Shown piece by piece: positions 1-64,000 of a stretch of DNA of 64,000 bases; the stretch's first letter is position 1, and every line of letters begins with the position of its first letter. The translations under genes were made by a program, and so were the position numbers. The notes beneath the pieces are model-generated. The model had not been told where the DNA came from, did no database searches, and saw only the letters and a program-made list of their open reading frames with translations. The DNA is from Nonomuraea antri (GTDB taxonomy: Bacteria; Actinomycetota; Actinomycetes; Streptosporangiales; Streptosporangiaceae): NCBI RefSeq assembly GCF_013283785.1, contig NZ_JABCPZ010000013.1:1-64000 (forward strand), written 5' to 3'.

Positions 1-299
1 TCGATCACCGGCGACTCCACCTTGGCCAGCCCGCCCACCGCCACCACGCTGAGCACCAGGTTCTTGACCGGGCCCTCGATGAGCATCTTCATGATGATCG
101 CCACGACCCCCACCAGCGTGGCCGCGACCGCCACCACCACGACGACGGCCATCATCGCCCCGATGGACCGCGTCCGCAGCCGCCACATGGCCCAGACGCC
201 CAGCAGCGCCACCAGGAACCCCAGCCCGGCGGTGACCGCCACGATCATCCCGAGATCACCCATCGCCGCCTGCGGCGCCCCATCCGCGGCCGCGGTCAC
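1..299 (-). CDS. Sensor histidine kinase, N-terminal part (cut by window edge)
   Basis: Read leftwards from GTG at 299 the frame is open to the edge (about 99 codons). It encodes two hydrophobic segments (about residues 15-35 and 47-70) separated by a short Arg-rich loop, WRLRTRSIGAMM, which fits the membrane part of a sensor kinase. A GGGGG tract 6-8 bases upstream can act as ribosome binding site. It lies 60 bases downstream of an OmpR-type regulator on the same strand, the usual regulator-kinase order. The kinase core (HisKA, HATPase) is outside the window, so the assignment rests on the membrane segments and the neighbour. Confidence 0.6.
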   Translation of the reverse strand, partial: MTAAADGAPQAAMGDLGMIVAVTAGLGFLVALLGVWAMWRLRTRSIGAMMAVVVVVAVAATLVGVVAIIMKMLIEGPVKNLVLSVVAVGGLAKVESPVI

Positions 300-359
300 A
301 CCACACCCCCGGGCCCGCTCACGTCACGCCCCAAAGCACGCCGCACCCCGCAGGCCCGG

Positions 360-1058
360 TCACGCCGCGCTCTCCAGCGGTTCGTACCGGTAGCCGACCC
401 CCCAGACCGTGACGATCCTGCGCGGTTCCGTCGGGTCGCGCTCGATCTTCTCCCGCAGCCGCCGCACGTGCACCGTCACCGTGGACGAGTCGCCGAACGA
501 CCACCCCCACACCTGGTCGAGCAGCGCCGACCGGCTGAACGCCTGCCTCGGGTTGCGCATCAGGTAGGCCAGCAGGTCGAACTCCCTGGCCGTCAGCATC
601 ACCTCGGCCCCGCGCAGCCGCACCTCGTGCGCGCCCACGTCCACGAGCAGGTCGCCGTCGCGCAGCACGCCGGTGCCGCCTGTGACGGACGCGCCGCGCG
701 CCCGACGCAGCACGGACTGCACGCGCAGGGCCAGCTCGCGCGGGCTGAACGGCTTGGTCACGTAGTCGTCGGCGCCGGTCTCCAGGCCGACGACGCGGTC
801 GATCTCCTCGCCGAGCGCGGTCAGCATGATCACCGGCACCGGCCAGCGTTCCCGCAGCTTCCTGCACACCTGCAGCCCGTCGATCTTGGGCAGCATCAGG
901 TCGAGCACCATCAGGTCCGGCGGGCGGGCCAGCGCCCTGCGCAGCGCCTCCGCGCCGTCGCCGACGCACTCGACCTCGTGCCCGTCGCGCTCCAGATACC
1001 GCGCCACGACCTCGGCCACGGTCGGATCGTCGTCGACCACCAGGATGCGCGTGTTCAC
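360..1058 (-). CDS. OmpR-family response regulator
   Basis: 232-aa two-domain DNA-binding response regulator. The receiver domain (about 1-120) shows the acidic cluster D9-D11, phospho-acceptor D53 in LVVDDD/VLDLMLP context, T80 and K102 (TKPF). The C-terminal winged helix (about 135-228) has the OmpR/PhoB signature LTAREFDLLAYLMRN and ends GVGYRYEP. It starts at ATG 1058. It is followed on the same strand by the sensor kinase at 1-299, with which it should form a two-component system. The signal and target genes cannot be told from the sequence. Confidence 0.93.
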   Translation of the reverse strand: MNTRILVVDDDPTVAEVVARYLERDGHEVECVGDGAEALRRALARPPDLMVLDLMLPKIDGLQVCRKLRERWPVPVIMLTALGEEIDRVVGLETGADDYVTKPFSPRELALRVQSVLRRARGASVTGGTGVLRDGDLLVDVGAHEVRLRGAEVMLTAREFDLLAYLMRNPRQAFSRSALLDQVWGWSFGDSSTVTVHVRRLREKIERDPTEPRRIVTVWGVGYRYEPLESAA

Positions 1059-1172
1059 GACTTCACGGTACGGCGCGGCGCGCCGAATCCGTCAGACACG
1101 TCACCGGTTCGTAAGCCTCCTTCAGGCCCCCGTCCGGCCGGTAAAAACCTCGCAGCCCGCGCCCCGACGACG

Positions 1173-1178
1173 TACGGT
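1173..1178 (+). promoter_or_regulatory. Leaderless-type -10 box before the 57-aa gene
   Basis: TACGGT followed by exactly six bases and then the ATG at 1185; transcription would start at or next to the A of ATG. No Shine-Dalgarno sequence and no clear -35 hexamer. The same TANNNT-N6/7-start arrangement recurs many times in this window. Confidence 0.4.
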
Positions 1179-1184
1179 GGCCCC

Positions 1185-1358
1185 ATGGGTAAAGTCGTGA
1201 TGCTCGCCTTAGGCACCCTGCTCGGTGCGTTCGTGCTGTTCAACTTCCTGCTTCCGATGCTGGGAGTGCTGCTGAAGGTCGCCCTGATCATCGCGGTGAT
1301 CGGCGTGATCGTCTTCGTCGCGGTCAACGTGGTCGGCAAGTCCTCGCGATCCTCGTGA
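1185..1358 (+). CDS. Small two-helix membrane protein
   Basis: 57 aa, almost entirely hydrophobic: two predicted membrane helices (about 4-24 and 27-50) joined by a Pro-containing turn, ending GKSSRSS. I do not recognise a named family. The ATG at 1185 is chosen because it follows a -10-like box at leaderless distance and the hydrophobic stretch begins there. Its stop overlaps the next start (GTGA at 1355-1358), so it is translationally coupled to the 66-codon gene and sits at the head of the transcript leading to the YidC-family insertase. Both may be YidC clients or modulators (inference). Confidence 0.6.
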   Translation: MGKVVMLALGTLLGAFVLFNFLLPMLGVLLKVALIIAVIGVIVFVAVNVVGKSSRSS

Positions 1359-1555
1359 CCCTGTTCGTTCTCGATCCGTGGCTGGCCGGGGTCACCATGA
1401 TGGCGATCCTGCTGCTGGTCATGTGGGCGGCGGCGCTGCTGCCCGCCCTCGGCGGTGAGCCGTCCGGCTTTCCGCTGATCTACGCGCGCCGTACGGCGTT
1501 CCAGCGCCAGCGCGATCCTGACGCGTCCGGGCGTTCGCGTCCTCGCGCACCCTGA
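1355..1555 (+). CDS. Single-TM small protein ending in Arg-Ala-Pro; candidate arrest peptide upstream of YidC
   Basis: 66 aa starting at GTG 1355, overlapping the previous stop. One membrane helix (about 10-31) is followed by a polar, Arg-rich 35-residue tail ending SRPRAP and a stop codon. It resembles the small membrane proteins found beside yidC in actinomycetes (DUF6412-like, from memory). The helix-to-C-terminus distance is about one ribosomal exit tunnel, and the C-terminus matches the start of the RAPP/RAPG motif reported for actinobacterial arrest peptides upstream of protein-localization genes. The stop codon lies five bases before a hairpin that is mutually exclusive with a structure controlling the next start. 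It could be an ordinary membrane protein; the arrest role is inference. Confidence 0.65.
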   Translation: MTLFVLDPWLAGVTMMAILLLVMWAAALLPALGGEPSGFPLIYARRTAFQRQRDPDASGRSRPRAP

Positions 1556-1637
1556 CCTGCCCCGCTTCCTCCTCAGAAGCGGGGCTCAGACTCATGAGCC
1601 CTGAAATCTCACCCTGAATTCCGAAAGGGAAGGGCTC
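1556..1637 (+). promoter_or_regulatory. Alternative-hairpin leader of the YidC-family gene
   Basis: Three interlocking pairings are visible. Hairpin 1: CCCCGCTTC (1560-1568) with GAAGCGGGG (1576-1584), nine perfect pairs. Hairpin 2: GGGCTCA (1582-1588) with TGAGCCC (1595-1601), which shares 1582-1584 with hairpin 1. Hairpin 3: TGAGCCC (1595-1601) with a second GGGCTCA (1632-1638), which covers the end of the purine-rich ribosome binding site and the A of the start ATG. If hairpin 1 forms, 1595-1601 is free to block the start; if hairpin 1 is held open by a ribosome at the upstream stop, hairpin 2 can form and free it. There is no U-tract, so a plain terminator is less likely. Confidence 0.6.
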
Positions 1638-2288
1638 ATGATCGATTCTCTCGTCACGTTCGTCATCGGCATGTCCGGCGGCAGCGCCGCGCTCGGCATC
1701 GTGCTGTTCACCCTGGCGGTACGCCTGTTGCTGCTGCCGCTCAGCGTGCGCCAGGCCCGTACGTCCAGGCTCAGGGAGAAGCTCGCCCCGAAGCTGCTCG
1801 AACTGCGCAAGCGGTACGCGCGCAACCCCGAGCGCCTCACCAGGGAGATGAACGCGCTCTACGCCAAGGAGGGCACGTCACCGTTCGCCGGCATCGGCGC
1901 CGGGCTGGCGCAGTTGCCTTTCCTGTGGCTGATGTACCAGGTGGCGACGCACCCGACCGCCCTGGCGGGGCAGCAGTTGCTGGTGGCGCCGCTGGGAGAG
2001 CAGGCGGCGGGCGTGATCGCCCATTACGGTCTGATCAGCTTGCCAGTTTCGGTCTTTGCGGTCGTCATCGCGTTGCTCGTGGTCGTGGCCTGGTTGTCGG
2101 CCCGCAGGATGAAGGCCACGATGCCCGACGGACAGCCCGAAACGATGCGGAAACTTCTGCCGCTGATGCCGTTCGGCGCCGTGCTGGCCGCGGCCGTGCT
2201 GCCGCTGGCGGCCGCGCTCTACCTGCTGGTCTCCACGGCCTGGACGTTCGGCGAGCGGGTCGCGCTGTATCCGCGACCGGCCGCCTGA
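1638..2288 (+). CDS. YidC/Oxa1-family membrane protein insertase (short paralogue)
   Basis: 216 aa. Inserts or folds membrane proteins, alone or with SecYEG. Visible features: an N-terminal helix, then the basic cytoplasmic region RLLLLPLSVRQARTS...LREKLAPKLLELRKRYARNPERLTREMNALYAKEG typical of the YidC coiled hairpin, then GIGAGLAQLPFLWLMYQVA and two to three more helices. The conserved Arg within the first hydrophobic groove helix (AVRLLLLPLS) is present. It is shorter than the main YidC found beside rnpA/jag, lacks a long C-terminal tail, and so looks like a second paralogue. It starts at ATG 1638 behind GAAAGGGAAGGG, within a switch-like leader. Confidence 0.88.
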   Translation: MIDSLVTFVIGMSGGSAALGIVLFTLAVRLLLLPLSVRQARTSRLREKLAPKLLELRKRYARNPERLTREMNALYAKEGTSPFAGIGAGLAQLPFLWLMYQVATHPTALAGQQLLVAPLGEQAAGVIAHYGLISLPVSVFAVVIALLVVVAWLSARRMKATMPDGQPETMRKLLPLMPFGAVLAAAVLPLAAALYLLVSTAWTFGERVALYPRPAA

Positions 2289-2294
2289 ATTGAC

Positions 2295-2735
2295 CTAACC
2301 GGCCTCCCTGAGTGCGGCCACCTGCCCGTTCGCCGAGTTCACCGACCCGTTGGGCGCGGGCAGGATGGCCCACACGGTGGTCGTGTCACCGTCGTGCCGT
2401 ACCCCCCAGCTCTCCGCGACGTACTCGACGATGCCCAGCCCCCTGCCTCCGAGCGACGACAGGGTCGGGCGTCCCGCCCGCGGCTCGGTGGCCGCGCCCC
2501 CGTCGCTGACAGCGACCTCGATGTGGTCGTCGCTGCGTAGCCAGGCGACTCTCACCATGCCTGACGGCAGCGGATGCGCGTGCCGCAGCGCGTTGCTCAG
2601 CAACTCGCTCACCACCAGCACGGCATCGTCGATCGCGGCCGAAAAAACCCCGCTGTCCTGCAGATCAGTGCTCAGACGCTGGCGGGCAACGGCGACGCTG
2701 GACGGCGCGTACGGCAGTAGCACCACGCTTGACAC
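2295..2735 (-). CDS. RsbW/SpoIIAB-like ATP-binding protein (HATPase_c_2)
   Basis: About 146 aa. Has the GHKL ATP-binding elements of anti-sigma-factor kinases: N-box ELLSNALRHA, G1 region VSDGGA and G2 loop GGRGLGIVE. Such stand-alone ATPases in actinomycetes act as serine kinases or anti-sigma regulators, but the substrate is unknown. The frame begins at GTG 2741, where a GGGGAGG ribosome binding site would touch the start; GTG 2735 gives normal spacing and is preferred. Its upstream neighbour on the same strand is a large PAS-GAF-PAS histidine kinase, so the two may be read together from the 140-base gap. No sigma factor or STAS antagonist lies nearby. Confidence 0.85.
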   Translation of the reverse strand: MSSVVLLPYAPSSVAVARQRLSTDLQDSGVFSAAIDDAVLVVSELLSNALRHAHPLPSGMVRVAWLRSDDHIEVAVSDGGAATEPRAGRPTLSSLGGRGLGIVEYVAESWGVRHDGDTTTVWAILPAPNGSVNSANGQVAALREAG

Positions 2736-2877
2736 ACCCACCTCCCCGCTCCCTGTGCCCCCCGCGGGAACACTCCCCGGTACGACCGAAATGCCCCGTT
2801 ACTCGATCCCAGAAACCGCATCTCGATCACAGCTTGTACACATTGGACGATAGATCAGCGCAACCGTGACCACCTCG

Positions 2878-4755
2878 TTACCGCGTCGGTGTGTCGGATC
2901 CGATAGGGGATGCGCACCTCATCACGAGACGCAGCCGAGTGCCGCCACCTGGCCTTGGATGTGCGCTTACGTCGCCTCCCTGAGCTCTCGCCAGACTGCG
3001 GACGATATAGAGACCTAGTCCCACTCCACCAAACCGTCTCCGATCGCCGCTGTCCACCTGTACGAACCGCTCGAAAATCCGTTCACGATCCGTGGGAGCG
3101 ATCCCGACACCTTCGTCGTCGACGACCACGACCGCCGTATCTTCTTCGCGCCAGGCCTCGACCCGGATCAGCCCGCCCTGCGGCGAGTACTTGAACGCGT
3201 TCTCCAGCACCTGGCCGAGCACGATGTCGGTGGCCAGCGGATCGCCCAGCACCCGCGGCAGGTCGTCGGCCACGCGCACCTCGACCCGGTGCTTGTCCGA
3301 CAGCACGGGCAGCCCGAGCGTGGCCACGTCGATCCGCTCGGCCAGGTCGAACGACTCGATCCGCACCGCCAGCTCGTCCGCGCCGGCCCGGGCGCCGAGC
3401 AGCAGGTGGTCCATGAGCCCGCCCAGCGACCTGGACCGCTCGGCGATCGTGCGCACGGCCGAGCGCCGCTCGTCGTCGCTCAGCTTGTCCCAGCGCGAGT
3501 CGAGCGTGCTGGCGAACCCGCGCACGATGGTGATCGGCGTGCGCAGCTCGTGGCTGGTCGTGGCCAGGAACAGGTCCTTGGCCTCCTCCAGTTCCTTGGC
3601 CGCCGTCACGTCGCGGAAGTCGATGACGACCTCGCCGGTCTCCTCGATCCCGGCGCTCACCACGTCCAGCCAGCGGCCGGATTCGAGCTGGAAGGTGCGC
3701 TTCTCCCCCGGGCCTGGCAGCGGGAACGGCGGCGGCCCGCCGATCACGGCGGCGGCCGCGTACCCGGTCAGATCGACCGCGGCCGGGTTCCACCGCAGCA
3801 CGCGCCCGGCCTCGTCGAGCACCGCGATGCCGTCGGCGCTGGCGTCGAACACGGCCCGTTCGTGCGCCCGCTGCCGCACCGCCTCCTGGTAGGCCACCGC
3901 GTTGCCGGCCGCGATGCCCGCGTGTCCTGCCAGCAGTTCGAGCAGTTCCAGTTCCAGGTGGCCGGGCTTGCGCCGGGCGAACAGCGCGTACAGCGCGCCG
4001 TAGGGCCTGCCGCCAACCGCGGCCAGGCCGAGCGCGATCGTGTGCAGCCCGGTGAGCCTGGCCCACACCAGGTCGCCGAGCCCTTCCGACTCCAGCATGA
4101 CGGTCTTGCCGGTGCGTAAGAGTTTGTCGACCAGGCTCGTGCGCAGGTCTCTGGTGGTGCCTCTGAGCTGGTCGGGCAGCTGGTAGGTGCTGACCAACCG
4201 GAGCTTGTCGCCCTCGATCAGGACGAAGCCGCCGGCGTCCGCGCCGGTCAGCTCGGTCAGGCTGGCGGAGATGCGGTCGAGGACGGCGGGCAGCTCCAGC
4301 TCGGCGTTGATGTCGCCGACGACGTCGGTGAGCCTGCGCACGAGCCTGGCGCGGCGGGCCATGCGGCTCTTGGCCGCCTCCTCGGCCTGGGCCAGGTGGT
4401 GCACGCACACGTAGCCGGCCACCGAGTTGCCCAGGCGCAGCGCGCTGATGTCCACGCGCACGTCGAGCAGGACGCCGTCGCTGCGCAGTCGCTTGGTACG
4501 CAGGGACACGCTGTTCCCCGCGCCGCCGGTGCGCACGCGTTCGAGCACCGCGTTGTGCTCGGCGGTCAGCTCGCCGGGCACGATCGGCGCCCTGCGCCCC
4601 AGCATGTCGGCGGCCGGCCAGCCGAACAGCCGCTCGGCGGCGGCGTTCCAGACCAGCACGCTCTGGTCCCGGTCGAGCGCCACCACCGCGTTGGGCGAGC
4701 TGGCGAGCACCGCGCGGGCGATCTCATCGTCACTACCGGCCCATTCATCCCCCAC
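2878..4755 (-). CDS. PAS-GAF-PAS soluble histidine kinase
   Basis: 625 aa from GTG 4755; the frame extends further upstream but would run into the divergent ogt gene. Order: PAS (about 10-115, FGWPAADMLG), GAF (about 135-280), second PAS (about 290-390, RWNPAAVDLTGY), HisKA with H402 in TTSHELRTPI, and a HATPase domain with N-box ENAFKYSP, G1 DDEGVGIAP and G2 GVGLGLYIVRSLA. No membrane helix is seen, so it should be cytoplasmic and sense a soluble or bound signal. It has no adjacent response regulator, making it an orphan kinase. GGAGG sits only one base from GTG 4755, so the exact start is uncertain. Confidence 0.88.
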   Translation of the reverse strand: MGDEWAGSDDEIARAVLASSPNAVVALDRDQSVLVWNAAAERLFGWPAADMLGRRAPIVPGELTAEHNAVLERVRTGGAGNSVSLRTKRLRSDGVLLDVRVDISALRLGNSVAGYVCVHHLAQAEEAAKSRMARRARLVRRLTDVVGDINAELELPAVLDRISASLTELTGADAGGFVLIEGDKLRLVSTYQLPDQLRGTTRDLRTSLVDKLLRTGKTVMLESEGLGDLVWARLTGLHTIALGLAAVGGRPYGALYALFARRKPGHLELELLELLAGHAGIAAGNAVAYQEAVRQRAHERAVFDASADGIAVLDEAGRVLRWNPAAVDLTGYAAAAVIGGPPPFPLPGPGEKRTFQLESGRWLDVVSAGIEETGEVVIDFRDVTAAKELEEAKDLFLATTSHELRTPITIVRGFASTLDSRWDKLSDDERRSAVRTIAERSRSLGGLMDHLLLGARAGADELAVRIESFDLAERIDVATLGLPVLSDKHRVEVRVADDLPRVLGDPLATDIVLGQVLENAFKYSPQGGLIRVEAWREEDTAVVVVDDEGVGIAPTDRERIFERFVQVDSGDRRRFGGVGLGLYIVRSLARAQGGDVSAHPRPGGGTRLRLVMRCASPIGSDTPTR

Positions 4756-4849
4756 ACCTCCATAGTGCCCGTGGCGTGGTGCGTGCGAGGGGGGATCCGT
4801 CCGATACGCTGCGGTCACGACTTTTCCAGGCGGTGAAGAGGGTGAGGGT

Positions 4850-5422
4850 ATGTCGAGTGGCGATCTCGATGCCCTGCTGCGGGTGACCTCGAGCACCTAT
4901 CGGGGTGAGACGCCGCCCGACATCGCGTTCGGCACCTACGACGGGGCGCTCGGCCGCATGGTGCTCGCCGTGTCGGGCAGGGGCGTCGTGGCGTGCAGTT
5001 TCGAGCCGGAGAACACCGTGTTCGAGCTGATCACCAAGCAGGTGGGAACGTTCATCGGGCCCGACGCGCGGCGGCTCGACCCGGTGCGCAGGGAGCTCGA
5101 CGCGTACTTCTCCGGCCGCCTGCGCACCTTCGCCACGCCGGTCGACCTGTCGCTGGCCACCGCCTTCGCCCGTACGGTGCTGCAGAAGACGATGGCGGTG
5201 CCGTACGGCACGACCACGACGCTGGAGGAGATCGGCGAGCTCATCGGCAGGCCGCGCGCCCTGCGGGCGGTCGGCAACGCGCTGAGCGCCAACCCGGTGT
5301 GCGTGGTCGTGCCCTGCCACCGCGTCCTGCGCCAGGACGGCGGGCTCGGCGACTACCCCGGCGGGGTGGCCGCCAAGCAACACCTGCTCAACGTCGAGCA
5401 GCGCGCCTCCGCCAGCCGATAG
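4850..5422 (+). CDS. ogt: Methylated-DNA-protein-cysteine S-methyltransferase
   Basis: 190 aa. Removes methyl groups from O6-methylguanine by suicide transfer to a cysteine. The active-site motif VVPCHRV places the acceptor at C156; the family helix-turn-helix and arginine finger region (FARTVLQKTMAVPYGTTTTLEEIG) and ALRAVGNALSANP precede it. The ATG at 4850 has GAGGGTGAGGG before it. It is divergent from the PAS-GAF kinase with a 94-base gap. Its 3' end overlaps the convergent NCS1 transporter gene by 35 bases (5388-5422). Confidence 0.93.
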   Translation: MSSGDLDALLRVTSSTYRGETPPDIAFGTYDGALGRMVLAVSGRGVVACSFEPENTVFELITKQVGTFIGPDARRLDPVRRELDAYFSGRLRTFATPVDLSLATAFARTVLQKTMAVPYGTTTTLEEIGELIGRPRALRAVGNALSANPVCVVVPCHRVLRQDGGLGDYPGGVAAKQHLLNVEQRASASR

Positions 5423-6695
5423 CCAGCGTCACCAGCGCCGCCACCACGGCCGCGCCGAGCGCGCCGTTCATCCACGGCTGCCTGATCTGGTCACGCAGGG
5501 GAGCCCAGAGGTCGTCCCAGGCCTGGACGGTCGGGGTCGAGGTGGTCAGCCAGTACGCCACGAAGCCCAGCGCCCACGGCACCAGCATCGACCAGCGCGA
5601 CGGCGCGTTCTCCGCGGTGTTCCACCGCGACCGGCCGCCGAGCAGGAAGTAGTCGACGGCGAGCACCGCGAACATGGGCACGAACACCGCGCCGATCACG
5701 CCGAGGAACGCGCCGTAGGAGGTGATCTCCCGCAGCGCGATCCCGGTGGTCAGCACGCCGATGGCGATGGAGATGATCCGCCGGTCCACGCGCGGCATCA
5801 GGTTCTGCAGCGAGACCGTGGTGGAGTAGACGTTGGCGAAGGACTGGTCGGTCTCGCGCAGCACCAGGATGCCGAAGAACAACGCGCCCAGCGGCGCCGC
5901 CACGAACGGCTCGAACACCGCCATCGGGTCACCGCTGCCGGCCAGCGCCACCGCGTAGACGCCGAGCCCCAGGCAGGCCACCTGGGCCAGGGTGTACCCG
6001 CCGACGACGCCGGTGAAGGCCGCCCTGCTGGAACGCGAGTGCCTGGCGAAGTCGGCGGCCAGCGGCACCCACGAGACCGACAGCGCGATCACGTAGTCGA
6101 CGGCCGGCGCGAACGCCGTCCACGAGCCGCCCGTCTGCGGCGGGGCCTTGGTCAGGAAGTACACCGTGAACCAGATCATCGAGATGATGACGCCGATCGT
6201 GACGTAGCGGCGCAGCACCCGGACCGCGCCGAGCGGCCAGATCGCCAGCGCGGTGGTCAGCAGGCCGGCGGCGATCACCCACACCTCGTAGGGCACCGAG
6301 CCGAAGATCGCGCCGGCCGCCTTGGCGATCACCCAGAGCTCGAAGGCGCCCCAGCCGATCATCTGCACGATGTTCAGCACGGTCGGCACGTACGACACCC
6401 GCGCCCCGAACAGCCCGCGCAGCAGCGCCATCGCGGGCATGCCGGTCTGCGTGCCGGGAATGGCCGCCAGGCCGACCATGGCGGTGCCGATCAGGCTGCC
6501 CACGACGGTCGCGGTCAGCGCGGCGGCCAGGCTGAGCGGCGCGTCGCCCAGCGGGTTGAGCAGGAGCAGCGCGCCGGAGAAGCCCAGAAGGCTGACGCCG
6601 AGGTTGGCCCAGAGCGCGCCCTGGTCGAGCACGCCCAGTGTCTTGGGCGGGGCTCCTTCGAGTGTCAGCGGAACTTCGTCTGCGACATGCGTCAT
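5388..6695 (-). CDS. NCS1-family permease, probable hydroxymethylpyrimidine/thiamine-precursor transporter
   Basis: 435 aa, about 12 membrane helices, of the purine-cytosine permease (NCS1) type: SLLGFSGALLLLNPLGDAPLSL, GTQTGMPAMALLRGLFG and ETDQSFANVYSTTVSLQNL are recognisable. NCS1 proteins import nucleobases, hydantoins or vitamins. The gene sits directly behind a TPP riboswitch, so the likely cargo is the thiamine precursor HMP, as for CytX-type carriers (inference from the regulation). ATG 6695 lies six bases after GGGAG, which is also the last part of the riboswitch, implying translational control by TPP. Confidence 0.88.
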   Translation of the reverse strand: MTHVADEVPLTLEGAPPKTLGVLDQGALWANLGVSLLGFSGALLLLNPLGDAPLSLAAALTATVVGSLIGTAMVGLAAIPGTQTGMPAMALLRGLFGARVSYVPTVLNIVQMIGWGAFELWVIAKAAGAIFGSVPYEVWVIAAGLLTTALAIWPLGAVRVLRRYVTIGVIISMIWFTVYFLTKAPPQTGGSWTAFAPAVDYVIALSVSWVPLAADFARHSRSSRAAFTGVVGGYTLAQVACLGLGVYAVALAGSGDPMAVFEPFVAAPLGALFFGILVLRETDQSFANVYSTTVSLQNLMPRVDRRIISIAIGVLTTGIALREITSYGAFLGVIGAVFVPMFAVLAVDYFLLGGRSRWNTAENAPSRWSMLVPWALGFVAYWLTTSTPTVQAWDDLWAPLRDQIRQPWMNGALGAAVVAALVTLAIGWRRRAARR

Positions 6696-6699
6696 CGCA

Positions 6700-6796
6700 C
6701 ACTCCCTACGCCGGCATTATCCGGACAGGTTCAGGCGGTCGGCAGCGCTTGTGGGGTCTGCCCTCTCAGCCCGGCCATGCCCGAGCTCCCGCGACT
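6700..6796 (-). promoter_or_regulatory. TPP riboswitch
   Basis: On the minus strand the conserved thi-box blocks occur in order: GGGAGCTCGGGCATG (around 6795-6781), GGGCTGAGAGGG (around 6771-6760, CTGAGA at 6769-6764), CTGAACCTG (6734-6726) and GGATAATGCCGGCGTAGGGA (6722-6703). These are the P2/P3 and P4/P5 signatures of TPP-binding aptamers. The final GGGAG is also the ribosome binding site of the NCS1 permease at 6695, so ligand binding would be expected to hide it. Confidence 0.93.
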
Positions 6797-6849
6797 ATGT
6801 AATTTGCGCCCTCATCATGCCCTATGTCGTGCGATGCCGACCACAGGGG

Positions 6850-8544
6850 TCAGCGCAGGTGGTGTATCACCTGCTCGGCGCGGCCGGGAAAGGCGACGAG
6901 CAGGTGCTCTTCGTAGGGGCCGTTCTCGTCGGGTCCGGTCATCTCGCGGACGTAGATCCGCAGCCGGTACCGGCCTGAGCCGCGGGCGGCGAGGTTCACC
7001 GACACGATCTCGCCGTCCTCGCCGGAGACGAACAGGCGGCCCGAGCGGCTGAGCACGCCGGCCTCGGCCACCCGCTGCCAGCCCGTGAGCCGCAGCGGCG
7101 GGGCGGCGGTGAACGCCTTGATCGTCAGGCAGATGGGCGAGAACTCGTCGGTCAGCACCACGGCGCTGGTGCCCTCGGCGTGGACGAGCCCGTCGTCGAA
7201 GGCCGCGTGCACGTCGGCGTGCTCGCCTTCCTCGTAGGAGGCCCGGTCGTCGAAGACGTAGTACGAGATGCCGTCGCCGAAGAGGGCGAGCGTGTCCTGG
7301 CGGGCGGCACGCACCCGTGGCCAGGGGTCGCGGCAGCGCGCGGTCAGCTCGGCGCGCTGGTCGGCCTGGGACCGGCGGGCCTGATCGGCCTGCCGGTCGG
7401 CGGCCCGTTGCCGGTCGGCCTCCTCGGCGGCGATGACGTCCGGGCAGAGCAGGTGCAGCGCGCCGGACAGGTCCCAGCCGTCCAGCGGCTGCCGCTCGTG
7501 CTCCCGCACCGCGCACGCGACCTGACCGGCGACGAGAATCCGCTGGTCGGGCACGTTTTCGAGGAGGCCGGGCGAAGTCGCATCCGAGTCCTGGCGCACC
7601 TGGCAGACGAACGCCCGCTCGCCCTCCTGCGGGCAGGAGCCGGCCCGCCCGGTGAACGTGATCCGCGCCAGTTCCTCCGCCTGGACCACGCCGAGCAGCA
7701 GCACGGCGGTCACCACCGCGGCGATCGCCCGCCTGCCGCGGCCCTCGGGTGCACCGGGGCCGGCCAGCTCGTGCGCCGAGCGGGCCGGCCAGATCGTGTT
7801 GAAGACGTTCAGCGCGCTGATCAGCGCGTACGTCATCCCGCCGTCCTGGATGACGTCGACGACCGGGAGCGCCACCGTGAGCGCCAGCGCGACCCAGCCG
7901 AACCGCAGGGTGCCCCGGCTCCAGCGGCCGTCGCGCCGCTGGCCGACCAGGACCGTCACCCACCAGACGACGGCGCCGAGTCCGGTCAGCTCGAACGCCC
8001 AGGACGACGTCAGCGCGCTGCCGGCCACCCAGCCGAGCGCCCCGGCGAGCACGTCGATCAGCCCGAGCGTGATGGCCACCGTACGGAACCCGGCCGAGAC
8101 CCCGCCGAGCGCCAGCGGGAAGAGGATCACCAGGGGAGCCCCGCTGATCAGCGCCACGACGGCGAACACCGGGCGGGGCGACCCGCTGATCAGCGCCCAG
8201 AGGATCAGGTCGTGGGCGACGGCCAGGTAGAGCAGGCGGCGCAACCACACCGCGCGCCGGTCCGCCGGGTCAGCCGCTCGCCCGGAGGGCGAGGTCGTGG
8301 GCCCGCGCAGCACCTGCCAGTACATCCAGCTCCGCACCGCGCCGACCGCGACCAGCCCGGCCACGGAGACCCAGGGCAGCGACTCGGGCAGCCACGCCGA
8401 CAGGTACAGCAGCGACAACAGGCCCAGCAGCTCGAACGACGAAGCAGCCGGGCTCCGGACGGTGACCACCGCCACCACGGCCACGACGAGCAGGTGTAAC
8501 CCGGCGAAGACCGCCGCGAGCCAGCCAAAGCGATACCGGCGCAC
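6850..8544 (-). CDS. Uncharacterised multi-pass membrane protein with Cys-containing C-terminal domain
   Basis: 564 aa from GTG 8544. The first about 290 residues hold around eight hydrophobic helices; a further helix (AIAAVVTAVLLLGVVQ) leads into a soluble domain of about 260 residues. That domain carries six spaced cysteines (GSCPQ, FVCQ, VACAV, LLCPD, ARCRD, PICL), which could form disulfides if it is extracytoplasmic, and an Ala/Asp/Gln/Arg-rich coiled-coil-like stretch (AAEEADRQRAADRQADQARR). I do not recognise a family. It stands alone between the riboswitch-controlled transporter and the rhodanese gene. Confidence 0.75.
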   Translation of the reverse strand: MRRYRFGWLAAVFAGLHLLVVAVVAVVTVRSPAASSFELLGLLSLLYLSAWLPESLPWVSVAGLVAVGAVRSWMYWQVLRGPTTSPSGRAADPADRRAVWLRRLLYLAVAHDLILWALISGSPRPVFAVVALISGAPLVILFPLALGGVSAGFRTVAITLGLIDVLAGALGWVAGSALTSSWAFELTGLGAVVWWVTVLVGQRRDGRWSRGTLRFGWVALALTVALPVVDVIQDGGMTYALISALNVFNTIWPARSAHELAGPGAPEGRGRRAIAAVVTAVLLLGVVQAEELARITFTGRAGSCPQEGERAFVCQVRQDSDATSPGLLENVPDQRILVAGQVACAVREHERQPLDGWDLSGALHLLCPDVIAAEEADRQRAADRQADQARRSQADQRAELTARCRDPWPRVRAARQDTLALFGDGISYYVFDDRASYEEGEHADVHAAFDDGLVHAEGTSAVVLTDEFSPICLTIKAFTAAPPLRLTGWQRVAEAGVLSRSGRLFVSGEDGEIVSVNLAARGSGRYRLRIYVREMTGPDENGPYEEHLLVAFPGRAEQVIHHLR

Positions 8545-8610
8545 CCGAAGCCCACCCTCACCCGCATCGGCAGCAGACGGGTGATCTTAGCGCGCCGCCG
8601 GACGCCTGTC

Positions 8611-8934
8611 TCAGGCCACGAAAGGCGGCTGCCCGGTCTCGCTCACCATCGGCCGGTGCGCGTGCTCCCAGGACTGCATGCCGCCGCCCACGTTGACCGC
8701 GTCGCGGCCGAGCCGGTTGAGCCAGGCGGCCACCTGCATGGACCGGCCGCCGACCCGGCAGATCACGTAGACCGTCCGCTCGCTCGGGACCTCGTCGAGC
8801 CGCCCCTGGATCTGGGTCATCGGGATGTGCACGGCGTGCGGGGCGTGGCCGGCCGTCCATTCGTCCTGCTCGCGCACGTCGAGCAGGTATCCGTCTTCGG
8901 GGACTGCACTGGCCTCGATCTCAGGAACGGTCAT
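8611..8934 (-). CDS. Rhodanese-like domain protein
   Basis: 107 aa single rhodanese domain: LLDVREQDEWTAGHAPHAVHIP (domain start), then the active loop VYVICRVGGRS with catalytic Cys in CRVGGR, and a closing VNVGGGMQSWEHA. Such proteins carry persulfide sulfur to acceptors; the partner here is unknown. ATG 8934 is preferred over the frame's upstream start because the family N-terminus (TVPEI) begins there. It lies 64 bases downstream of the Fpg/Nei glycosylase gene on the same strand. Confidence 0.9.
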   Translation of the reverse strand: MTVPEIEASAVPEDGYLLDVREQDEWTAGHAPHAVHIPMTQIQGRLDEVPSERTVYVICRVGGRSMQVAAWLNRLGRDAVNVGGGMQSWEHAHRPMVSETGQPPFVA

Positions 8935-8998
8935 GACCCCATCATCTCGCGTCTCGCCAGGTCCCGCGGCACCCACCGGCCCCGGGAGCACCAGGCGG

Positions 8999-9877
8999 CT
9001 ACTTGAGCAGGCGCGAGAGCCTGCGGTCGGCCAGCGGTTTGCCGCCGGTCTGGCAGGTGGGGCAGTACTGCAGCGACGAGTCGGCGAACGACACCTCGCG
9101 GATCGTGTCGCCGCACACGTCGCACGGCTGCCCGGCCCGGTTGTGCACGCGCAGCCCGGACTTCTTCTCCGCCTTGAGGTCCTTGGCCGCCAGCCCGTGC
9201 GCGCGTTCGACGGCGTCGCGCAGGGTGGTCACGATCGCCTCGTGCAGGTCGGCGATCTGGGCGTCGGTCAACGTCGCCGCGATCTTGAACGGCGACATCT
9301 TGGCCACGTGCAGCACTTCGTCGGAGTATGCGTTGCCGATGCCGGCGATCACCTTCTGGTCGCGCAGCAGGCCCTTGATCTGGGTGCGGTTACCGCCGAT
9401 GATCCGCTTGAGCGCGTCGACGGTGAACGCGTCGTCCAGCGGGTCGGGGCCGAGCGCGGCCACTCCGGGCACTTCGCCGGGGTTCTTGGTGACGTAGACG
9501 GCCAGGCGTTTCTGGGTGCCCGCCTCGGTCAGCTCGAAGCCGGGCGCGATCCCGTCGTCGTCGGGCGCGAAGCGCACGCGTACCGCGAGCGGCCCCTTGC
9601 CCGGGCGGACCGGCTTGGCGCCGGACATGTCCTCGCGCCAGCGCAGCCATCCGGCCCTGGCCAGGTGGATGACCAGGTGCAGGCCGTCGCAGTCGAGGTC
9701 GAGGAACTTGCCGTGCCTCGACACGCTGGTCACGCTCAGCCCGCCGAGCGCGGTGACCGGCGGGTCGAACGTCTTCAGCGCCTGGATGGCGACCACGTCG
9801 ACGGCCAGGACGGTACGGCCCACCGCCCGTTCGCGCAGGAAGTGGGCGAGAGACTCCACTTCTGGAAGTTCCGGCAT
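8999..9877 (-). CDS. Fpg/Nei-family DNA glycosylase
   Basis: 292 aa. Begins MPELPEVE, the family N-terminus in which the proline after Met is the catalytic nucleophile and E3 is the acid. The beta-hairpin lysine appears in RHGKFLDLD, the H2TH segment in GIGNAYSDEVLHVAKMSP, and a C-terminal zinc finger of four cysteines in CDVCG...YCPTCQTGG. It excises oxidised bases and cleaves the strand. Whether it is Fpg- or Nei-like in specificity is not clear from sequence alone. The start is fixed by MPELPEVE; a leaderless-type box sits six bases upstream. Confidence 0.92.
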   Translation of the reverse strand: MPELPEVESLAHFLRERAVGRTVLAVDVVAIQALKTFDPPVTALGGLSVTSVSRHGKFLDLDCDGLHLVIHLARAGWLRWREDMSGAKPVRPGKGPLAVRVRFAPDDDGIAPGFELTEAGTQKRLAVYVTKNPGEVPGVAALGPDPLDDAFTVDALKRIIGGNRTQIKGLLRDQKVIAGIGNAYSDEVLHVAKMSPFKIAATLTDAQIADLHEAIVTTLRDAVERAHGLAAKDLKAEKKSGLRVHNRAGQPCDVCGDTIREVSFADSSLQYCPTCQTGGKPLADRRLSRLLK

Positions 9878-9883
9878 GTCACC

Positions 9884-9889
9884 AGGGTA
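9884..9889 (-). promoter_or_regulatory. Leaderless-type -10 box for the Fpg/Nei gene
   Basis: Minus-strand TACCCT, then six bases (GGTGAC) and the ATG at 9877. There is no Shine-Dalgarno sequence. Confidence 0.4.
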
Positions 9890-9940
9890 CGGTGCGCACC
9901 GGACCATCCACAGCCTGTGGACACACCCTGGGCAAAGCGC

Positions 9941-10546
9941 CTAAGGGACGTCCCAGAACGCCAGCTCGTGCGCCATCCCCTCGCGGAACAGCGCCTCGGC
10001 GCGGGCCGGGTCGGGGTCGGCCTCGTCGATCATCTGCCCGATCCTGGCCGTCAGCGCCGCGAAACCGGGGTCCGCGTACGTGTCCACCCACGCCCGATAT
10101 CTCGGCTCAGCAGGCGGATTCTCCGCCAATATCTGGCCAAGCGTCGAATATCCCCACATACACGGGTAAAGCGCGGCCAGCCCCTCCCCGTACGACCCCG
10201 CGGACTCCAGCAGGAACCCCGTGTACGCCGAACACGCCGGCCCCTTCACCGCCCCGTCGAGATCGGCGCCGAACTCCGCCGACAACGACCGGTGCAGGTT
10301 CAGCTCGTCGTGGTACGTCGTGTGCGCCAGATCGACCAGGTCACCCAGATGGGCCGCGGGCGCCTGCCAGGCCAGCCGCGCGAACACCCGCACGTAGTCG
10401 TGCAGGAACAGGTAGTCCTGCTCCAGCCAGGACCGGAACACCGGCTCCGGCAGGTCACCCCGCCCGATCCCCGCCACGGTCGGATGCGCGAGCTGGGCGT
10501 CGAGCAGCGGCCGCCCGACAGCGTGCAATTTCTCAGAGATACCCAT
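9941..10546 (-). CDS. tenA: TenA-family thiaminase II-like protein
   Basis: 201 aa all-helical TenA/HmtA fold. Key residues visible: D44 (EQDYLFLHDY), catalytic Cys C129 in ALYPCMWGYSTLG, and E194 in MAHELAFWD. TenA hydrolyses base-degraded thiamine (aminopyrimidine) to recover HMP. This suits an organism that also has a TPP-controlled HMP-type permease 3 kb away. Start ATG 10546 has no obvious ribosome binding site and is divergent, 24 bases apart, from the GPP34 gene. Confidence 0.9.
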   Translation of the reverse strand: MGISEKLHAVGRPLLDAQLAHPTVAGIGRGDLPEPVFRSWLEQDYLFLHDYVRVFARLAWQAPAAHLGDLVDLAHTTYHDELNLHRSLSAEFGADLDGAVKGPACSAYTGFLLESAGSYGEGLAALYPCMWGYSTLGQILAENPPAEPRYRAWVDTYADPGFAALTARIGQMIDEADPDPARAEALFREGMAHELAFWDVP

Positions 10547-10558
10547 GAGTGTGGAGGT

Positions 10559-10564
10559 TAGTGT
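10559..10564 (+). promoter_or_regulatory. Leaderless-type -10 box for the GPP34 gene
   Basis: TAGTGT, six bases (CGAAGC), ATG at 10571. It lies inside the 24-base gap shared with the divergent tenA gene. A GGAGG at 10553-10557 is too far from the ATG to act as its ribosome binding site. Confidence 0.4.
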
Positions 10565-10570
10565 CGAAGC

Positions 10571-11227
10571 ATGACTATGACGATCGCCGAGGAACTCCTC
10601 CTGCTGGCCTACAGCGAAGAGGAAGGCAAGCAGCTCATCGCGGCGGCCCAGCTCGACCCCGCGCTCGGCGGCGCCATACTCGCCGAGCTGGCGGTAGCCG
10701 GCCGGGTGGAGCTGTCGGACAAGAAGGTGGCCGTCATCGACCCCACCCCGCTGGGCGACGAGGAGCTCGACTCGGCCCTGGCCCGCATGGCCGCCGAGGA
10801 CAAGGAGCGCAAGCCGGTCTGGTGGGTGCAGAAGCTGTACTCGAGCAAGCTGCGCAGGCGCCTGCTGACCAGGCTGGCCGAGAACGGCGTGCTGGCCGAG
10901 GAACGCGGCAAGGTGCTCGGGATCTTCCCCACCACCCGCTGGCCGGAGTCGAACCCCGAGGTCGAGGCCGGGGTGCGGGCCCGCGTGGCGCACGCGCTGT
11001 CGGGCGAGGACCCGGACGCGCGCACCGCCGTGCTGATCGCGCTCATGCACGTCTCGAAGCTGGACGCCAAGGCCTTCCCCGGCGCGGACAGACGCCGAGT
11101 CAAGGAGATCGCCGAAGGCGCCTGGGCCGCCGACGCGGTGGCCAAGACCATCGCCGCGATCAACTCGGTCATCGTGATCGCGGCCACCAGCGCCGCCGCC
11201 GGCGCCATCGCCTCAGGCTCCTCCTGA
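10571..11227 (+). CDS. GPP34 (GOLPH3-like) family protein
   Basis: 218 aa. Matches bacterial GPP34 phosphoprotein-like proteins: N-terminal TIAEELLLLAYSEEEGK, then LGGAILAELAVAGRVEL, mid-region LLTRLAENGVLAEE and a C-terminal helical tail INSVIVIAATSAAAGA. Eukaryotic GOLPH3 binds PI4P and sorts glycosyltransferases; actinomycete paralogues are peripheral membrane proteins of unclear role. The C-terminal 20 residues are hydrophobic and small, consistent with membrane contact. It is a single gene, convergent with the LCP gene 16 bases away. Confidence 0.88.
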   Translation: MTMTIAEELLLLAYSEEEGKQLIAAAQLDPALGGAILAELAVAGRVELSDKKVAVIDPTPLGDEELDSALARMAAEDKERKPVWWVQKLYSSKLRRRLLTRLAENGVLAEERGKVLGIFPTTRWPESNPEVEAGVRARVAHALSGEDPDARTAVLIALMHVSKLDAKAFPGADRRRVKEIAEGAWAADAVAKTIAAINSVIVIAATSAAAGAIASGSS

Positions 11228-11243
11228 GCCGACCGGAGAACCG

Positions 11244-12530
11244 TCAGCCGGCGTCGAGCACCGCCTTCGGCACCGGCTTGTCCTCCTTCAGCGCGTTGAA
11301 CAGCATCAGCGCCTTCTCCCTGTCCCACTTGACCGCCTGGCCGCCGCCGGCGATCTCGTTCCCGCCGAACGGCACCACCGTCGTGACCGGGCTGTCGCCC
11401 ATGGACAGGCCCAGCGACAACATGTCGAACGCGCCGGTGTCGCCGTCGACCGCGACCGCCTCGGTGGCGCTCATCGCCAGCGGGATCGAGGTGAACGGGT
11501 TGATGAGCACGCCGGGGCTGGCCGCCTTCTTCACCACCGCGCTGAGGAACTGCCGCTGCCGCTTGGTGCGCTCGAAGTCGGGCAGCGCGCCACCCTTGCG
11601 GGTGCGTACGTAGCCGAGCGCCTGCGAGCCGGTGAGCACCTGGGTGCCCTTCTTCAGGTTCAGCCCGGCCTTGGGGTCGTTCACGTCGGCCCGCACGTTG
11701 ATCTCGACGCCGCCGACGGCGTCGACGATGTCCACGAACCCGGCGAACCCGATCTCCATGTAGTTGTGGATGCGCAGGCCGGTGGTCGTCTCGACGGTGC
11801 GGATCAGCAGCTTGGGGCCGCCGATCGCGTACGCCGCGTTGAGCTTGTTGCGGCCCTGGCCGGGGATGGTGACGGCCGAGTCGCGCGGCAGGCTGACCAG
11901 GGTCGGCTTGTCGCTGCCGTCGGGGATGTGCAGCAACATCATGGAGTCGGTGCGCTGGCCCTGGGAGCTGCCGGTGGCGAGCTTCCTGCGCTGGGCCGCG
12001 GACAGGCCCTTGCGGCTGTCTGAACCGACCAGCAGCCAGTTGGTGCCCGCGGTGTCGGCCGGGCGGCCCTCGTAGTCGGCCAGCACGTCGCCGTCGATGC
12101 CGCCCAGGCGGGAGTCGACCCAGAAGAACAGGCCGATGCCGGCCACCAGGAGCACCACGAGCAGACCGGCGAGGATCTTGAGTATCGTCCGGCCCGACGG
12201 CAGTTTGCGCGGGCCGCGCGGCCCGCGCGGCTCCTTCTCGCGCCGCTCGGCCGACGACCTCAGCGGCTTGACCGGGCTGCTGCCCGAGCGCTCCCTGCCG
12301 TACACGCGCCCCTTGGACGACGACGGCGGCGACGAAGGCGGCGGCGGGGGCGCCGCGGCGGGCGCGGCGACCTCGGGCACGGGCATCTTGTGCGTCGGCG
12401 CGGCGGCCGGGCTCTGCGGCATCTGGTGCGCGGGAGCCCCGCCCGAGCGCAGGCCGTCGGCGGGCCGTGGCGGCAGCGGGCGGCCGTCTCCCGGCGAGCG
12501 CATGGCCCGTGTCCGGTCGTCCTCAGTCAC
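11244..12530 (-). CDS. LytR-CpsA-Psr (LCP) family cell-wall glycopolymer ligase
   Basis: 428 aa. Layout: about 110 residues of Pro/Ala/Arg-rich cytoplasmic tail, one membrane helix (about 114-137, ILAGLLVVLLVAGIGLFFWV), then the extracytoplasmic LCP domain with NWLLVGSDSRKGL, RTDSMMLLHI, LVSLPRDSAV and LGYVRTRKGGALPDFERTKRQRQ. LCP enzymes transfer teichoic-acid-like or arabinogalactan polymers from lipid carriers to peptidoglycan; the catalytic Asp/Arg set is in these motifs. Start GTG 12530 follows GGGAAGAAGG. Its promoter must lie in the 300-base gap shared with the divergent CNNM operon. Confidence 0.92.
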   Translation of the reverse strand: MTEDDRTRAMRSPGDGRPLPPRPADGLRSGGAPAHQMPQSPAAAPTHKMPVPEVAAPAAAPPPPPSSPPSSSKGRVYGRERSGSSPVKPLRSSAERREKEPRGPRGPRKLPSGRTILKILAGLLVVLLVAGIGLFFWVDSRLGGIDGDVLADYEGRPADTAGTNWLLVGSDSRKGLSAAQRRKLATGSSQGQRTDSMMLLHIPDGSDKPTLVSLPRDSAVTIPGQGRNKLNAAYAIGGPKLLIRTVETTTGLRIHNYMEIGFAGFVDIVDAVGGVEINVRADVNDPKAGLNLKKGTQVLTGSQALGYVRTRKGGALPDFERTKRQRQFLSAVVKKAASPGVLINPFTSIPLAMSATEAVAVDGDTGAFDMLSLGLSMGDSPVTTVVPFGGNEIAGGGQAVKWDREKALMLFNALKEDKPVPKAVLDAG

Positions 12531-12832
12531 GTCGCCTTCTTCCCTTCGGTCTGCCTAGACGGTACGTCGAACCCCCAGACAGTGCGCCCTCTGGTCAAGG
12601 TTTCTCCAGGGAAAAGTACCGGAACAGCCACAGAGAAGGGGGGACGTGCGGGCTCTGGCGGGCGAGCACGGAGTGGCACGCGGGCGAAACCCGGAGTCAC
12701 TGCGGAAACATAGAGGTCACCAGCGTCGTTACGGTATTGGACGACCGCTATCGAAGGGATGACCGTGTCCGCTCCGGACCCATGGAGTCTATGCCCGTGC
12801 GCAGGCACGGGTTCCTCTGAGAGCTCACCACG
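12531..12832 (+). other. 302-base gene-free divergent promoter region
   Basis: Lies between the divergent LCP gene and the CNNM operon; no convincing coding frame. GGAAAC (12704-12709), 17 bases, then CGTT (12727-12730) weakly resembles an ECF-sigma promoter for the rightward operon. Confidence 0.3.
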
Positions 12833-14179
12833 GTGAGCGCTTATCTGGGCCTCCTGGCCCTCTTCCTCCTCACCGCGGCGACCGGGTACTTCGTCGCCCA
12901 GGAGTTCGCCTTCGTCGCCGCCGACCGCGGCCTCCTGCGCGAGCAGGCCGCCGCCGGTGACACCAGAGCCGTCAAAGCGCTCCAGGTGACCTCACGCCTG
13001 TCCTTCATGCTCTCCGGCGCGCAGCTCGGCATCACCGTCACCGCGTTGCTGGTCGGCTTCCTGGCCGAGCCGGCGATCGCCGTGCTGACGCGTCCGTGGC
13101 TGGCCGGCGCCGGGCTCTCCGACACGATGGTCACCGGGGTCTCCGTGGCCATCGGCGTGTTCGTGGCCACCGTCGTGCAGATGGTGCTCGGCGAGCTCGC
13201 ACCCAAGAACCTGGGCATCGCCAGGCCCGAGCCGGTGGCCAAGTTCCTGGCCGCGTCGACGCTGGCGTACCTGGCCGTGGTCGGCCCGGTGATCAAGCTG
13301 TTCGACTCCGCGGCGACCGGGCTGCTCAGGCGGGTCGGCATCGAGCCCGTCGAGGAGGTCGAGCACGGCGCGACGCCCGAGGAGCTGTCCCGGATCATCG
13401 AGGAGTCCGCGGAGGCGGGCGAGCTGCCCGCGCAGCTGTCCGAGCTGCTGGAGCGGGCGCTGGAGTTCGGCGACAGGAACGCCGAGGAGATCATGGTGCC
13501 GCGGCCGCGCGTGGTCGTGCTGCGCGACTCCCAGCCGATCTCCGAGCTGGTCGAGGTCATGCGCCGGTGCGGGCACTCCCGCTACCCGGTGCTCGGCGGC
13601 GACGGCGACGTGCTCGGCGTGACCGGGGTGCGCGAGCTGCTGACGTCCGGGCTGGACGAGGGCCTGGTCAGCGCCATCACCCGGCCCGCGCTGCTGGTGC
13701 CTGACTCGCTGCCGCTGCCCGCCGTGCTGAACAGGATGCGCGCCGCGCATGAGGACATCGTCTGCGTCATCGACGAGTACGGCGGCCTGGCCGGCGTCAT
13801 CACCGTCGAGGACCTGGCCGAGGAGCTGGTCGGCGAGCTCATGGACGAGAACGACCCCGAGCCGCAGGGCGCCGTCGAGCAGCCGGGCGGGATCTGGGAG
13901 GTGCCGGGCCGGCTCAGGCTCGACGAGGTCGAGCGGGCCACCGGCATCGCGCTGCCGGAGAGCGACGACTACGACACCCTCGCCGGCCTGGTGCTGGCCA
14001 GGCTGGGCCGGATGCCGAACCCCGGCGACAGCGTCACCGTGCCGATCGCCGCGGTGACCGACCCGTTCGCCGAGGACGACCAGGAGCACCTGGCCGAGCT
14101 GACCGTGATGTCGCTCAGCCGGCGGGTGCCCGAATGGGTGCGGCTCTCGCCCGCCCAGCACGCGGAGGCGGCCCGATGA
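12833..14179 (+). CDS. CNNM/CorC (HlyC)-type transporter, first of a tandem pair
   Basis: 448 aa. DUF21 (CNNM) membrane domain about 1-195 with four helices (starts YLGLLALFLLTAATGYFVAQ; contains MLSGAQLGITVTALLVGFLAEPA), two CBS domains (about 215-335; EIMVPRPRVVVLRD, VCVIDEYGGLAGVITVEDL) and a C-terminal CorC/HlyC transporter-associated domain (about 350-430). This family is implicated in magnesium or cobalt efflux; the old haemolysin label is not supported as a function. GTG 12833 is assigned from the onset of the first helix; its ribosome binding site is weak. The stop overlaps the next ATG. Confidence 0.9.
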   Translation: MSAYLGLLALFLLTAATGYFVAQEFAFVAADRGLLREQAAAGDTRAVKALQVTSRLSFMLSGAQLGITVTALLVGFLAEPAIAVLTRPWLAGAGLSDTMVTGVSVAIGVFVATVVQMVLGELAPKNLGIARPEPVAKFLAASTLAYLAVVGPVIKLFDSAATGLLRRVGIEPVEEVEHGATPEELSRIIEESAEAGELPAQLSELLERALEFGDRNAEEIMVPRPRVVVLRDSQPISELVEVMRRCGHSRYPVLGGDGDVLGVTGVRELLTSGLDEGLVSAITRPALLVPDSLPLPAVLNRMRAAHEDIVCVIDEYGGLAGVITVEDLAEELVGELMDENDPEPQGAVEQPGGIWEVPGRLRLDEVERATGIALPESDDYDTLAGLVLARLGRMPNPGDSVTVPIAAVTDPFAEDDQEHLAELTVMSLSRRVPEWVRLSPAQHAEAAR

Positions 14180-15189
14180 CGCTCATCCTCATCAGCCTCG
14201 CGCTGCTGGCCTTCAACGCGCTGTTCGTGGCCGCCGAGTTCGCCTTCGTCTCCTCCAGGCGGCACCGGCTGGAGGAGATGGCCTCCGGCGGCAACCGCCT
14301 GGTCAGGATCGCCGCGAAGTCGGCCGTGGGCGGCGGGCGCCAGCTCTCGCTCATGCTGGCCGGCGCCCAGCTCGGCATCACGCTGTGCACGCTGGGCCTG
14401 GGCCAGGTCACCGAGCCGGCCATCGAGCACTTCCTCGAACCGGTCTTCGCCGCCGCCGGCGTGCCCGAGTCGCTGCGCCTGCCGATCGCGCTGACGTTCT
14501 CGCTGGCGCTGGTGACGTTCCTGCACATGGTGGTGGGCGAGATGGCGCCCAAGTCGTGGGCGCTGACGCATCCCGAGCGGGCCGCGCTGGTGCTGACGCT
14601 GCCGTTCCGCGCCTTCACCTGGCTCATGCGCCCGCTGCTCTCCTCGCTGAACGGGCTGACCAACGTCATCCTGCGGCTGTTCGGCGTGCAGCCGCGCGAC
14701 GAGCTGGCCACCACCAGGACGCCGCGCCAGCTGGCCATGCTGGTGGGCGAATCGGGCCGGATGGGCCTGCTCGACCGGGAGGAGCACGACCTGCTCACCC
14801 GGGCGCTGCGCCTGGAGGCCGAGGGCATCGAACGCCTGATGGTGCCGATCGACCAGGTCGTCTTCGTGCCGCCGTCGGCCGATTCCGCCGCCATCAAGGA
14901 CACGGCCGCACACAGCGGTCACCTGCGGCTGCTGGTGGGCCGGCCGGGAGACGTCGGAGGCGTCCTGCACGCCCGCGACGCGCTCCTGCGCCCCGACCAG
15001 ACCGCCGCGGGCCTGGCCAGGCCCATGCCCCGGCTGGCGTGCGTCACGCAGGTGCCGGAAGCGGTGGCCGCGCTCCAGGAGGCCAGGGCGCACCTGGCCC
15101 TGGTCACCGGCCAGGGCGGGGCCGTCATCGGCATGGTGAGCCTCACGGACCTGCTGAGCGTGCTGCTGGACACCAAGGCCGCCGCCTGA
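14176..15189 (+). CDS. CNNM/CorC-type transporter, second of a tandem pair
   Basis: 337 aa, paralogue of the preceding gene and coupled to it by ATGA (14176-14179). DUF21 domain with MLAGAQLGITLCTLGLGQVTEPA and HMVVGEMAPKSWALTHPE, followed by two shorter CBS repeats (LMVPIDQVVFVPPS; HLALVTGQGGAVIGMVSLTDLL). It lacks the C-terminal CorC/HlyC domain, ending in LLDTKAAA. The pair probably forms a heteromeric metal-ion transporter (inference from coupling). The longer frame from 14134 would overlap the first gene by 46 bases and adds no family-like sequence. Confidence 0.9.
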   Translation: MTLILISLALLAFNALFVAAEFAFVSSRRHRLEEMASGGNRLVRIAAKSAVGGGRQLSLMLAGAQLGITLCTLGLGQVTEPAIEHFLEPVFAAAGVPESLRLPIALTFSLALVTFLHMVVGEMAPKSWALTHPERAALVLTLPFRAFTWLMRPLLSSLNGLTNVILRLFGVQPRDELATTRTPRQLAMLVGESGRMGLLDREEHDLLTRALRLEAEGIERLMVPIDQVVFVPPSADSAAIKDTAAHSGHLRLLVGRPGDVGGVLHARDALLRPDQTAAGLARPMPRLACVTQVPEAVAALQEARAHLALVTGQGGAVIGMVSLTDLLSVLLDTKAAA

Positions 15190-15431
15190 GCCGGAACACC
15201 GCCTGACCCGGAACACTGCCTGACCCGGAACATCGGGCGCCCGGCCGCGAACACTCGAGGAAACGACGGTGCGAGCGGCCGGGTGAGGCACCTCTGGCAA
15301 AGTTTTCCCGGGGACGGTGTGAGCTAAATCACGTAAGCAACCAGACAGCGGCCTGCAAGTGGCGGGCTTTACCGTCTTCCCAGCGGAGCACGGTCCCCCA
15401 TGCGCCGGAGAACTTGCGGAGAACAAAGAAA
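15190..15431. other. Gene-free stretch between CNNM operon and tRNA-Leu terminator
   Basis: Just after the stop, ACCGCCTGACCCGGAACACT-like phrases repeat imperfectly three times (CCGGAACAC at about 15191, 15209, 15224). No coding frame, RNA gene or clear terminator was recognised. Confidence 0.3.
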
Positions 15432-15457
15432 TGGCCCCGGCTCTTGCGAACCGAGGC
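15432..15457 (-). terminator. Terminator downstream of tRNA-Leu
   Basis: Minus strand: GGCCTCGG, ten-base loop, CCGGGGCC (eight pairs with one G-U), then ATTTCTTTGTT. It fits a Rho-independent terminator for the tRNA-Leu transcript. Confidence 0.6.
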
Positions 15458-15501
15458 CACTTTCGTCAGTGTGGGTCTGCCGATCTCATCGGTGACCCGA
15501 G

Positions 15502-15584
15502 TGGGCGAGGAGGGATTTGAACCCTCACGTCCTTTCGGACACACGGACCTGAACCGTGCGCGTCTGCCGTTCCGCCACCCGCCC
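15502..15584 (-). tRNA. tRNA-Leu (anticodon CAG)
   Basis: 83-nt class II tRNA. Acceptor GGGCGGG pairs with CTCGCCC plus discriminator A; D arm GCGGAACGGCAGACGC; anticodon stem CACGG/CCGTG with loop TTCAGGT giving anticodon CAG; long variable arm GTCCGAAAGGAC; T arm GAGGG/CCCTC with loop TTCAAAT. The 3' CCA is not encoded. Confidence 0.95.
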
Positions 15585-15616
15585 TTTTTTGGGTGCGGAG
15601 AAACAGTAGCACGGAA

Positions 15617-15645
15617 CTGCCACTAGTACTGAACCCGGATACGAT
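15617..15645 (+). promoter_or_regulatory. Candidate sigma-70-type promoter of the fhaA-pknB cluster
   Basis: CTGCCA (15617-15622), 17-base spacer, TACGAT (15640-15645). Transcription would start about 15652, leaving a leader of about 130 bases before GTG 15784. Confidence 0.35.
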
Positions 15646-15783
15646 CGCATAAGACACGGGAGCGGATGAGCTGGGCGCGACGGTCGAGGAGCGCCGGGCA
15701 GCCGCGTCGTGGGACGAGCGGAAACCGGGCGCCGGAAGCGTCTGGGGGCCGCGATCATATGCACGGAGGAAGGGAGGTACCCG

Positions 15784-16524
15784 GTGGGAGTCCTTCAGCG
15801 CTTCGAGCGAAGGCTCGAAGGCTTGGTTGAGGGGGCCTTTGCGCGGGCGTTCAAATCTGACCTTCAGCCGGTCGAGGTCGCCAGCGCGGTTCAGCGGGAG
15901 ATGGATGAGCGTGCGGCGATCGTCGCTCAGGGTCGCACGCTCGTGCCCAACGACTTCGTGGTCGAACTGTCCACGACCGACAGCGAACGGCTCGAGGTCT
16001 ACGCCGACAGCATCAGCCACGAGCTGGCCAACCTCGCCAGGGAGTACGCCAAGGAACAGGGCTACTCCTTCGTGGGACCGGTCCGGGTCCGTTTCGAGAC
16101 CGCCGGAGACCTGGCTGTGGGGCTGTTCCGCATCCGGTCCGGCGTGATTCGCGGCGCGACGGTCGAGCAGGACGAGATTCGCCAGCCGGCGAGCGACCTG
16201 CCTCCGTCCAGGCCGCACGCGTTCAACGGGCGGCCCAGGCTGCTCGTCTCCACCCAGGACGACCCGCAGGGCGACCGTTCCTACGAGCTCACCACTCCGG
16301 TGACCTTGCTCGGCAGGGGCACCGACTGCGATCTTCGTCTGGTCGATCCCGGAGTCTCGCGTCATCACGCGGAGCTGCGCGTCGAGGGCCAGCTGGTGGT
16401 CCTCGTCGATCTCGGATCGACGAACGGCACTTTCGTCAACGGCCAGCCGGTACGCAGGATCGAGCTCCAGAACGGCACGCGAGTGACGCTGGGGCGCACG
16501 ACTCTGGTGTTCCGGCGCGATTAG
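15784..16524 (+). CDS. fhaA: FhaA: DUF3662 plus FHA domain protein
   Basis: 246 aa. The N-terminal DUF3662 domain (VLQRFERRLEGLVEGAFARAFKSDLQPVEVA, about 1-115) and C-terminal FHA domain (about 160-244) with LLGRGTDCDLRLVDPGVSRHHAEL and DLGSTNGTFVNG, which bind phospho-threonine. In mycobacteria FhaA binds the MurJ pseudokinase and PknB substrates and controls peptidoglycan synthesis. GTG 15784 follows AGGAAGGGAGG; the frame's upstream start lacks one. It is the first gene of the FHA-phosphatase-division-kinase operon. The linker between domains is short compared with some homologues. Confidence 0.93.
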   Translation: MGVLQRFERRLEGLVEGAFARAFKSDLQPVEVASAVQREMDERAAIVAQGRTLVPNDFVVELSTTDSERLEVYADSISHELANLAREYAKEQGYSFVGPVRVRFETAGDLAVGLFRIRSGVIRGATVEQDEIRQPASDLPPSRPHAFNGRPRLLVSTQDDPQGDRSYELTTPVTLLGRGTDCDLRLVDPGVSRHHAELRVEGQLVVLVDLGSTNGTFVNGQPVRRIELQNGTRVTLGRTTLVFRRD

Positions 16525-16541
16525 GGGTAGACAGACGGTCC

Positions 16542-17012
16542 ATGTCCGAGCTCACGCTGCTGCTGATCCGGCTCGCCTTCCTGGCGGTGCTGTGGTTCTT
16601 CGTCATTGCCGCAGTCGGCGTGATCCGGACTGACTTGTTCGGCTCACGCACGGCACCCGCGGGCCCACGCAAAGGCGTGAAGCCCGCGAAACCGGTGGTC
16701 AAGCCCAAGAGCAAGAAGGGCGAGCCACGCCAGCTCGTTGTCACAGGTGGGCCCCTGCAGGGCACCACCATCAACCTTTCGGAGACGCCCATCACGATCG
16801 GCCGGGCGAACGACGCCACGCTGGTAGTCAGCGACGACTACGCATCCAGCCGGCATGCCCGGCTCTTTCCTCAGGACGGTCAATGGATCGTGGAAGATCT
16901 TGGGTCCACCAACGGCACGTATCTCGACCGCTCGAAAGTCACCCGCCCGACCCCGGTGCCGCTCGGTGTTCCGATCCGCGTCGGCAAGACAGTCATTGAA
17001 TTGCGCAAATGA
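16542..17012 (+). CDS. fhaB: FhaB: membrane-anchored FHA domain protein
   Basis: 156 aa. One N-terminal helix (about 3-25, LLLIRLAFLAVLWFFVIAAVGV), a Lys/Pro-rich linker (KPAKPVVKPKSKKGEP) and a C-terminal FHA domain (about 65-150) with ITIGRANDATLVVSDDYASS, SRHARL and DLGSTNGTYLD. Mycobacterial FhaB (FipA) links FtsZ/FtsQ to PknA signalling at the septum. Coupled to pstP by ATGA at 17009-17012. Confidence 0.93.
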   Translation: MSELTLLLIRLAFLAVLWFFVIAAVGVIRTDLFGSRTAPAGPRKGVKPAKPVVKPKSKKGEPRQLVVTGGPLQGTTINLSETPITIGRANDATLVVSDDYASSRHARLFPQDGQWIVEDLGSTNGTYLDRSKVTRPTPVPLGVPIRVGKTVIELRK

Positions 17013-18295
17013 CCATCGCACTCCGCTACGCCGCCCGCTCGGACGTCGGCCTCCTCCGCGAAGGAAACGAGGACTCGGCGTACGCTAGCGGCCGCCTGCT
17101 CGCCGTCGCCGACGGCATGGGCGGGCACGCACACGGCGAGGTGGCGAGTTCCGTCGCCATCGCCGCCATGGCCTCTCTGGAAGAGGCCCAACAGGGGGGT
17201 GACCTGCTCAACGCCATCGAGGCAGCGGTACGCGACGCCAATCGCAAGCTGCACGAGATGGTGGGGCGGGATCCCAGCCTCAAGGGCATGGGCACCACTC
17301 TCACGGCCATGCTCTGGAACGGCACCCAGGTAGCCCTGGTGCATGTCGGCGACTCGCGCGCCTACCTGCTCAGACGCGGGGAGCTGTACCAGATCACCCA
17401 CGACCACACCCTGGTGCAGCAGCTCGTCGACGACGGGCGCATCACGCCGGAGGAGGCGGCCACCCATCCGCAGCGCTCGATACTGCTGCGGGCACTCGAC
17501 GGCAGCGGCGAGGTCGATCCCGATCTCACGTTGCGCGAGGCGCAGATCGGCGACCGCTACCTGCTGTGTTCCGACGGCCTGTCGGGCGTGGTGAGCGCGG
17601 AGACGCTGCACGCGACGCTGACCAACATCGACGACCCTGAAGAGGTCGTCCGCCAGCTCATCGATCTGGCGAACCGAGGCGGCGGGCCCGACAACATCAC
17701 CTGCGTGCTGGCCGACGTCCTGGAGATCACCGACGGGCAGCAGGTTCCCGCCGAGGCAGCCGTGGTCGGCGCCGCGGGCATGAACCGGCTGCATCCGAGC
17801 CCCCAGGACACCTCGCCGGGGCGAGTGAGCGCGGTGACCGCACCCCAGCCGGCGATCACCGATGACGATCTCGACGAGCCGGTCGCGCAGGCGTCCAGGC
17901 GGTCGGGCAGGCGTCGTCGCGTGTGGCCCGTGCTGGTCACCGTGCTCGGCATTGGCGGCGTCGTCGTCGGCGTCGGCGCATATCTTGGATATCAGTGGAC
18001 CCAAGACCAGTACTTCGTCGGAGCTAGGGGCAACGAAGTGGTCGTGTACCAGGGAATCCAGACGGAGGTGGGGCCGTTCCAGCTCTTCAAGGTCAGCAAG
18101 GAGACGGGCAAGCCGCTATCCGGCCTGTCCACGGCCGACCAGGCCCTGATCAAGAGCGGAATCCCGGTCACCGACGTCAACGCAGGTATGACGAAAATCA
18201 ACTCGTTCAAGTTCAGCCAGGACCAGAAGCCGGCGGTCACGGCCTCCCCGACGCCGTCGGTGACTCCGACCACGACGAAGACGAAGTCGCGTTAG
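17009..18295 (+). CDS. pstP: PstP: PP2C-family Ser/Thr protein phosphatase
   Basis: 428 aa. Catalytic PP2C domain (about 5-240) with metal-binding motifs EGNEDSAY, VADGMGGHAHGEVASS, HVGDSRAYLLR, LCSDGLSGVV and GGGPDNITCVL. A juxtamembrane Arg-rich stretch, one helix (about 311-332, VWPVLVTVLGIGGVVVGVGAYLG) and an extracytoplasmic domain of about 95 residues ending in a Thr/Pro-rich tail follow. It reverses PknA/PknB phosphorylation. The stop is directly followed by the ftsW ATG (zero spacing). Confidence 0.94.
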   Translation: MTIALRYAARSDVGLLREGNEDSAYASGRLLAVADGMGGHAHGEVASSVAIAAMASLEEAQQGGDLLNAIEAAVRDANRKLHEMVGRDPSLKGMGTTLTAMLWNGTQVALVHVGDSRAYLLRRGELYQITHDHTLVQQLVDDGRITPEEAATHPQRSILLRALDGSGEVDPDLTLREAQIGDRYLLCSDGLSGVVSAETLHATLTNIDDPEEVVRQLIDLANRGGGPDNITCVLADVLEITDGQQVPAEAAVVGAAGMNRLHPSPQDTSPGRVSAVTAPQPAITDDDLDEPVAQASRRSGRRRRVWPVLVTVLGIGGVVVGVGAYLGYQWTQDQYFVGARGNEVVVYQGIQTEVGPFQLFKVSKETGKPLSGLSTADQALIKSGIPVTDVNAGMTKINSFKFSQDQKPAVTASPTPSVTPTTTKTKSR

Positions 18296-19714
18296 ATGAG
18301 CGAAGTGGCGGCGACCCCCGTCCCCATGCCCGCCAAGCGCCGTGGGGCCCAGCTCGTCATGCTCGCCTTCGCGGTGCTGATCGTCATGCTGGCCTACGCG
18401 AACGTGGGGCTGGCGGTCGACGGTCAGGTGCCCGCGGGCATGCTGACGTACGGACTGGGGCTCGGCGGCCTGATGCTGGCCGCCTACCTGGTGCTCGCCA
18501 AGTTCGCCCCGTGGGCCGACCCGCTGATCCTGCCGCTGGTGACGCTGATCAACGGCCTCGGCCTGGTGATGATCTACCGGCTGGAGGTCGCCGACCAGGC
18601 CGGCGCGTCCGCGGCCAGCCAGATCATGTGGACGGCCGTCGGCGTCGTCATGTTCGCCGCGACCCTGATCGTGCTGCGCGACCACCGCATGCTGCAGCGG
18701 CTCACCTACACCGCGGGCGCGGTCGGCCTGGTGCTGCTCGCGCTGCCGGCGTTACTGCCGGCCAGCCTGAGCGAGGTGCAGGGCGCCAAGATCTGGATCA
18801 GGATCGGCGGCTTCTCCATCCAGCCGGGCGAGTTCGCCAAGCTGGCGCTGGTGGTCTTCTTCGCCGGCTACCTGGTGGCCAAGCGCGACGTCCTGGCCCT
18901 GGCCGGGCGTCGGCTGCTGTTCATCGACCTGCCCAGGGCCCGCGACCTCGGCCCGGTCCTGGTGACGTGGGTGGTCAGCCTGGGCGTGCTGGTCTTCGAG
19001 AAGGACCTGGGCACCTCGCTGCTGCTGTTCGGCACGTTCATCGCGATGCTCTACATCGCCACGCAGCGCACCTCGTGGGTGCTGATCGGCATCCTGCTGT
19101 TCGTGGGCGGCGCGTTCGTCGCCGGGCAGCTGTTCGGCCACGTCGAGGCCCGTTTCGACGCCTGGCTCGACCCGCGTAACGACGTCTATTTCGGCAACGC
19201 CGACGTCTGCCAGACGAACCCGCCGAGCGACCCCATGTGCGGCAAGAGCTACCAGATCATGCAGAGCCTGTACGGGCTCGGCGCGGGTGGCATCCTCGGC
19301 ACCGGCCTGGGCAAGGGCAACCCGGACGAGATCCCGCTGGCCTTCTCCGACTTCATCTTCGCCGCCACCGGCGAGGAGCTGGGCCTGACCGGCCTGATGG
19401 CGCTGCTGCTGATGTACGCGCTGCTGGTCGAGCGCGGGCTGCGCACCTCGCTGGCGGCCCGCGAGCCGTTCTCCAAGCTGCTGACGGGTGGCCTGTCGTT
19501 CCTGCTGGCCTGGCAGGTGTTCATCATCGTCGGCGGCGTGACGAACCTCATTCCCCTGACCGGTCTGGTCACCCCGTTCATGTCACAGGGCGGCTCGGCG
19601 CTGCTGGCTAACTGGATTCTTATCGCGCTGTTGGTACGAACGTCGGACGCGGCACGGCGGCCTCCGCCCCAGGCGATCCAGAACGAAGGACTGACGCAGG
19701 TGTTCCAGCGATGA
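18296..19714 (+). CDS. FtsW/RodA/SpoVE-family SEDS glycosyltransferase
   Basis: 472 aa, ten or more membrane helices. SEDS signatures: IQPGEFAKLALVVFFAGYL, EKDLGTSLLLFGTF, the long extracellular loop with ARFDAWLDP and the C-terminal NLIPLTGLVTPFMSQGGSAL. SEDS proteins polymerise lipid II glycan with a partner class B PBP, which is encoded next (ATGA overlap). In M. tuberculosis the gene at this position is called rodA; the shape-versus-division role in this organism cannot be decided from sequence. An N-terminal cytoplasmic tail (VAATPVPMPAKRRG) precedes the first helix. Confidence 0.93.
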   Translation: MSEVAATPVPMPAKRRGAQLVMLAFAVLIVMLAYANVGLAVDGQVPAGMLTYGLGLGGLMLAAYLVLAKFAPWADPLILPLVTLINGLGLVMIYRLEVADQAGASAASQIMWTAVGVVMFAATLIVLRDHRMLQRLTYTAGAVGLVLLALPALLPASLSEVQGAKIWIRIGGFSIQPGEFAKLALVVFFAGYLVAKRDVLALAGRRLLFIDLPRARDLGPVLVTWVVSLGVLVFEKDLGTSLLLFGTFIAMLYIATQRTSWVLIGILLFVGGAFVAGQLFGHVEARFDAWLDPRNDVYFGNADVCQTNPPSDPMCGKSYQIMQSLYGLGAGGILGTGLGKGNPDEIPLAFSDFIFAATGEELGLTGLMALLLMYALLVERGLRTSLAAREPFSKLLTGGLSFLLAWQVFIIVGGVTNLIPLTGLVTPFMSQGGSALLANWILIALLVRTSDAARRPPPQAIQNEGLTQVFQR

Positions 19715-21171
19715 ACAGCACACTCAAGCGCGCGGCCGTGGCCTGTCTGACCTTGTTCGCGCTCCTGATGATCAACGTGAACGTCCTGCAGGCCGTGAAC
19801 GCCGACAAGTACCGCGAAGACCCCCGCAACCGGCGCAACTACTTCGACCGCTACGCCGTGGAGCGCGGGCGCATCACGGCCGGCGGGAAGATCATCGCGG
19901 AGTCGGTGGAGACCAAGGACCCCAAGTTCAAGTTCGTCAGGAAGTACCACGACGGCCGGCTGTACGCGCACGTCACCGGCTTCTTCTCGCCTGAGAGCGC
20001 CTCCCAGATCGAGGGCGCCAAGAACAAGCTGCTCGACGGCTCCAGCCCCGACCTGCTGCTGCGCCGGAGCATCGACCTGTTCACCGGCGAGCCGACCAGG
20101 GGCGCGAACGTCGAGGTCACGATCAACCCCAAGGTGCAGAAGGCGGCCTACGACGCGCTGCGCGGCAGCGGCAAGCGCGGCGCGGTGGTCGCGCTCGAAC
20201 CGAAGACCGGGGCGATCCTGGCCATGGTCTCGCTGCCCACCTACGACCCGGCCGAGATCTCGGTCACCGACAAGGGCAAGGCGTTCGGCCGTTACGACGA
20301 GCTGGCGGCCGACAAGAGCCAGCCGCTGCTCAACCGCAACATCGACCGCACCTACCCGCCGGGGTCGACGTACAAGGTGGTGACGGCGGCGGCGTTCCTC
20401 GAGGACGACTCCTCGCGCGGCCCCGACACGGTCGTGCCGGCGCCGCAGCGGCTCCCGCTGCCCAACACGAACATCAGCCTGCCCAACTACGGCGGCGCGG
20501 CCTGCGGCGCCGGCCAGGTGCCGCTGATCTTCGCGCTGGAGAGGTCCTGCAACACGCCTTTCGGCCAGATCGGCATGGATCTCGGCTACGACAAGATGCA
20601 GGACCAGATGGCCAGGTTCGGCTCGGCCGAGCCGTTCAGCATCCCGATGCCGGTGGCCCAGAGCAACATCGGCCCGCGCGAGGACGCGGCCGCGCTGGCC
20701 AAGACCGCCATCGGGCAGCAGAGCAACCAGATGACGCCGATGCAGATGGCCATGATCGCGGCCGGCATCGCCAACAACGGCGTGGTCATGAAGCCGTACC
20801 TGGTGAACAAGGTCAGTGACGCCAAGGGCGACACCATCGAGGAGGCCGACAGGGAAGAGCTGTCGGAAGCGGTGAGTTCCGAGACGGCGGGCAAGTTGCG
20901 CGAGATGATGGTGAGCGTCGTACAGAACGGCACCGCCAACCGGGCGCAGATCCCAGGCGTCCAAGTAGCGGGGAAGACGGGCACTGCGGAGACTTCCAAC
21001 GGCCAGCCGCCGCACGCCTGGTTCATCTCGTTCGCGCCTGCGGAGAACCCGCAGGTGGCGCTGGCGGTGCTGGTGGAGTCCGGCGCCGCGAACGTCGGCG
21101 CGGAGGCGACGGGCGGCGGAACCGCTGCCCCGATCGCGAAAGCCGTGATGGAGGCGGTGCTGAACAAGTGA
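19711..21171 (+). CDS. pbpA: PbpA: class B penicillin-binding protein (transpeptidase)
   Basis: 486 aa. An N-terminal membrane anchor (about 6-28) is followed by a dimerisation region and a transpeptidase domain (about 160-480) with SxxK in PPGSTYKVV, SxN in ERSCNTPFG and KTG in VAGKTGTAET. It cross-links the glycan made by the coupled SEDS protein. Coupled at ATGA 19711-19714. In mycobacteria PbpA is phosphorylated by PknB. Confidence 0.94.
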   Translation: MNSTLKRAAVACLTLFALLMINVNVLQAVNADKYREDPRNRRNYFDRYAVERGRITAGGKIIAESVETKDPKFKFVRKYHDGRLYAHVTGFFSPESASQIEGAKNKLLDGSSPDLLLRRSIDLFTGEPTRGANVEVTINPKVQKAAYDALRGSGKRGAVVALEPKTGAILAMVSLPTYDPAEISVTDKGKAFGRYDELAADKSQPLLNRNIDRTYPPGSTYKVVTAAAFLEDDSSRGPDTVVPAPQRLPLPNTNISLPNYGGAACGAGQVPLIFALERSCNTPFGQIGMDLGYDKMQDQMARFGSAEPFSIPMPVAQSNIGPREDAAALAKTAIGQQSNQMTPMQMAMIAAGIANNGVVMKPYLVNKVSDAKGDTIEEADREELSEAVSSETAGKLREMMVSVVQNGTANRAQIPGVQVAGKTGTAETSNGQPPHAWFISFAPAENPQVALAVLVESGAANVGAEATGGGTAAPIAKAVMEAVLNK

Positions 21172-21206
21172 TGGGACTTTGGTGCTAGACGGTAACGTGC
21201 TGGGTC

Positions 21207-22586
21207 ATGCGGCTCGGTAACCGCTACCTGTTGCTCTCCCGGATCGCCGCGGGCGGTATGGGGGAGGTCTGGCGTGCCCGAGACGAGCTGCTCGGCCGCG
21301 AGGTCGCGGTCAAGGTGCTGCGCAGCCACATCTACGCCGACCCCCAGTTCCGCGGCCGCTTCCGCAACGAGGCCCGCATCACCGCCGCGCTGACCGACTC
21401 CGGCATCGCCCAGATCTACGACTACGGCGAGCAGGGCGGCGTGGCCTACCTGGTGATGGAGCTGGTGCACGGCGAGCCGCTGTCGGCCATCCTGGCGCGC
21501 AACGGCAGCCTGGGCCCCGAGGTGGCGCTCGACGTGGTGCACCAGACGGCCAGGGCGCTGCACGCGGCCCACACCTCCGCGGTGGTGCACCGCGACATCA
21601 AGCCGGGCAACCTGCTGGTCACGCCGGAAGGCACGATCAAGGTCACCGACTTCGGCATCGCCCGCGCGCTGGAGGCGGCGCCGGTGACCCAGACCGGCAC
21701 GGTGCTGGGCACGGCCCAGTACGTCAGCCCCGAGCAGGCGCAGGGGCTGACGCTGACCCCGGCGACCGACATCTACTCGCTGGGCGTGGTGGCCTACGAA
21801 TGCCTGTCGGGGCGCACGCCGTTCCGCGGCGACAGCCAGGTGGCCATCGCGCTGCGGCATCTCAACGAGCCGCCGCCGCCGCTCGGCGTCGACGTGCCCG
21901 CGCCGGTGCGCGAACTGGTCATGTCGATGCTGGCCAAGGAGGTGGAGCAGCGTCCCGCGACCGCGCTGGAGGTGGCGGACCGGGCGTACGTGCTGCGCGA
22001 GTCGCTGGCCGGGGCCGAGCACGTGCCGTACGAGCTGTACATGCTCACCGACCCGGCCGGCCATCGGGTGCGCGAGCCCGCGCAGGAGCCCGAGGACGTA
22101 CGGACGACCGGCCCGCTGGCCGATCAGCCGCTCGGCCCGCCGACCAGGCGGCAGCCCGCGCAGAGCGTACCCGGGCGGCGCAGGGGCGCCAGGACGCTGG
22201 CGCTGGTCGCCTCGGCCGGATGCGCGGCCGCGGTCGGGCTGAGCGCCATCACGTTCGCCAACCAGACGCCCAACACCCCCGCGCCACTGCCCGACATCGC
22301 CGAGCCCACGCTGACGCTGCCGCTGCCCTCCCCCGATCAGCAGCGGCCGACGCGGACCAAGCCACACACGCGGCGACCCCCGGTGGTTCCGGTGAAGTCG
22401 AAGCGGCCGGTACCCTCGCGGTCGGCTACGGTAAGCAAGTCGGCAACTCCTACCAAGAAGCCAACACCGACCACCCGTACCCCGACTCCCACACCCACCC
22501 CAACGCCCACCAGTACACCGACAACTCCGACACCAACCGCCTCGCCCGATCCGGGGGAAACCATCCCGATGAAGGAGGAGACGTGA
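21207..22586 (+). CDS. pknA: PknA: membrane Ser/Thr protein kinase
   Basis: 459 aa. Hanks-type kinase domain (about 5-265): G-loop IAAGGMGEVWRA, lysine in VAVKVL, VVHRDIKPGNLL catalytic loop, DFGIA, activation segment TGTVLGTAQYVSPEQAQG. One helix (about 334-352) precedes a Pro/Thr/Lys-rich extracytoplasmic tail without PASTA repeats. It follows pbpA by 35 bases; TAACGT eight bases before the ATG could give an internal promoter. The tail has a run of Pro-Thr dipeptides encoded by low-complexity CCCAC/CACC repeats at 22440-22540. Confidence 0.93.
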   Translation: MRLGNRYLLLSRIAAGGMGEVWRARDELLGREVAVKVLRSHIYADPQFRGRFRNEARITAALTDSGIAQIYDYGEQGGVAYLVMELVHGEPLSAILARNGSLGPEVALDVVHQTARALHAAHTSAVVHRDIKPGNLLVTPEGTIKVTDFGIARALEAAPVTQTGTVLGTAQYVSPEQAQGLTLTPATDIYSLGVVAYECLSGRTPFRGDSQVAIALRHLNEPPPPLGVDVPAPVRELVMSMLAKEVEQRPATALEVADRAYVLRESLAGAEHVPYELYMLTDPAGHRVREPAQEPEDVRTTGPLADQPLGPPTRRQPAQSVPGRRRGARTLALVASAGCAAAVGLSAITFANQTPNTPAPLPDIAEPTLTLPLPSPDQQRPTRTKPHTRRPPVVPVKSKRPVPSRSATVSKSATPTKKPTPTTRTPTPTPTPTPTSTPTTPTPTASPDPGETIPMKEET

Positions 22587-22660
22587 TGCGTCACGGGGTC
22601 GATGATGGACACCGGCGGCCCCCCGAGCAGGCCGGTACCCAAGATGAACGGTAAGGGACA

Positions 22661-24523
22661 GTGCAGGAAATGACTCAGCCTCGGCTACTCGGAGGTCGTT
22701 ACGAGCTCGACGGTGTCGTCGGGCGCGGCGGCATGGCCGAGGTGTATCGTGCCCGAGACATCCGGCTGGACCGCGTTGTCGCGATCAAGACCCTTCGGTC
22801 GGATCTGGCGCGAGACCACACCTTCCAGGCCCGTTTCCGCCGTGAGGCCCAGTCGGCCGCCTCGCTGAACCACCCGGCCGTCGTGGCGGTCTACGACACC
22901 GGCGAGGACGTCACCGACGGCACCCCCGTGCCGTACATCGTGATGGAGTACGTCGACGGCAGGACGCTGCGCGACCTGCTGCGTCAGGACCGGCGGTTGC
23001 TGCCCGAGCGCGCGACCGAGCTGGTCGACGGCATCCTGCGGGCGCTCGACTACAGTCACCGCGGCGGCATCGTGCACCGCGACATCAAGCCGGCCAACGT
23101 GATGATCACCCGGGCCGGCGACGTCAAGGTGATGGACTTCGGCATCGCCAGGGCGATGGCCGACTCGGCCGCCACGATGACCCAGACCGCGCAGGTGATA
23201 GGGACCGCCCAGTACCTGTCGCCCGAGCAGGCGCGGGGCGAGCGGGTCGACGCGCGCAGCGACATCTACTCCACCGGGTGCGTGCTGTACGAGCTGCTCA
23301 CCGGCCAGCCGCCGTTCACCGGCGACTCCCCCGTCGCGATCGCCTACCAGCACGTGCGCGAGGAGCCGATCCCGCCGTCGCAGATCGATCCGGAGATCCC
23401 CCAGTGGGCCGACGCGATCGTGCTCAAGGCGATGGCCAAGGACCCGGCGCACCGCTACCAGAGCGCGAGCGAGATGCGGGCCGACATCCAGCGGGCGATG
23501 TCCGGCATGCCGGTCGACGCCCAGACGATGGCGATGACCGGCAACTACGGTCAGGGCACCCGCATGATGACCACCACGCAGGCGGCTCAGGGTCCGGCCA
23601 CGCAGCGCACCACCGCGGTCCCCCCGTACGAGTACGGCGACACCGAGCACGGCGGCCGCGGCGGCCGGCGGCGGGCGTCGGGCGGCGGTGGCAACGCGGT
23701 CAAGACGGCCCTGTGGATCATCATCCCGCTGCTGATCATCGGTGCGTTCATCACGGTGGGCTACGTGGTGTTCGGCTCGAAGGACACCCCGACGGACACG
23801 CAGATCACGATCCCCGGGCTGGTCAGCCAGAAGAAAGAGGCGGCCGAGAGCACGCTCACCGAGCTGGGGCTGAAGCCCAAGGTGGTCGAGGAGTTCAGCC
23901 AGGACCTGCAGAAGGGCCTGGTCATCAAGACCGACCCGCAGGAAGGCAGCAAGGTCGACAAGGGTACGGAAGTCACCCTGGTCGTCTCCAAGGGCATCGA
24001 GAAGACGACCGTGCCGGAAGGCCTGATCGGTCTCACCCCCGACGAGGCCAACCAGATCCTCCAGCAGGCCGGGTTGCGCGGCACGGTCAAGACCAAGGTC
24101 TCCAGCAAGGCGCAAGGCAAGATCCTCGACACCAAGCCGCGGGCCGGCGAGGAGATCGAGAAGGAGGGCGTGGTCACCCTCTACGTGCCGAAGGAGCAGG
24201 CCGAGGTCCCGGGCGTGATCGGGCTCACCGAGGCAGACGCGCGCAAGCTGATCGAGGACGCCGGCTTCAAGGTGCGGGTGGTCCCGCAGCCGAGCAACGA
24301 GGCGGCCGAGGGCACGGTCATCCAGCAGAACCCGGCGGAGGGCAAGCCGCTCCCGCCGAACACCACGATCACGATCGTGGTCTCCTCGGGCCCTGACATC
24401 CCGACGCCGACCGACCAGCCGACGGACGACTTCCCGACCGACGACGTGCCGACCGACGACGTGCCGACGGAGGACGTGCCGACCGAGGACGAGCCGATCG
24501 GCGACGGCGGGCTCAACGGCTAG
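22661..24523 (+). CDS. pknB: PknB: PASTA-domain Ser/Thr protein kinase
   Basis: 620 aa. Kinase domain (about 10-275) with VGRGGMAEVYRA, VAIKTLR, IVHRDIKPANVM, DFGIA and VIGTAQYLSPEQARG. One helix (about 348-371, TALWIIIPLLIIGAFITVGY) is followed by three PASTA repeats (about 375-440, 443-507, 509-575) that bind muropeptides or lipid II, and an acidic Thr/Asp/Pro tail. Three PASTA repeats is one fewer than the four in mycobacterial PknB. GTG 22661 follows AAGGGA; ATG 22670 is an alternative. It is the last gene of the cluster, followed by two terminators. Confidence 0.94.
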   Translation: MQEMTQPRLLGGRYELDGVVGRGGMAEVYRARDIRLDRVVAIKTLRSDLARDHTFQARFRREAQSAASLNHPAVVAVYDTGEDVTDGTPVPYIVMEYVDGRTLRDLLRQDRRLLPERATELVDGILRALDYSHRGGIVHRDIKPANVMITRAGDVKVMDFGIARAMADSAATMTQTAQVIGTAQYLSPEQARGERVDARSDIYSTGCVLYELLTGQPPFTGDSPVAIAYQHVREEPIPPSQIDPEIPQWADAIVLKAMAKDPAHRYQSASEMRADIQRAMSGMPVDAQTMAMTGNYGQGTRMMTTTQAAQGPATQRTTAVPPYEYGDTEHGGRGGRRRASGGGGNAVKTALWIIIPLLIIGAFITVGYVVFGSKDTPTDTQITIPGLVSQKKEAAESTLTELGLKPKVVEEFSQDLQKGLVIKTDPQEGSKVDKGTEVTLVVSKGIEKTTVPEGLIGLTPDEANQILQQAGLRGTVKTKVSSKAQGKILDTKPRAGEEIEKEGVVTLYVPKEQAEVPGVIGLTEADARKLIEDAGFKVRVVPQPSNEAAEGTVIQQNPAEGKPLPPNTTITIVVSSGPDIPTPTDQPTDDFPTDDVPTDDVPTEDVPTEDEPIGDGGLNG

Positions 24524-24540
24524 CCGCGCCGGAACGCGAA

Positions 24541-24576
24541 CAGGGCCGCCCATCCCATCGGGGGTGGGCGGCCCTG
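24541..24576. terminator. Bidirectional terminator between pknB and trpG-like gene
   Basis: CAGGGCCGCCCA pairs with TGGGCGGCCCTG, twelve perfect pairs, with further partial pairing inside the loop. It sits 18 bases after the pknB stop between two convergent genes. Confidence 0.7.
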
Positions 24577-24596
24577 CCGCGTCTCAGAAAGGAACG

Positions 24597-24624
24597 CCCC
24601 CGCCGCTCGGGGGCAACGGCGGGG
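24597..24624. terminator. Second hairpin between convergent genes
   Basis: CCCCGCCG, 12-base loop, CGGCGGGG: eight perfect pairs. No U-tract; probably supports the preceding bidirectional terminator for the leftward transcript. Confidence 0.45.
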
Positions 24625-24660
24625 ACGCTCATTAGGTAGTCGCTCTGTGCGAGAGGTGTG

Positions 24661-25233
24661 TTACACGATCGCGCGCAGCCAGTTCGCCAGCAGCCGGTGC
24701 CCGTGCTCCGACAACACGGACTCGGGGTGGAACTGCACGCCCTCGATCGGCGCGGTGCGGTGCCGCAGGCCCATGATGACGCCGTCGTCGGAGCGCGCGG
24801 TGACCTCCAGCACGTCGGGGACGGTCTCGGGGAGCACCGCCAGCGAGTGGTAGCGGGTCATCAGCACCGGCGAGGGCAGCGACTCGAACACGCCCTTGCC
24901 GTCGTGGGTGATGGCGCTGGTCTTGCCGTGGAACAGCTCGGGGGCGCGTGACACGGTCGCGCCGTAGGCCAGGCCGATGGCCTGGTGGCCCAGGCAGACG
25001 CCGAGCAGCGGCCGGCCCTGCTCGGCCGCCGCGTGCACGAGGGGGACGCTCACGCCGGACGCCTCGGGCGTGCCCGGGCCCGGGCTGATCAGCACGCCGT
25101 CGAAGCCCTCGGCGTCCTCGGCCCTGACGCAGTCGCGCGGGCGCACGTCGCACGTGGCGCCCAGCTCACGCAGGTACTGGACGATGGTGTGGACGAAACT
25201 GTCGTGGTTGTCGACGACCAGGACACGGGTCAT
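24661..25233 (-). CDS. TrpG/PabA-type glutamine amidotransferase
   Basis: 190 aa class I glutaminase subunit: VLVVDNHDSFVHTI start, ISPGPGTPEASG oxyanion region, nucleophile Cys in LLGVCLGHQAIG and the catalytic His-Glu in VQFHPESVLSEHG. It supplies ammonia for anthranilate or aminodeoxychorismate synthase. No large TrpE/PabB subunit is nearby, so which pathway it serves is open; the same orphan gene (trpG, Rv0013) sits beside pknB in mycobacteria. Its ATG overlaps the stop of a 52-codon membrane-protein gene. Confidence 0.92.
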   Translation of the reverse strand: MTRVLVVDNHDSFVHTIVQYLRELGATCDVRPRDCVRAEDAEGFDGVLISPGPGTPEASGVSVPLVHAAAEQGRPLLGVCLGHQAIGLAYGATVSRAPELFHGKTSAITHDGKGVFESLPSPVLMTRYHSLAVLPETVPDVLEVTARSDDGVIMGLRHRTAPIEGVQFHPESVLSEHGHRLLANWLRAIV

Positions 25234-25388
25234 GAACGGACGGTCACCTCATCGAGTGTCACCACGGGTTCCAGGAGTGGGAACACGACATACCAGAGTA
25301 CGGCCCCCGCCGCGACGACCAGCACGGCGGCCGTCGCGAGCTTGGTGCGGGTGTCGCCGGGAAGCCTGCGCCAGAGCCAGCCGTACAT
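25230..25388 (-). CDS. 52-aa single-TM protein between sortase and trpG-like gene
   Basis: ATG 25388 to TGA 25230. Sequence begins MYGWLWRRLPGDTRTKLATA, continues with one helix (about 17-37) and ends LDEVTVRS. It starts one base after the sortase stop (TGACATG) and its stop overlaps the amidotransferase ATG, so all three are translationally linked. I do not recognise a named family. The N-terminal Arg-rich segment should face the cytoplasm and the acidic C-terminal tail the outside. Codon use (GC at third positions) supports coding. Confidence 0.75.
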   Translation of the reverse strand: MYGWLWRRLPGDTRTKLATAAVLVVAAGAVLWYVVFPLLEPVVTLDEVTVRS

Positions 25389-25389
25389 G

Positions 25390-26013
25390 TCATTCCATTC
25401 TGAGCTCGGTCTTCTTGAGCACGCCGTACACGATGAGCCGTTCGGCGGCGGAGTATTCGGGGTGGCAGGTGGACAGCGTGATGAACGCGCGCACGGGCCG
25501 GATGTCCGGCTTGCCGGGTACGGGGGCCAGGATCTCCACCTCGTCGGGCGTGACGATGTCCTGGGAGGTGACGCGGTAGGTGTAGCGGGCCTCGCGGGCC
25601 TCGATGATGATCTCGTCGTCGCGCCTGAGCCGGTCGATCTCGTTGAACGGGGCCGCGTAGGTGGTGCGGTGGCCGGAGAGCACGAAGTTGCCCACCTGGC
25701 CGGGCATGGCGCTGCCCGGGTAGTGCCCGGGGCCCTTCTTCAGGTGTTCGGCATCGACGCCTTCGACGACCGCGTACCGGTAGTCGCGGCCCAGCCTGGG
25801 GATGCGCAGCAGGGCCAGGGCCTTGCCGAGCTGTATCTTGGCCAGCTTGGCCGGCTCTTCGCCGGTCACCTTCGCGCTCAGCTCCCGCTGGAGTCGCACC
25901 TGCTGGCGCTGCGTGTAGGCGCCGGTCCCCCAGAGCAGGTAGGCGCAGAACATCATCATGATCAGGCCCGCGGTGATGCTCAGCTCCCCCACGGCCCGCA
26001 GCACGGCCCGCAC
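25390..26013 (-). CDS. Class E sortase
   Basis: About 207 aa. An N-terminal membrane helix (about 8-30) precedes the sortase fold: catalytic His in VLSGHRTTYAAPF, catalytic Cys in ITLSTCHPEY and the Arg in AAERLIVYG. Class E sortases of high-GC actinobacteria anchor LAXTG-type proteins such as chaplins to the wall. GTG 26013 is preferred to GTG 26022 because minus-strand TAGTGT lies seven bases before it. The next genes, a 52-aa membrane protein and TrpG-like amidotransferase, are coupled. Confidence 0.92.
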   Translation of the reverse strand: MRAVLRAVGELSITAGLIMMMFCAYLLWGTGAYTQRQQVRLQRELSAKVTGEEPAKLAKIQLGKALALLRIPRLGRDYRYAVVEGVDAEHLKKGPGHYPGSAMPGQVGNFVLSGHRTTYAAPFNEIDRLRRDDEIIIEAREARYTYRVTSQDIVTPDEVEILAPVPGKPDIRPVRAFITLSTCHPEYSAAERLIVYGVLKKTELRME

Positions 26014-26020
26014 CCGATCC

Positions 26021-26026
26021 ACACTA
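26021..26026 (-). promoter_or_regulatory. Leaderless-type -10 box for the sortase operon
   Basis: Minus-strand TAGTGT, seven bases (GGATCGG), GTG at 26013. Confidence 0.35.
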
Positions 26027-26158
26027 TTGCGCGATCGGCGGCCGGTTGGGGATCGCCATGTCGTGCGCGTGGCGACTATCCTGGGGCACGCTTCAACTAC
26101 GCTTAACGAAGAGCCTGTGGACGATCCGGAAGCCCAGGCCCTCAGCAGGAGTTATCCA

Positions 26159-26404
26159 GTGCCCAAGTCCAAGGCTCGCAAGAAGGCGGTTTACACCCCG
26201 CCGCAGAGGTCCCAGCAGGTCAAGGTCAGCCCGCGCTGGCTGGCGCCGACGATGGTCGTGTCGTGGATCATCGGCATCCTGTGGATCGCCGTGTACTACG
26301 TCGCGCCGCAAGCCAAATTCTTCAGCGACCTCCAGAACTGGAACCTGCTGATCGGGTTTGTATTCATCATCTTCGGTGTGGTGCTTTCCACCCGCTGGCG
26401 TTAG
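26159..26404 (+). CDS. crgA: CrgA cell-division protein
   Basis: 81 aa from GTG 26159, preceded by AGGAG. Basic N-terminus (VPKSKARKKAVYTPP), then two membrane helices (about 30-50 and 62-78) and a short Arg end (LSTRWR). CrgA recruits or restrains FtsZ, FtsI and related partners at the septum, and controls sporulation septation in Streptomyces. The position between sortase/trpG and the rhomboid gene matches conserved actinobacterial order. Divergent from the sortase. Confidence 0.94.
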   Translation: MPKSKARKKAVYTPPQRSQQVKVSPRWLAPTMVVSWIIGILWIAVYYVAPQAKFFSDLQNWNLLIGFVFIIFGVVLSTRWR

Positions 26405-26438
26405 TTCTTTCCACAGCCTTTTCCACACCCTGGGGAAG

Positions 26439-27323
26439 TCACCCCATCATGGGGATCATGCTGACTATCGCTGGGACGCGTACCAGTACGAGCACCACGA
26501 GCACGGCCAGCGTTCCAGCGATCGCCAGCCCCTGCCAGAGGGTCCTGTTGTTCCTGGGCGCGTAGGCCATCCCGGCCGCCAGCGCCGAGCCGACGATCAG
26601 GCCGCCGACGTGCCCGGTCCAGCTGATGCCCGGAAACACGAAGGTGAGCACCAGGTTCAGCACGATGATGACCGCGATGCCGCGCACATCCAGGTTCAGC
26701 CTGCGCCCCACCACGAACGCGGCTCCGAACATGCCGAAGACGGCCCCCGACGCGCCTACCGTGGGCTGGCCGATCGGATCCAGCCAGAGGCCGAGCACCG
26801 AGCCGCCGAGCGCGCTCAGCACGTAGAGCGCCAGGAAGCGCACGTGCCCATAGGCGCGCTCCAGGTACGGACCGACGAGGTAGATCGCGTAGCCGTTCAG
26901 CAGCAGGTGGATGATGCTGCCGTGCACCAGCGCGACGGTCAGCAGGCGGTGGTATTCGCCGAGCCCCGCCACTCCGGCCGGCCACATGGCCAGTTCCTTG
27001 ACGACGGCCTCGCTGCCTGTGGTCAGGAGCTGGGCGCCGTAGACCAGTGCGGTGACGACCAGCAGGCCCCAGGTCACGTACGTCTTCTGGACCACGCCGC
27101 CGCCGAACGGGCTCCTGGCCTGCCTGACCGTCCTGTTGCCCTCGGCCACGCACTCGGGGCACTGGAAGCCCACGGCGGCGTCACGCATGCAGTCAGGGCA
27201 GATCGGGCGCTCGCACCGCTGGCAGCGCACCCAGGTCTCCCTGTCGGGGTGCCGGTAGCAGGTGGGGACCGCCTGTTCTGGCTGCTCGGGCTGCGAGGGC
27301 GGGCTGGGCGGCTGGCTGGTCAT
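26439..27323 (-). CDS. Rhomboid-family intramembrane serine protease with N-terminal zinc finger
   Basis: 294 aa. N-terminal B-box-like zinc finger (about 20-60): CYRHPDRETWVRCQRCERP followed by CPDC and CPECV pairs. The rhomboid core of six helices carries the nucleophile Ser in GASGAVFGMFGAAF and the catalytic His in WTGHVGGLIVGSAL; the loop HGSIIHLLLNGYAIY holds the conserved HxxxN. It cleaves within membrane helices of unknown substrates. It shares this position with the rhomboid gene of many actinobacteria next to crgA and ppiA. Confidence 0.93.
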   Translation of the reverse strand: MTSQPPSPPSQPEQPEQAVPTCYRHPDRETWVRCQRCERPICPDCMRDAAVGFQCPECVAEGNRTVRQARSPFGGGVVQKTYVTWGLLVVTALVYGAQLLTTGSEAVVKELAMWPAGVAGLGEYHRLLTVALVHGSIIHLLLNGYAIYLVGPYLERAYGHVRFLALYVLSALGGSVLGLWLDPIGQPTVGASGAVFGMFGAAFVVGRRLNLDVRGIAVIIVLNLVLTFVFPGISWTGHVGGLIVGSALAAGMAYAPRNNRTLWQGLAIAGTLAVLVVLVLVRVPAIVSMIPMMG

Positions 27324-27405
27324 GACCGAAGCCTAAAGCGTGTCGGACCATGCCGCGTGTCGTGTGACCCCAGCCCGTCCCTCGCGGGAGCCCTGCGGGC
27401 CTGGA

Positions 27406-27942
27406 TCAGGCCTGCACGCGCTCGATCGTCACCGACTGCAGGACGACGTCCGCGGACGGGCGGTCGCGGCGGTCGGTGGGGACCTTGGCGATCGCGTCGA
27501 CGACCGCCTGGCCCTCGATGACCTCGCCGAAGATGGTGTGCTTGCCGTTGAGGTGCGGCGTCGGGACCACGGTGATGAAGAACTGCGAGCCGTTGGTGCC
27601 CTTGCCGAACCTGACGCCCGCGTTGGCCATGGCCAGCAGGTACGGGCGGTTGAAGTAGAGGTCCGGGTGGATCTCGTCGTCGAACTCGTAGCCGGGGCCA
27701 CCGACGCCCTGACCCAGCGGGTCGCCGCCCTGGATCATGAAGCCGGAGATCACCCGGTGGAAGATCGTGTTGTCGTAGTAGCGGTCGGTCCGCTTGTCAC
27801 CGTCGGCCGGGTGGGTCCATTCGCGGGTGCCCTCGGCGAGCTCCACGAAGTTCTTGACCGTCTTCGGCGCCTGGTTCGGGAAGAGTTCTACCTTGATATT
27901 GCCGTGATTCGTCTGCAGGTTTGCGATCAGCTTCTCAGCCAC
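27406..27942 (-). CDS. ppiA: Cyclophilin-type peptidyl-prolyl cis-trans isomerase
   Basis: 178 aa single cyclophilin domain. Active-site features: FHRVISGFMIQGGDPLGQG, the Gln/Phe set in GSQFFITVVPTPHLNGKHTIFG and AMANAG. No signal peptide, so cytoplasmic. The ppiA gene of M. tuberculosis (Rv0009) has the same neighbourhood. It starts at ATG 27942, with GGGGGGCAGCTGTCTCGTGGCT before it (weak ribosome binding site). Confidence 0.94.
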   Translation of the reverse strand: MAEKLIANLQTNHGNIKVELFPNQAPKTVKNFVELAEGTREWTHPADGDKRTDRYYDNTIFHRVISGFMIQGGDPLGQGVGGPGYEFDDEIHPDLYFNRPYLLAMANAGVRFGKGTNGSQFFITVVPTPHLNGKHTIFGEVIEGQAVVDAIAKVPTDRRDRPSADVVLQSVTIERVQA

Positions 27943-28100
27943 GAGACAGCTGCCCCCCTCTATGCACCGGGTTGGTTTTGTGATGTTTTGAGGACTATGG
28001 CCGTTGGGCCTTCAGGGCCATCCTCCCACGGCTCGCCATGATTGAGCCGCCTTGTCCAGGGAAGGTCAGGCTCGGGGCCCCAACGACAGGGGAGGTTGTC

Positions 28101-28601
28101 GTGTCCCTGACACTGAGAAGACGCCGCGTGGTCATCGATGTGCCCACCACGTGGATGGGCCGAATGAAGGCCCAGGCCGTGAAAACCGGTCGCCAGATCC
28201 AGCCGATGGCTGATCAGGCGCGGGTGGTCGCGAACCAGCGCATCGAGGATGCCCGCTACTGGGCGGCACCGCGGTTGGAGTCCACCGCACACATGTTCGA
28301 AGACCAGGTAGCCCCCAAGGTCAGCGCCATGCTGACCCAGGCGGCACGGAGGATCGACCCCAAGCCGACGCGTTCGCGCCGGTGGCCGGTCATGATTCTG
28401 CTGACCGGTCTCGCGGTGGGAACCGTCGGCTACATGTTCTATCGCCGCAATGCCCAGCAGTGGACCGAGCACATGAAGGACTCCGCCTCAGATGCATCAC
28501 GCTGGGTCAGCGAGAAGGCCGACAGGACCGCCGAGTCCACCGACCGGATGGCGGCCAGGGTGTCCGACCAGGCGGACGAGACGTCTCGCAAGTTTTCCTA
28601 G
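28101..28601 (+). CDS. Membrane-anchored protein with amphipathic helices (DUF5324-like)
   Basis: 166 aa from GTG 28101, preceded by GGGGAGG at good spacing. It has an N-terminal hydrophilic helix-rich half (VKTGRQIQPMADQARVVANQ; APRLESTAHMFEDQVAPKV), one membrane helix (about 97-116, RRWPVMILLTGLAVGTVGYM) and a C-terminal amphipathic stretch (DSASDASRWVSEKADRTAES). It resembles actinomycete proteins annotated DUF5324, found near ppiA; this is recalled and not computed. Function unknown; the amphipathic repeats recall LEA/apolipoprotein-like helices. Confidence 0.75.
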   Translation: MSLTLRRRRVVIDVPTTWMGRMKAQAVKTGRQIQPMADQARVVANQRIEDARYWAAPRLESTAHMFEDQVAPKVSAMLTQAARRIDPKPTRSRRWPVMILLTGLAVGTVGYMFYRRNAQQWTEHMKDSASDASRWVSEKADRTAESTDRMAARVSDQADETSRKFS

Positions 28602-28614
28602 TTCTCACCGCCGT

Positions 28615-28650
28615 GAACGCGCCCCCGAGCTTCGGCTCCGGGGCGCGTTC
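28615..28650 (+). terminator. Strong hairpin terminator after the DUF5324-like gene
   Basis: GAACGCGCCCC-c-GAGC, TTCG loop, GCTC-c-GGGGCGCGTTC: fifteen pairs with one C-C mismatch, 14 bases after the stop. Confidence 0.65.
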
Positions 28651-28667
28651 CACGTTCACGGCCATGG

Positions 28668-28696
28668 TTGACCTGTAACCAAGCGCTTGCTACAAC
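28668..28696 (+). promoter_or_regulatory. Promoter with palindromic operator, leaderless
   Basis: TTGACC (28668-28673), 17-base spacer, TACAAC (28691-28696), six bases, ATG at 28703. The spacer contains the perfect ten-base palindrome CAAGCGCTTG (28680-28689), ideally placed for a TetR-type repressor to block RNA polymerase. Confidence 0.65.
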
Positions 28697-28702
28697 CGCT
28701 GC

Positions 28703-29779
28703 ATGACGCTGTCACCCCTCGACGACTTCCCCGTGCACCAGACGGCCGAGGTCATGCGGCACCCGGTCACCTCCGACAGGAACTTCTACGACCGGTACTA
28801 CTTCAACTGCCACAAGGGCACCGACGACCTCATGCTGATCATGGGGCTCGGCCAGTATCCGAACCTCGGGGTCACCGACGCGTTCGCGCTGGTCAGGCAC
28901 CGTGATCTGCACCGGGTGGTACGGGCGTCGCGCGAGCTGGGCGGCGACCGGATGAACACCGGGATCGGCCCCTTCCGGGTGGAGGTCATCGAAGGGCTCA
29001 AGCGGCTGCGCGTGGTGCTCGAGCCGAATGAGCATGGCCTGGCCTTCGACCTCACCTGGGAGGGGACGATCCCGGCGACGCTCGAACCACGGCACTACGT
29101 GCGCTGGCAGGAGCGCGTCATGTTCGACTCGATGCGGCTGGCGCAGACCGGAAGCTGGTCGGGCACCATCGCGGTCGGGTCGGAGGAGATCGCGGTCACC
29201 CCGGACGAGTGGCTGGGCACTCGCGACAGGTCCTGGGGCGTGCGCCCGGTCGGCGAGCCCGAGCCGCCGGGCATCCAGGTCAAGAACGCCGGGACGTTCT
29301 ACTGGCTGTACGCGCCGATGCGCTTCGCCGACCACGCGATCCTGTGCATCGTCCAGGAGGACGAGCGGGGGCGGCGGGTGCTGGAGGAGGCGGTCAGGGT
29401 CTGGTCGGACGGCCGGGACGAGGAATACCTCGGCCGGCCCGAGTACCACCCGGTCTACGCGCCGGGCACCCGTGACGTGGTGTCGGCCACGATCACGTTC
29501 GCGCCGCCCGGTGGCAAGCCGTTCGACGTGCGGTGCACGCCGGTGCTGCCGGTGCACCTCATGGTGGGCACCGGGTACGGGCTGGAGCCCGAGTGGAAGC
29601 ACGGCATGTACCAGGGGCCCGGGCCGGTGGTGCAGGGCGTGACGTACCGGCTGCCCGACGACGCGGCCAGGATGTGGGGACTGGTCGACGCCGTCGGACG
29701 CTTCGAATACGACGGGCTCGTCGGCCACGGTCTCTACGAGTACTGGGCGCTGGGCCCGCATCCGTCGTTCCCCGAATGA
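28703..29779 (+). CDS. Conserved hypothetical protein, lipocalin-like (AttH/CrtC type?)
   Basis: 358 aa soluble protein starting at ATG 28703. Visible phrases: FYDRYYFNCHKGTDDLMLIM, WEGTIPATLEPRHYVRW, TRDRSWGVRPVGEPEPPG and a C-terminal GVTYRLPDDAARMWGL. The two-half beta-rich layout with an RDRSWGVR motif recalls AttH/CrtC-like lipocalin-fold proteins often linked to lipid or steroid metabolism; this is a tentative family inference. No neighbour explains it. Its own promoter carries a TetR-type palindrome, so it is probably induced by a ligand, possibly an acyl-CoA or sterol-like compound. Confidence 0.75.
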   Translation: MTLSPLDDFPVHQTAEVMRHPVTSDRNFYDRYYFNCHKGTDDLMLIMGLGQYPNLGVTDAFALVRHRDLHRVVRASRELGGDRMNTGIGPFRVEVIEGLKRLRVVLEPNEHGLAFDLTWEGTIPATLEPRHYVRWQERVMFDSMRLAQTGSWSGTIAVGSEEIAVTPDEWLGTRDRSWGVRPVGEPEPPGIQVKNAGTFYWLYAPMRFADHAILCIVQEDERGRRVLEEAVRVWSDGRDEEYLGRPEYHPVYAPGTRDVVSATITFAPPGGKPFDVRCTPVLPVHLMVGTGYGLEPEWKHGMYQGPGPVVQGVTYRLPDDAARMWGLVDAVGRFEYDGLVGHGLYEYWALGPHPSFPE

Positions 29780-29787
29780 TCACCCGT

Positions 29788-29823
29788 GGTCCCGCCGGCA
29801 CGCCCCGGTCGTGCGGCGGGACC
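29788..29823. terminator. Bidirectional terminator between convergent genes
   Basis: GGTCCCGCCGGCACG, seven-base loop, CGTGCGGCGGGACC, fourteen pairs with a single bulged base, nine bases after the stop of the rightward gene and seven from that of the leftward one. Confidence 0.6.
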
Positions 29824-29829
29824 TCCGCG

Positions 29830-30234
29830 TCATCCCGCCTTGCAGGCGATCGTGACGGCCTTGATCTCGCCGGCCGCGCCGTCCGGCAGGGTGAGGTCCA
29901 TCGGCGGGGCCGACGCGTCGTTCAGCGGCTGGGCGGGAACCGCGGGCTGGGCCGGCACCATCTCGGTGGCCTCGAAGGGCGCCCGCTCGACCGTCTCGTC
30001 CACCTTGACGTCGGGGTTCACGGTCGTCACCGTGCCCTCCTGGCCGGGCTGCGGCGCCGCGACCAGCTCGGCCGCCTTGATCGCCTTGAACTCGACGACC
30101 TTGCCGTCGGCGGTGGTGCAGGTGACCTTGGTCTCGTTCGCGGGCGGGGCGTCGTCGGCCAGGGCCGAGCCGCCGAGCACGGACAACGCGAGCACGCCGA
30201 CCGCGCCGAGCACCGCGAGACGTCGCTTGAACAT
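29830..30234 (-). CDS. Small secreted protein with signal peptide
   Basis: 134 aa. Signal peptide MFKRRLAVLGAVGVLALSVL with probable cleavage after ALA (SALADDAPP). The mature part (about 107 aa) has two cysteines (VTCTTADGK and IACKAG) flanking an Ala/Pro/Val-rich middle; these could form one disulfide. No known family. GAGGAG precedes the ATG. It is divergent from a two-component system with an inverted repeat between them, so it may be its target. Confidence 0.75.
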   Translation of the reverse strand: MFKRRLAVLGAVGVLALSVLGGSALADDAPPANETKVTCTTADGKVVEFKAIKAAELVAAPQPGQEGTVTTVNPDVKVDETVERAPFEATEMVPAQPAVPAQPLNDASAPPMDLTLPDGAAGEIKAVTIACKAG

Positions 30235-30289
30235 GGGATCTCCTCGTCGTAGAGCGAACGATCTGACGCTGCACAGGCTGGCCCGGCGT

Positions 30290-30330
30290 ACCTGAAGCGA
30301 GGCTGAACACAGCCGAAATGATCTTCAGGT
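30290..30330. promoter_or_regulatory. Inverted repeat between secreted protein and two-component system
   Basis: ACCTGAAG (30290-30297) and CTTCAGGT (30323-30330) are perfect eight-base inverted copies. The right copy continues as TTCAGGTTGGCTTTAGGT, a direct-repeat pattern typical of OmpR-type binding. It is a candidate autoregulatory site shared by the divergent genes. Confidence 0.5.
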
Positions 30331-30363
30331 TGGCTTTAGGTGCGCTGCGGCACCCTGGTCGGT

Positions 30364-31035
30364 GTGCGAGTGCTACTGGTTGAGGACGAACAACGGCTGG
30401 CCGACCTGATCAAAGGCGGGCTGACCGGCGAGGGGTTCGCGGTCGACGTGGCCTACGACGGGCGCGACGGGCTCTGGATGGCCACCGAGAACGCCTACGA
30501 CGTGATCGTCCTGGACGTGATGCTGCCGCGCATGAACGGCTACGCCATCTGCTCGCGGCTGCGCGAGGCCGGCGACTGGACGCCCATCATGATGCTCACC
30601 GCCAAGGACGGCGTCTACGACGAGGCCGAGGCACTCGACACCGGCGCGGACGACTACCTGGCCAAGCCGTTCTCGTACGTGGTGCTGCTGGCCCGCCTGC
30701 GGGCCCTGGTGCGGCGCGGCGGGCGGGAACGGCCGGTCTCGATCACGGTCGGTGACCTGGTCATCGACCCGGCCGGGCTGAGGTGCCGCAGGGGCGAGGT
30801 GGAGATCGCGTTGACGCCCAAGGAGTTCGCGGTGCTGCACGGGCTGGCCCGGCGGGCCGGCGAGGTGGTCTCCAAGAGCGACCTGCTGGCCCAGGCCTGG
30901 GACTTCTCCTACGACGGCGACCCGAACATCGTCGAGGTCTACATCAGCGCGCTGCGCAGGAAGATCGACGTCCCGTTCGGCCGGACGACGCTCGTCACGG
31001 TCCGCGGGGCCGGCTACCGGTTGGAGGCGGCGTGA
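30364..31035 (+). CDS. OmpR-family response regulator
   Basis: 223 aa from GTG 30364. Receiver domain with E7-D8-E9 acidic site, phospho-acceptor D51 (VIVLDVMLPRMNGY) and K in LAKPFSYVVLLARL; winged-helix domain with LTPKEFAVLHGLARRAGEVV, YDGDPNIVEVYISALRRKID and TVRGAGYRLEA. It is coupled by GTGA (31032-31035) to its sensor kinase. The type resembles regulators of cell-envelope stress systems, but the stimulus is not evident. Confidence 0.93.
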   Translation: MRVLLVEDEQRLADLIKGGLTGEGFAVDVAYDGRDGLWMATENAYDVIVLDVMLPRMNGYAICSRLREAGDWTPIMMLTAKDGVYDEAEALDTGADDYLAKPFSYVVLLARLRALVRRGGRERPVSITVGDLVIDPAGLRCRRGEVEIALTPKEFAVLHGLARRAGEVVSKSDLLAQAWDFSYDGDPNIVEVYISALRRKIDVPFGRTTLVTVRGAGYRLEAA

Positions 31036-32378
31036 ACGCGTGGCATGACGGACTCTCCTCGGTGCGACTGCGGGCCACGATCGCGGCGACGCTGGTGGTG
31101 GCCGCGGCCCTGGGCGTGGCGGCGCTGGTGCTGGTGGTGTCGCTGGGCGGCAGCCTGCGCGCCAGCGCCTACCAGGAGGCGGCCAGACGCGCGGTCGCCG
31201 CCGTGCCGCTCGCCGAGGCCGCCGAGGTGATCTCCACCACGCCGGACTCGGTGGACCTCACCGGGCAGCTCGCGGTCGCCGAGACCATCACGGTCGCCCC
31301 GATGCGGGTCGGCCTGGTGCAGTTGAAGGAGGCCGAGCCGGTCTCCGACCCGGACGTCCGGGTGACCAGCGCGCAGCCCGCCGCGGCCGTCGAGTGGGCC
31401 CCGACCGGCGACTACGCGGTCGCGGGCCTGCCCGTCACCACCGCCGCGGGCAAGCACGGCATGCTGGTGGCCAGGGCCTCGCTGGCCACCGCCGAGGACG
31501 CGCTGCGCACGCTCAACGGCGCGCTGCTGCCAGGCGTGCCCGCGTTGCTGCTGGTCGTGGCCGCCATGACGTGGCTCTCGGTGGGACGCGCGCTGGCCCC
31601 GGTGGCCGCGATCAGGGCCAAGGTCGCCGACATCACCGCGCGTGACCTGCATCAGCGCGTGCCCGTACCGCGCTCGAAGGACGAGATCGCGGCACTGGCC
31701 ACGACCGTGAACAGCACGCTGGACCGGCTGGAGACGGCGGTGGAGACGCACAAACGGTTCGTCGCCGACGCCGCGCACGAGCTGCGCAGCCCGATCGCCA
31801 CCCTGCGGGCCCGGCTGGAGCTGGCCGCGCCGAGCGAGCTGACCGCCGAGGCGCTGGCCGACGTCGAACGCCTGCAGTCCCTGGCCGCCGACCTGCTGAT
31901 GCTGGCCAAGCTCGACGCGGGCGAGCCGCTGCGCACCGCCGAGCTGGACCTGGGCCAGGTGGCCGCCGAGCAGTCGCTGCGCGCGGATCGGCGTCCCGAG
32001 GTGCGTCTGGAGCTCGACGTCGAGCCCGACGTGGTGGTCGACGGCTCGCGCGCGCACCTCGACCGGCTGGTGACCAACCTGGCCGACAACGCGGTGCGGC
32101 ACGCCGCAACGACGGTCGAGGTGCGGGTCCGCGCCGAGGACGGCCAGGCGGTGCTGGAGGTGCGTGACGACGGCCCCGGCATCCCGGCCGAGCACCGCGA
32201 GTCCGTGTTCGACCGCTTCACCAGGCTGGATGAGGCCCGCGCCAGGGACGCCGGCGGCGCCGGGCTCGGCCTGCCGATCGCCAGGGACATCGCCACGCTG
32301 CACGGCGGCACGCTCACCTACGCCGGCGGCGCCTTCGTCGCCCGTTTCCCGTTGAAGGGCGCGGTGGGAGCCGGGTAG
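31032..32378 (+). CDS. HAMP-containing sensor histidine kinase
   Basis: 448 aa from GTG 31032, overlapping the regulator stop. Helix 1 (about 17-42), an extracytoplasmic sensor of about 115 residues, helix 2 (about 165-185), HAMP (VGRALAPVAAIRAKVADITA), HisKA with H249 in ADAAHELRSPIATL, and HATPase with N-box NLADNAVRHA, G1 RDDGPGIPAEH and G2 GGAGLGLPIARDIA. It phosphorylates the adjacent regulator. The sensor domain has no recognised family. Confidence 0.92.
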   Translation: MNAWHDGLSSVRLRATIAATLVVAAALGVAALVLVVSLGGSLRASAYQEAARRAVAAVPLAEAAEVISTTPDSVDLTGQLAVAETITVAPMRVGLVQLKEAEPVSDPDVRVTSAQPAAAVEWAPTGDYAVAGLPVTTAAGKHGMLVARASLATAEDALRTLNGALLPGVPALLLVVAAMTWLSVGRALAPVAAIRAKVADITARDLHQRVPVPRSKDEIAALATTVNSTLDRLETAVETHKRFVADAAHELRSPIATLRARLELAAPSELTAEALADVERLQSLAADLLMLAKLDAGEPLRTAELDLGQVAAEQSLRADRRPEVRLELDVEPDVVVDGSRAHLDRLVTNLADNAVRHAATTVEVRVRAEDGQAVLEVRDDGPGIPAEHRESVFDRFTRLDEARARDAGGAGLGLPIARDIATLHGGTLTYAGGAFVARFPLKGAVGAG

Positions 32379-32383
32379 CGGGG

Positions 32384-33181
32384 TCAGGCGTCGAGTTGCA
32401 TGAAGGCGCGTTCGATGGCCTGCCGCGTCACGTCCTCCTCGTAGGGGAAGCGGCCGATCAGGTCGCGCAGACCGGCCACGTGCGCGTGCCTGGCCAGCTC
32501 GGCCACCAGGTCGAGCTCGGCGTGCTGCCGCTCCACGAACGCGCGGTCCACCACCGCGCCGTGCCCGGGGACGAACACCGGCTCGGGCAGCGCGGCCAGC
32601 ATCGCCGCGACCGTGCCCGGCCAGTCGAGCGGGTAGGAGTCGCCGAACGCCGGCGGCGCGCCCTCCTCGACCAGGTCGCCCGCGAACACCACCCCGGCGT
32701 CCGGCACGTGCACGACGATGTCGTTGCTGCTGTGCCCGAGCCCGAAATGCCGCAGGTGGACGATTCTGCCGCCGATGTCGAGCGTGGCCGAGCCGGTGAA
32801 CGTGTGGTCGGGCGCGACGAGCCGCACCTCTTCGATCTCCGCGCGCCGCTCCTCAGGCAGCCGGGCGATGACGCCGGCCCGGTGGCTCTCGCCGTCGCGT
32901 TCGATCTCCTCGGCGCACCTGACGTGGCCCCAGATCTCGGCCGGGAGGAAGAGCGCGTTGCCGAAGTAGTGGTCGAAGTGGGCGTGGCTGTTGACGACCG
33001 TCCACGGGTTGCCGGTGATCGTCCTGATCGCGTCGACGAGGTCGGCGGCCTCCCGGTGCGAGACGCGCGTGTCGAGCACCAGGCAGTGATCGTCGCCCAC
33101 GACCAGGCCCACGTTCATGTCGAAGGACCGGTGACGTCGGACGTACACGCGGTCACCGATCTCCTGCCACCGTTCCCCCAT
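32384..33181 (-). CDS. Metallo-beta-lactamase-fold hydrolase
   Basis: 265 aa. Zinc-binding set: VVNSHAHFDHYFGN (HxHxDH variant), HFGLGHSSNDIVV, AGDLVEEGAPP and VPGHGAVVDR. The fold covers lactamases, glyoxalase II-like and quorum-quenching hydrolases; the substrate cannot be named. ATG 33181 is preferred over the longer frame, which would cover the divergent VOC gene. Minus-strand TATGCT lies eight bases upstream. Confidence 0.9.
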   Translation of the reverse strand: MGERWQEIGDRVYVRRHRSFDMNVGLVVGDDHCLVLDTRVSHREAADLVDAIRTITGNPWTVVNSHAHFDHYFGNALFLPAEIWGHVRCAEEIERDGESHRAGVIARLPEERRAEIEEVRLVAPDHTFTGSATLDIGGRIVHLRHFGLGHSSNDIVVHVPDAGVVFAGDLVEEGAPPAFGDSYPLDWPGTVAAMLAALPEPVFVPGHGAVVDRAFVERQHAELDLVAELARHAHVAGLRDLIGRFPYEEDVTRQAIERAFMQLDA

Positions 33182-33189
33182 GCCGGAGA

Positions 33190-33205
33190 AGCATACTTTT
33201 ATGAT
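33190..33205. promoter_or_regulatory. Back-to-back -10 boxes of the MBL and VOC genes
   Basis: Minus-strand TATGCT (33195-33190) faces the MBL gene and plus-strand TATGAT (33200-33205) faces the VOC gene, with six bases from TATGAT to ATG 33212. The two are four bases apart, so both promoters cannot be fully occupied together. Confidence 0.5.
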
Positions 33206-33211
33206 CAGTGC

Positions 33212-33643
33212 ATGGCATATGACTTCCAAGTCGTGATCGACGCGAGTGAGCCGCACGCGCTGGCCGACTGGTGGGCGGATCTGCTGGGGTGGAACGTGGA
33301 GCCCCAGGACGAGGCGTTCATCCGCAGCATGATCGAGAAGGGCTACGCGTCCGACGACGACACCACCACGCACCACGGCGCGCTGGTGTGGAAGGCGGGC
33401 GCCGCCATCAGGCACCCGGACGGGCTCGAACGGGCGCCGCGGGTGTTGTTCCAGCTCGTGCCCGAATCCAAGACGGTGAAGAACCGGGTGCATCTGGACG
33501 TCAGGGCGGGGGCCGACAACATCGAGTCCGAGGTCGCCAGGCTCACCGAGAAGGGGGCCACGGTGCTGCATCGCGGGCAGCAGGGGCCGAACTGGTGGAT
33601 CACCATCGCCGACCCCGAGGGCAACGAGCTGTGCATCTCCTGA
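33212..33643 (+). CDS. VOC-superfamily (glyoxalase/dioxygenase-like) protein
   Basis: 143 aa. Vicinal-oxygen-chelate fold: YDFQVVIDASEPHALADWWADLLGW, RVLFQLVPESKTVKNRVHLD and the C-terminal WWITIADPEGNELCIS metal-ligand Glu region. The family binds a divalent metal and includes glyoxalases and resistance proteins. It appears to be translated from a leaderless message. It is divergent from an MBL-fold hydrolase; a shared detoxification role is possible but unproven. Confidence 0.9.
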   Translation: MAYDFQVVIDASEPHALADWWADLLGWNVEPQDEAFIRSMIEKGYASDDDTTTHHGALVWKAGAAIRHPDGLERAPRVLFQLVPESKTVKNRVHLDVRAGADNIESEVARLTEKGATVLHRGQQGPNWWITIADPEGNELCIS

Positions 33644-33671
33644 TCCGCGCCGGGGGTGGCTCGGCGGGCCT

Positions 33672-34310
33672 TCAGGTGAGGTAGGCCAGGACGGCCAGCA
33701 CCCGGCGGTGGCCGTCCGCGGCGGGCGGCAGGTCCAGCTTGGCGAAGATGTTCGCGATGTGCTTGGCCACCGCCGCCTCGGTGACGACCAGCTCGCGGGC
33801 GATCGAGGCGTTCGAGCGTCCTTCGGCGATCAGCCCCAGCACCTCCAGCTCGCGCGGCGTCAGCCGGTGCAGCGGGTCGCGCCGCCGCCGCAGCAACTGC
33901 CGCACCACCTCGGGGTCGACCACCGTGCCGCCCGCCGCCACCCGGTCGAGCGCGTCGACGAACTCACGCACGTCGCCGATCCTGTCCTTGAGCAGGTATC
34001 CGATTCCCCGACCTTCGCCGGATTCGAGGAGTTCGGCGGCGTACGTCTGCTCCACGTACTGGCTGAGCACCAGCACCGCCAGATCAGGCCGCTCCCTGCG
34101 CAGGTCGAGCGCCGCGCGCAGGCCCTCGTCGGCGAAGCCGGGCGGCATGCGCACGTCGGTCACCACGGCGTCGGGCCGGTGCTCGGCCACGGCGGCGAGC
34201 AGCGCGGGCGCGTCGCCGACCGCGGCGACGACGGTGTGGCCGAAGCGTTCGAGCAGCCCGGCCAGCCCCTCGCGGAGCAGCACCGCGTCCTCGGCGATCA
34301 CTATGCGCAC
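33672..34310 (-). CDS. NarL/FixJ-family response regulator
   Basis: 212 aa. Receiver with E7-D8, phospho-acceptor D52 (VVTDVRMPPGFADEG), an L-K in LLKDRI, and a LuxR-type helix-turn-helix (LTPRELEVLGLIAEGRSNASIARELVV...KHIANIFAKL). It overlaps the 3' end of the preceding kinase gene by ten bases (34301-34310), so they are coupled. The GFADEG loop is typical of the actinobacterial DesR-like group. Confidence 0.93.
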   Translation of the reverse strand: MRIVIAEDAVLLREGLAGLLERFGHTVVAAVGDAPALLAAVAEHRPDAVVTDVRMPPGFADEGLRAALDLRRERPDLAVLVLSQYVEQTYAAELLESGEGRGIGYLLKDRIGDVREFVDALDRVAAGGTVVDPEVVRQLLRRRRDPLHRLTPRELEVLGLIAEGRSNASIARELVVTEAAVAKHIANIFAKLDLPPAADGHRRVLAVLAYLT

Positions 34311-35479
34311 GGGATCTCCACTCGGATCGAGGTCGGCCCGCCGATCGGGCTGGACACCGACAGTCTTCCGCCCACCACCTCCAGCCGGTCGGCCAGCCCG
34401 GTCAGTCCCGTGCCCTGGTCCGGGTCGGCGCCGCCCCGGCCGTCGTCGCGTATCTCCAGGACCAGCGTGTCGCCGGTCAGCCGGCCCGCGATCGTGCCCC
34501 GGGTGGCCAGGCTGTGCTTGGCCAGGTTCGTCAGCGCCTCGCTGACCACGTAGTACGCGGTGACCTCGACGGGGGCGGGGAGTCTGCCCAGGTCGTCCAG
34601 GTCGAGGTCGATGGGGACCGGGGAGCGGCCGGCCACGTCCCGCACGGCCGCCACCAGGCCCCGGTCGGTGAGCACCGGCGAGTGCACCCCTCTGATCAGC
34701 TCGCGCAGCTCGGCCAGCGCCTGCTTGGCCTCGCCGTGCGCCTGGCGCACCAACCGGCCCGCGGGCGAGTCCTCAGGCAGGTCGAGACCGGCCAGGCCGA
34801 GCGTCACCGACAGCGACACCAGCCGCTGCTGCGCGCCGTCGTGCAGGTCGCGCTCGATCCTGCGGCGCTCCAGCTCGTAGGCGTCCACCAGGCGCGCCCG
34901 CGAGCGCACCACCGCGCCGAGGCGCGCGTCCGGCGAGTCGAGCAGCGCCCGCACCATGACGCCGCGCGCCCCCGCCCACGCGGTGACCGTGTACGCCGCC
35001 ACCGGCGTCAGCAGCGCCCCCGCCACGACCGCCACGGCCGCGACCCCGGGCGTGGCCTCCGGCTGGACCACCGGCGACGACATCAGCACCAGCGGACCGC
35101 CGACGGCGACCCCGACCATCAGCAGGTCGATCCACCACAGCGCGAGCACGGTGACCAGCGCCAGCCCCGCCTCCCTGACGCGCCCACCGGCGGGCGGCGG
35201 CCCGGCGTCGACCAGCGCGAGCCGCCGCCGCTCGAACCAGGCGACCAGCGGCACGACGGGCACGAGCACCGCGAACCCGGCGAACGCCGCGATGACCTGC
35301 CGCGGCAGCGTCCCACCCACCGCCTCCGCGAGGGCGAGCGACCCTGCGACGACCAGCGCCACGGCCGCTCCGGGGAGCAGGCTGGCCAGCAGGTACGCCA
35401 GCGAACGCCAGGGCCAGGCCGACCGGAGGAAGGGCAGCGGGCGTCTTGTCAGGGCTTCCAGGGCCGTCCCGTTGAGCAC
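34301..35479 (-). CDS. NarX-type sensor histidine kinase (HisKA_3)
   Basis: 392 aa. Four to five membrane helices in the first 180 residues without a large external loop, suggesting intramembrane sensing. H213 in RRRIERDLHDGAQQRLVSLS is the HisKA_3 phospho-site; HATPase motifs EALTNLAKHS, IRDDGRGGADPDQGTGLTGL follow. It partners the NarL-type regulator directly downstream. Start GTG 35479 is uncertain: no ribosome binding site is obvious. Confidence 0.92.
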   Translation of the reverse strand: MLNGTALEALTRRPLPFLRSAWPWRSLAYLLASLLPGAAVALVVAGSLALAEAVGGTLPRQVIAAFAGFAVLVPVVPLVAWFERRRLALVDAGPPPAGGRVREAGLALVTVLALWWIDLLMVGVAVGGPLVLMSSPVVQPEATPGVAAVAVVAGALLTPVAAYTVTAWAGARGVMVRALLDSPDARLGAVVRSRARLVDAYELERRRIERDLHDGAQQRLVSLSVTLGLAGLDLPEDSPAGRLVRQAHGEAKQALAELRELIRGVHSPVLTDRGLVAAVRDVAGRSPVPIDLDLDDLGRLPAPVEVTAYYVVSEALTNLAKHSLATRGTIAGRLTGDTLVLEIRDDGRGGADPDQGTGLTGLADRLEVVGGRLSVSSPIGGPTSIRVEIPCA

Positions 35480-35534
35480 GTGGTGAACGGTATCCCCCGG
35501 TCGGCGGGGTGAGCAGTAGCGCCAGGACTACCTC

Positions 35535-35966
35535 TCACCCGGCCCGCCGGGGGCCGGCTCGCCTGACGTGGGGCAGGACCCCGATCTGGAAGTCGTCCTC
35601 GTAGACGAGGGTCCCCGGGTCGTCGGAGCGCACGACGTCGTACGGGATGCCGTAGCGGCGCAGCAGGCTCTCCAGCGGCGCCAGCGCGACCATGAGGGAC
35701 GCGGCCGCGGGCTTGAACCACGGCACGGCGCCGATCGTGTTCCCGTCGGCGTAGTAGGGCGGGTACGGCAGCCGCGCGATGAACCAGTTGTCGACGTCGG
35801 CGAAGAGCCGATCGTCGGCGGGCGTGAGACGGCCGCCCATGCGCAGGTGATGGCAGGCGGCGAAGATGCCGACAGGCACCCCGAGCCGCCCGTAGTAGCG
35901 CACCTGGAACCGCACGTAAGGCCCGCCGCCGTCCGGTAAGGCAGTCTTCCGGCTTCCGATGCTCAC
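35535..35966 (-). CDS. Conserved actinomycete protein of unknown function
   Basis: About 143 aa from GTG 35966. Contains YVRFQVRYYGRLGVPVGIFA, a HHLRMGGRLT segment, DNWFIARLPYPPYYADGN and IGAVPWFKP. Similar proteins with a GVPVGIFAACHHL...WF..LP.PP.Y.DGN pattern occur in actinomycetes as hypothetical proteins (recalled). It could be a small cytoplasmic protein of phage-defence, conjugation or housekeeping origin; no neighbour tells. Confidence 0.6.
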   Translation of the reverse strand: MSIGSRKTALPDGGGPYVRFQVRYYGRLGVPVGIFAACHHLRMGGRLTPADDRLFADVDNWFIARLPYPPYYADGNTIGAVPWFKPAAASLMVALAPLESLLRRYGIPYDVVRSDDPGTLVYEDDFQIGVLPHVRRAGPRRAG

Positions 35967-36013
35967 GCGGGTGTTCCTACCCGGCGGCGCGGCCCTGCAC
36001 GCGCTCGTGCGGC

Positions 36014-36439
36014 TCAGGTCGGGACGGGGACCATCAGCGGTTCGGCGGCGATCCGGATCTCCTCGCTGAACGGGGTCGGGCGGAAGGTGGCAGGGTCGAG
36101 GTTGACGTTCACCCGGTAGCCGTCGGCGTGCACGATCGACCGGTCGGCGGACATGACGCGGAAGCCGTACACGCCGCTGGTGCGTCCCATCCGGTCCATC
36201 CAGAACTCGACCACGACCTCGCCCGCTCCCACGATGGGCGCGTTGTACGTGATCTTGAATTCGCGTACGGCCAGGTAGATGTCCTTGAAGCGGGAGACGG
36301 CGGGGTCGAAGTTCCATCCGGCGTCCGTCCAGAACGCGGAGATGGCGCGCTCGACGAGCAGGGCGTAACGCGAGTTGTGCAGCAGGCCCATCGCGTCGAG
36401 GTCGTCGAAGTGGATCTGGACGGTGCGGCTCTGGGTCAC
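36014..36439 (-). CDS. Acyl-CoA thioesterase (4-hydroxybenzoyl-CoA thioesterase-like, hotdog fold)
   Basis: 141 aa from GTG 36439, preceded by GGAGGA. Hotdog-fold signature: VQIHFDDLDAMGLLHNSRY with the catalytic Asp (HFDDLDAMGLLHN), then REFKITYNAPIVGAGEVVVE and RSIVHADGYRVNVNLD. It hydrolyses acyl-CoA thioesters. It starts two bases after the TetR-family gene stop, so the two form an operon under TetR control. Confidence 0.9.
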   Translation of the reverse strand: MTQSRTVQIHFDDLDAMGLLHNSRYALLVERAISAFWTDAGWNFDPAVSRFKDIYLAVREFKITYNAPIVGAGEVVVEFWMDRMGRTSGVYGFRVMSADRSIVHADGYRVNVNLDPATFRPTPFSEEIRIAAEPLMVPVPT

Positions 36440-36441
36440 GT

Positions 36442-37086
36442 TCAGTCCTCCGGGAGGAGCGCGGGGTCGGTGGTCAGTGCGCGCAGGCGGCTCAGCACCG
36501 CGCGGCGGGCCCGCTGGTAGGCGGCCTCGGGCCGGTCGAGCAGCCGGGTGTGGGTGATCGCGGTCTCGCCGAGCGCGTCGATCTCGTACGCGAGCTGCGC
36601 GGAGTCGGTGCCCTGCGGCAGCTCGCCAAGTTCCACGGCCTCGTCGGCGAGGCGGGCGATGAGCGCGAGCCAGTCGGCCAGCGCCTGCCCGATCCGTTCC
36701 TTGACGCTGCCGGGGCGGTCGTCGAACTCGACCTGGGCGGCGAAGAAGAAGCACCCGCCGGGCAGTACGCCGTCGGCGTAGAAGCGCAGGCGCGACTCGT
36801 GCAGCGCCAGCAGCCTGCGCACGCCCTTGGGCGCCTGCATCGCCGGCTGGACGACCTCGTCGACGAACTGGCGGGCGGCCCACTCGATGGCGTCGAGCTG
36901 GAGCTGCTCCTTGTCACGCCAGTGGGCGAAGAATCCGGACTTGCTCACGCCGGTGGCGGTTGCCAGCGCGCCCAGGGTCAGGCCGTCCAGGCCGTGGACG
37001 GAGGCCAGCGAGACCGCCTGGGCCAGGATGGCCTCCCGGCTGCGCTGGCCGCGGGCCCGGCGACCGTCCTCTTTGGTGTCGGTCAT
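36442..37086 (-). CDS. TetR/AcrR-family transcriptional regulator
   Basis: 214 aa from ATG 37086 (GTG 37095 is an alternative). N-terminal helix-turn-helix: REAILAQAVSLASVHGLDGL, LGALATATGVSKSGFFAHWRDKEQL. C-terminal ligand domain of about 140 residues similar to TetR_C family 16-like regulators. It overlaps functionally with the thioesterase gene two bases downstream and probably represses both; the operator lies across its own promoter. Confidence 0.93.
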   Translation of the reverse strand: MTDTKEDGRRARGQRSREAILAQAVSLASVHGLDGLTLGALATATGVSKSGFFAHWRDKEQLQLDAIEWAARQFVDEVVQPAMQAPKGVRRLLALHESRLRFYADGVLPGGCFFFAAQVEFDDRPGSVKERIGQALADWLALIARLADEAVELGELPQGTDSAQLAYEIDALGETAITHTRLLDRPEAAYQRARRAVLSRLRALTTDPALLPED

Positions 37087-37103
37087 GGACGACACCTTAC
37101 CTT

Positions 37104-37130
37104 AACGACCGATCGTTCTTTTAGATTATC
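37104..37130 (-). promoter_or_regulatory. TetR-type operator and -10 box
   Basis: Palindrome AACGACCGATCGTT (37104-37117) lies just downstream of minus-strand GATAAT (37130-37125), so a dimer there would cover the transcription start of the TetR-thioesterase operon. Confidence 0.6.
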
Positions 37131-37145
37131 TAGAAGCGAGGTTTC

Positions 37146-37997
37146 TCAGAAGAGGGTCAGCGGCTCCGACGGCATCGGCTCGGGCAGCGGCTCCACCTCC
37201 GGCACCCGGGCGCGGACCTCGTCGTGGAACCGGCGGGCGAGCGACAGCGCGTCGGCGTTGTCCGGGGTGTGGACGAACACCGTCGGCGACCGGCCTTCAC
37301 GCAGCCAGCCGGCCACCGTACCGACCCAGTGCTGCCAGCCCTCGACCGTGCGGTCCGTGGCGTCCCTGCCGAGATAACGCACGATGGGACGGTCGGTGAG
37401 CGCCGCCGACCGGCGGGGCACGCGCGGCTTCTTGGTCCAGGCGTCGCGCTCGGCGTCGCTGGTGGGCGGGCTCTGGAACAGCGTGACCGTGTCGAACGGC
37501 ACCCACTCGGCGTCCACCGGGGAGAGCACCTGCTCCAGCAGGCGTATCGACCGTTCGTCTTCGAAGAACGCGCGGTGCCGCACCTCGACCGCGTACCGGT
37601 GGTCGGTCGGCAGCCGGCGCAGGAACGCGGCGAGCGTGCCCAGATCGCCCGGGCCGAACGAGCCGGGCAACTGGATCCAGTAGGCGTGCACCCGCGGGCC
37701 CAGCGGTTCCATCGTGTCCAGGAACGCGCGCAGCTCCTCGTCCGCGCCGGTCAGGCGGCGTTCGTGGGTGATGGGTTTGGGCAGCTTGACGACGAATCGG
37801 AAGCTCGGATCGGTCTGCGCGGCCCACGACTCGACGGTGGACCTGGCCGGGGTCGCGTAGAACGTGGTGTTGCCCTCGACCGCGTTGCACCAGGTGGAGT
37901 AGGCGCGCAGGCGTTCGCCGGGTGGGAGGGGGTGCGGCAGGAACCGGCCCTGCCAGGGGGTGTGGTTCCACATCGCGCATCCCACATGAAGCCGCAT
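37146..37997 (-). CDS. DUF72 family protein (YecE-like TIM barrel)
   Basis: 283 aa. Starts MRLHVGCAMWNHTPWQGRF, then TWCNAVEGNTTFYATP, FRFVVKLPKPITHERRL, YAVEVRHRAFF and a C-terminal FVHTPDNADALSLARRFHDE. DUF72 proteins adopt a TIM barrel of unknown catalytic role. The gene has a leaderless-type box seven bases before ATG 37997 and a 30-base tandem repeat behind it. Confidence 0.92.
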   Translation of the reverse strand: MRLHVGCAMWNHTPWQGRFLPHPLPPGERLRAYSTWCNAVEGNTTFYATPARSTVESWAAQTDPSFRFVVKLPKPITHERRLTGADEELRAFLDTMEPLGPRVHAYWIQLPGSFGPGDLGTLAAFLRRLPTDHRYAVEVRHRAFFEDERSIRLLEQVLSPVDAEWVPFDTVTLFQSPPTSDAERDAWTKKPRVPRRSAALTDRPIVRYLGRDATDRTVEGWQHWVGTVAGWLREGRSPTVFVHTPDNADALSLARRFHDEVRARVPEVEPLPEPMPSEPLTLF

Positions 37998-38004
37998 ACG
38001 TTCG

Positions 38005-38010
38005 ACGCTA
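38005..38010 (-). promoter_or_regulatory. Leaderless-type -10 box for the DUF72 gene
   Basis: Minus-strand TAGCGT, seven bases, ATG at 37997. Confidence 0.35.
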
Positions 38011-38036
38011 CCAAGGCCGGAACGCCGGCTCTGTTC

Positions 38037-38155
38037 GTCGGGTCGTTTGCCAGGGCGGTCCTGTTTGTCGGGTCGTTTGCCAGGGCGGTCCCGTTTGTCG
38101 GGTCGTTGCCAGGGCGGTCCCGTTTGTCAGGTCGTTTGCCAGGGCGGTCCCGTTT
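38037..38155. repeat. Four tandem 30-bp repeats between divergent genes
   Basis: Units start at 38037, 38067, 38097 and 38126, each GTCGGGTCGTTTGCCAGGGC followed by GGTCCCGTTT. Copies are 30, 30, 29 and 30 bases; the third lacks one T, breaking any reading frame. They fill the gap between the divergent DUF72 and YcxB-like genes. There are no unique spacers, so not a CRISPR array. Confidence 0.9.
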
Positions 38156-38192
38156 GCCACGTCGGCCGCTTCCCTCGATCATGGTCGGCACC

Positions 38193-38669
38193 ATGGACTT
38201 CACCGTCACCTACCACCCCAGCCCCGACGAAGTGGCCCGGGCGCTGCAGCAGGGCCTGCGGCGGCAGCTCAGGCTCGGCTACCTGGCCGCGCCCGCCGCG
38301 CTGGTCCTGCTGGGGGTGGTCTGTGTGGTGGTCGGGTCGCGCGGGGTGGCGATCGGGTCGTTCGTCGCCGCCGTCCTGTTCCCGTTCGTGCTCAACCTGT
38401 CGATCCGCCGTACCGCCCGGCGGCAGCTCGCCTACCTGTGCGTGCCCACCACGCTCCACGTGACCGGCGACGGGTACGAGTGCCGGACCGAGCAGTCGAC
38501 CACGACGATGCGGTGGTCGCTGTTCAGCCAGGTCGTGAGCGCGCCGGAGTTCTGGCTGCTGTTCGTCGGCAAGCAGTGTGCGGGGTTCCTGCCTCGGCGT
38601 GCGTTCGACCCCGAGCAGCAGGCCGAACTCGACCGCTTCATCGCGGCACGTCAGGTCGGGGCGGCCTGA
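38193..38669 (+). CDS. YcxB-like small membrane protein
   Basis: 158 aa from ATG 38193 (ATG 38181 also possible). N-terminal cytoplasmic part FTVTYHPSPDEVARALQQGL, two helices (about 29-48 and 51-69), then a YcxB-type C-terminal domain: VTGDGYECRTEQSTTTMRWS, FSQVVSAPEFWLLFVGKQ and LPRRAFDPEQQAELDRFI. Function unknown. Nothing links it to neighbours. Confidence 0.82.
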   Translation: MDFTVTYHPSPDEVARALQQGLRRQLRLGYLAAPAALVLLGVVCVVVGSRGVAIGSFVAAVLFPFVLNLSIRRTARRQLAYLCVPTTLHVTGDGYECRTEQSTTTMRWSLFSQVVSAPEFWLLFVGKQCAGFLPRRAFDPEQQAELDRFIAARQVGAA

Positions 38670-38703
38670 GACGCGTCTGCCTCGAACTGTCGGTGACCGT
38701 CTC

Positions 38704-38709
38704 TACGAT
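38704..38709 (+). promoter_or_regulatory. Leaderless-type -10 box
   Basis: TACGAT, six bases (CACCGC), ATG at 38716. Confidence 0.45.
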
Positions 38710-38715
38710 CACCGC

Positions 38716-39141
38716 ATGTTCGGCATGACTCCGGGTGAGACGTTCCTCGTCATCCTGCTCATCGCCATCGTCGGGGTCGGGGTCAGGCGTCGCCGGGTGG
38801 GCCGGGTTCACGTCGATCTGGGGTTCATCACGCCCATCGGCGTCCAGGTCCGGGCCCACGATCTCATCGAGGCGGGCCGGTTCGCCGACGCCGTCCGGCT
38901 GATCAGGAAGGAGTCGCAGGTGCCGCGGCGCACCGCGGTCGCGGTGGCGCAGGCGCTGCGGGCGGGTGAGGTGCTTCCGGACTTCCCGATGGCCTGGGAC
39001 GGCGACCTCGCCGACCGGGTTCGCGAACTGCTCGCGGCCGGCAACCGCAAGGAAGCCGTCTTCCTGACCCGGATCACCGAGGATCTGGGCCTGTCCGAGG
39101 CCGAGGCGTTCGTCGATTCGCTCGCACGGGAACCGCGCTGA
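38716..39141 (+). CDS. Small membrane-anchored hypothetical protein
   Basis: 141 aa. One N-terminal helix (about 6-23, GETFLVILLIAIVGVGV) followed by RRRR and a soluble helical part with paired halves: AGRFADAVRLIRKESQVPRR and AGNRKEAVFLTRITEDLGLS, which resemble repeats of a ribosomal L7/L12-C-terminal-like helical motif. Function not recognised. The ATG follows a leaderless-type box. Confidence 0.75.
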   Translation: MFGMTPGETFLVILLIAIVGVGVRRRRVGRVHVDLGFITPIGVQVRAHDLIEAGRFADAVRLIRKESQVPRRTAVAVAQALRAGEVLPDFPMAWDGDLADRVRELLAAGNRKEAVFLTRITEDLGLSEAEAFVDSLAREPR

Positions 39142-39182
39142 AGGGCTCAGAAAATGGGGCGTCCGTGCTCATGTCCGGCCCG

Positions 39183-39188
39183 TAGGGT
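39183..39188 (+). promoter_or_regulatory. Leaderless-type -10 box for the GNAT gene
   Basis: TAGGGT, six bases (TCTCGC), ATG at 39195. Confidence 0.4.
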
Positions 39189-39194
39189 TCTCGC

Positions 39195-39668
39195 ATGTCG
39201 AAGACCCTCCGCCTCGCGCCCGTCACGCCCGCCAACATCGAGACCGCCCTCGCGATCAAGGTCCGCCCCGATCAGGAGCGCCTGGTCGCGCCGGTGGCGA
39301 AGTCGCTGGCCGAGGCGTACGTGTATCCGCAGGTGGCCTGGCCGCGCCTCATACTCGACGGCGACAAGGCGGTCGGCTTCGTGATGGCGTTCTTCGACAT
39401 CGACTGGGACGGCAAGGGCGTCGATTTCCGGTCCGGCCTGTGGCGTCTCAACGTGTCGCCCGAGGCGCAGGGACGCGGCATCGGCCGCTTCGCCGTCGAC
39501 GCGGTGGCCGCCGAGCTGAGGCGGCGCGGCGGGACGCAGCTGTACGTCACCTGGGAACCGGGCGAGGACGGGCCGGTGGGCTTTTATCGGAGGCTGGGGT
39601 TCCAGCTCACGGGTGAGACCAGCGAGGGCGAGACGGTCGGCGTCCTGGCCCTGCCCGACCTGGCGTAA
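39195..39668 (+). CDS. GNAT-family N-acetyltransferase
   Basis: 157 aa. GNAT fold with motif A LNVSPEAQGRGIGRFAVDAV (acetyl-CoA pyrophosphate loop QGRGIG), RLAPVTPANIETALAIKV start and the terminal YVTWEPGEDGPVGFYRRLGF characteristic of spermidine acetyltransferase-like members. The acceptor substrate is unknown. Single gene. Confidence 0.92.
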   Translation: MSKTLRLAPVTPANIETALAIKVRPDQERLVAPVAKSLAEAYVYPQVAWPRLILDGDKAVGFVMAFFDIDWDGKGVDFRSGLWRLNVSPEAQGRGIGRFAVDAVAAELRRRGGTQLYVTWEPGEDGPVGFYRRLGFQLTGETSEGETVGVLALPDLA

Positions 39669-39887
39669 CGGCGGGCCCCGGCGAACAGCACGTCGGCCAG
39701 TTGGATCCGCCAGGGACCTCGGCCGACTGGGTCTGCCGCGCACGTCTTCCGGCTGGATCAGCCAGGTGCCGCGGCCGACCGGTCTTGCCGCCAGGGCCTC
39801 GGTCGTTCGCGCGGCGGCAGGGGCTTCTCCCCCGTCCAGGGGAGGCGACTCGCTCGCCGTAGGGAGTCGCCCCCGAGATGCGCACCC
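39669..39887. repeat. Non-coding stretch with imperfect direct repeats and hairpins
   Basis: An imperfect about 40-base phrase occurs at about 39702 and 39754 (TGGATC[C/A]GCCAGG...CGGCCGAC[T/C]GG). Further on, CTCCCC/GGGGAG and GGCGACTC (39843-39850)/GAGTCGCC hairpins can form. They may end the GNAT transcript. Confidence 0.45.
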
Positions 39888-39893
39888 TACGGT
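39888..39893 (+). promoter_or_regulatory. Leaderless-type -10 box
   Basis: TACGGT, seven bases (CGACGTC), ATG at 39901. Confidence 0.35.
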
Positions 39894-39900
39894 CGACGTC

Positions 39901-40353
39901 ATGGTTGGTTCTGATCGTCCGCGCAGGTGGCCGGCTTATGCGGTGGCGGCGCTGCTCCTCGGCTACGCCGCGGGGAAGGCCGCCTTCGCCATGCAGTCCA
40001 GGCTCGGGTTCCCCGGCGGCCCGCCCGTCCACGCCGCCGAGGCGCAAAGCTACTTCATGGACGCCGCCATCGCCCAGTGGTTCGCGTCCGCGACCGGCGT
40101 GCTCGCCGCGATCGTCGCCATCGCCACAGTGACGACGCTGGGACGCCGAGTGCCCAGGATGTTGATGCTGTTCGTCCTGACCGTGATGCTGCTGGCCGTG
40201 GGCGGCGGCGCGGGCATCATGATCCTGGACGGTTTCGTCGGCCTGGGCGTGGGCTGGCAGTGGTACCACGGTGTCCTGGGGATCCTGGTGATCGCACTGT
40301 CCCTGGAGATGACCCGGTCGTACGCGACCGCGACGAGACCGGTGAGCCGATGA
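39901..40353 (+). CDS. Four-helix membrane protein of unknown function
   Basis: 150 aa with hydrophobic helices at about 10-28, 56-76, 85-105 and 115-137. Between helices 1 and 2 lies FAMQSRLGFPGGPPVHAAEA. It resembles small integral membrane proteins annotated DUF3995-like, but I cannot confirm this. Leaderless-type box upstream. Confidence 0.65.
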   Translation: MVGSDRPRRWPAYAVAALLLGYAAGKAAFAMQSRLGFPGGPPVHAAEAQSYFMDAAIAQWFASATGVLAAIVAIATVTTLGRRVPRMLMLFVLTVMLLAVGGGAGIMILDGFVGLGVGWQWYHGVLGILVIALSLEMTRSYATATRPVSR

Positions 40354-40371
40354 TTCGCGCGCGGACGAGGC

Positions 40372-40377
40372 TACGCT
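40372..40377 (+). promoter_or_regulatory. Leaderless-type -10 box
   Basis: TACGCT, seven bases (GTCGCGC), GTG at 40385. Confidence 0.35.
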
Positions 40378-40384
40378 GTCGCGC

Positions 40385-40597
40385 GTGATCGTCGACCAAC
40401 CGGTCTATTTCGTGATCCACTCAGCGGACCTGACGCCCGAGCAGATCACCCGGCACCTGCGTGTCGAACCGACGGAAACCGAAGTGAAGCAGTCGCGGCG
40501 CGGCAAGCGGGACGGACGCCTGATCCCGTCACAGCACGAGTGGAGGCTGGACTCGGATCTTGCGACTTTCCCGAGTCGGTGGCCGTCTCCTCCATGA
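40385..40597 (+). pseudogene. Truncated DUF4279-like protein
   Basis: 70 aa from GTG 40385. YFVIHSADLTPEQITRHLRV and a HEWRLDSDL segment match the N-terminal half of DUF4279 proteins (usually 130 aa or more, recalled). In-frame it ends LATFPSRWPSPP. Another frame just after DSDL reads CDFPESVAVSSMIQLAEGFA and ends near 40650, which looks more protein-like, so a frameshift or deletion probably inactivated the gene. Confidence 0.5.
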
Positions 40598-40640
40598 TCC
40601 AGCTGGCCGAGGGGTTCGCGACGGTCCCCGTCCCGTCCGG

Positions 40641-41105
40641 TCAGGCGGAATGACCTGCGGCCTGACCTCGCCGACGGACGGGGAAGGCCTGTGAGTCGTA
40701 ACCGGCCCACCGCAGCAGGACGATGGCGAAGCCGACGAGGGCCGTGCCCGCCCCGGAGAAGAAGGCCAGGAACGCCGCTGCGAACTCCGCGTCCGTGTCG
40801 CCCAGCCCGGTCGCCTCACCGTCGACCCAGCCCACCGTGGTCCAGGCCAGGACGATGACGGTCAGCCCGAACACGGTAGTGATCGTGCCGAGGATGTAGC
40901 CGGGAGCACGCGTCCATACCTTCGCGATCGCCAGGGCGAGTCCGACCACGAACCCGAGCGGGACGGTCACGAGCTGCCCGAGCTCCAACCCGATCAGCGC
41001 GCCCAGCGCGCCGTGCTCGAACCCGTCACCACGCGGCCTCCACAGCGGCGGCACCGCCAGCACCCCGCCGATCAGGCCGATCGCCAGCAACCGTAGTAAC
41101 GCCAT
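40641..41105 (-). CDS. Four-helix membrane protein of unknown function
   Basis: 154 aa from ATG 41105. Helices at about 3-20, 33-58, 70-92 and 108-130; polar loop TVGWVDGEATGLGDTDAEF between helices 3 and 4; basic end RRRGQAAGHS. No family recognised. The longer frame to 41525 covers sequence antisense to the next gene's 3' region and is not supported. Confidence 0.6.
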   Translation of the reverse strand: MALLRLLAIGLIGGVLAVPPLWRPRGDGFEHGALGALIGLELGQLVTVPLGFVVGLALAIAKVWTRAPGYILGTITTVFGLTVIVLAWTTVGWVDGEATGLGDTDAEFAAAFLAFFSGAGTALVGFAIVLLRWAGYDSQAFPVRRRGQAAGHSA

Positions 41106-41259
41106 GCATCTCATGATCGCGCACCCGGCCCGCCGCCCGGGTGTTCTCGGCGCAACTCGCCACCGTCCCCGCGCCTGGACGCGCGTCGGTGAGCAGCCCC
41201 GCACCACCAGCACGCTGCACGGACCGCGGGCAGCGGTCACCCGCCCACCGGACCGCTTC

Positions 41260-42690
41260 TCACCCGATGAGCAGGACCTGGTTCCCGTCGTCGAGCCGGC
41301 CGACCGTGCGCAGGAAGCGAGGACTGTGCCGGTGGCTGTAGGCCTCGGGCAGCCGGCCGGTGGTGCGCGTGATGCCCGCGGCCCTGAGCTCCTGGCGGAC
41401 GTGCCGGCCGAGCGCCACGGCGACGGCCTGGGCATGACGGGTGCCGGTGATCCGGAAATCGGTGAACTTGCACGTTTCAGGCGACGGCTGGTGAAGCTGG
41501 ATTTCCACCGTGCCGAGCACCTCACCGGGCGTCACCTCGCCCGGTGGTCGCTTCTGATAGGACCATCGGCGCAGGTCCCGGATGCGTGGCTCGTCGTCGG
41601 GCCGGGCCTGTCGTACGTGTGGCACGCCGTCGTCCCCGATCACGGCGACGTACCGGAACCGGTTGTCCGAGCACGGGGTCAGCAGCAGGTGGTGGCGGGA
41701 GCAGAGCGGATCCCAGTGGTAGGCGAACCACATCAGCGACGCGGCCAGGTCCGGGTGGGCGGCGGCCCATCGGTCGTCGAAGAAGAACCACTGCTCGAAG
41801 TGGTCGTAGCCGTCGTGGATGAACATCTGGGCCACGTGCTCGCCGGTCTGGATGACGGTGCGTTCGCGGTGACGTTCCGGGGCGGGCGGGGTGGCGTCCA
41901 GGAGACGTAGTGCTTCCGTGTGGGAGCCGGGCGCGCGCGGCTCGTCCCCCGAGATCCAGGTGTATTCGGGCCAGCGGTTGCATCGCTCGAGCGCGGCGGC
42001 GATGTCGTCCTCGCCGGGTGCGACCATCGCGCGCAGCACCCCCAGCTCCAGAGGCCATTCGCCGCTGTCGGTCTCCAGGTCGCGGAGTGCCGCTCCGAAG
42101 CGGGGGAGCCGTACGCCGGGTAGCGCGTAGGTGGGGTTCCAGCCGATGCTGTCGTGCTTCGCCTTGCAGGTGAGCAGGACGGCGTACACCGTCCCGTCCC
42201 CTGCCGGCGCTTTCCCCGCGGCGTTCAGCTCGGTGAGCGCGACCGGTGCGGTGAACGCCGTGGCGCCGCCGCTCGGCCCGTCGTGTACGGCGGGAGCCTG
42301 GGGTAATGGCCCGTCGTGTACGGCGAAGGACCACCGTTCGGGGTTCGCCGCGACGGCGGCGTCGTCCACCAGGTAGTAGGCCACGTCGTGGTCGAGCCCG
42401 TTGGCGAGGACGCGGATGCTGTGCTCGTCGACGTTGCACTGGTAGGCCTCCGGGAGCCGGGTTCTGGCCAGAGTGCGCAGGTCCTGGACGGTCTCCGGGG
42501 CCGGGCTCTCGGTCGTGAAGAGTTCGTCCAGGCCGTAGACGTTCGTGCCGAGCTCGCGGATGAGCCACTGGTAGGTATCGTGGGCGCAGGCGTCGTCCCA
42601 GACCTGGCGCACCCAGCCCAATACCGTCGGCTCGGCCACATGGCGAACCGATTTGCCCAGTATCCCCTGGTTCCACGATCGATAGATCAC
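41260..42690 (-). CDS. Large uncharacterised soluble protein
   Basis: 476 aa from GTG 42690 (start uncertain; the frame stays open to 42948 but the upstream part lacks protein-like composition). Rich in Trp, His and acidic residues. Phrases: VRQVWDDACAHDTYQWLIRE, GTVYAVLLTCKAKHDSIGWN, DGYDHFEQWFFFDDRWAAAH and CKFTDFRITGTRHAQAVAVA. No membrane helices or signal peptide. I do not recognise a fold. The C-terminus LDDGNQVLLIG looks complete. Confidence 0.6.
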   Translation of the reverse strand: MIYRSWNQGILGKSVRHVAEPTVLGWVRQVWDDACAHDTYQWLIRELGTNVYGLDELFTTESPAPETVQDLRTLARTRLPEAYQCNVDEHSIRVLANGLDHDVAYYLVDDAAVAANPERWSFAVHDGPLPQAPAVHDGPSGGATAFTAPVALTELNAAGKAPAGDGTVYAVLLTCKAKHDSIGWNPTYALPGVRLPRFGAALRDLETDSGEWPLELGVLRAMVAPGEDDIAAALERCNRWPEYTWISGDEPRAPGSHTEALRLLDATPPAPERHRERTVIQTGEHVAQMFIHDGYDHFEQWFFFDDRWAAAHPDLAASLMWFAYHWDPLCSRHHLLLTPCSDNRFRYVAVIGDDGVPHVRQARPDDEPRIRDLRRWSYQKRPPGEVTPGEVLGTVEIQLHQPSPETCKFTDFRITGTRHAQAVAVALGRHVRQELRAAGITRTTGRLPEAYSHRHSPRFLRTVGRLDDGNQVLLIG

Positions 42691-42877
42691 GTACAAGGTG
42701 GTCCGCCCGCCTGAAGGTCGCCGAGTGGTGGCCGTTTCGCCGTCCCATCCTGGTGCAGTCGGCCCCTGCCTGTCATTGGACGGGACGAACCGTGCGACCT
42801 CGTCCCGTTCCGGGGGAAATCGGGTCGACAGACGAGCGCACGATGCACTGTGATGGTTCGGCCGCCCGCCGTCCGGA

Positions 42878-43795
42878 GTGGGCCGATCAGAGGAGTTGCG
42901 GCTCTTGGCCACCTCGGGAACCGCGGACGTCCGCCCCACGATCAACACCGCGCTGGTCAGGAGGCTGGTCGAGGCGCAGTTCCCGCAGTGGGCCGCGCTG
43001 CCCCTGCGACTGCTCGATCCGGCCGGCTCCGACCATGTGATCTACCGGCTGGGCGAGGAGTTGTCCGTCCGGCTGCCCCGCCACGCCGACGCCATCGGGC
43101 AGGCGGACAAAGAGCTCGAATGGCTGCCCCGGCTCGCCCCGCGACTGCCTCTGGCCGTCCCGGTGCCCGTGGCGGTGGGTGAGCCCGGGTTCGGCTATCC
43201 GTGGCGGTGGGCCGTGTCGCGCTGGCTGGCGGGCGAGGTGGCGACCGTCGAGGCGCTGGCCGGCTCGTCCGAGGCCGCCGTCGAGCTGGCGGAGTTCCTG
43301 GCCGCCCTGCAACGGTTCGACGTCCGGCCGCTGGAATCCCGAGACGATCTCGAAGGCCGGCCGTTGGCGGACCGGGATCGCGCGACCCGAGCCGCAATCG
43401 CGCAGGTCGGGGACGTGTTCGACGCTGCCGCCATGACCGAACTGTGGAACGCGGCCCTGGCGGCCCCTGGCTGGGATCGTCCCCCGGTCTGGTTCCACGG
43501 GGATTTCCACACCGGCAACCTGCTGACCGTCGACGGCCGTCTCAGCGCGGTCATCGACTTCGGCGGGCTCGGCATCGGCGACCCGGCCTGCGACCTGACC
43601 ATCGCCTTCACCCTGATGACGGCCGAAACCCGGGCCGCCTTCCGCGCCGCACTCGACGTCGACGACGCCACCTGGACCCGAGGTCGCGGCTGGGCCCTGG
43701 CCACCGGCCTGAACGCCTATACCGCCTATGCCGCCGTCAACCCGAGGGTCGCCGCCCAGACCACCCGCCAGATCACCGAGGCCCTGATCGGCTGA
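42878..43795 (+). CDS. Aminoglycoside phosphotransferase (APH)-family kinase
   Basis: 305 aa. Kinase-like fold: SDHVIYRLGEELSVRLPRHA N-lobe, catalytic loop VWFHGDFHTGNLL and metal-binding DFGGLGIGDPACDL. APH family members phosphorylate aminoglycosides, choline, homoserine or macrolides; the substrate here is unknown. GAGGAG lies nine bases before TTG 42905, so the real start may be that TTG and not GTG 42878. The segment after it (LATSGTADVRPTINTALVRR) fits either. Confidence 0.88.
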   Translation: MGRSEELRLLATSGTADVRPTINTALVRRLVEAQFPQWAALPLRLLDPAGSDHVIYRLGEELSVRLPRHADAIGQADKELEWLPRLAPRLPLAVPVPVAVGEPGFGYPWRWAVSRWLAGEVATVEALAGSSEAAVELAEFLAALQRFDVRPLESRDDLEGRPLADRDRATRAAIAQVGDVFDAAAMTELWNAALAAPGWDRPPVWFHGDFHTGNLLTVDGRLSAVIDFGGLGIGDPACDLTIAFTLMTAETRAAFRAALDVDDATWTRGRGWALATGLNAYTAYAAVNPRVAAQTTRQITEALIG

Positions 43796-43833
43796 ACCAG
43801 CAGCAACCGCGCTCCTGGCACAATCGTGACAAG

Positions 43834-44640
43834 GTGAGCAGTGTGAACGGGCCGACAAACGAACAACACGCATCAGGAATTTCGGCGGCAGTTCAACTCG
43901 GCGACATCGTCTCAGGCACGATCACGGAACTGGACCGCACTCACTCCGCCGTAGTACGACTCGACGACCCCCTGAGCCGGATTTCGGCGAGCATCGGCCT
44001 CCTGGACGTCTCCTGGCGTCACCGGCCGGAGGACATCATTCGAATCGGCCGCCGCATCACCGCAGAAGTGATCGCCGTCGAAGAGCAACCTCCAAGGATC
44101 AGACTGTCCCTGGCCGCGACAGAGAACCCCGAACTCTGGGCATTCCTGAAGGCACTCCGCCCAGGCGAGGTGATCGGCGGCGAAATAGCGGACGTACAAC
44201 GCTTCGGCGTATTCGTAGCCCTGGACGACGGTCCTCCACACCCCATCTATCCGGGAGTGGGCTTCATCACGATCCCCGAACTGTCCTGGCGACATTTCGC
44301 CGACGCCTCGGAAATCGTCGAAACAGGCCAACGGGTCACCGGCTCAGTTCTCTGCTTCGACACCACCCAGGGCGAAGCCAGGCTCTCCCTTCGTGCCCTT
44401 CAGCCCGACCCTTTCCAGGAGTTCGCCGACGTGACCCGCGAAGGGCAAGAATTCCTCGGCACGGTGACCAAGGTCGTCCCCTTCGGCGTCTTCGTCAGAG
44501 TCGCGGACGGCATCGAGGGCCTCCTCCCTTCGGACGAACTCGCCCCCACTCCCGTCGAAGCCGTCCAGGTCGGCGACCACGTCCACGTCCGCCTCATCGA
44601 CCTGGACCGCACTCGCCGCCGCCTACTCCTCTCCCGCTGA
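43834..44640 (+). CDS. Triple S1-domain RNA-binding protein
   Basis: 268 aa. Three S1 folds: about 20-90 (LGDIVSGTITELDRTHSAVV), about 105-188 (PGEVIGGEIADVQRFGVFVA) and about 200-268 (GQEFLGTVTKVVPFGVFVRV). S1 domains bind single-stranded RNA, as in ribosomal S1, but this protein is shorter and separate from rpsA. GTG 43834 is used; GTG 43843, with AAGGTGAG nearer, is also plausible. Its TGA overlaps the following ATG (44638-44642). Confidence 0.85.
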   Translation: MSSVNGPTNEQHASGISAAVQLGDIVSGTITELDRTHSAVVRLDDPLSRISASIGLLDVSWRHRPEDIIRIGRRITAEVIAVEEQPPRIRLSLAATENPELWAFLKALRPGEVIGGEIADVQRFGVFVALDDGPPHPIYPGVGFITIPELSWRHFADASEIVETGQRVTGSVLCFDTTQGEARLSLRALQPDPFQEFADVTREGQEFLGTVTKVVPFGVFVRVADGIEGLLPSDELAPTPVEAVQVGDHVHVRLIDLDRTRRRLLLSR

Positions 44641-45659
44641 TGCGGCGACTGCCCCGGGCTTCTCCACGGATGGAACCCGGTCAAGCAGTGGGACGCCCAT
44701 CGTTGGAAGCGCGTGAAGATGTACGGCGGGCCATGGGCGCGGTGGTCGGCTCGGCGGTGGGCGACGCGCTGGGCGCCCCATTCGAGTTCGGCCCGGCGGG
44801 AGCGTTCTCCGCCCGCTTCCCGACGCCCGGCGCCGGCGGCGAAATGAGCGGTGGCGGCGGCTGGGACGCGGGCGAGGCCACCGATGACACGCAGATGGCC
44901 GTTCACCTGGCCGAGTCGCTGCTGGAGCATGGCGGCCTGAACCTGCCGGACATCTTCACCCGCTTCCAGCGATGGGCGTCCGACGACCCCAAGGACATCG
45001 GCTTGCAGACCGAGGACGTCCTGACCCGAGGACTGCCCTGGGACCAGGCCGCCACCGCCCACTACCGGAGCAGTCATCGGGCGGCAGGCAACGGCGCCCT
45101 GATGCGCGCCACCACGTCGGCGGTGTACTTCGCCCGCGACGGCCGCCAGGCCACCATGGACGCCGCCCGGCGCATCGCCGCCCTCACCCACGGCGACCCG
45201 GCGGCCTGGGAAGGCGCCGCGATCTTCCACGACCTGATTCGCGTCACCCTGTACGGCGCGGATCCCTTGGCGGAACTCCCGCGCACCCTCGATGCCGTCC
45301 AGCCCGAGCATCGTCAGCGCTACGCTGCCGTCCTCGCGACCGACTGGCATCCCGACCACGCCACCGAGTTCAACGGCGCCGTCTGGCCCTGTCTCGGCTC
45401 AGCCGTCTGGGCCCTGCGCACCACCCGCAACTTCGAGGACGCCATCCGCGCCGCAATCGACCTGGGCGGCGACACCGACACCGTCGCCGCGGTCACCGGC
45501 GCCCTGGCCGGAGCCGTCCACGGGCCGGCAGCGATACCAGCCCGCTGGACCGAACCCCTGCACGTTCCGCTACCCGGAAGCGGCGGCCGAACCTTGCGCC
45601 TGCCCCACCTGCTCGACCTCGCCCGCGGCCTCGCAGAACGCCCGAATACGGGGAGTTGA
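44640..45659 (+). CDS. ADP-ribosylglycohydrolase family protein
   Basis: 339 aa. Characteristic Mg-binding motifs: AVGDALGAPFEFG, TDDTQMAVHLAESL, AAGNGALMRATTSAV and AIDLGGDTDTVAAVTGALAGAVHG. These enzymes remove ADP-ribose from Arg or other residues, or hydrolyse related compounds. ATG 44640 is at TGATG overlap with the S1 gene; a shorter start, ATG 44670 or 44733, is possible because homologues often begin at about MGAVVGSAVGD. Confidence 0.9.
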   Translation: MRRLPRASPRMEPGQAVGRPSLEAREDVRRAMGAVVGSAVGDALGAPFEFGPAGAFSARFPTPGAGGEMSGGGGWDAGEATDDTQMAVHLAESLLEHGGLNLPDIFTRFQRWASDDPKDIGLQTEDVLTRGLPWDQAATAHYRSSHRAAGNGALMRATTSAVYFARDGRQATMDAARRIAALTHGDPAAWEGAAIFHDLIRVTLYGADPLAELPRTLDAVQPEHRQRYAAVLATDWHPDHATEFNGAVWPCLGSAVWALRTTRNFEDAIRAAIDLGGDTDTVAAVTGALAGAVHGPAAIPARWTEPLHVPLPGSGGRTLRLPHLLDLARGLAERPNTGS

Positions 45660-45777
45660 CGCCGAGGCCCGACCTGACCGCGCCCGCGTATCGCACGCAA
45701 CACCAGCCACACCCCCTACGGCTCACCGACAGGCCCGGCGCGCCGACGACACTCAAACCTTCTGATCCCCATTAACC
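45660..45777. other. Short intergenic stretch
   Basis: Between the ADP-ribosylglycohydrolase stop and the convergent CxxC protein; no RNA gene, hairpin or coding frame stands out. Confidence 0.3.
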
Positions 45778-46194
45778 TCAGCATCGCCCCGCCCACCACC
45801 CCTCATCCGGCGATGCGAACGGATCAGGCCAACTGCCCGCGACATAAAGCTCATCAAGCGGCTCAACCAAATGACGCAGCTCACGCGCCACTCGCGAAGG
45901 CAAGGCATGGAGAGCGAGCTCAAGAACCGCGCGTTCCTCGGTTCCGTAGAAGGGGTTGCACAACGGGCAGCCACAACCTCCAGAAAGCACAAGGCCGGGA
46001 CGATGAGCTATCCGCGTCCATTCCCGAAGAGCTTGCGCCACCGCACCCGGCCAAAGACGCTCACGTTCCAAACGAGCGACTGCGGCCGCGAGCGCGCTGG
46101 AGCCACGCGCAAGCCCAGGCGCAGAAGCCTCGCCCGACCGTCTCCGCGAGGAACGGCCGGCAACCCGGAGCTGAGACGGCCGCCTACGCGGCAT
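45778..46194 (-). CDS. Small conserved hypothetical protein with CGCPLC motif
   Basis: 138 aa. Arg/Ser/Ala-rich start, then RIAHRPGLVLSGGCGCPLCNPFYG, and a C-terminal helical part LALHALPSRVARELRHLVEP followed by DPFASPDEGWWAGRC. CxCxxC could bind a metal; similar short proteins occur in Streptosporangiaceae (recalled). The ATG at 46194 touches AAGGGAG, so the start is doubtful. Confidence 0.6.
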   Translation of the reverse strand: MPRRRPSQLRVAGRSSRRRSGEASAPGLARGSSALAAAVARLERERLWPGAVAQALREWTRIAHRPGLVLSGGCGCPLCNPFYGTEERAVLELALHALPSRVARELRHLVEPLDELYVAGSWPDPFASPDEGWWAGRC

Positions 46195-46432
46195 CTCCCT
46201 TTCTACCTGGATTCATGAGCACAGCATGCCAGATCCACGCCAACTCGCCTGCCGGACCATATCCGTCCGCAGCCGAGTCATTGTCGAAAGGTTCGCAGAC
46301 CTAAGCGCCCATGCCGATTCACTCCTTGGCAGCGGAAATTTTGGCGCGCGCCCGGTCTCAACAGTGGCATCCCACGAAATGGCCTGTCGCCAATGGCCGG
46401 CGAGCAGGCCGCTGTTCAGACGGACACTCAGG
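46195..46432. other. Gene-free stretch of about 240 bases
   Basis: Reading frames here on both strands are short and without family-like sequence; no convincing RNA gene or terminator was found. Confidence 0.3.
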
Positions 46433-46438
46433 TACTGT
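46433..46438 (+). promoter_or_regulatory. Leaderless-type -10 box for the methyltransferase gene
   Basis: TACTGT, six bases (GCCACC), ATG at 46445. Confidence 0.4.
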
Positions 46439-46444
46439 GCCACC

Positions 46445-47091
46445 ATGGTGGATCTTGGTCGACAAATCGCCTACTGGGACACCGCCGGTGCCGCGAAGAC
46501 ATTCACCCACCCCGTGAATCTCGCCTGGCTGGCGACCGTGAGCCGGCAGGCTCGAATCCTGGATTACGGCTGCGGGTACGGCCGTGTCATGGCCGAGTTG
46601 CGTGAACACGGCTTCTCCGATGTCTCCGGAGTTGACCTGTCTCCCGCTCTGATTTCGCGAGGCCGCCAATTGCACCCTGACCTACGCCTGGCGGTCCTGG
46701 AGTCTCCGCCGAGCCTGCCGTACCCGCCGACGAGCTTCGATGTCGTACTGCTCTTCGCGGTACTGACGTGCATCCCAGACACGACGAACAGCGGGCACTC
46801 ATCGCAGAAGTAGCCCGAATCCTGACACCAGGCGGGCTCCTTTACATCAGCGACATCCTGCTGGAGGACGACGAGCGAAACCAAACCCGCTACGCCGCCT
46901 ATGCCCAGCAGCTCAAGACGCCGTACGGAGTATTCGCCACCGACGACGGCGCGGTGGTCCGACACCATGACCTAGCCGATCTGCACGCCCTCCTGCCCGC
47001 CTTCACCCTCATGGAAGAGCGCGAAATCTCTGTGGTCACGATGAACGGGCATGAAGCCCGAGCAGTGCAACTACTGGCCCATAAACAGTGA
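46445..47091 (+). pseudogene. SAM-dependent methyltransferase disrupted by a frameshift
   Basis: From ATG 46445 the frame reads MVDLGRQIAYWDTAGAAKTF, ARILDYGCGYGRVMAELREH (SAM-binding glycine loop), VSGVDLSPALISRGRQLHPD and FDVVLLFAVLTCIPD, then breaks off into TTNSGHSSQK and a stop at 46813. In a frame two bases ahead, about 46780-47091, it continues DEQRALIAEVARILTPGGLL and YISDILLEDDERNQTRYAAY to a natural end. Together the two give one complete class I methyltransferase of about 215 aa. The sequence ATCCCAGACACGACGAACAG at the break is consistent with a two-base insertion (or one-base loss). Confidence 0.75.
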
Positions 47092-47354
47092 CCCGCCGAG
47101 CCCCGCCCCACCGTTCCCCTTCAATACCCGCCCAGCCGAGCATGCCATCAGCAAGCCGACGAAGCCGGCCACGGCCTTCGTGGCCGATGTCGCTGACAGC
47201 GTATGGAAGGGGCCGGAAGAGACGCTTCCACGAAACAATGTGACGTGCGGATCTGCACTCAACGAGCATGATCGCCACCTGTGCTTCGGCCACCCCATCC
47301 AGCGCCGGAGCTGGATCCCGCTGACCTGGACGCTCGCCGCGGAGCAACGACGTC
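47092..47354. other. Gene-free stretch of about 260 bases
   Basis: Overlapping frames on the minus strand give Arg/Leu-rich products without family features, so they are not called as genes. Confidence 0.3.
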
Positions 47355-47405
47355 ATGACGGCGGCCGAGGGGGCCGGCACGCTCGTCAGATGCCTCCTAC
47401 CAGTC

Positions 47406-47780
47406 ATGCTGACAATGACTACCCCTGTCGACCGCGCCGAATGGCACGGATGGCAGACTCTCGACGTGATCTCTGATGCTCTCGGCTATCTCCAGTCCTG
47501 GTACAGCTCCCAATGTGACGGCGACTGGGAACATGGCTACGGGGTCACGATCGACACTCTCGACAACCCCGGCTGGATCCTGAAGGTCGACCTCGTCGGT
47601 ACCTCACTGGAGGGCGCTTCCAAGGGAAGCATGGAAGTGGATCGCTCCGACGATGACTGGGTTCGTGTGTGGAGCGACGGCGTCCAGTTTCAGGGCGTCT
47701 GCGGTCCCTTGAACCTCGGCGAGATGCTCGACGCCTTCCGCCAGTTCACTGACACCGCCAGCCCGCCTCCGCCTGCTTGA
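47406..47780 (+). CDS. Imm53-family immunity-like protein
   Basis: About 124 aa from ATG 47406 (start uncertain; the conserved part begins near 47466). DALGYLQSWYSSQCDGDWEH followed by GVTIDTLDNPGWILKVDLVG matches the Imm53 family of polymorphic-toxin immunity proteins, as does the GGP-like NL ending (GVCGPLNLGEMLDAFRQFTD). No toxin gene is adjacent, so it is an orphan; such genes can serve as a defence bank against neighbours' toxins. It lies in a decayed island next to tRNA-Ala. Confidence 0.72.
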   Translation: MLTMTTPVDRAEWHGWQTLDVISDALGYLQSWYSSQCDGDWEHGYGVTIDTLDNPGWILKVDLVGTSLEGASKGSMEVDRSDDDWVRVWSDGVQFQGVCGPLNLGEMLDAFRQFTDTASPPPPA

Positions 47781-47948
47781 CCGCCCCTGTACCCGCGTGG
47801 TCAGAGGTCGGCGCGCGAGAACATTACAGACTGCGCGCAGCGCGCCGCCGGACGCAAATCATCCGGCCCGTTGCGCCACATCCCTTGACCATCTGACGAC
47901 GTTTCGTACGCGGCGCCCCCCTCGGAGCGGCACCGCCAGCTCAAGGCC

Positions 47949-48051
47949 AAGCGGGCGAATGCGTCAGGGCCTGCACTTTCATGATCTCTGGCACACCGGC
48001 AACACCCTCGCCGCGCTGATCTACCAGCACGCGACCCCAGACGCCGACTGA
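47949..48051 (+). pseudogene. Tyrosine-recombinase remnant (C-terminal fragment with deletion)
   Basis: The frame encodes GLHFHDLWHTGNTLAALIYQ and then HATPDAD. Actinobacterial integrases normally read HFHDLRHTGNTLAA, about 20 residues including LMxRMGH, then ALIYQHAT; here the middle is missing and the catalytic Arg of HDLRHT is Trp. Thus it is a dead internal-deletion product. Confidence 0.7.
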
Positions 48052-48240
48052 AGATCGCCGACGCGCGAAGGAAGGCGAGGGGAACGCAAGAAGCGCGATG
48101 ACGGCGGAATCTCGACCCCCGCAGGCTAATGGCACGTTAATGGCACGAGAGCCAGCTGGCGAGCTGCTGCGACGACTGCACCAAGAGACGGGGCTGACCG
48201 GAAGGACCTGAGAGCGGACGCGGACGAGACAGGGGCTGAC

Positions 48241-48543
48241 ATGGGCCTGGTCTTCCGAACCCGGACCGGCACGGCGCTGGCGGCCCGGAATGTGCGCCGC
48301 GACTTTCCCAACGTGCTCGGTGCTGCCGGACTAGCCAGCGGGGAGTGGACGCCGCGAGAGTTGCGGCACAGCTTCGTCTCGCTGCTCTCGGACTCAGGGG
48401 TGCCCATCGAGGACATCTCACGCCTGGTCGGTCACGCGAACACGGTGGTAACCGAGACGGTCTACCGCTTCCAGCTCCGGCCGGTCCTGCTGGAGGGAGC
48501 CGAAGCGATGGACGGCATATTTCCGCTGGCCGAAGAGGCTTAG
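48241..48543 (+). pseudogene. Tyrosine-recombinase C-terminal remnant
   Basis: 100 aa: GLVFRTRTGTALAARNVRRD, then WTPRELRHSFVSLLSDSGVP with the Arg-His pair, ISRLVGHANTVVTETVYRFQ with the His and nucleophile Tyr. The N-terminal DNA-binding and first half of the catalytic domain are absent, so it cannot be a working integrase by itself. It points into tRNA-Ala, the usual position of an integrase beside its attachment site. Confidence 0.75.
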
Positions 48544-48560
48544 TCACTCAGTTAGACACT

Positions 48561-48591
48561 CACCCCCGCTGGAGGATCTTCGGCGGGGGTG
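48561..48591 (+). terminator. Terminator after the integrase remnant
   Basis: CACCCCCGC, 13-base loop, GCGGGGGTG, then TCTTTT: nine perfect pairs plus a T-rich tail, ten bases before the tRNA 3' end. Confidence 0.7.
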
Positions 48592-48600
48592 TCTTTTCGC

Positions 48601-48676
48601 TGGTGGAGCCTAGGAGATTCGAACTCCTGACATCCTGCTTGCAAAGCAGGCGCTCTGCCAACTGAGCTAAGGCCCC
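48601..48676 (-). tRNA. tRNA-Ala (anticodon TGC)
   Basis: 73-nt body plus encoded CCA (48603-48601). Acceptor GGGGCCT pairs with AGGCTCC; D arm GCTCAGTTGGCAGAGC; anticodon stem CCTGC/GCAGG with loop TTTGCAA giving TGC; T arm CAGGA/TCCTA-type with GTTCGAAT. Its 3' end faces the decayed island and probably served as its attachment site. Confidence 0.96.
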
Positions 48677-48772
48677 GATACAAGTGCCTGACCTGAGGAA
48701 ACGCGTCACAGCCAGTCACCTGCTCCGGTCGTACACCGTAGCAACAGCATAGGCTTTCGCGCCACTTGATAT

Positions 48773-48810
48773 GGCCCCGAGCCCGGTGACGGCGTGACGA
48801 GGCTCGGGCC
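48773..48810 (-). terminator. Hairpin downstream of the HAD-hydrolase gene
   Basis: GGCCCGAGCC pairs with GGCTCGGGGCC with one bulged G, 18-base loop; it lies between the HAD gene stop and tRNA-Ala on the leftward strand. Confidence 0.5.
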
Positions 48811-48883
48811 TGGGCGGTGGTGTTGCGCCGAGGCCCGGCCTTTCCCTCCCTCGATACTGCCCGATACCCCCCTCGATGATGAG

Positions 48884-49609
48884 TTACCGCACGGTGGGCG
48901 CGACCTCCGTGGAGCCCAGGTCGTCGCTCAGCACCAGCCCCGGGAAGTCCGCGATCGACTCCAGGATGTGCGTGGCGCCGCCCTTCAGCAGCCGCTCCCT
49001 GCTGTGCACGCCCGTGAGCACCCCGGCCACGATCGACGCGCCGGACCGGCGGCCGCAGAGCATGTCGCTCTCCGAGTCGCCGATGACGGCGACCTGGCGG
49101 ACGTCCTCCACCCCCGTCCGCAGGACGGCGTGCAGCACCATGTCGGGCCAGGGGCGGCCGCGACCGGCGTCCTGGGGGCAGATGGCCAGGTCGATCTTGT
49201 CGTCCCAGTCGAGCACGCTCAGGACGCGGCCCAGGGTGTTGCGGCTGAAGGCGGTGATCAGGGCGAGTTTGATGCCTGAGCCCCTGAGCTTGTCGAGGAC
49301 CTCGGGCACGCCGGCCATGGGTTCGAGCCCGGCACGTTCCAAAGCGCCCTCGTAGGAGCGCTCGAACGTCAGGTTCGCCGCCTGGGCCTGGGCTTCGTTT
49401 CCAGGAAATATCCCACGGAAGACATCGATCTTGGGGCAGCCCCGGGACCGGTGCACGTGGACCATGGCACGTGCGTACGCTCCGGTCCCGGGGACTATGC
49501 CCTGGGTGGCGATCGCCTCGGCGAAGGCGCGCTCGACCATGGCGATGTCTCCGACTGTGGTGCCCGCCAGGTCCAGGCACACCAGTTTTATGGGGACGAC
49601 GTCACTCAT
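48884..49609 (-). CDS. Phosphonatase-like HAD hydrolase
   Basis: 241 aa. HAD-superfamily: motif I LVCLDLAGTTVGDI, in which the second Asp is Ala as in phosphonoacetaldehyde-hydrolase-type enzymes (DxAGT); motif II ALITAFSRNT; motif III/IV VAVIGDSESDML. The cap domain (about 20-110) lies between motifs I and II. Substrate not determined. It follows a DLW-39 gene on the same strand 15 bases away. Confidence 0.88.
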   Translation of the reverse strand: MSDVVPIKLVCLDLAGTTVGDIAMVERAFAEAIATQGIVPGTGAYARAMVHVHRSRGCPKIDVFRGIFPGNEAQAQAANLTFERSYEGALERAGLEPMAGVPEVLDKLRGSGIKLALITAFSRNTLGRVLSVLDWDDKIDLAICPQDAGRGRPWPDMVLHAVLRTGVEDVRQVAVIGDSESDMLCGRRSGASIVAGVLTGVHSRERLLKGGATHILESIADFPGLVLSDDLGSTEVAPTVR

Positions 49610-49624
49610 CGCCTCGCCGGTCGG

Positions 49625-49744
49625 CTAGTTCTCGCTGCCGGTGGCCTCGGTCCACAGATCGAGCTCGGCGCGGTCGGCCTGCCACTTACGCCAGATCAGC
49701 AACCCCCCAAGGGCGACCAGCGCCAGAACAAGCAGCTTCTTCAC
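49625..49744 (-). CDS. DLW-39 family protein
   Basis: 39 aa from GTG 49744: one N-terminal helix, then WRKWQADRAELDLWTEATGS and a final EN. The length of exactly 39 residues and the DLW motif identify the DLW-39 family, a tiny actinobacterial protein commonly found near oriC beside tRNA-Ala. Function unknown. No ribosome binding site stronger than a short GTGGGG run. Confidence 0.88.
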   Translation of the reverse strand: MKKLLVLALVALGGLLIWRKWQADRAELDLWTEATGSEN

Positions 49745-49968
49745 GGTGTGACCCCACTTCTTCGACGGTCTCACCTGCCGGGGTGAGACCCAACGGTTGA
49801 CATGCAGCCTAGCAAGGTATGGCTGCGGTCCCTGAGTTGCGCACGGACCAGATGTGCTGAATGTACGGAGAACGAGCGTTCGGCCCCAGGTGGGGCCAGC
49901 TATACCCGTCCTATCTTGGACAACGTTTCGATCATGCCAAATAGCCGGACTCGGCGCACGTTAGACAA
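49745..49968. other. Gene-free stretch upstream of the copper-type exporter
   Basis: Contains the perfect palindrome GGCCCCAGGTGGGGCC (49882-49897), a possible hairpin or operator. No coding frame of note. Confidence 0.35.
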
Positions 49969-49983
49969 ACCCCTGGGGGGTAT
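49969..49983. promoter_or_regulatory. CsoR-like box 1
   Basis: ACCCCTGGGGGGTAT, G/C-rich near-palindrome flanked by A/T, like the copper-sensing CsoR/RicR consensus ATACCCCN2-5GGGGTAT. About 60 bases before the MFS ATG. Confidence 0.5.
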
Positions 49984-50007
49984 GTTACGTTCCTCGCCGT
50001 CCACGAG

Positions 50008-50025
50008 ATACCCCCTAGGGGTAAT
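50008..50025. promoter_or_regulatory. CsoR-like box 2
   Basis: ATACCCCCTAGGGGTAAT, a near-perfect match to the CsoR/RicR palindrome, 20 bases before the MFS start. Confidence 0.75.
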
Positions 50026-50045
50026 AGGAAGGAAGGGAGGGCATC

Positions 50046-51413
50046 ATGGCTGAGAATCCGCGCCGGTGGTGGGCACTCATCGTGCTCGCCGCCGCACAGT
50101 TCATGGTGATCATGGATACGTCCATCATCGGAGTCGCACTGCCCGACATGCAGCGCGACCTCGGGTTCACCGCGAACAGCCTGCAGTGGGTGTTCAACGC
50201 CTACGTGGTCGCGTTCGGCGGGCTGCTGCTGCTCGGCGGACGCCTGAGCGACCTGTTCGGCGCGCGCAGGGTGTTCGTGACCGGATGGGTGATCCTGATC
50301 GCCGGCTCGGTGATCGCGGCCGCCGCGGGCAACGCCTGGACCGAGATCCTCGGCCGCGGCGTCCAGGGCGTCGGCGGCGCGCTGATCGCGCCGGCCGCCA
50401 TGACGTTGCTCATGATGCTCTTCGGGGGCAACCCGCGCGAGCTGGGCAAGGCCATGGCGCTGTACGGCGCGGCGGCCCCGGCCGGCGGCACCGCGGGCGT
50501 GTTCCTCGGCGGCGTCATCACCGAATACCTCAGCTGGCCCTGGGTGTTCATCATCTACATCCCGATCGGCGTGGCCACGCTGCTGGCGACCGGGCTGCTG
50601 CCCGCGGTCCAGGGCAAGCGGGGTTCGGTCGACGTGGTGGGCGCCGTGTCCGCAACCGCCGGCATCGCGCTCGCCGTGTACGGCATCGTCAGCGAGAACT
50701 GGCTCGCCGGCCTCGGCGGCGTGGCGCTGCTCGCGCTGTTCCTCATCGTCCAGCGCAGCGTCAGGGAGCCGCTGATGCCACTGTCGATCTGGCGTACGCC
50801 GGGGCTGGCCTCGTCGAACCTGGCGATGGCGCTGCTCGGCGCGGCCTGGATCCCCATGTGGTACTTCCTGAACCTCTACCTGCAGCAGGTCCTCGGCTAC
50901 GGCGCGTTCCCCAGCGGCGCGGCGCTGCTGCCGATGACCGTCGCCATCATGATCTTCATGATCGGCATCACCGCCAAGCTGCTCGGCCGCTTCGGCGCCA
51001 AGCCGCTCATCGTGATCGGACTGCTGGTGCTGGCGGCCGGCGTGTTCGGGCTCTCGTTCGCCGGTGAGGGCGGTTCCTTCGCCGTGAACGTGCTCCCGGC
51101 GAGCCTGATCGCCGCGGTGGGCATGTCGCTGGCCTACATCCCGGCCATGATGTCGGCCATGTCCGGCGCCCGGCCGGAGGAGGCGGGCCTGGCCTCGGGC
51201 ATCGTCAACACCACCTACAACGTGGGCTCGGCGCTCGGCCTGGCGGTCATGACCGCGATCGCCACGTCCGAGCAGCGGCTGGTCGACGGCTTCCAGGGTG
51301 CCTTCGTCGGCGCCGCGGTGGTGGCCGTGGTCGGCGCGGTGCTGGCGGTGGCCCTCATGCGCAAGCCGGCCGCCGCGAACGCGCCCGCTGCCGACGAGCG
51401 GGCGAAGGTGTGA
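50046..51413 (+). CDS. MFS transporter, DHA2 (14-helix) drug/metal exporter type
   Basis: 455 aa, about 14 helices. Typical DHA2 phrases: LAAAQFMVIMDTSIIGVALP (motif C-like start), QWVFNAYVVAFGGLLLLGGR, LSDLFGARRVFVTGW (motif A) and RPEEAGLASGIVNTTYNVG. These exporters expel drugs or metal complexes. Two CsoR-like boxes upstream and copper genes downstream suggest copper control, so the substrate may be a copper chelate (inference). Strong GGAAGGAAGGGAGG ribosome binding site. Confidence 0.9.
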   Translation: MAENPRRWWALIVLAAAQFMVIMDTSIIGVALPDMQRDLGFTANSLQWVFNAYVVAFGGLLLLGGRLSDLFGARRVFVTGWVILIAGSVIAAAAGNAWTEILGRGVQGVGGALIAPAAMTLLMMLFGGNPRELGKAMALYGAAAPAGGTAGVFLGGVITEYLSWPWVFIIYIPIGVATLLATGLLPAVQGKRGSVDVVGAVSATAGIALAVYGIVSENWLAGLGGVALLALFLIVQRSVREPLMPLSIWRTPGLASSNLAMALLGAAWIPMWYFLNLYLQQVLGYGAFPSGAALLPMTVAIMIFMIGITAKLLGRFGAKPLIVIGLLVLAAGVFGLSFAGEGGSFAVNVLPASLIAAVGMSLAYIPAMMSAMSGARPEEAGLASGIVNTTYNVGSALGLAVMTAIATSEQRLVDGFQGAFVGAAVVAVVGAVLAVALMRKPAAANAPAADERAKV

Positions 51414-51437
51414 GCTGAATCTCATCGTCCCTCCGAC

Positions 51438-51454
51438 ATACCCTAGGGGGGTAC
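51438..51454. promoter_or_regulatory. CsoR-like box 3
   Basis: ATACCCTAGGGGGGTAC, CsoR/RicR-type palindrome between the MFS stop and copZ. Transcription of copZ onwards would be repressed here. Confidence 0.7.
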
Positions 51455-51506
51455 GGTGTTAGCATCGACTACGAGCAAGAAGAACGCCGAAGCGAAGGAG
51501 ACCGCC

Positions 51507-51719
51507 ATGAGCACCGCCACCTACACCGTCAAGGGCATGACCTGCGGCCACTGCGTCAGCTCGGTGAAGGAAGAGGTCGGCGAGGTCGCCGGGGTCACCT
51601 CCGTGGAGGTCGACCTGGCCAGCGGCCTGCTGACCGTCAACAGCGACAGCCCGGTCGACCAGGGTGCGATCAGCGCCGCGGTCGAGGAAGCGGGCTACGA
51701 ACTGGTGGCGAACTCGTGA
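51507..51719 (+). CDS. copZ: CopZ-like heavy-metal-associated (HMA) metallochaperone
   Basis: 70 aa from ATG 51507, with GAAGGAGA upstream. ATYTVKGMTCGHCVSSVKEE contains the copper-binding MTCxHC loop; the ferredoxin-like fold ends [11 protein letters not shown]. It should carry Cu(I) to the CopA ATPase encoded after the next gene. GTGA (51716-51719) couples it to the following gene. Confidence 0.93.
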   Translation: MSTATYTVKGMTCGHCVSSVKEEVGEVAGVTSVEVDLASGLLTVNSDSPVDQGAISAAVEEAGYELVANS

Positions 51720-52570
51720 ACACCGCGGCCGGCCAGGTCGGGCCCACCCCGGGCCCGACCACCCCGGCCGGCCCCACGGGAACGCGATCAGCCACCCACT
51801 CCCACACTCAGACTCACGCAACTGATACCCCCGGGGGGCTCCAGATGTCGCAGCACGGCTACACGCTCAACCCGCTGACCACCGTCAAGGCCGGCGCACC
51901 CACCGACTTCCGCTTCACGGTGACCGGCTCGGACGGCCGCCCGGTCACCGGCTACCAGGTCGAGCACGACAAGAAGCTGCACTTCATCGTGGTCTCCCGC
52001 GACCTGACGACCTTCCAGCACCTGCACCCCGAACTCGCCCCCGACGGCACCTGGTCGGTCAAGCTGACCCTGCCCGCCGCCGGGCCGTACCGGGCCTTCG
52101 CCGACTTCGCGCCCATCGGCGGGAGCGGCGTGACGCTCGGCGCCGACCTGCTCGTCCCCGGCGATCACCGGCCCGAGCCGCTGCCCGAGGTCAGCCGTAC
52201 GGCCACGGTCGACGGCTACACTGTGACCCTCGACGGGGACCTGGTGCCCGGCCGGGCCGCCAAGCTCACGCTCACGGTCGGCAAGGACGGCGAGCCGGTC
52301 ACGGACCTGCAGCCGTACCTCGGCGCCTACGGCCACCTGGTGGCACTGCGCGCCGCTGACCTCGCCTACCTGCACGTGCATCCCGAGGAGAGCGAGCAGG
52401 CCGGCCCGGAGATCACCTTCTACGCCGAGGCGCCCAGCGGCGGCGACTACCGCCTGTTCCTGGACTTCCAGCACGACGGCGAGGTCCACACCGCGGACTT
52501 CACGGCGAGCGCGGACGGCCCGGCCCCCGCAGGCGCCCACGAACACCACGCGGGCACCCACCACCACTGA
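51716..52570 (+). CDS. Copper-regulon protein with His-rich ends (YcnJ/CopC-like domain repeats)
   Basis: 284 aa. N-terminal Thr/Pro/His segment ([17 protein letters not shown]), then two beta-sandwich-like repeats (about 50-150 and 160-265): [40 protein letters not shown] and [20 protein letters not shown]. The HxHP triads and the final [10 protein letters not shown] tail look metal-binding. No signal peptide is clear. Start GTG 51716 is coupled to copZ; ATG 51845 is an alternative, but the GGL motif before it is family-like. Probably a copper store or chaperone; function inferred from context. Confidence 0.75.
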
Positions 52571-52608
52571 CAGCAAGACGCACGCCGGGAACGCGCAGGA
52601 AAGGAGAG

Positions 52609-54822
52609 ATGATGTCTTCCCTCACCGAAGACAGGGCTGTCGAACTCTCGATCGGCGGCATGACGTGCGCGTCCTGCGCCAACCGCATCGAGCGCAGACT
52701 GAACAAGCTCGACGGCGTGACCGCCACCGTCAACTACGCGACGGAGAAGGCGAAGGTCACCTTCCCCGAAGGCGTCGATCCGCAGACGCTGATCGGCGAG
52801 GTCGAAAAGGCCGGCTACACCGCCGCGCTCCCCGCCCCGCCCACGGCTAAGGCAGGAGAAGAGCAGGAGCCCGCCGACGAGCTCGCGCCGCTGCGGCAGC
52901 GCCTGATCACCGCCGTCACGCTGAGCGTCCCGGTGATCGCGATGGCGATGATCCCGCCGCTGCAGTTCACCAACTGGCAGTGGTTGTCGCTGGTGCTGGC
53001 CGCCCCGGTGGTGGTCTACGCCGGCTGGCCGTTCCACAAGGCCGCCTGGACGAACCTGCGCCACGGCGCGGCCACCATGGACACCCTGATCTCGCTCGGC
53101 ACGATCGCCGCGCTCGGCTGGTCGCTGTGGGCGCTGTTCTTCGGCACCGCCGGCACCCCCGGGATGACACACCCGTTCGCGTTCACCATCGAGCGCACCG
53201 ACGGCTCGGGCAACATCTACCTGGAGGCCGCCGCCGGGGTCACCGCGTTCATCCTGGCCGGCCGCTACTTCGAGTCCCGCTCCAAGCGCCGGGCCGGAGC
53301 CGCGCTGCGCGCGCTGCTGGAACTGGGCGCCAAGGACGTGGAACTGGCCGACGGCCGCCGCATCCCGGTCGAGCAGCTCAAGACCGGCGACAGGTTCGTC
53401 GTCCGGCCCGGCGAGAAGATCGCCACGGACGGCGTGATCGAGGAGGGCGCCAGCGCGGTCGACGCCTCGATGCTCACCGGCGAGTCGGTCCCGGTCGAGG
53501 TCAGACCCGGTGATGCCGTCACCGGCGCGACCGTGAACGCCGGCGGACGGCTGGTCGTCCGGGCCACCCGGGTCGGCGCCGACACCCAGCTCGCCCAGAT
53601 GGCCAAGCTGGTCGAGGCGGCCCAGACCGGCAAGGCCCAGGTGCAGCGCCTGGCCGACCGCGTCTCCGGCATCTTCGTGCCGATCGTCATCGCGCTGGCC
53701 CTCGGCACGCTCGGCTTCTGGCTGGGCACCGGCGACGGCGTCGGCGCGGCGTTCACCGCCGCGGTCGCGGTGCTGATCATCGCCTGCCCGTGCGCCCTGG
53801 GCCTGGCCACGCCGACCGCGCTGCTGGTCGGCACCGGACGGGGCGCGCAGCTCGGCATCCTGATCAAGGGCCCGGAGGTCCTGGAGTCCACCCGCAGGAT
53901 CGACACGATCGTCCTGGACAAGACCGGCACGGTCACCGAGGGCCGGATGACGCTGGTCGGCGTGCACCTGGCCGAGGGGGAGAGCCGCGAGGAGGTGCTC
54001 AGGCTCGCCGGAGCCATCGAGCACGCGTCCGAGCACCCGATCGCGCAGGCCATCGCCAAGGCCGCCCAGTCCGACGCCACGGTCGAGGACTTCGCCAACG
54101 TCGAGGGTCTGGGCGTGCAGGGCATCGTCGACGGCCACGCCATGCTGGTGGGCCGGCCCCGGCTGCTGGCCGAGTGGTCGCAGCACCTCACGTCCGAGCT
54201 GGAGCGGGCCCTGCACGCCGCCCAGGCGGCCGGCCGCACCGCGGTCGCGGTCGGCTGGGACGGTCAGGCCCGCGCGGTCCTGGTGGTCGCCGACGTGGTC
54301 AAGCCGACCAGCAAGGAGGCCATCGCCCAGCTCCGCGCCCTCGGGCTCACCCCGGTCCTGCTGACCGGCGACAACGAGCAGGTGGCCGAGACGGTGGCGG
54401 CCGAGGTCGGTATCGACGAGGTCATCGCCGAGGTGCTGCCGGCCGACAAGGTCGATGTGGTCAAGCGGCTGCAGGCGGAGGGCAAGGTGGTGGCCATGGT
54501 GGGCGACGGCGCGAACGACGCCGCCGCGCTGGCCCAGGCCGATCTGGGCCTGGCCATGGGCACCGGCACCGACGCCGCGATCGAGGCCTCCGACCTCACG
54601 CTGGTCAGGGGCGACCTGCGGGTGGCGGCCGACGCGATCAGGCTCTCACGCCGGACGCTGGGCACGATCAAGGGCAACCTGTTCTGGGCCTTCGCCTACA
54701 ACGTGGCCGCCCTGCCGCTGGCCGCGCTCGGCCTGCTCAACCCGATGATCGCCGGGGCCGCGATGGCGTTCTCCAGTGTCTTCGTGGTCAGCAACAGCCT
54801 GCGGCTGCGTGCCTTCAAGTAA
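52609..54822 (+). CDS. copA: CopA: P1B-type Cu(I)-exporting ATPase
   Basis: 737 aa. One N-terminal HMA domain (about 6-72, [19 protein letters not shown]), eight helices, transmembrane copper site CPC in [20 protein letters not shown], phosphorylation site [15 protein letters not shown]-binding HP motif in [12 protein letters not shown], and [20 protein letters not shown] hinge. Exports Cu(I) from the cytoplasm. ATG 52609 and 52612 follow GGAAAGGAGAG; the second has better spacing. Its last codons (LRAFK) are the first copy of a 21-base tandem repeat that continues past the stop. Confidence 0.95.
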
Positions 54823-56049
54823 GACGTGCGTGCCTTCAGGTAGGACATGCGTGGCTTCAGGTCGGACACGCGCGCCTTCAGGTAGGACGCGTGTGCGTTC
54901 CGCCCATCTGACGGCCGGTGCCATCGCGGCGCCGGCCGTCACGAACATGAGGCCGACCAGCAGCCAGCCGGCCGCGCCCGCGCCGAGCACCAGCCAGGTC
55001 AGCACGACCGGGCCGAGCATCCTGGCCACGGCCACCCCGGTGCCGAAGAACCCTTGATACTGGCCCTGCTTGTCGGCCGGAGCCAGCCCGAAGCCGATCT
55101 CCCACGACCCGGCGGCCAGCATCATCTCGCCGGCCACCAGCAGCCCGCCCGCCACCAGCAGGAACAGCCAGGCGTACGGCCCGAGCCCGGACAACGCGAA
55201 CACCGCGCACGCGGCGAACATCACGAAACCGGAGTTCCGCACCGAGACCGAGGCATCGCGCAGGCCCTTGACCCGCCTGGCCACCCGTACCTGGAACAGC
55301 ACCACGCTGAGTGTGTTGAGCAGCAGGAGCACCGAGACCAGCCATGCCGGGGCGGTGGTGCGCTCGGCGATCCACAGCGGCACGAGCAGGCTGAGCAGCG
55401 GCATGTAGAAGAGCATCACCGCGTTGATCAGCGTCACCACCGCGTACGGCCGGTCCCTGAGCACGGCCAGGCGCGGCCCGGCGGTCACCGGGGCGGTCCG
55501 CACGGCGGGCAGCCTGAGCAGCACCAGCGCGGCGATCACGAAGCCGGCCGCGTCCAGCGCGAAGACGGTCTGGTAGCCGGCCCGGGTGCCCAGGTGCAGC
55601 GCCAGGCCGCCGAGCGCGGCGCCCACGGCCAGCCCGGCGTTCAGCACGGCCTGCAGGCTCGCGCGTACGGCGGTGCGCTCGGCCGGCTCGACCAGCGCGG
55701 CCAGCAGCGCCTGACGGGCGGCGGACAGGCCGGTCTGCGCGGTGCCGTACAGGCAGGCGACCGCCACGAACCAGCCGAACGAGCCGACGAACAGGAACGC
55801 CGCCACCGCCGCGGCCGTGGTGAGCGCCAGCAGGACGGCCACGCCGCGGGGCCCGCGCCGGTCGGCCAGGTGCCCCAGCGGCACCCCGGCCACCGCGCCC
55901 ACCGCCCAGCCCAGCGTCAGACCGAAGCCGATCTGGGCCGGCGACAGGCCGACCACCCTGGTGAAGTAGAGCGCCGAGGTCACCAGGTAGAGCCCGTCGC
56001 CGAAGGCGTTGGCGAACTGGGCCAGCGCGAGCACCCGCCGGTCGTTCAT
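54646..56049 (-). CDS. MFS transporter with repeat-derived C-terminal extension antisense to copA
   Basis: 467 aa from ATG 56049. Twelve-helix MFS fold in the first about 400 residues ([35 protein letters not shown] motif A). Beyond the last helix it has [20 protein letters not shown] and HVLLEGTQ, four seven-residue repeats, then about 45 residues of His/Arg/Gly-rich sequence that is the antisense of copA codons. The natural family end is probably near residue 405; the stop seems to have been lost, with read-through to 54646. ATG 56049 overlaps the AhpD-like stop (ATGA). Confidence 0.85.
54806..54889. repeat. Four tandem 21-bp repeats over the copA stop
   Basis: Units at 54806, 54827, 54848 and 54869: TGCGTGCCTTCAGGTAGGAC plus one base, with small changes. 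Unit 1 encodes the last residues of CopA; on the other strand the array encodes seven-residue repeats (LPEGTHV type) in the convergent MFS protein. Confidence 0.9.
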
Positions 56050-56495
56050 GACTTGTAGGACTCCGGGATCATCCTGGCGGAGACGCCCATCCGGTTCCAG
56101 GCGTTGATGGACGCCACGGCCACGATGAGCGCGGCCGACTCCTCCTCGGTGAAGTGCGCGGTGACCTGCGCCCAGACCTCGTCGGTGACGTCGTCGGTGG
56201 ACAACCTGGTGGCGGACTCGGTGAAGGCGAGCGCGGCGCGTTCCTGGGGGGTGAAGAAAGGCGCCTCCTGCCAGACCGCCACCGCGTGCAGCCTGGCGTC
56301 GCTCTCGCCGGCGAGCTTGGCGTCCGAGCTGTGCATGTCCACGCAGTAGACGCAGCCGTTGATCTGGCTGGCGCGCAGGCGGACGAGTTCCAGGAGTGGC
56401 TTGGGCAGGGTACTGGCGGCCACGAACCGGTCGAGGCCCGCCATCGCCCGGTAGGCGTCACCGGCCAGGGAGCCGAGATTGATGCGTTCTGTCAT
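56046..56495 (-). CDS. AhpD-like carboxymuconolactone-decarboxylase family protein
   Basis: 149 aa from ATG 56495. Contains LLELVRLRASQINGCVYCVD followed by MHSSDAKLAGE, the CxxCxxxH thiol-peroxidase signature of AhpD-type proteins, and FTESATRLSTDDVTDEVWAQ. Probably a small peroxidase or alkylhydroperoxidase-like protein. Its stop overlaps the MFS start, so the two form an operon, divergent from the MocR-type regulator. Confidence 0.92.
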   Translation of the reverse strand: MTERINLGSLAGDAYRAMAGLDRFVAASTLPKPLLELVRLRASQINGCVYCVDMHSSDAKLAGESDARLHAVAVWQEAPFFTPQERAALAFTESATRLSTDDVTDEVWAQVTAHFTEEESAALIVAVASINAWNRMGVSARMIPESYKS

Positions 56496-56533
56496 GCGCC
56501 CATGCTCCACCCACCTTTGTCCCGATATAAGCT

Positions 56534-56556
56534 CCAATTTCCGGTGAAATGATTGG
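56534..56556. promoter_or_regulatory. Inverted repeat in the AhpD/MocR divergent promoter
   Basis: CCAAT (56534-56538) and ATTGG (56552-56556), 18 bases centre to centre, between the divergent AhpD-like and MocR-type genes. Candidate binding site for the MocR regulator. Confidence 0.4.
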
Positions 56557-56562
56557 GCCAAG

Positions 56563-57939
56563 ATGGACGTCCACATCAGCCTGCACGGCTGCGGTGACCT
56601 GGCCGCACAGGTGTACAGGCAACTGCTCGACGCCATACTCGACGGACGCCTGCGCTCCGGCGAACGACTGCCGCCGACCAGAGAGCTGGCCACGCGGCTG
56701 GAGATCTCCAGGAACACGGTCGCGGTGGCCTACGACCGGCTGGTGGCCGACGGGTTCCTGGTGGGCCGGGCGGGCGCGGGCACGTTCGTGTCCGCCGACC
56801 CGGTACGCGGCCGGGCCGCGCCCAAGGGCGTGGTGCGCCCGCGCCCGGTCTGGCGCGACCTCACCTTCTCCCCCAACCTGACCGGCGACAGGTACGACTT
56901 CCGCGTCGGCGTGCCAGACGCCCGGCTGTTCCCGATGGAGACCTGGCGCCGGCTGGTGGCCCGCGAACTGCGTCCTGGCGCCGCCGTCTACGGCGACCCG
57001 GCCGGGCACGAGGGCCTGCGTGAGGCCATCTCCCGGCACATCGGCATCAGCCGCTCGGTGCACGCGAGCGCGGCCGACGTGCTGATCACCAACGGCGCGC
57101 AGCAGGCGCTCGACCTCATCGGACGCGTGCTGATCGAGCCGGGCGCGTGCGTGGCGGTCGAGGAACCCGGATACCCACCGGCCCGGCTGCTGTTCCGCTC
57201 GCTGGGCGCGCGCGTGGCCGGGGTGCCCGTGGACGCCGAGGGCCTGGTCGTCTCGGCCATCCCGAGCGCGGCCCGCCTGGTCTACGTCACCCCTTCGCAC
57301 CAGTTCCCGCTGGGCACGCCCATGTCGCTGGCCCGCCGCGCGGCCCTGCTCAAGTGGGCGGAAGGCCGCAGCGCGGTGGTGATCGAGGACGACTACGACA
57401 GCGAGTTCCGCTTCGGCGAACGTCCGCTCGAACCGCTCCAGAGCCTCGACCGGGCCGGTCGCGTCATCTACGTCGGCTCGTTCTCCAAGACACTGCTGCC
57501 CATGCTCAGGCTCGGCTTCCTGGTCGCCCCGGCCTCGCTCGGCCCCGCGCTGCGCGCGGCCAAGCAGCTCTCCGACTGGCACGGCGAGCTGCCCACCCAG
57601 GCCGCGCTGGCCCGCTTCATCGACGAGGGCCTGCTGGCCAGGCACATCAGGAAGGCCACCCGCGAGTACGCGGCCAGGCACGAGCTGATCGCCGCGACGC
57701 TGGCCGCGGACGAGCGGCTGCGGCCGGTGCCGTCGTCGGCCGGGCTGCACCTGTGCGCCAGGTTCGCCCCAGGCGTGTCCATGAACCGGCTGCCCGGGCT
57801 GGCCGTCGAGGAGCTCGGCGGGTACTGCGGCGAGACGCCCGCCCAGCCCGGACTGGTGCTCGGCTACGGCGCGATCGGGCAGCACGACCTCCCGGACGGC
57901 CTGCGCCTGCTCCGCCGATCGCTCGGCTCGACCGGCTAG
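56563..57939 (+). CDS. MocR/PdxR-type regulator (GntR winged helix fused to aminotransferase-like domain)
   Basis: 458 aa. GntR winged helix (about 8-75: YRQLLDAILDGRLRSGERLP, TRELATRLEISRNTVAVAYD) joined to a class I aminotransferase fold (about 100-450) with GAQQALDLIGRVL, EDDYDSEFRF and YVGSFSKTLLPMLRLGFLV, where Lys of SFSKTL binds PLP. Such proteins sense PLP or amino compounds. Divergent from the AhpD-like/MFS operon, its probable target. Confidence 0.93.
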   Translation: MDVHISLHGCGDLAAQVYRQLLDAILDGRLRSGERLPPTRELATRLEISRNTVAVAYDRLVADGFLVGRAGAGTFVSADPVRGRAAPKGVVRPRPVWRDLTFSPNLTGDRYDFRVGVPDARLFPMETWRRLVARELRPGAAVYGDPAGHEGLREAISRHIGISRSVHASAADVLITNGAQQALDLIGRVLIEPGACVAVEEPGYPPARLLFRSLGARVAGVPVDAEGLVVSAIPSAARLVYVTPSHQFPLGTPMSLARRAALLKWAEGRSAVVIEDDYDSEFRFGERPLEPLQSLDRAGRVIYVGSFSKTLLPMLRLGFLVAPASLGPALRAAKQLSDWHGELPTQAALARFIDEGLLARHIRKATREYAARHELIAATLAADERLRPVPSSAGLHLCARFAPGVSMNRLPGLAVEELGGYCGETPAQPGLVLGYGAIGQHDLPDGLRLLRRSLGSTG

Positions 57940-58460
57940 CGGCGGTCGCCGCGGCTCCAGAACCGCCTGGACCGATGCTCGCCCGACAGCTGCGGCTCGT
58001 CCGGCGGTGAAGGCTGGCGCACGATCACCACGGTCGTTCGCGCGTGTCTGGCGCAGTACATGCTGGTCGACGGCAGGAACAACCGGCTCAGCAGGCCGCG
58101 CCTGCCCCGCCCGAGCACCAGCAGATCACCCTCGCGGGCCAGGTCGACCAGGTGGTAGCCGGGGTCGCCGACCCGGCCGATCATCGCGGTCGTGACGTCG
58201 TCGGGCACGCCGCCGGCCACGTCCTCGAACACGCCCGAGATCACCTCGGAGCAGCGGGCCTCCTCCCCCATCCTGACCGCGTGCTGCACGGGCAGTGCCT
58301 CGGGGAAGGGATGTACGGGCGCGCGACTGACGTGGACGGCCACCAGAGCCATGCGGTGGAGCCTGGCCACGCCGATGGCCCAGGCCAGAGCCCAGCGCGA
58401 GGCCGGGGACTCGTCCACCCCCACGATCAGCCGCGCACCGCCGGGCAGATCCTGTTCCAC
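57936..58460 (-). CDS. Universal stress protein (UspA family)
   Basis: 174 aa from GTG 58460 (AGGAGG with four-base spacing; the longer frame to 58502 lacks one). RLIVGVDESPASRWALAWAI start, GDLLVLGRGRRGLLSRLFLP, corresponding to the GxxGxxxxxxG(S/T) ATP loop (here GRGRRG and LPSTS), and HARTTVVIV end. Probably ATP-binding. Its stop shares the CTAG (57936-57939) with the convergent MocR gene. Confidence 0.88.
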   Translation of the reverse strand: MEQDLPGGARLIVGVDESPASRWALAWAIGVARLHRMALVAVHVSRAPVHPFPEALPVQHAVRMGEEARCSEVISGVFEDVAGGVPDDVTTAMIGRVGDPGYHLVDLAREGDLLVLGRGRRGLLSRLFLPSTSMYCARHARTTVVIVRQPSPPDEPQLSGEHRSRRFWSRGDRR

Positions 58461-58557
58461 AGCGCCTCCTGTTGGAAGTACGACCATAGTGCGCCTACCC
58501 ACCGGTTACCGGGAGGTGGCACTTTGCGAACTCTGGAGTCCCCGAGTGCCGCGGGCG

Positions 58558-58563
58558 TAGCAT
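58558..58563 (+). promoter_or_regulatory. Leaderless-type -10 box for the BTAD regulator
   Basis: TAGCAT, six bases (GCGGGG), GTG at 58570. Confidence 0.4.
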
Positions 58564-58569
58564 GCGGGG

Positions 58570-61500
58570 GTGGAACGAGGGTGGGTGCAACCCCGTCCCG
58601 CCCTCGACCGGCGGCTCGACGGGGCGCTTACGCACAGGCTCACCACTCTCGTGGCGACCACGGGCTTTGGGAAGTCGATCGCGCTGGCCGGATGGAGCCA
58701 GGCCGTCGGGGGTGTGCTGCACCGGCTCGGGCCGGCCGATCGCGACCTGCCGACGCTGGCCGGGGCGGTGGCGTCCGCGCTGTCGCAGGCGGTTCCCGGG
58801 CTCCCGCACGACCTGATCGCCACCGCCGGGTCGCCGCTCGGCCCCGACGCGGAAGAGCTGTCCAGGGCCGCGGCGCTGGCGGGCGCGCTGGCCGAGGCGC
58901 TGGCCGGGCGGCTCACCCGGGGCCTGGCACTGATCTTCGACGGCGTCGAGGCGATCGCCGACGCGCCGGGCCCGGTGCGATACGTCGAGACCCTGGTCCG
59001 GGCCGCGCCCAGGCACCTGCACCTGGTCACCGCCTCGCGGGCGCCGCTGCCCTTTCCCACCGCCCGTCTGCGCCAGGACCACGAGGTGCTCGACCTCGAC
59101 GCCACCGACCTGGCGCTCACCCCCGGCGAGACCGAGACCTGGGCCCACGCCCGGCTGGGCGAGCCCGGCGCGGGCATCGCCGCCGCGCTGCACACGGCCT
59201 GCGGCGGCTGGCCGGCCGCGGTGCAGGCCGCGCTCGACGCCCTGGCCAGGGAAGATCCGGCCGTCTGGCCGGGCAGGGCGGCGAGCCTGGCGGCCAACTC
59301 CGCCACGCTGGAACGGCTGATCCTCGCCGCCTACGACGACCTGCCCGCCGCCATGCGCGAGTTGTTACGCGCGGCCACCGCGCTGCCGGTGCTGACCGGC
59401 GGCCTGGCCGCCACGCTGGGCGCGCCGCCCGACACCCTCGAGTCGCTGACCAGGCGCGGGCTGTTCCTCGAAGCCGGCCAGGAGGGCCACCGGCTCACCG
59501 CCACCAGCGCGCACGTGCTGACCAGGCACGCGCCGCTGGACCGGCACGAGGCCCACGACGTGGCCGCGGTGGCCGCCCGCTGGTACACCGAGCACGACCA
59601 GCCCGAACTGGCCCTGCGTGCGGCGGTGGCGACCGGGCACGCCGATCTCGCCGCGGCGCTGCTCGACGCCCACGGCCTGCGCCTGGCCGAGCGCGGCGAC
59701 GTGATCGCGGCGCTCGACCTGCTGCCCGAGCCGGTCAGGCGCTCGCCCGCGATGCTCCGGCTGGCCGGGGTCGCCGAGCAGAACCGGGGGCACTGGAACA
59801 CCGCACGCGACCTGCTCGCCCGCGCGGCGGCCGGCCCGGCGTTCGACGCGCTGGTGGCCAGGCGGCTGGGCTTCATCGACCACATGCGCGGCGACTTCGA
59901 CGCCGCGCTCGACTCCTACCGCAGGGGCATGGAGTGCGGGATGCCGCAGGCCGACGCGGCGATCTGCGCGGCGTCGGCGGCCACCGTCCTGTGGATGCGG
60001 GGTGACCGGGCCGGCTGCGCCGAGCTGGCGGACCGGGCGCTGGAGCAGGCCGGCGCGAGCGGCGCGCCGGCCGCGCTGGCGGCGGCGAACACGGTGCTGG
60101 CCATGCTGGCCGCGCTCGACGGCGACCGCCGCGCCAACGACGCCTACTACCTGCGGGCCCTGGAGTACGCCGAGCGGGCCGGGGACGTCGTGCAGCTCAT
60201 CCGCATCCGGTCGAACCGGGCCTCCAGGCATCTGGACGAAGGCGCGAGCACCGACGCGCTGGCCGAGACCGAGATCGCGGCCAGGCTGTGCGACCTGGTG
60301 CCGTTCGCGCCGTACGCGCCGTTCGTGCTGGAGAACCGGGCCAAGGCGCTGATCAGTCTCGGCCGGCTGGAGGAGGCCGAGGTCGACGCCGCCGACGCGG
60401 TGGCCCGCTGGGAGGCGATGGGGTCGCACCTGGTCACGTACGGGCTGACCAGGCTGGCCGAGATCCACGCGCTGCGCGGCGACCGCGGGGCGGCGATCGC
60501 GATCTGGCGGCGGATCATCGCGGACTCCGTCAAGTCCGGCGAGGTGCAGGGCCGGTCCATCATGCTCAACGCGCTGGCCGACCTGCTGGCCCGCGAAGAC
60601 CTCGACGAGGCGGCCCGCGTGGCCGAGCAGGCGCTCGAACACGCGGAAGGCATCGCGGGCGTGAACGCGCGGGTGGTCAGCGCCAGGGTCGCGCTGGCCG
60701 CCGACCGTCCCGACGACGCCAGGGCGCTGCTGGCCGAGGCCGAGCCCGTCGCGGTGCGGCGCAGGGACCACGCCGCCCAGGCCGCCATCGTCGAGCTGCG
60801 TGCCGCGCTCGACGCCGACCCTGGCCTGGCCGACGAGGCGGTGCGCCGCTGGACCCTGATCGGCGACCCGATCGCCACCGCTCGCGCCGAGCTGGTCAGA
60901 GCCGGTCTCGGCGACCCGATGAGCGGCAGGGACGTGGCCGCCCGGGTGCGCGAGCGCATGCACGCGATCGGCTGCCGGGCGCTGGACGACCGGATCGACG
61001 CGCTGATCGGCAGGTTCGCGCCCGCGCCCGGGGCGAAGGTGGTCGTGGAGACCATGGGAACGTTCCGCGTGCTGCGCGGCGGCGTGCCGCTGCCCCGTAC
61101 GGCCTGGCAGTCGCGCAAGGCCCGCGACCTGCTCAAGATCCTGATCAGCAGGCGCGGCGGCGCGATCAGCAGGGAACGCCTGGTCGAGATCCTCTGGCCG
61201 GAGCAGGAGGACCCGCACGTGGGGCTGCGCAGGCTCAACGTCATGGTGTCCACGCTGCGCACGGTCCTCGACCCGGCACGCGAACGGCCGGCCGACGCCA
61301 TCGTGGTCTCCGACGAGGGGGCGTTGCGCCTGGACCTGTCGAACGTCGACCTCGACGTCGAGCGGTTCCTCGACCTGGCGGCGGGCGCCGTCCGGCTGGA
61401 TCAGGCCGGGCGTGCCGCCGAGGCGCTGGAGCGCTGGGAGTCGGCCGAGTCGGCGTACGGCGGGGAGTTCTGCGAGGAGGACCCGTACGCGGACTGGGCG

Positions 61501-61767
61501 GTCGGGCTGCGCGAGCAGGCCAGGCTGGCCTACGTGCAGGCCGCGGCCAGGCTGGCCACGGCGCGGGCGGCCGAGCGGCGCTACGACGAGGCCGCGCGCT
61601 ACTGGCTGCGGCTGCTCGAACGCGACCGCTACGACGAGCGCGCCCACCTGGGCCTGGTCCGGGTGCTCGACCTGGCGGGCCGGCGCGGCGACGCCCGCAG
61701 GCGCTACCACCTCTACGCCGAGCGCATGCGCGAGCTGGAGGTCGAGCCCGCGCCGTACCCCACGTGA
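58570..61767 (+). CDS. MalT/AfsR-like regulator: NTPase, TPR and C-terminal BTAD domain
   Basis: 1065 aa. N-terminal NTPase (about 5-330) with a P-loop-like TTGFGKSIALAGW and Walker-B-like LALIFDGVEAI; a long TPR-type helical region (about 340-810); then an OmpR-like winged helix (about 820-915: METMGTFRVLRGG, RKARDLLKILISRRGGAISR, RLVEILWPEQED) and a bacterial transcriptional activation domain (about 920-1060). The DNA-binding domain is at the C-terminus, opposite to SARP/AfsR. GTG 58570 has a leaderless box. The stop TGA is the first unit of a heptamer-like repeat array, perhaps its own binding sites. Confidence 0.9.
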   Translation: MERGWVQPRPALDRRLDGALTHRLTTLVATTGFGKSIALAGWSQAVGGVLHRLGPADRDLPTLAGAVASALSQAVPGLPHDLIATAGSPLGPDAEELSRAAALAGALAEALAGRLTRGLALIFDGVEAIADAPGPVRYVETLVRAAPRHLHLVTASRAPLPFPTARLRQDHEVLDLDATDLALTPGETETWAHARLGEPGAGIAAALHTACGGWPAAVQAALDALAREDPAVWPGRAASLAANSATLERLILAAYDDLPAAMRELLRAATALPVLTGGLAATLGAPPDTLESLTRRGLFLEAGQEGHRLTATSAHVLTRHAPLDRHEAHDVAAVAARWYTEHDQPELALRAAVATGHADLAAALLDAHGLRLAERGDVIAALDLLPEPVRRSPAMLRLAGVAEQNRGHWNTARDLLARAAAGPAFDALVARRLGFIDHMRGDFDAALDSYRRGMECGMPQADAAICAASAATVLWMRGDRAGCAELADRALEQAGASGAPAALAAANTVLAMLAALDGDRRANDAYYLRALEYAERAGDVVQLIRIRSNRASRHLDEGASTDALAETEIAARLCDLVPFAPYAPFVLENRAKALISLGRLEEAEVDAADAVARWEAMGSHLVTYGLTRLAEIHALRGDRGAAIAIWRRIIADSVKSGEVQGRSIMLNALADLLAREDLDEAARVAEQALEHAEGIAGVNARVVSARVALAADRPDDARALLAEAEPVAVRRRDHAAQAAIVELRAALDADPGLADEAVRRWTLIGDPIATARAELVRAGLGDPMSGRDVAARVRERMHAIGCRALDDRIDALIGRFAPAPGAKVVVETMGTFRVLRGGVPLPRTAWQSRKARDLLKILISRRGGAISRERLVEILWPEQEDPHVGLRRLNVMVSTLRTVLDPARERPADAIVVSDEGALRLDLSNVDLDVERFLDLAAGAVRLDQAGRAAEALERWESAESAYGGEFCEEDPYADWAVGLREQARLAYVQAAARLATARAAERRYDEAARYWLRLLERDRYDERAHLGLVRVLDLAGRRGDARRRYHLYAERMRELEVEPAPYPT

Positions 61768-61850
61768 ACCTCGCGTGAACCCGTACCTGAACCAGACCTG
61801 AGCCCGTACCTGAACCAGACCTGAGCCCGTACCTGAACCAGACCTGAACC
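61765..61850. promoter_or_regulatory. Operator-like array of eight TGA(A/G)CC repeats at 11/12-bp steps
   Basis: TGAACC or TGAGCC begins at 61765, 61776, 61788, 61799, 61811, 61822, 61834 and 61845; steps are 11, 12, 11, 12, 11, 12, 11. Three are embedded in a 23-base tandem unit (CCCGTACCTGAACCAGACCTGAG, copies at 61780, 61803, 61826). Such helically phased direct repeats are how SARP/BTAD proteins bind. It precedes a small ORF and the LAL gene. Confidence 0.7.
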
Positions 61851-61921
61851 GGCGGGAGAGATCGTGCGGGCATGACAACGGCTCCCCCGATCCAGGTGGT
61901 CGCCCTGAGGACGACCTCCTG

Positions 61922-62110
61922 ATGCGAACCGTCATCGTGCGCCTGGTCGAGCCGGAACAGTCCGGCGGCCAGTTGCGCGGGCTGCTCGAGGAGGTGGGCT
62001 GCGAGCCGGTGCCGTTCAGCGGTACCGAGGCCGTCGTCCGCCTGCTGCACGACGCCGCCGGGATCCGGCCTGAACCTCCCGCGAACCCTCGCCGGGAGGA
62101 TGACGGCTGA
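61922..62110 (+). CDS. Small hypothetical protein between the two large regulators
   Basis: 62 aa: MRTVIVRLVEPEQSGGQLRG, then LLEEVGCEPVPFSGTEAVVR and LLHDAAGIRPEPPANPRRED. The pattern IVRLVEP...G.L.G.....G...PF.G...LL.LL recalls short actinobacterial proteins placed next to regulators or anti-sigma genes, but I cannot name a family. Lies between the repeat array and the LAL gene. Weak ribosome binding site (GAGGACG). Confidence 0.5.
   Translation: MRTVIVRLVEPEQSGGQLRGLLEEVGCEPVPFSGTEAVVRLLHDAAGIRPEPPANPRREDDG
62071..62087. promoter_or_regulatory. Second pair of GAACC-type repeats before the LAL gene
   Basis: TGAACC at 62071 and CGAACC at 62082, 11 bases apart, about 35 bases before ATG 62122: the same helical step as the main array. 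Confidence 0.45.
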
Positions 62111-62121
62111 GAGGAGGCACG

Positions 62122-64000
62122 ATGAGCGAGCAGCTGGGGAGTGGATGGCCGTTCGTCGGGCGAGGGGGTCCGCTCGCGACCGTGCGCGGGGCGCTGCGGT
62201 CGGGGCCGGGCGTACTGATCGCCGGTGCGGCGGGGGTGGGCAAGAGCAGGCTGGCGGCGCAGGCGCTGATCGGTCTGGGGGAGTTCGCGGTGGTGCGCGC
62301 GCTGGGCACGGAGACCGCGGCGGTGATCCCGTTCGGCGCGTTCGCGCACGTGCTGACCGGACGCCCGCCAGAGGGCGGCGAGAACCTGCTGTGCTGGGCG
62401 GCCGGCCACCTGCGCGCGGCGGCGGGCCCGGGGGAGCTGCTGGTCAGCGTGGACGACGCGCACCGGCTCGACTCCGCGTCCGCGGCACTGGTGCACTACC
62501 TGGCGCGTACGGGTGCCGCCAGGATCCTGGTCACCGTACGCAGCGGCGAGGCGCAGCCGGCCCCGGTGGCCGCGTTGTGGAAGGACGAACTGCTCGACCG
62601 GGTCGAGCTGCAGCCGCTGACCGTCGACGAGGTGGGCGAGGTGCTGACCGGGGCGCTGGGCGGCGAGGTGGGCGCGGCGACCGTCCGGCATCTGGCCAGT
62701 GTCAGCGAGGGCAACGTGCTCTACCTGCGCGAGGTCGTGCACGCCGGGCGCACCGGCGGCTGCCTGGTCGAGACGGGCGGGCAGTGGCGCTGGCGCGGCG
62801 AGCTGCCGGTGACCACCCGGCTGCGCGAGCTGGTCGGGGCCAGGATCGGCCATCTCGACCAGGCCGAGCGCGAGGTGCTCGAACTGGTGGCGTTCGGCGA
62901 GCCGCTGGGCACCGAGCTGCTGGTCTCGCTGACCTCGGCGGACGTGGTCGAGCGGGTGGAGTCGCGCGGCCTGGTCGTGACCGTGACCGAGGACCGGCGC
63001 GAGCACGTCCGGCTGGGGCACCCGCTGTACGGCGAGGTGGTCCGGGCGGACTGCGGCACGCTGCGGACGCGGCGGCGGCTGCGCATGCTGGCCGAGGCGC
63101 TGGAGGCCAGCGGGCTGCGGCGGCGCGAGGACGTGCTGAAGGCGGCCGTCTGGCGGCTCGACAGCGGCTCGGCCAGCGATCCGGCGATGTTGCTGTCGGC
63201 CGCGAACCTGGCCTGGGCCAGGCGTGACCCACGGCTGGCCGCCCGCCTGGCCAGGGCCGCGGCCGACGCGGGCGCGGGCGTGTCGGCGGTCGCGCTGCTC
63301 GGCCAGGTGCTCATGGTGCTCGGCGACGCGGACTCGGCGCTGGCCGCGCTGCGCCAGGCGGCACGCACCGCCGTCACCGAGGGCGAGCGCGCCCAGCACG
63401 CCTTCAGCCTGGGCATCAACCTGGCCTGGGCGGGCGCTGACGCCGAGGCGTGCCAGGTGCTCGACGTGGCCGCGCGGGCGCTGACCGACCCCGCCTGGCA
63501 GCAGGAGGTGCACATCTACCGGGGCGTGGCCGACTTCTTCGCCGGCCGGCTGACCGGCGCGGCCGGTTCGCTGGGCAGGGCGCGAGCGTGCGAGCCGATG
63601 ACGGTCAGGGGCGCGGCCCACGCGGCCGGTCTCGAGGCCTGGATCGACGCGTACGCGGGACGGACCGAGCACGCGCTGAGCGTGGTCGAGCAGGCGCTGG
63701 CCGGCGCGGACGACTGGGCCGACGAGGCGCCGCACGCGCTGCCCACGCTGCTCGATGCCCGCTGCGCGGCGCAGGTGTTCTCCGGCCGGCTGGAGCAGGC
63801 CGGGCGCACCGCGGCGGAAGGCATGGAGCTGGCCGCGGCCGAGCTGTCGGTGTCCGGGTTCGGGGCGTACCGGGCGATGGCCGCCAGGCTGCGCGGCGAC
63901 GCGGTGTCGGCGGCGCGCTGGTGCCGCGACGAGGCGGGCCGGCTGCCCGCGGGCACGCCGTGGCTGGGCCGGTGCCTGGCCGAGCTGGCGCACGCGCTGG
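62122..64000 (+). CDS. LAL-family (LuxR-type) ATPase regulator, 5' part (runs off window)
   Basis: 626 codons open to the edge from ATG 62122, preceded by GAGGAGG. N-terminal AAA-type NTPase with Walker A in LIAGAAGVGKSRLAAQALIG and Walker B in LLVSVDDAHRLDSASAALVH; then a helical, Ala/Leu-rich TPR-like region (for example AALRQAARTAVTEGERAQHA). Large ATP-binding LuxR-type regulators end in a LuxR helix-turn-helix about 850-950 residues in; that part is outside the window, so the DNA-binding end is inferred. Confidence 0.85.
   Translation, partial: MSEQLGSGWPFVGRGGPLATVRGALRSGPGVLIAGAAGVGKSRLAAQALIGLGEFAVVRALGTETAAVIPFGAFAHVLTGRPPEGGENLLCWAAGHLRAAAGPGELLVSVDDAHRLDSASAALVHYLARTGAARILVTVRSGEAQPAPVAALWKDELLDRVELQPLTVDEVGEVLTGALGGEVGAATVRHLASVSEGNVLYLREVVHAGRTGGCLVETGGQWRWRGELPVTTRLRELVGARIGHLDQAEREVLELVAFGEPLGTELLVSLTSADVVERVESRGLVVTVTEDRREHVRLGHPLYGEVVRADCGTLRTRRRLRMLAEALEASGLRRREDVLKAAVWRLDSGSASDPAMLLSAANLAWARRDPRLAARLARAAADAGAGVSAVALLGQVLMVLGDADSALAALRQAARTAVTEGERAQHAFSLGINLAWAGADAEACQVLDVAARALTDPAWQQEVHIYRGVADFFAGRLTGAAGSLGRARACEPMTVRGAAHAAGLEAWIDAYAGRTEHALSVVEQALAGADDWADEAPHALPTLLDARCAAQVFSGRLEQAGRTAAEGMELAAAELSVSGFGAYRAMAARLRGDAVSAARWCRDEAGRLPAGTPWLGRCLAELAHAL

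Follow-up and report, generated by a model that had tools for sequence, protein, structure and literature searches.

The window, a stretch of 64,000 nucleotides of Nonomuraea antri (NZ_JABCPZ010000013.1), carries close to its beginning three genes on the forward strand: an ORF for a small membrane protein of 57 aa (1185-1358), an apcA-like gene with a GTG start for a putative arrest peptide of 66 aa (DUF6412; 1355-1555), and yidC2, the gene of a second YidC/Oxa1 insertase (1638-2288). The yidC2 product matches PF02096 with 100.7 bits and TIGR03592 over its cut-off, and the genome's other, stronger YidC-family match lies on contig C537. The stop codon of the 57-aa ORF overlaps the apcA start (GTGA), and this upstream ORF is kept in the genus, a similar one being found just 5′ of apcA in all 34 genus loci examined (of 52); its hydrophobic product gave no Pfam or NCBIfam match over the cut-off.

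An earlier note on this DNA, made from its letters, had pointed to a 66-codon ORF with one hydrophobic stretch and an R-A-P end immediately before a YidC/Oxa1 gene, and to interlocking RNA pairings between the two; the observation is real as a whole, and ORF, YidC gene and pairings were all recovered. The C-terminal region of the peptide matches PF19950 (DUF6412) with 40.7 bits (cut-off 26.9), and its homology to ApcA and DUF6412 relatives is also seen in an alignment with 22 relatives. A relative from Rhodococcus rhodnii (L176) has the same C-terminus with RAP-Gly (RDPDAAGRPRPRAP-Gly). Kyte-Doolittle hydropathy, the one measure used here, gives a single hydrophobic stretch peaking at residues 10-29, and the last proline stands about 35 residues beyond it, the tail length that the note had given. 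By this measure the peptide has the N-terminal membrane helix and the short tail to the arrest site that characterize ApcA of Rhodococcus erythropolis, which likewise is encoded before yidC2, has an N-terminal hydrophobic segment and ends in RAP (Sakiyama 2021, PMC7897499; Fujiwara 2024, PMC10987492). Arrest at RAP has been shown for Rhodococcus ApcA, with the proline of RAP in the P-site (PMC7897499). This literature, together with the conservation of RAP, places the predicted arrest site of the window at 1544-1555, with the proline codon 1550-1552 in the P-site and TGA 1553-1555 in the A-site. The A-site codon of Rhodococcus ApcA is Gly and occasionally Ser (PMC7897499), whereas in the window it is a stop. 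Since RAP* is already listed among the motifs of the published ApcA cluster (Fujiwara 2024, PMC10987492), a RAP-stop end is not in itself a novelty, and a stop codon in the A-site is no bar to membership in ApcA, which by homology we regard as firm; the available text of that paper holds no arrest test of the RAP* form that we could see. That DUF6412 is ApcA we infer from gene position and the RAP motif, our literature search having found no mention of DUF6412.

yidC2 is present in all 54 Nonomuraea genomes, with ApcA upstream in 52. In each of the two remaining loci (L081 and L086, one assembly each) a deletion takes the end of apcA, the leader and the yidC2 start together and leaves remnants of both genes. 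These were the only genus loci without a peptide by our finder, which accepted only peptides having one of R, Q, H and K followed by P where RAP is expected, so that others would escape it. R, A and P are identical in all 52 genus peptides, although each is written with 3-4 codons within each of two classes, defined by the codon after RAP: a stop in 31 (TAG 24, TGA 4, TAA 3) and Ser in 21. The kinship with RAP arrest peptides suggested by the note holds through the DUF6412/ApcA family; the RAP-stop end is not universal even within the genus. On a quick tree of the YidC2 proteins (n = 52; 20 of the 49 inner branches weak) the Ser/stop state changes twice, and the change may have had a single origin. 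No A-site stop was seen in 96 family loci from other genera, drawn mostly from the better-scoring of 198 such genomes with a match, nor in the 21 named loci outside Nonomuraea.

Between apcA and yidC2 lies a leader in which three mutually interfering hairpins can form. Hairpin 1 (1559-1585), which we call the relay, pairs segment 1 (1559-1568) with segment 2 (1576-1585); hairpin 3 (1594-1639), the masking hairpin, pairs segment 3 (1594-1602) with segment 4 (1631-1639) and covers the end of the Shine-Dalgarno sequence (SD) and the AUG of yidC2; hairpin 2 (1580-1603), the anti-masking hairpin, pairs 1580-1588 with 1595-1603 and excludes both others. Hairpins 1 (1:2) and 3 (3:4) against the alternative hairpin 2 (2:3) constitute a four-segment RNA switch. 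All three pairings of the earlier note exist, with the SD end and AUG covered as it said, each being slightly longer than it had given, and the distance from the stop codon to hairpin 1 is 3 bases instead of five.

The leader is conserved throughout the genus, with the letters GCCCCGCTT..AAGCGGGGCTC..GAGCCC..GGGCTCATG in common. An RNA model and alignment were built from 45 of the 52 leaders, leaving out four with inserts (L010, L012, L065, L066) and three without hairpin 1 (L083-L085). The model matches at the locus in 49 of the 54 genus genomes, 4 of them outside the training alignment, so that the C-terminus (52 of 54 genomes) and the leader pairings are both conserved, and the outcomes on the sequence level that the note named as refuting its reading did not occur. 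It matches none of 287 other genomes of the family, a search whose filters can lose weak matches, and among 394 genomes across the class it found 3 genus members and two weak matches of 28.7 bits in another family. One of the latter (L200) is an intrinsic terminator and not the switch. Among the leaders with inserts, L066 (genome G203) has, after its RAP-stop and before the switch, extra tandem hairpins resembling hairpin 1, and L010, L012 and L065 (G026, G021 and G205) have long inserts with additional GAGCCC/GGGCTC-like repeats, G026 giving two matches to the RNA model. A search of positions 1-4000 of the window against Rfam (E up to 1) gave no match in the leader; its single match (224-267), away from the leader and below the gathering score, was set aside as chance. 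Transcription attenuation was likewise rejected, as there is no terminator-like site in 1000-1700. In the article text consulted we found no prior account of this leader.

In the 45 aligned sequences, 98.8% of the cells of hairpin 1 are paired, and 87.8% and 92.4% of those of the two parts of hairpin 3. In these two hairpins 3 pairs show compensatory changes, compared to 0.9 in shuffles, and 16 of 500 shuffles give a count as high as 3. We dropped covariation as the main proof because the leader letters vary too little; with so few compensatory changes, it is the conserved letters that carry much of the weight. For hairpin 2, the fold energy lies on average 4.15 kcal/mol below that of interior shuffles in 49 leaders (p ≤ 0.05 in 17, median p 0.07), and the apical helix has 2.8 pairs compared to 2.1 in shuffles; an offset-by-offset test in 44 leaders was weak, with a lowest p of 0.037 among six offsets.

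The position of hairpin 1 is tied to the peptide. With the first base of the RAP proline codon counted as 0, hairpin 1 starts 10 nt further on in 45 of 49 leaders, in the Ser and the stop class alike, at 9 nt in two others (the window included) and at 5 nt in the last two. This distance is kept while segment 3 and the AUG drift, the first segment-3-like motif standing 40-62 nt away in 47 leaders (78 and 114 nt in the other two) and the AUG of yidC2 68-158 nt away. Segment 1 is coding in the Ser class and non-coding in the stop class, and its position is kept nonetheless.

These observations bear on the view that the RAP-stop form has lost its arrest, in which case synthesis of the peptide would simply end after the proline and YidC2 would be held by the leader at a constant low level. 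In its published form, the RAPP mechanism acts on, and needs, the amine of the A-site prolyl-tRNA (PMC10951233), which a stop codon does not supply. A RAP-stop peptide would therefore need some other means of withstanding release factors, indeed both of them, because TAG, TGA and TAA all occur; furthermore, with only about two Ser/stop changes on the tree, the persistence of the stop form does not amount to many independent events. Against such a loss, RAP and the upstream motif RDPDAAGR are invariant or nearly so in the 31 stop-type sequences despite synonymous drift, and the relay hairpin keeps its place in them although it is non-coding there. Termination arrests, moreover, are known from CliM of C. 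difficile (PMC13183943) and from NSP-stop and NAP-stop peptides (PMC10987492). We consider lost arrest unlikely, and a stall with the stop codon in the A-site the better reading.

To gauge the effect of such a stall on the leader, the mRNA was treated as covered as far as a chosen front edge of the ribosome, numbered as above, and the energy needed to open the yidC2 start (AUG-14 to AUG+2) was computed under a thermodynamic folding that ignores kinetics. The toeprint of a stalled ribosome lies at about +15. Over the 52 leaders this opening cost averages 13.0 kcal/mol for edge 0, falls to 9.3 for +15 and returns to 12.2 for +36. The mean drop at +15 is 3.6 kcal/mol compared to 0.03 when the sequence that separates the A-site codon from the SD is shuffled, and the mean rebound past the stall is 3.1 compared to -0.4. 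With 100 shuffles per leader, the drop reaches p ≤ 0.05 in 35 leaders, 16 of them at p ≤ 0.01, and falls short in 17; since the leaders are related, these counts are not independent tests. Five leaders (L004, L005, L010, L031 and L074) are weak or contrary, with a drop under 1 kcal/mol, and when the free state is taken by itself, only 17 of the 52 leaders are more closed than their shuffles (p ≤ 0.05). In the window the cost goes from 19.4 (edge 0) to 11.2 (+15) and back to 20.1 kcal/mol past the stall; among 2000 dinucleotide shuffles, 2 attain this drop and none the closed-open-closed shape. The logic put forward in the note, in which a ribosome at the stop codon blocks hairpin 1, hairpin 2 forms and the YidC start opens, is accordingly reproduced in silico. 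For the Ser class, a ribosome at the true stop codon would stand at +36 in 16 of the 18 leaders with hairpin 1, where the mean cost of the class is 12.4 kcal/mol and the start is closed again; in the other two it would stand at +33 (L079) and +51 (L080), outside the scanned positions. In the stop class, termination and the predicted arrest fall at one spot.

The same calculation distinguishes a relay from the simpler arrangement known from MifM, where the stalled ribosome itself holds the masking strand open. When segment 2 is barred from pairing, the start stays closed under a parked ribosome (mean 12.8 compared to 9.2 kcal/mol, 49 leaders), the opening being undone by more than 1 kcal/mol in 45 of the 49; when segment 1 is barred without any ribosome, the stall is mimicked (9.1 compared to 12.6 kcal/mol), again in 45 of the 49. 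The model therefore predicts a relay. Direct unmasking is the predicted arrangement of a group of leaders labelled g51 and of three Nonomuraea leaders without hairpin 1, but in the window the masking strand (1594-1602) begins 44 nt past the first base of the P-site codon, well beyond the +15 edge, and on average over the 49 leaders with hairpin 1 a parked ribosome does not open the start once segment 2 is barred. For these leaders we regard direct unmasking as very improbable and keep to the relay, a strong prediction of the model.

Leaders without hairpin 1 number 96, of which 93 come from other genera and 3 from Nonomuraea. In 34 of them the strand likeliest to pair with the yidC2 start occupies nt 6-13, counted as before from the proline codon, and would lie under the stalled ribosome; the mean pairing probability of this strand is 0.33, compared to 0.06 after shuffling, and it is about 0.87 in g51 but close to zero in the g76 group. 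The pairing is near 0 also in the 49 Nonomuraea leaders that have hairpin 1, where the mask lies at about nt 42-57. The group labels are hand-made (L131, a g75 leader, is counted in g56, and L048, a g61 leader, is counted in g76 for the masking-strand survey), and the yidC2 starts of other genera were chosen by a script from SD likeness and may be wrong in places. On this footing, a parking effect at p ≤ 0.05 (40 shuffles each) was found in 19 of the 93 other-genus leaders, including 7 of the 8 scanned in g51, and in none of 25 in g76 or 12 in g79; we therefore rejected the idea of a switch common to all ApcA loci. In g79 the likely masking strand is under the ribosome (0.69 at nt 9-11), and other pairings take over at +15. 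Three leaders of g56 (L138, L149 and L150) have a strong parking effect, with drops of 6-7 kcal/mol, unlike most of that group.

The masking letters differ by group. A predicted direct mask in g51 (L106-L111, L151-L153) pairs GGAAGCC, at nt 6-12, with GGCTTCC; L088 has GAGCCC with GGGCTC, L093 GTGAGCCC with GGGCTCAC upstream of the script-chosen start, and L138 and L150 have AGGCCCTT:AAGGGCCTT. The three Nonomuraea exceptions, L083, L084 and L085 (G029, G006 and G031), have, soon after RAP, a strand that pairs at the region of the yidC2 start or immediately 5′ of it, in L084 ATCGCACTCC with GGAGTTGTGAT. That some leaders of other genera keep the masking geometry with different letters speaks against another account, in which the hairpins bind a protein or small RNA, or govern mRNA stability, and the peptide has a role apart from them. 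The segment letters in Nonomuraea are nearly invariant, beyond the needs of pairing, as such an element would have it, but the closed-open-closed profile by ribosome position and the requirement for segment 2 would be unexpected; we hold this account to be quite improbable beside a switch read by the ribosome.

Taken as a whole, the explanation that we consider quite probable is that the ORF encodes an ApcA-type YidC-monitoring peptide whose stall at RAP opens yidC2 through a relay RNA switch; the peptide would probably stall the ribosome that makes it whenever membrane insertion is impaired. The N-terminal helix would be a substrate of YidC, while the basic C-terminal tail ending in RAP would sit in the exit tunnel, and the ribosome would halt at RAP while the stop codon occupies the A-site. 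The front edge of the stalled ribosome, at about nt 1565, would cover most of segment 1; segment 2, released from hairpin 1, would then pair with segment 3 as hairpin 2, segment 4 with the yidC2 SD and AUG would be freed, and YidC2 would be made. Insertion of the helix by YidC would pull the chain and relieve the arrest, termination would be completed and the ribosome would leave, upon which hairpin 1 would re-form, segment 3 would mask yidC2 and expression would stop. If true, the switch turns on a backup membrane-insertion gene when insertion falters.

As to the way in which ApcA controls yidC2, the comparison suggests an answer: in about one third of the examined leaders without hairpin 1 the yidC2 start would be masked by a strand under the stalled ribosome, and Nonomuraea would have evolved a relay. 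Judging from this distribution, direct masking would be the older state and the relay the derived one, and the likeness of segments 1 and 3 and of segments 2 and 4, together with the tandem hairpins of L066, suggests that the switch grew by duplication. We lean towards a history in which an elongation-arresting ApcA became a termination-arresting RAP-stop form in Nonomuraea, the relay replaced direct masking, possibly via duplication of anti-SD and SD, and a force sensor came to drive an erm-type attenuator. With RAP-Ser and RAP-stop forms occurring naturally in one genus, one can ask directly whether the conformation of RAP holds off release factors besides preventing peptide-bond formation.

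Among known systems, the peptide family has been described before, and the relay switch looks new. RNA prediction gave no SD-masking hairpin for ApcA, ApdA and ApdP, and a mechanism distinct from SecM and MifM was proposed for ApcA (Sakiyama 2021, PMC7897499), whereas Nonomuraea has a conserved four-segment switch; in a mutagenesis study of ApcA (EMBO J 2025, PMC12992588) we found no occurrence of "stop codon" or "termination" in the text available. MifM-yidC2 of Bacillus and CliM-yidC2 of Clostridia share the logic of YidC monitoring and of a stalled ribosome relieving SD masking, and CliM of C. difficile arrests with a stop codon in the A-site, as predicted for Nonomuraea (PMC13183943). The earlier note had the locus work in just the manner of MifM, which goes too far: compared by description, MifM and CliM use one stem-loop held open by the ribosome (PMC13183943), while Nonomuraea places a relay hairpin between. 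The uDF_RQH_Enterobacterales-secDF2 system resembles it in a RAPP-like arrest peptide and two predicted stem-loops before the target gene, but there the disruption of stem-loop 2 is direct, and the available text describes no alternative helix (PMC10987492), where Nonomuraea has the alternative hairpin 2. In its logic the leader resembles the erm-type attenuator, with mutually exclusive 1:2 and 3:4 versus 2:3 pairing gated by the stall of a leader peptide, an arrangement found here in silico. The ermC leader follows the same attenuator logic as ermB. In the ermB leader, a stalled ribosome breaks one helix, an alternative helix forms and the downstream start is freed (PMC8274638). The signal of the erm attenuator is a macrolide, whereas that of Nonomuraea would be the membrane insertion of a nascent peptide, and by its folding model the Nonomuraea leader appears to work like an erm-type attenuator without being a member of that class.
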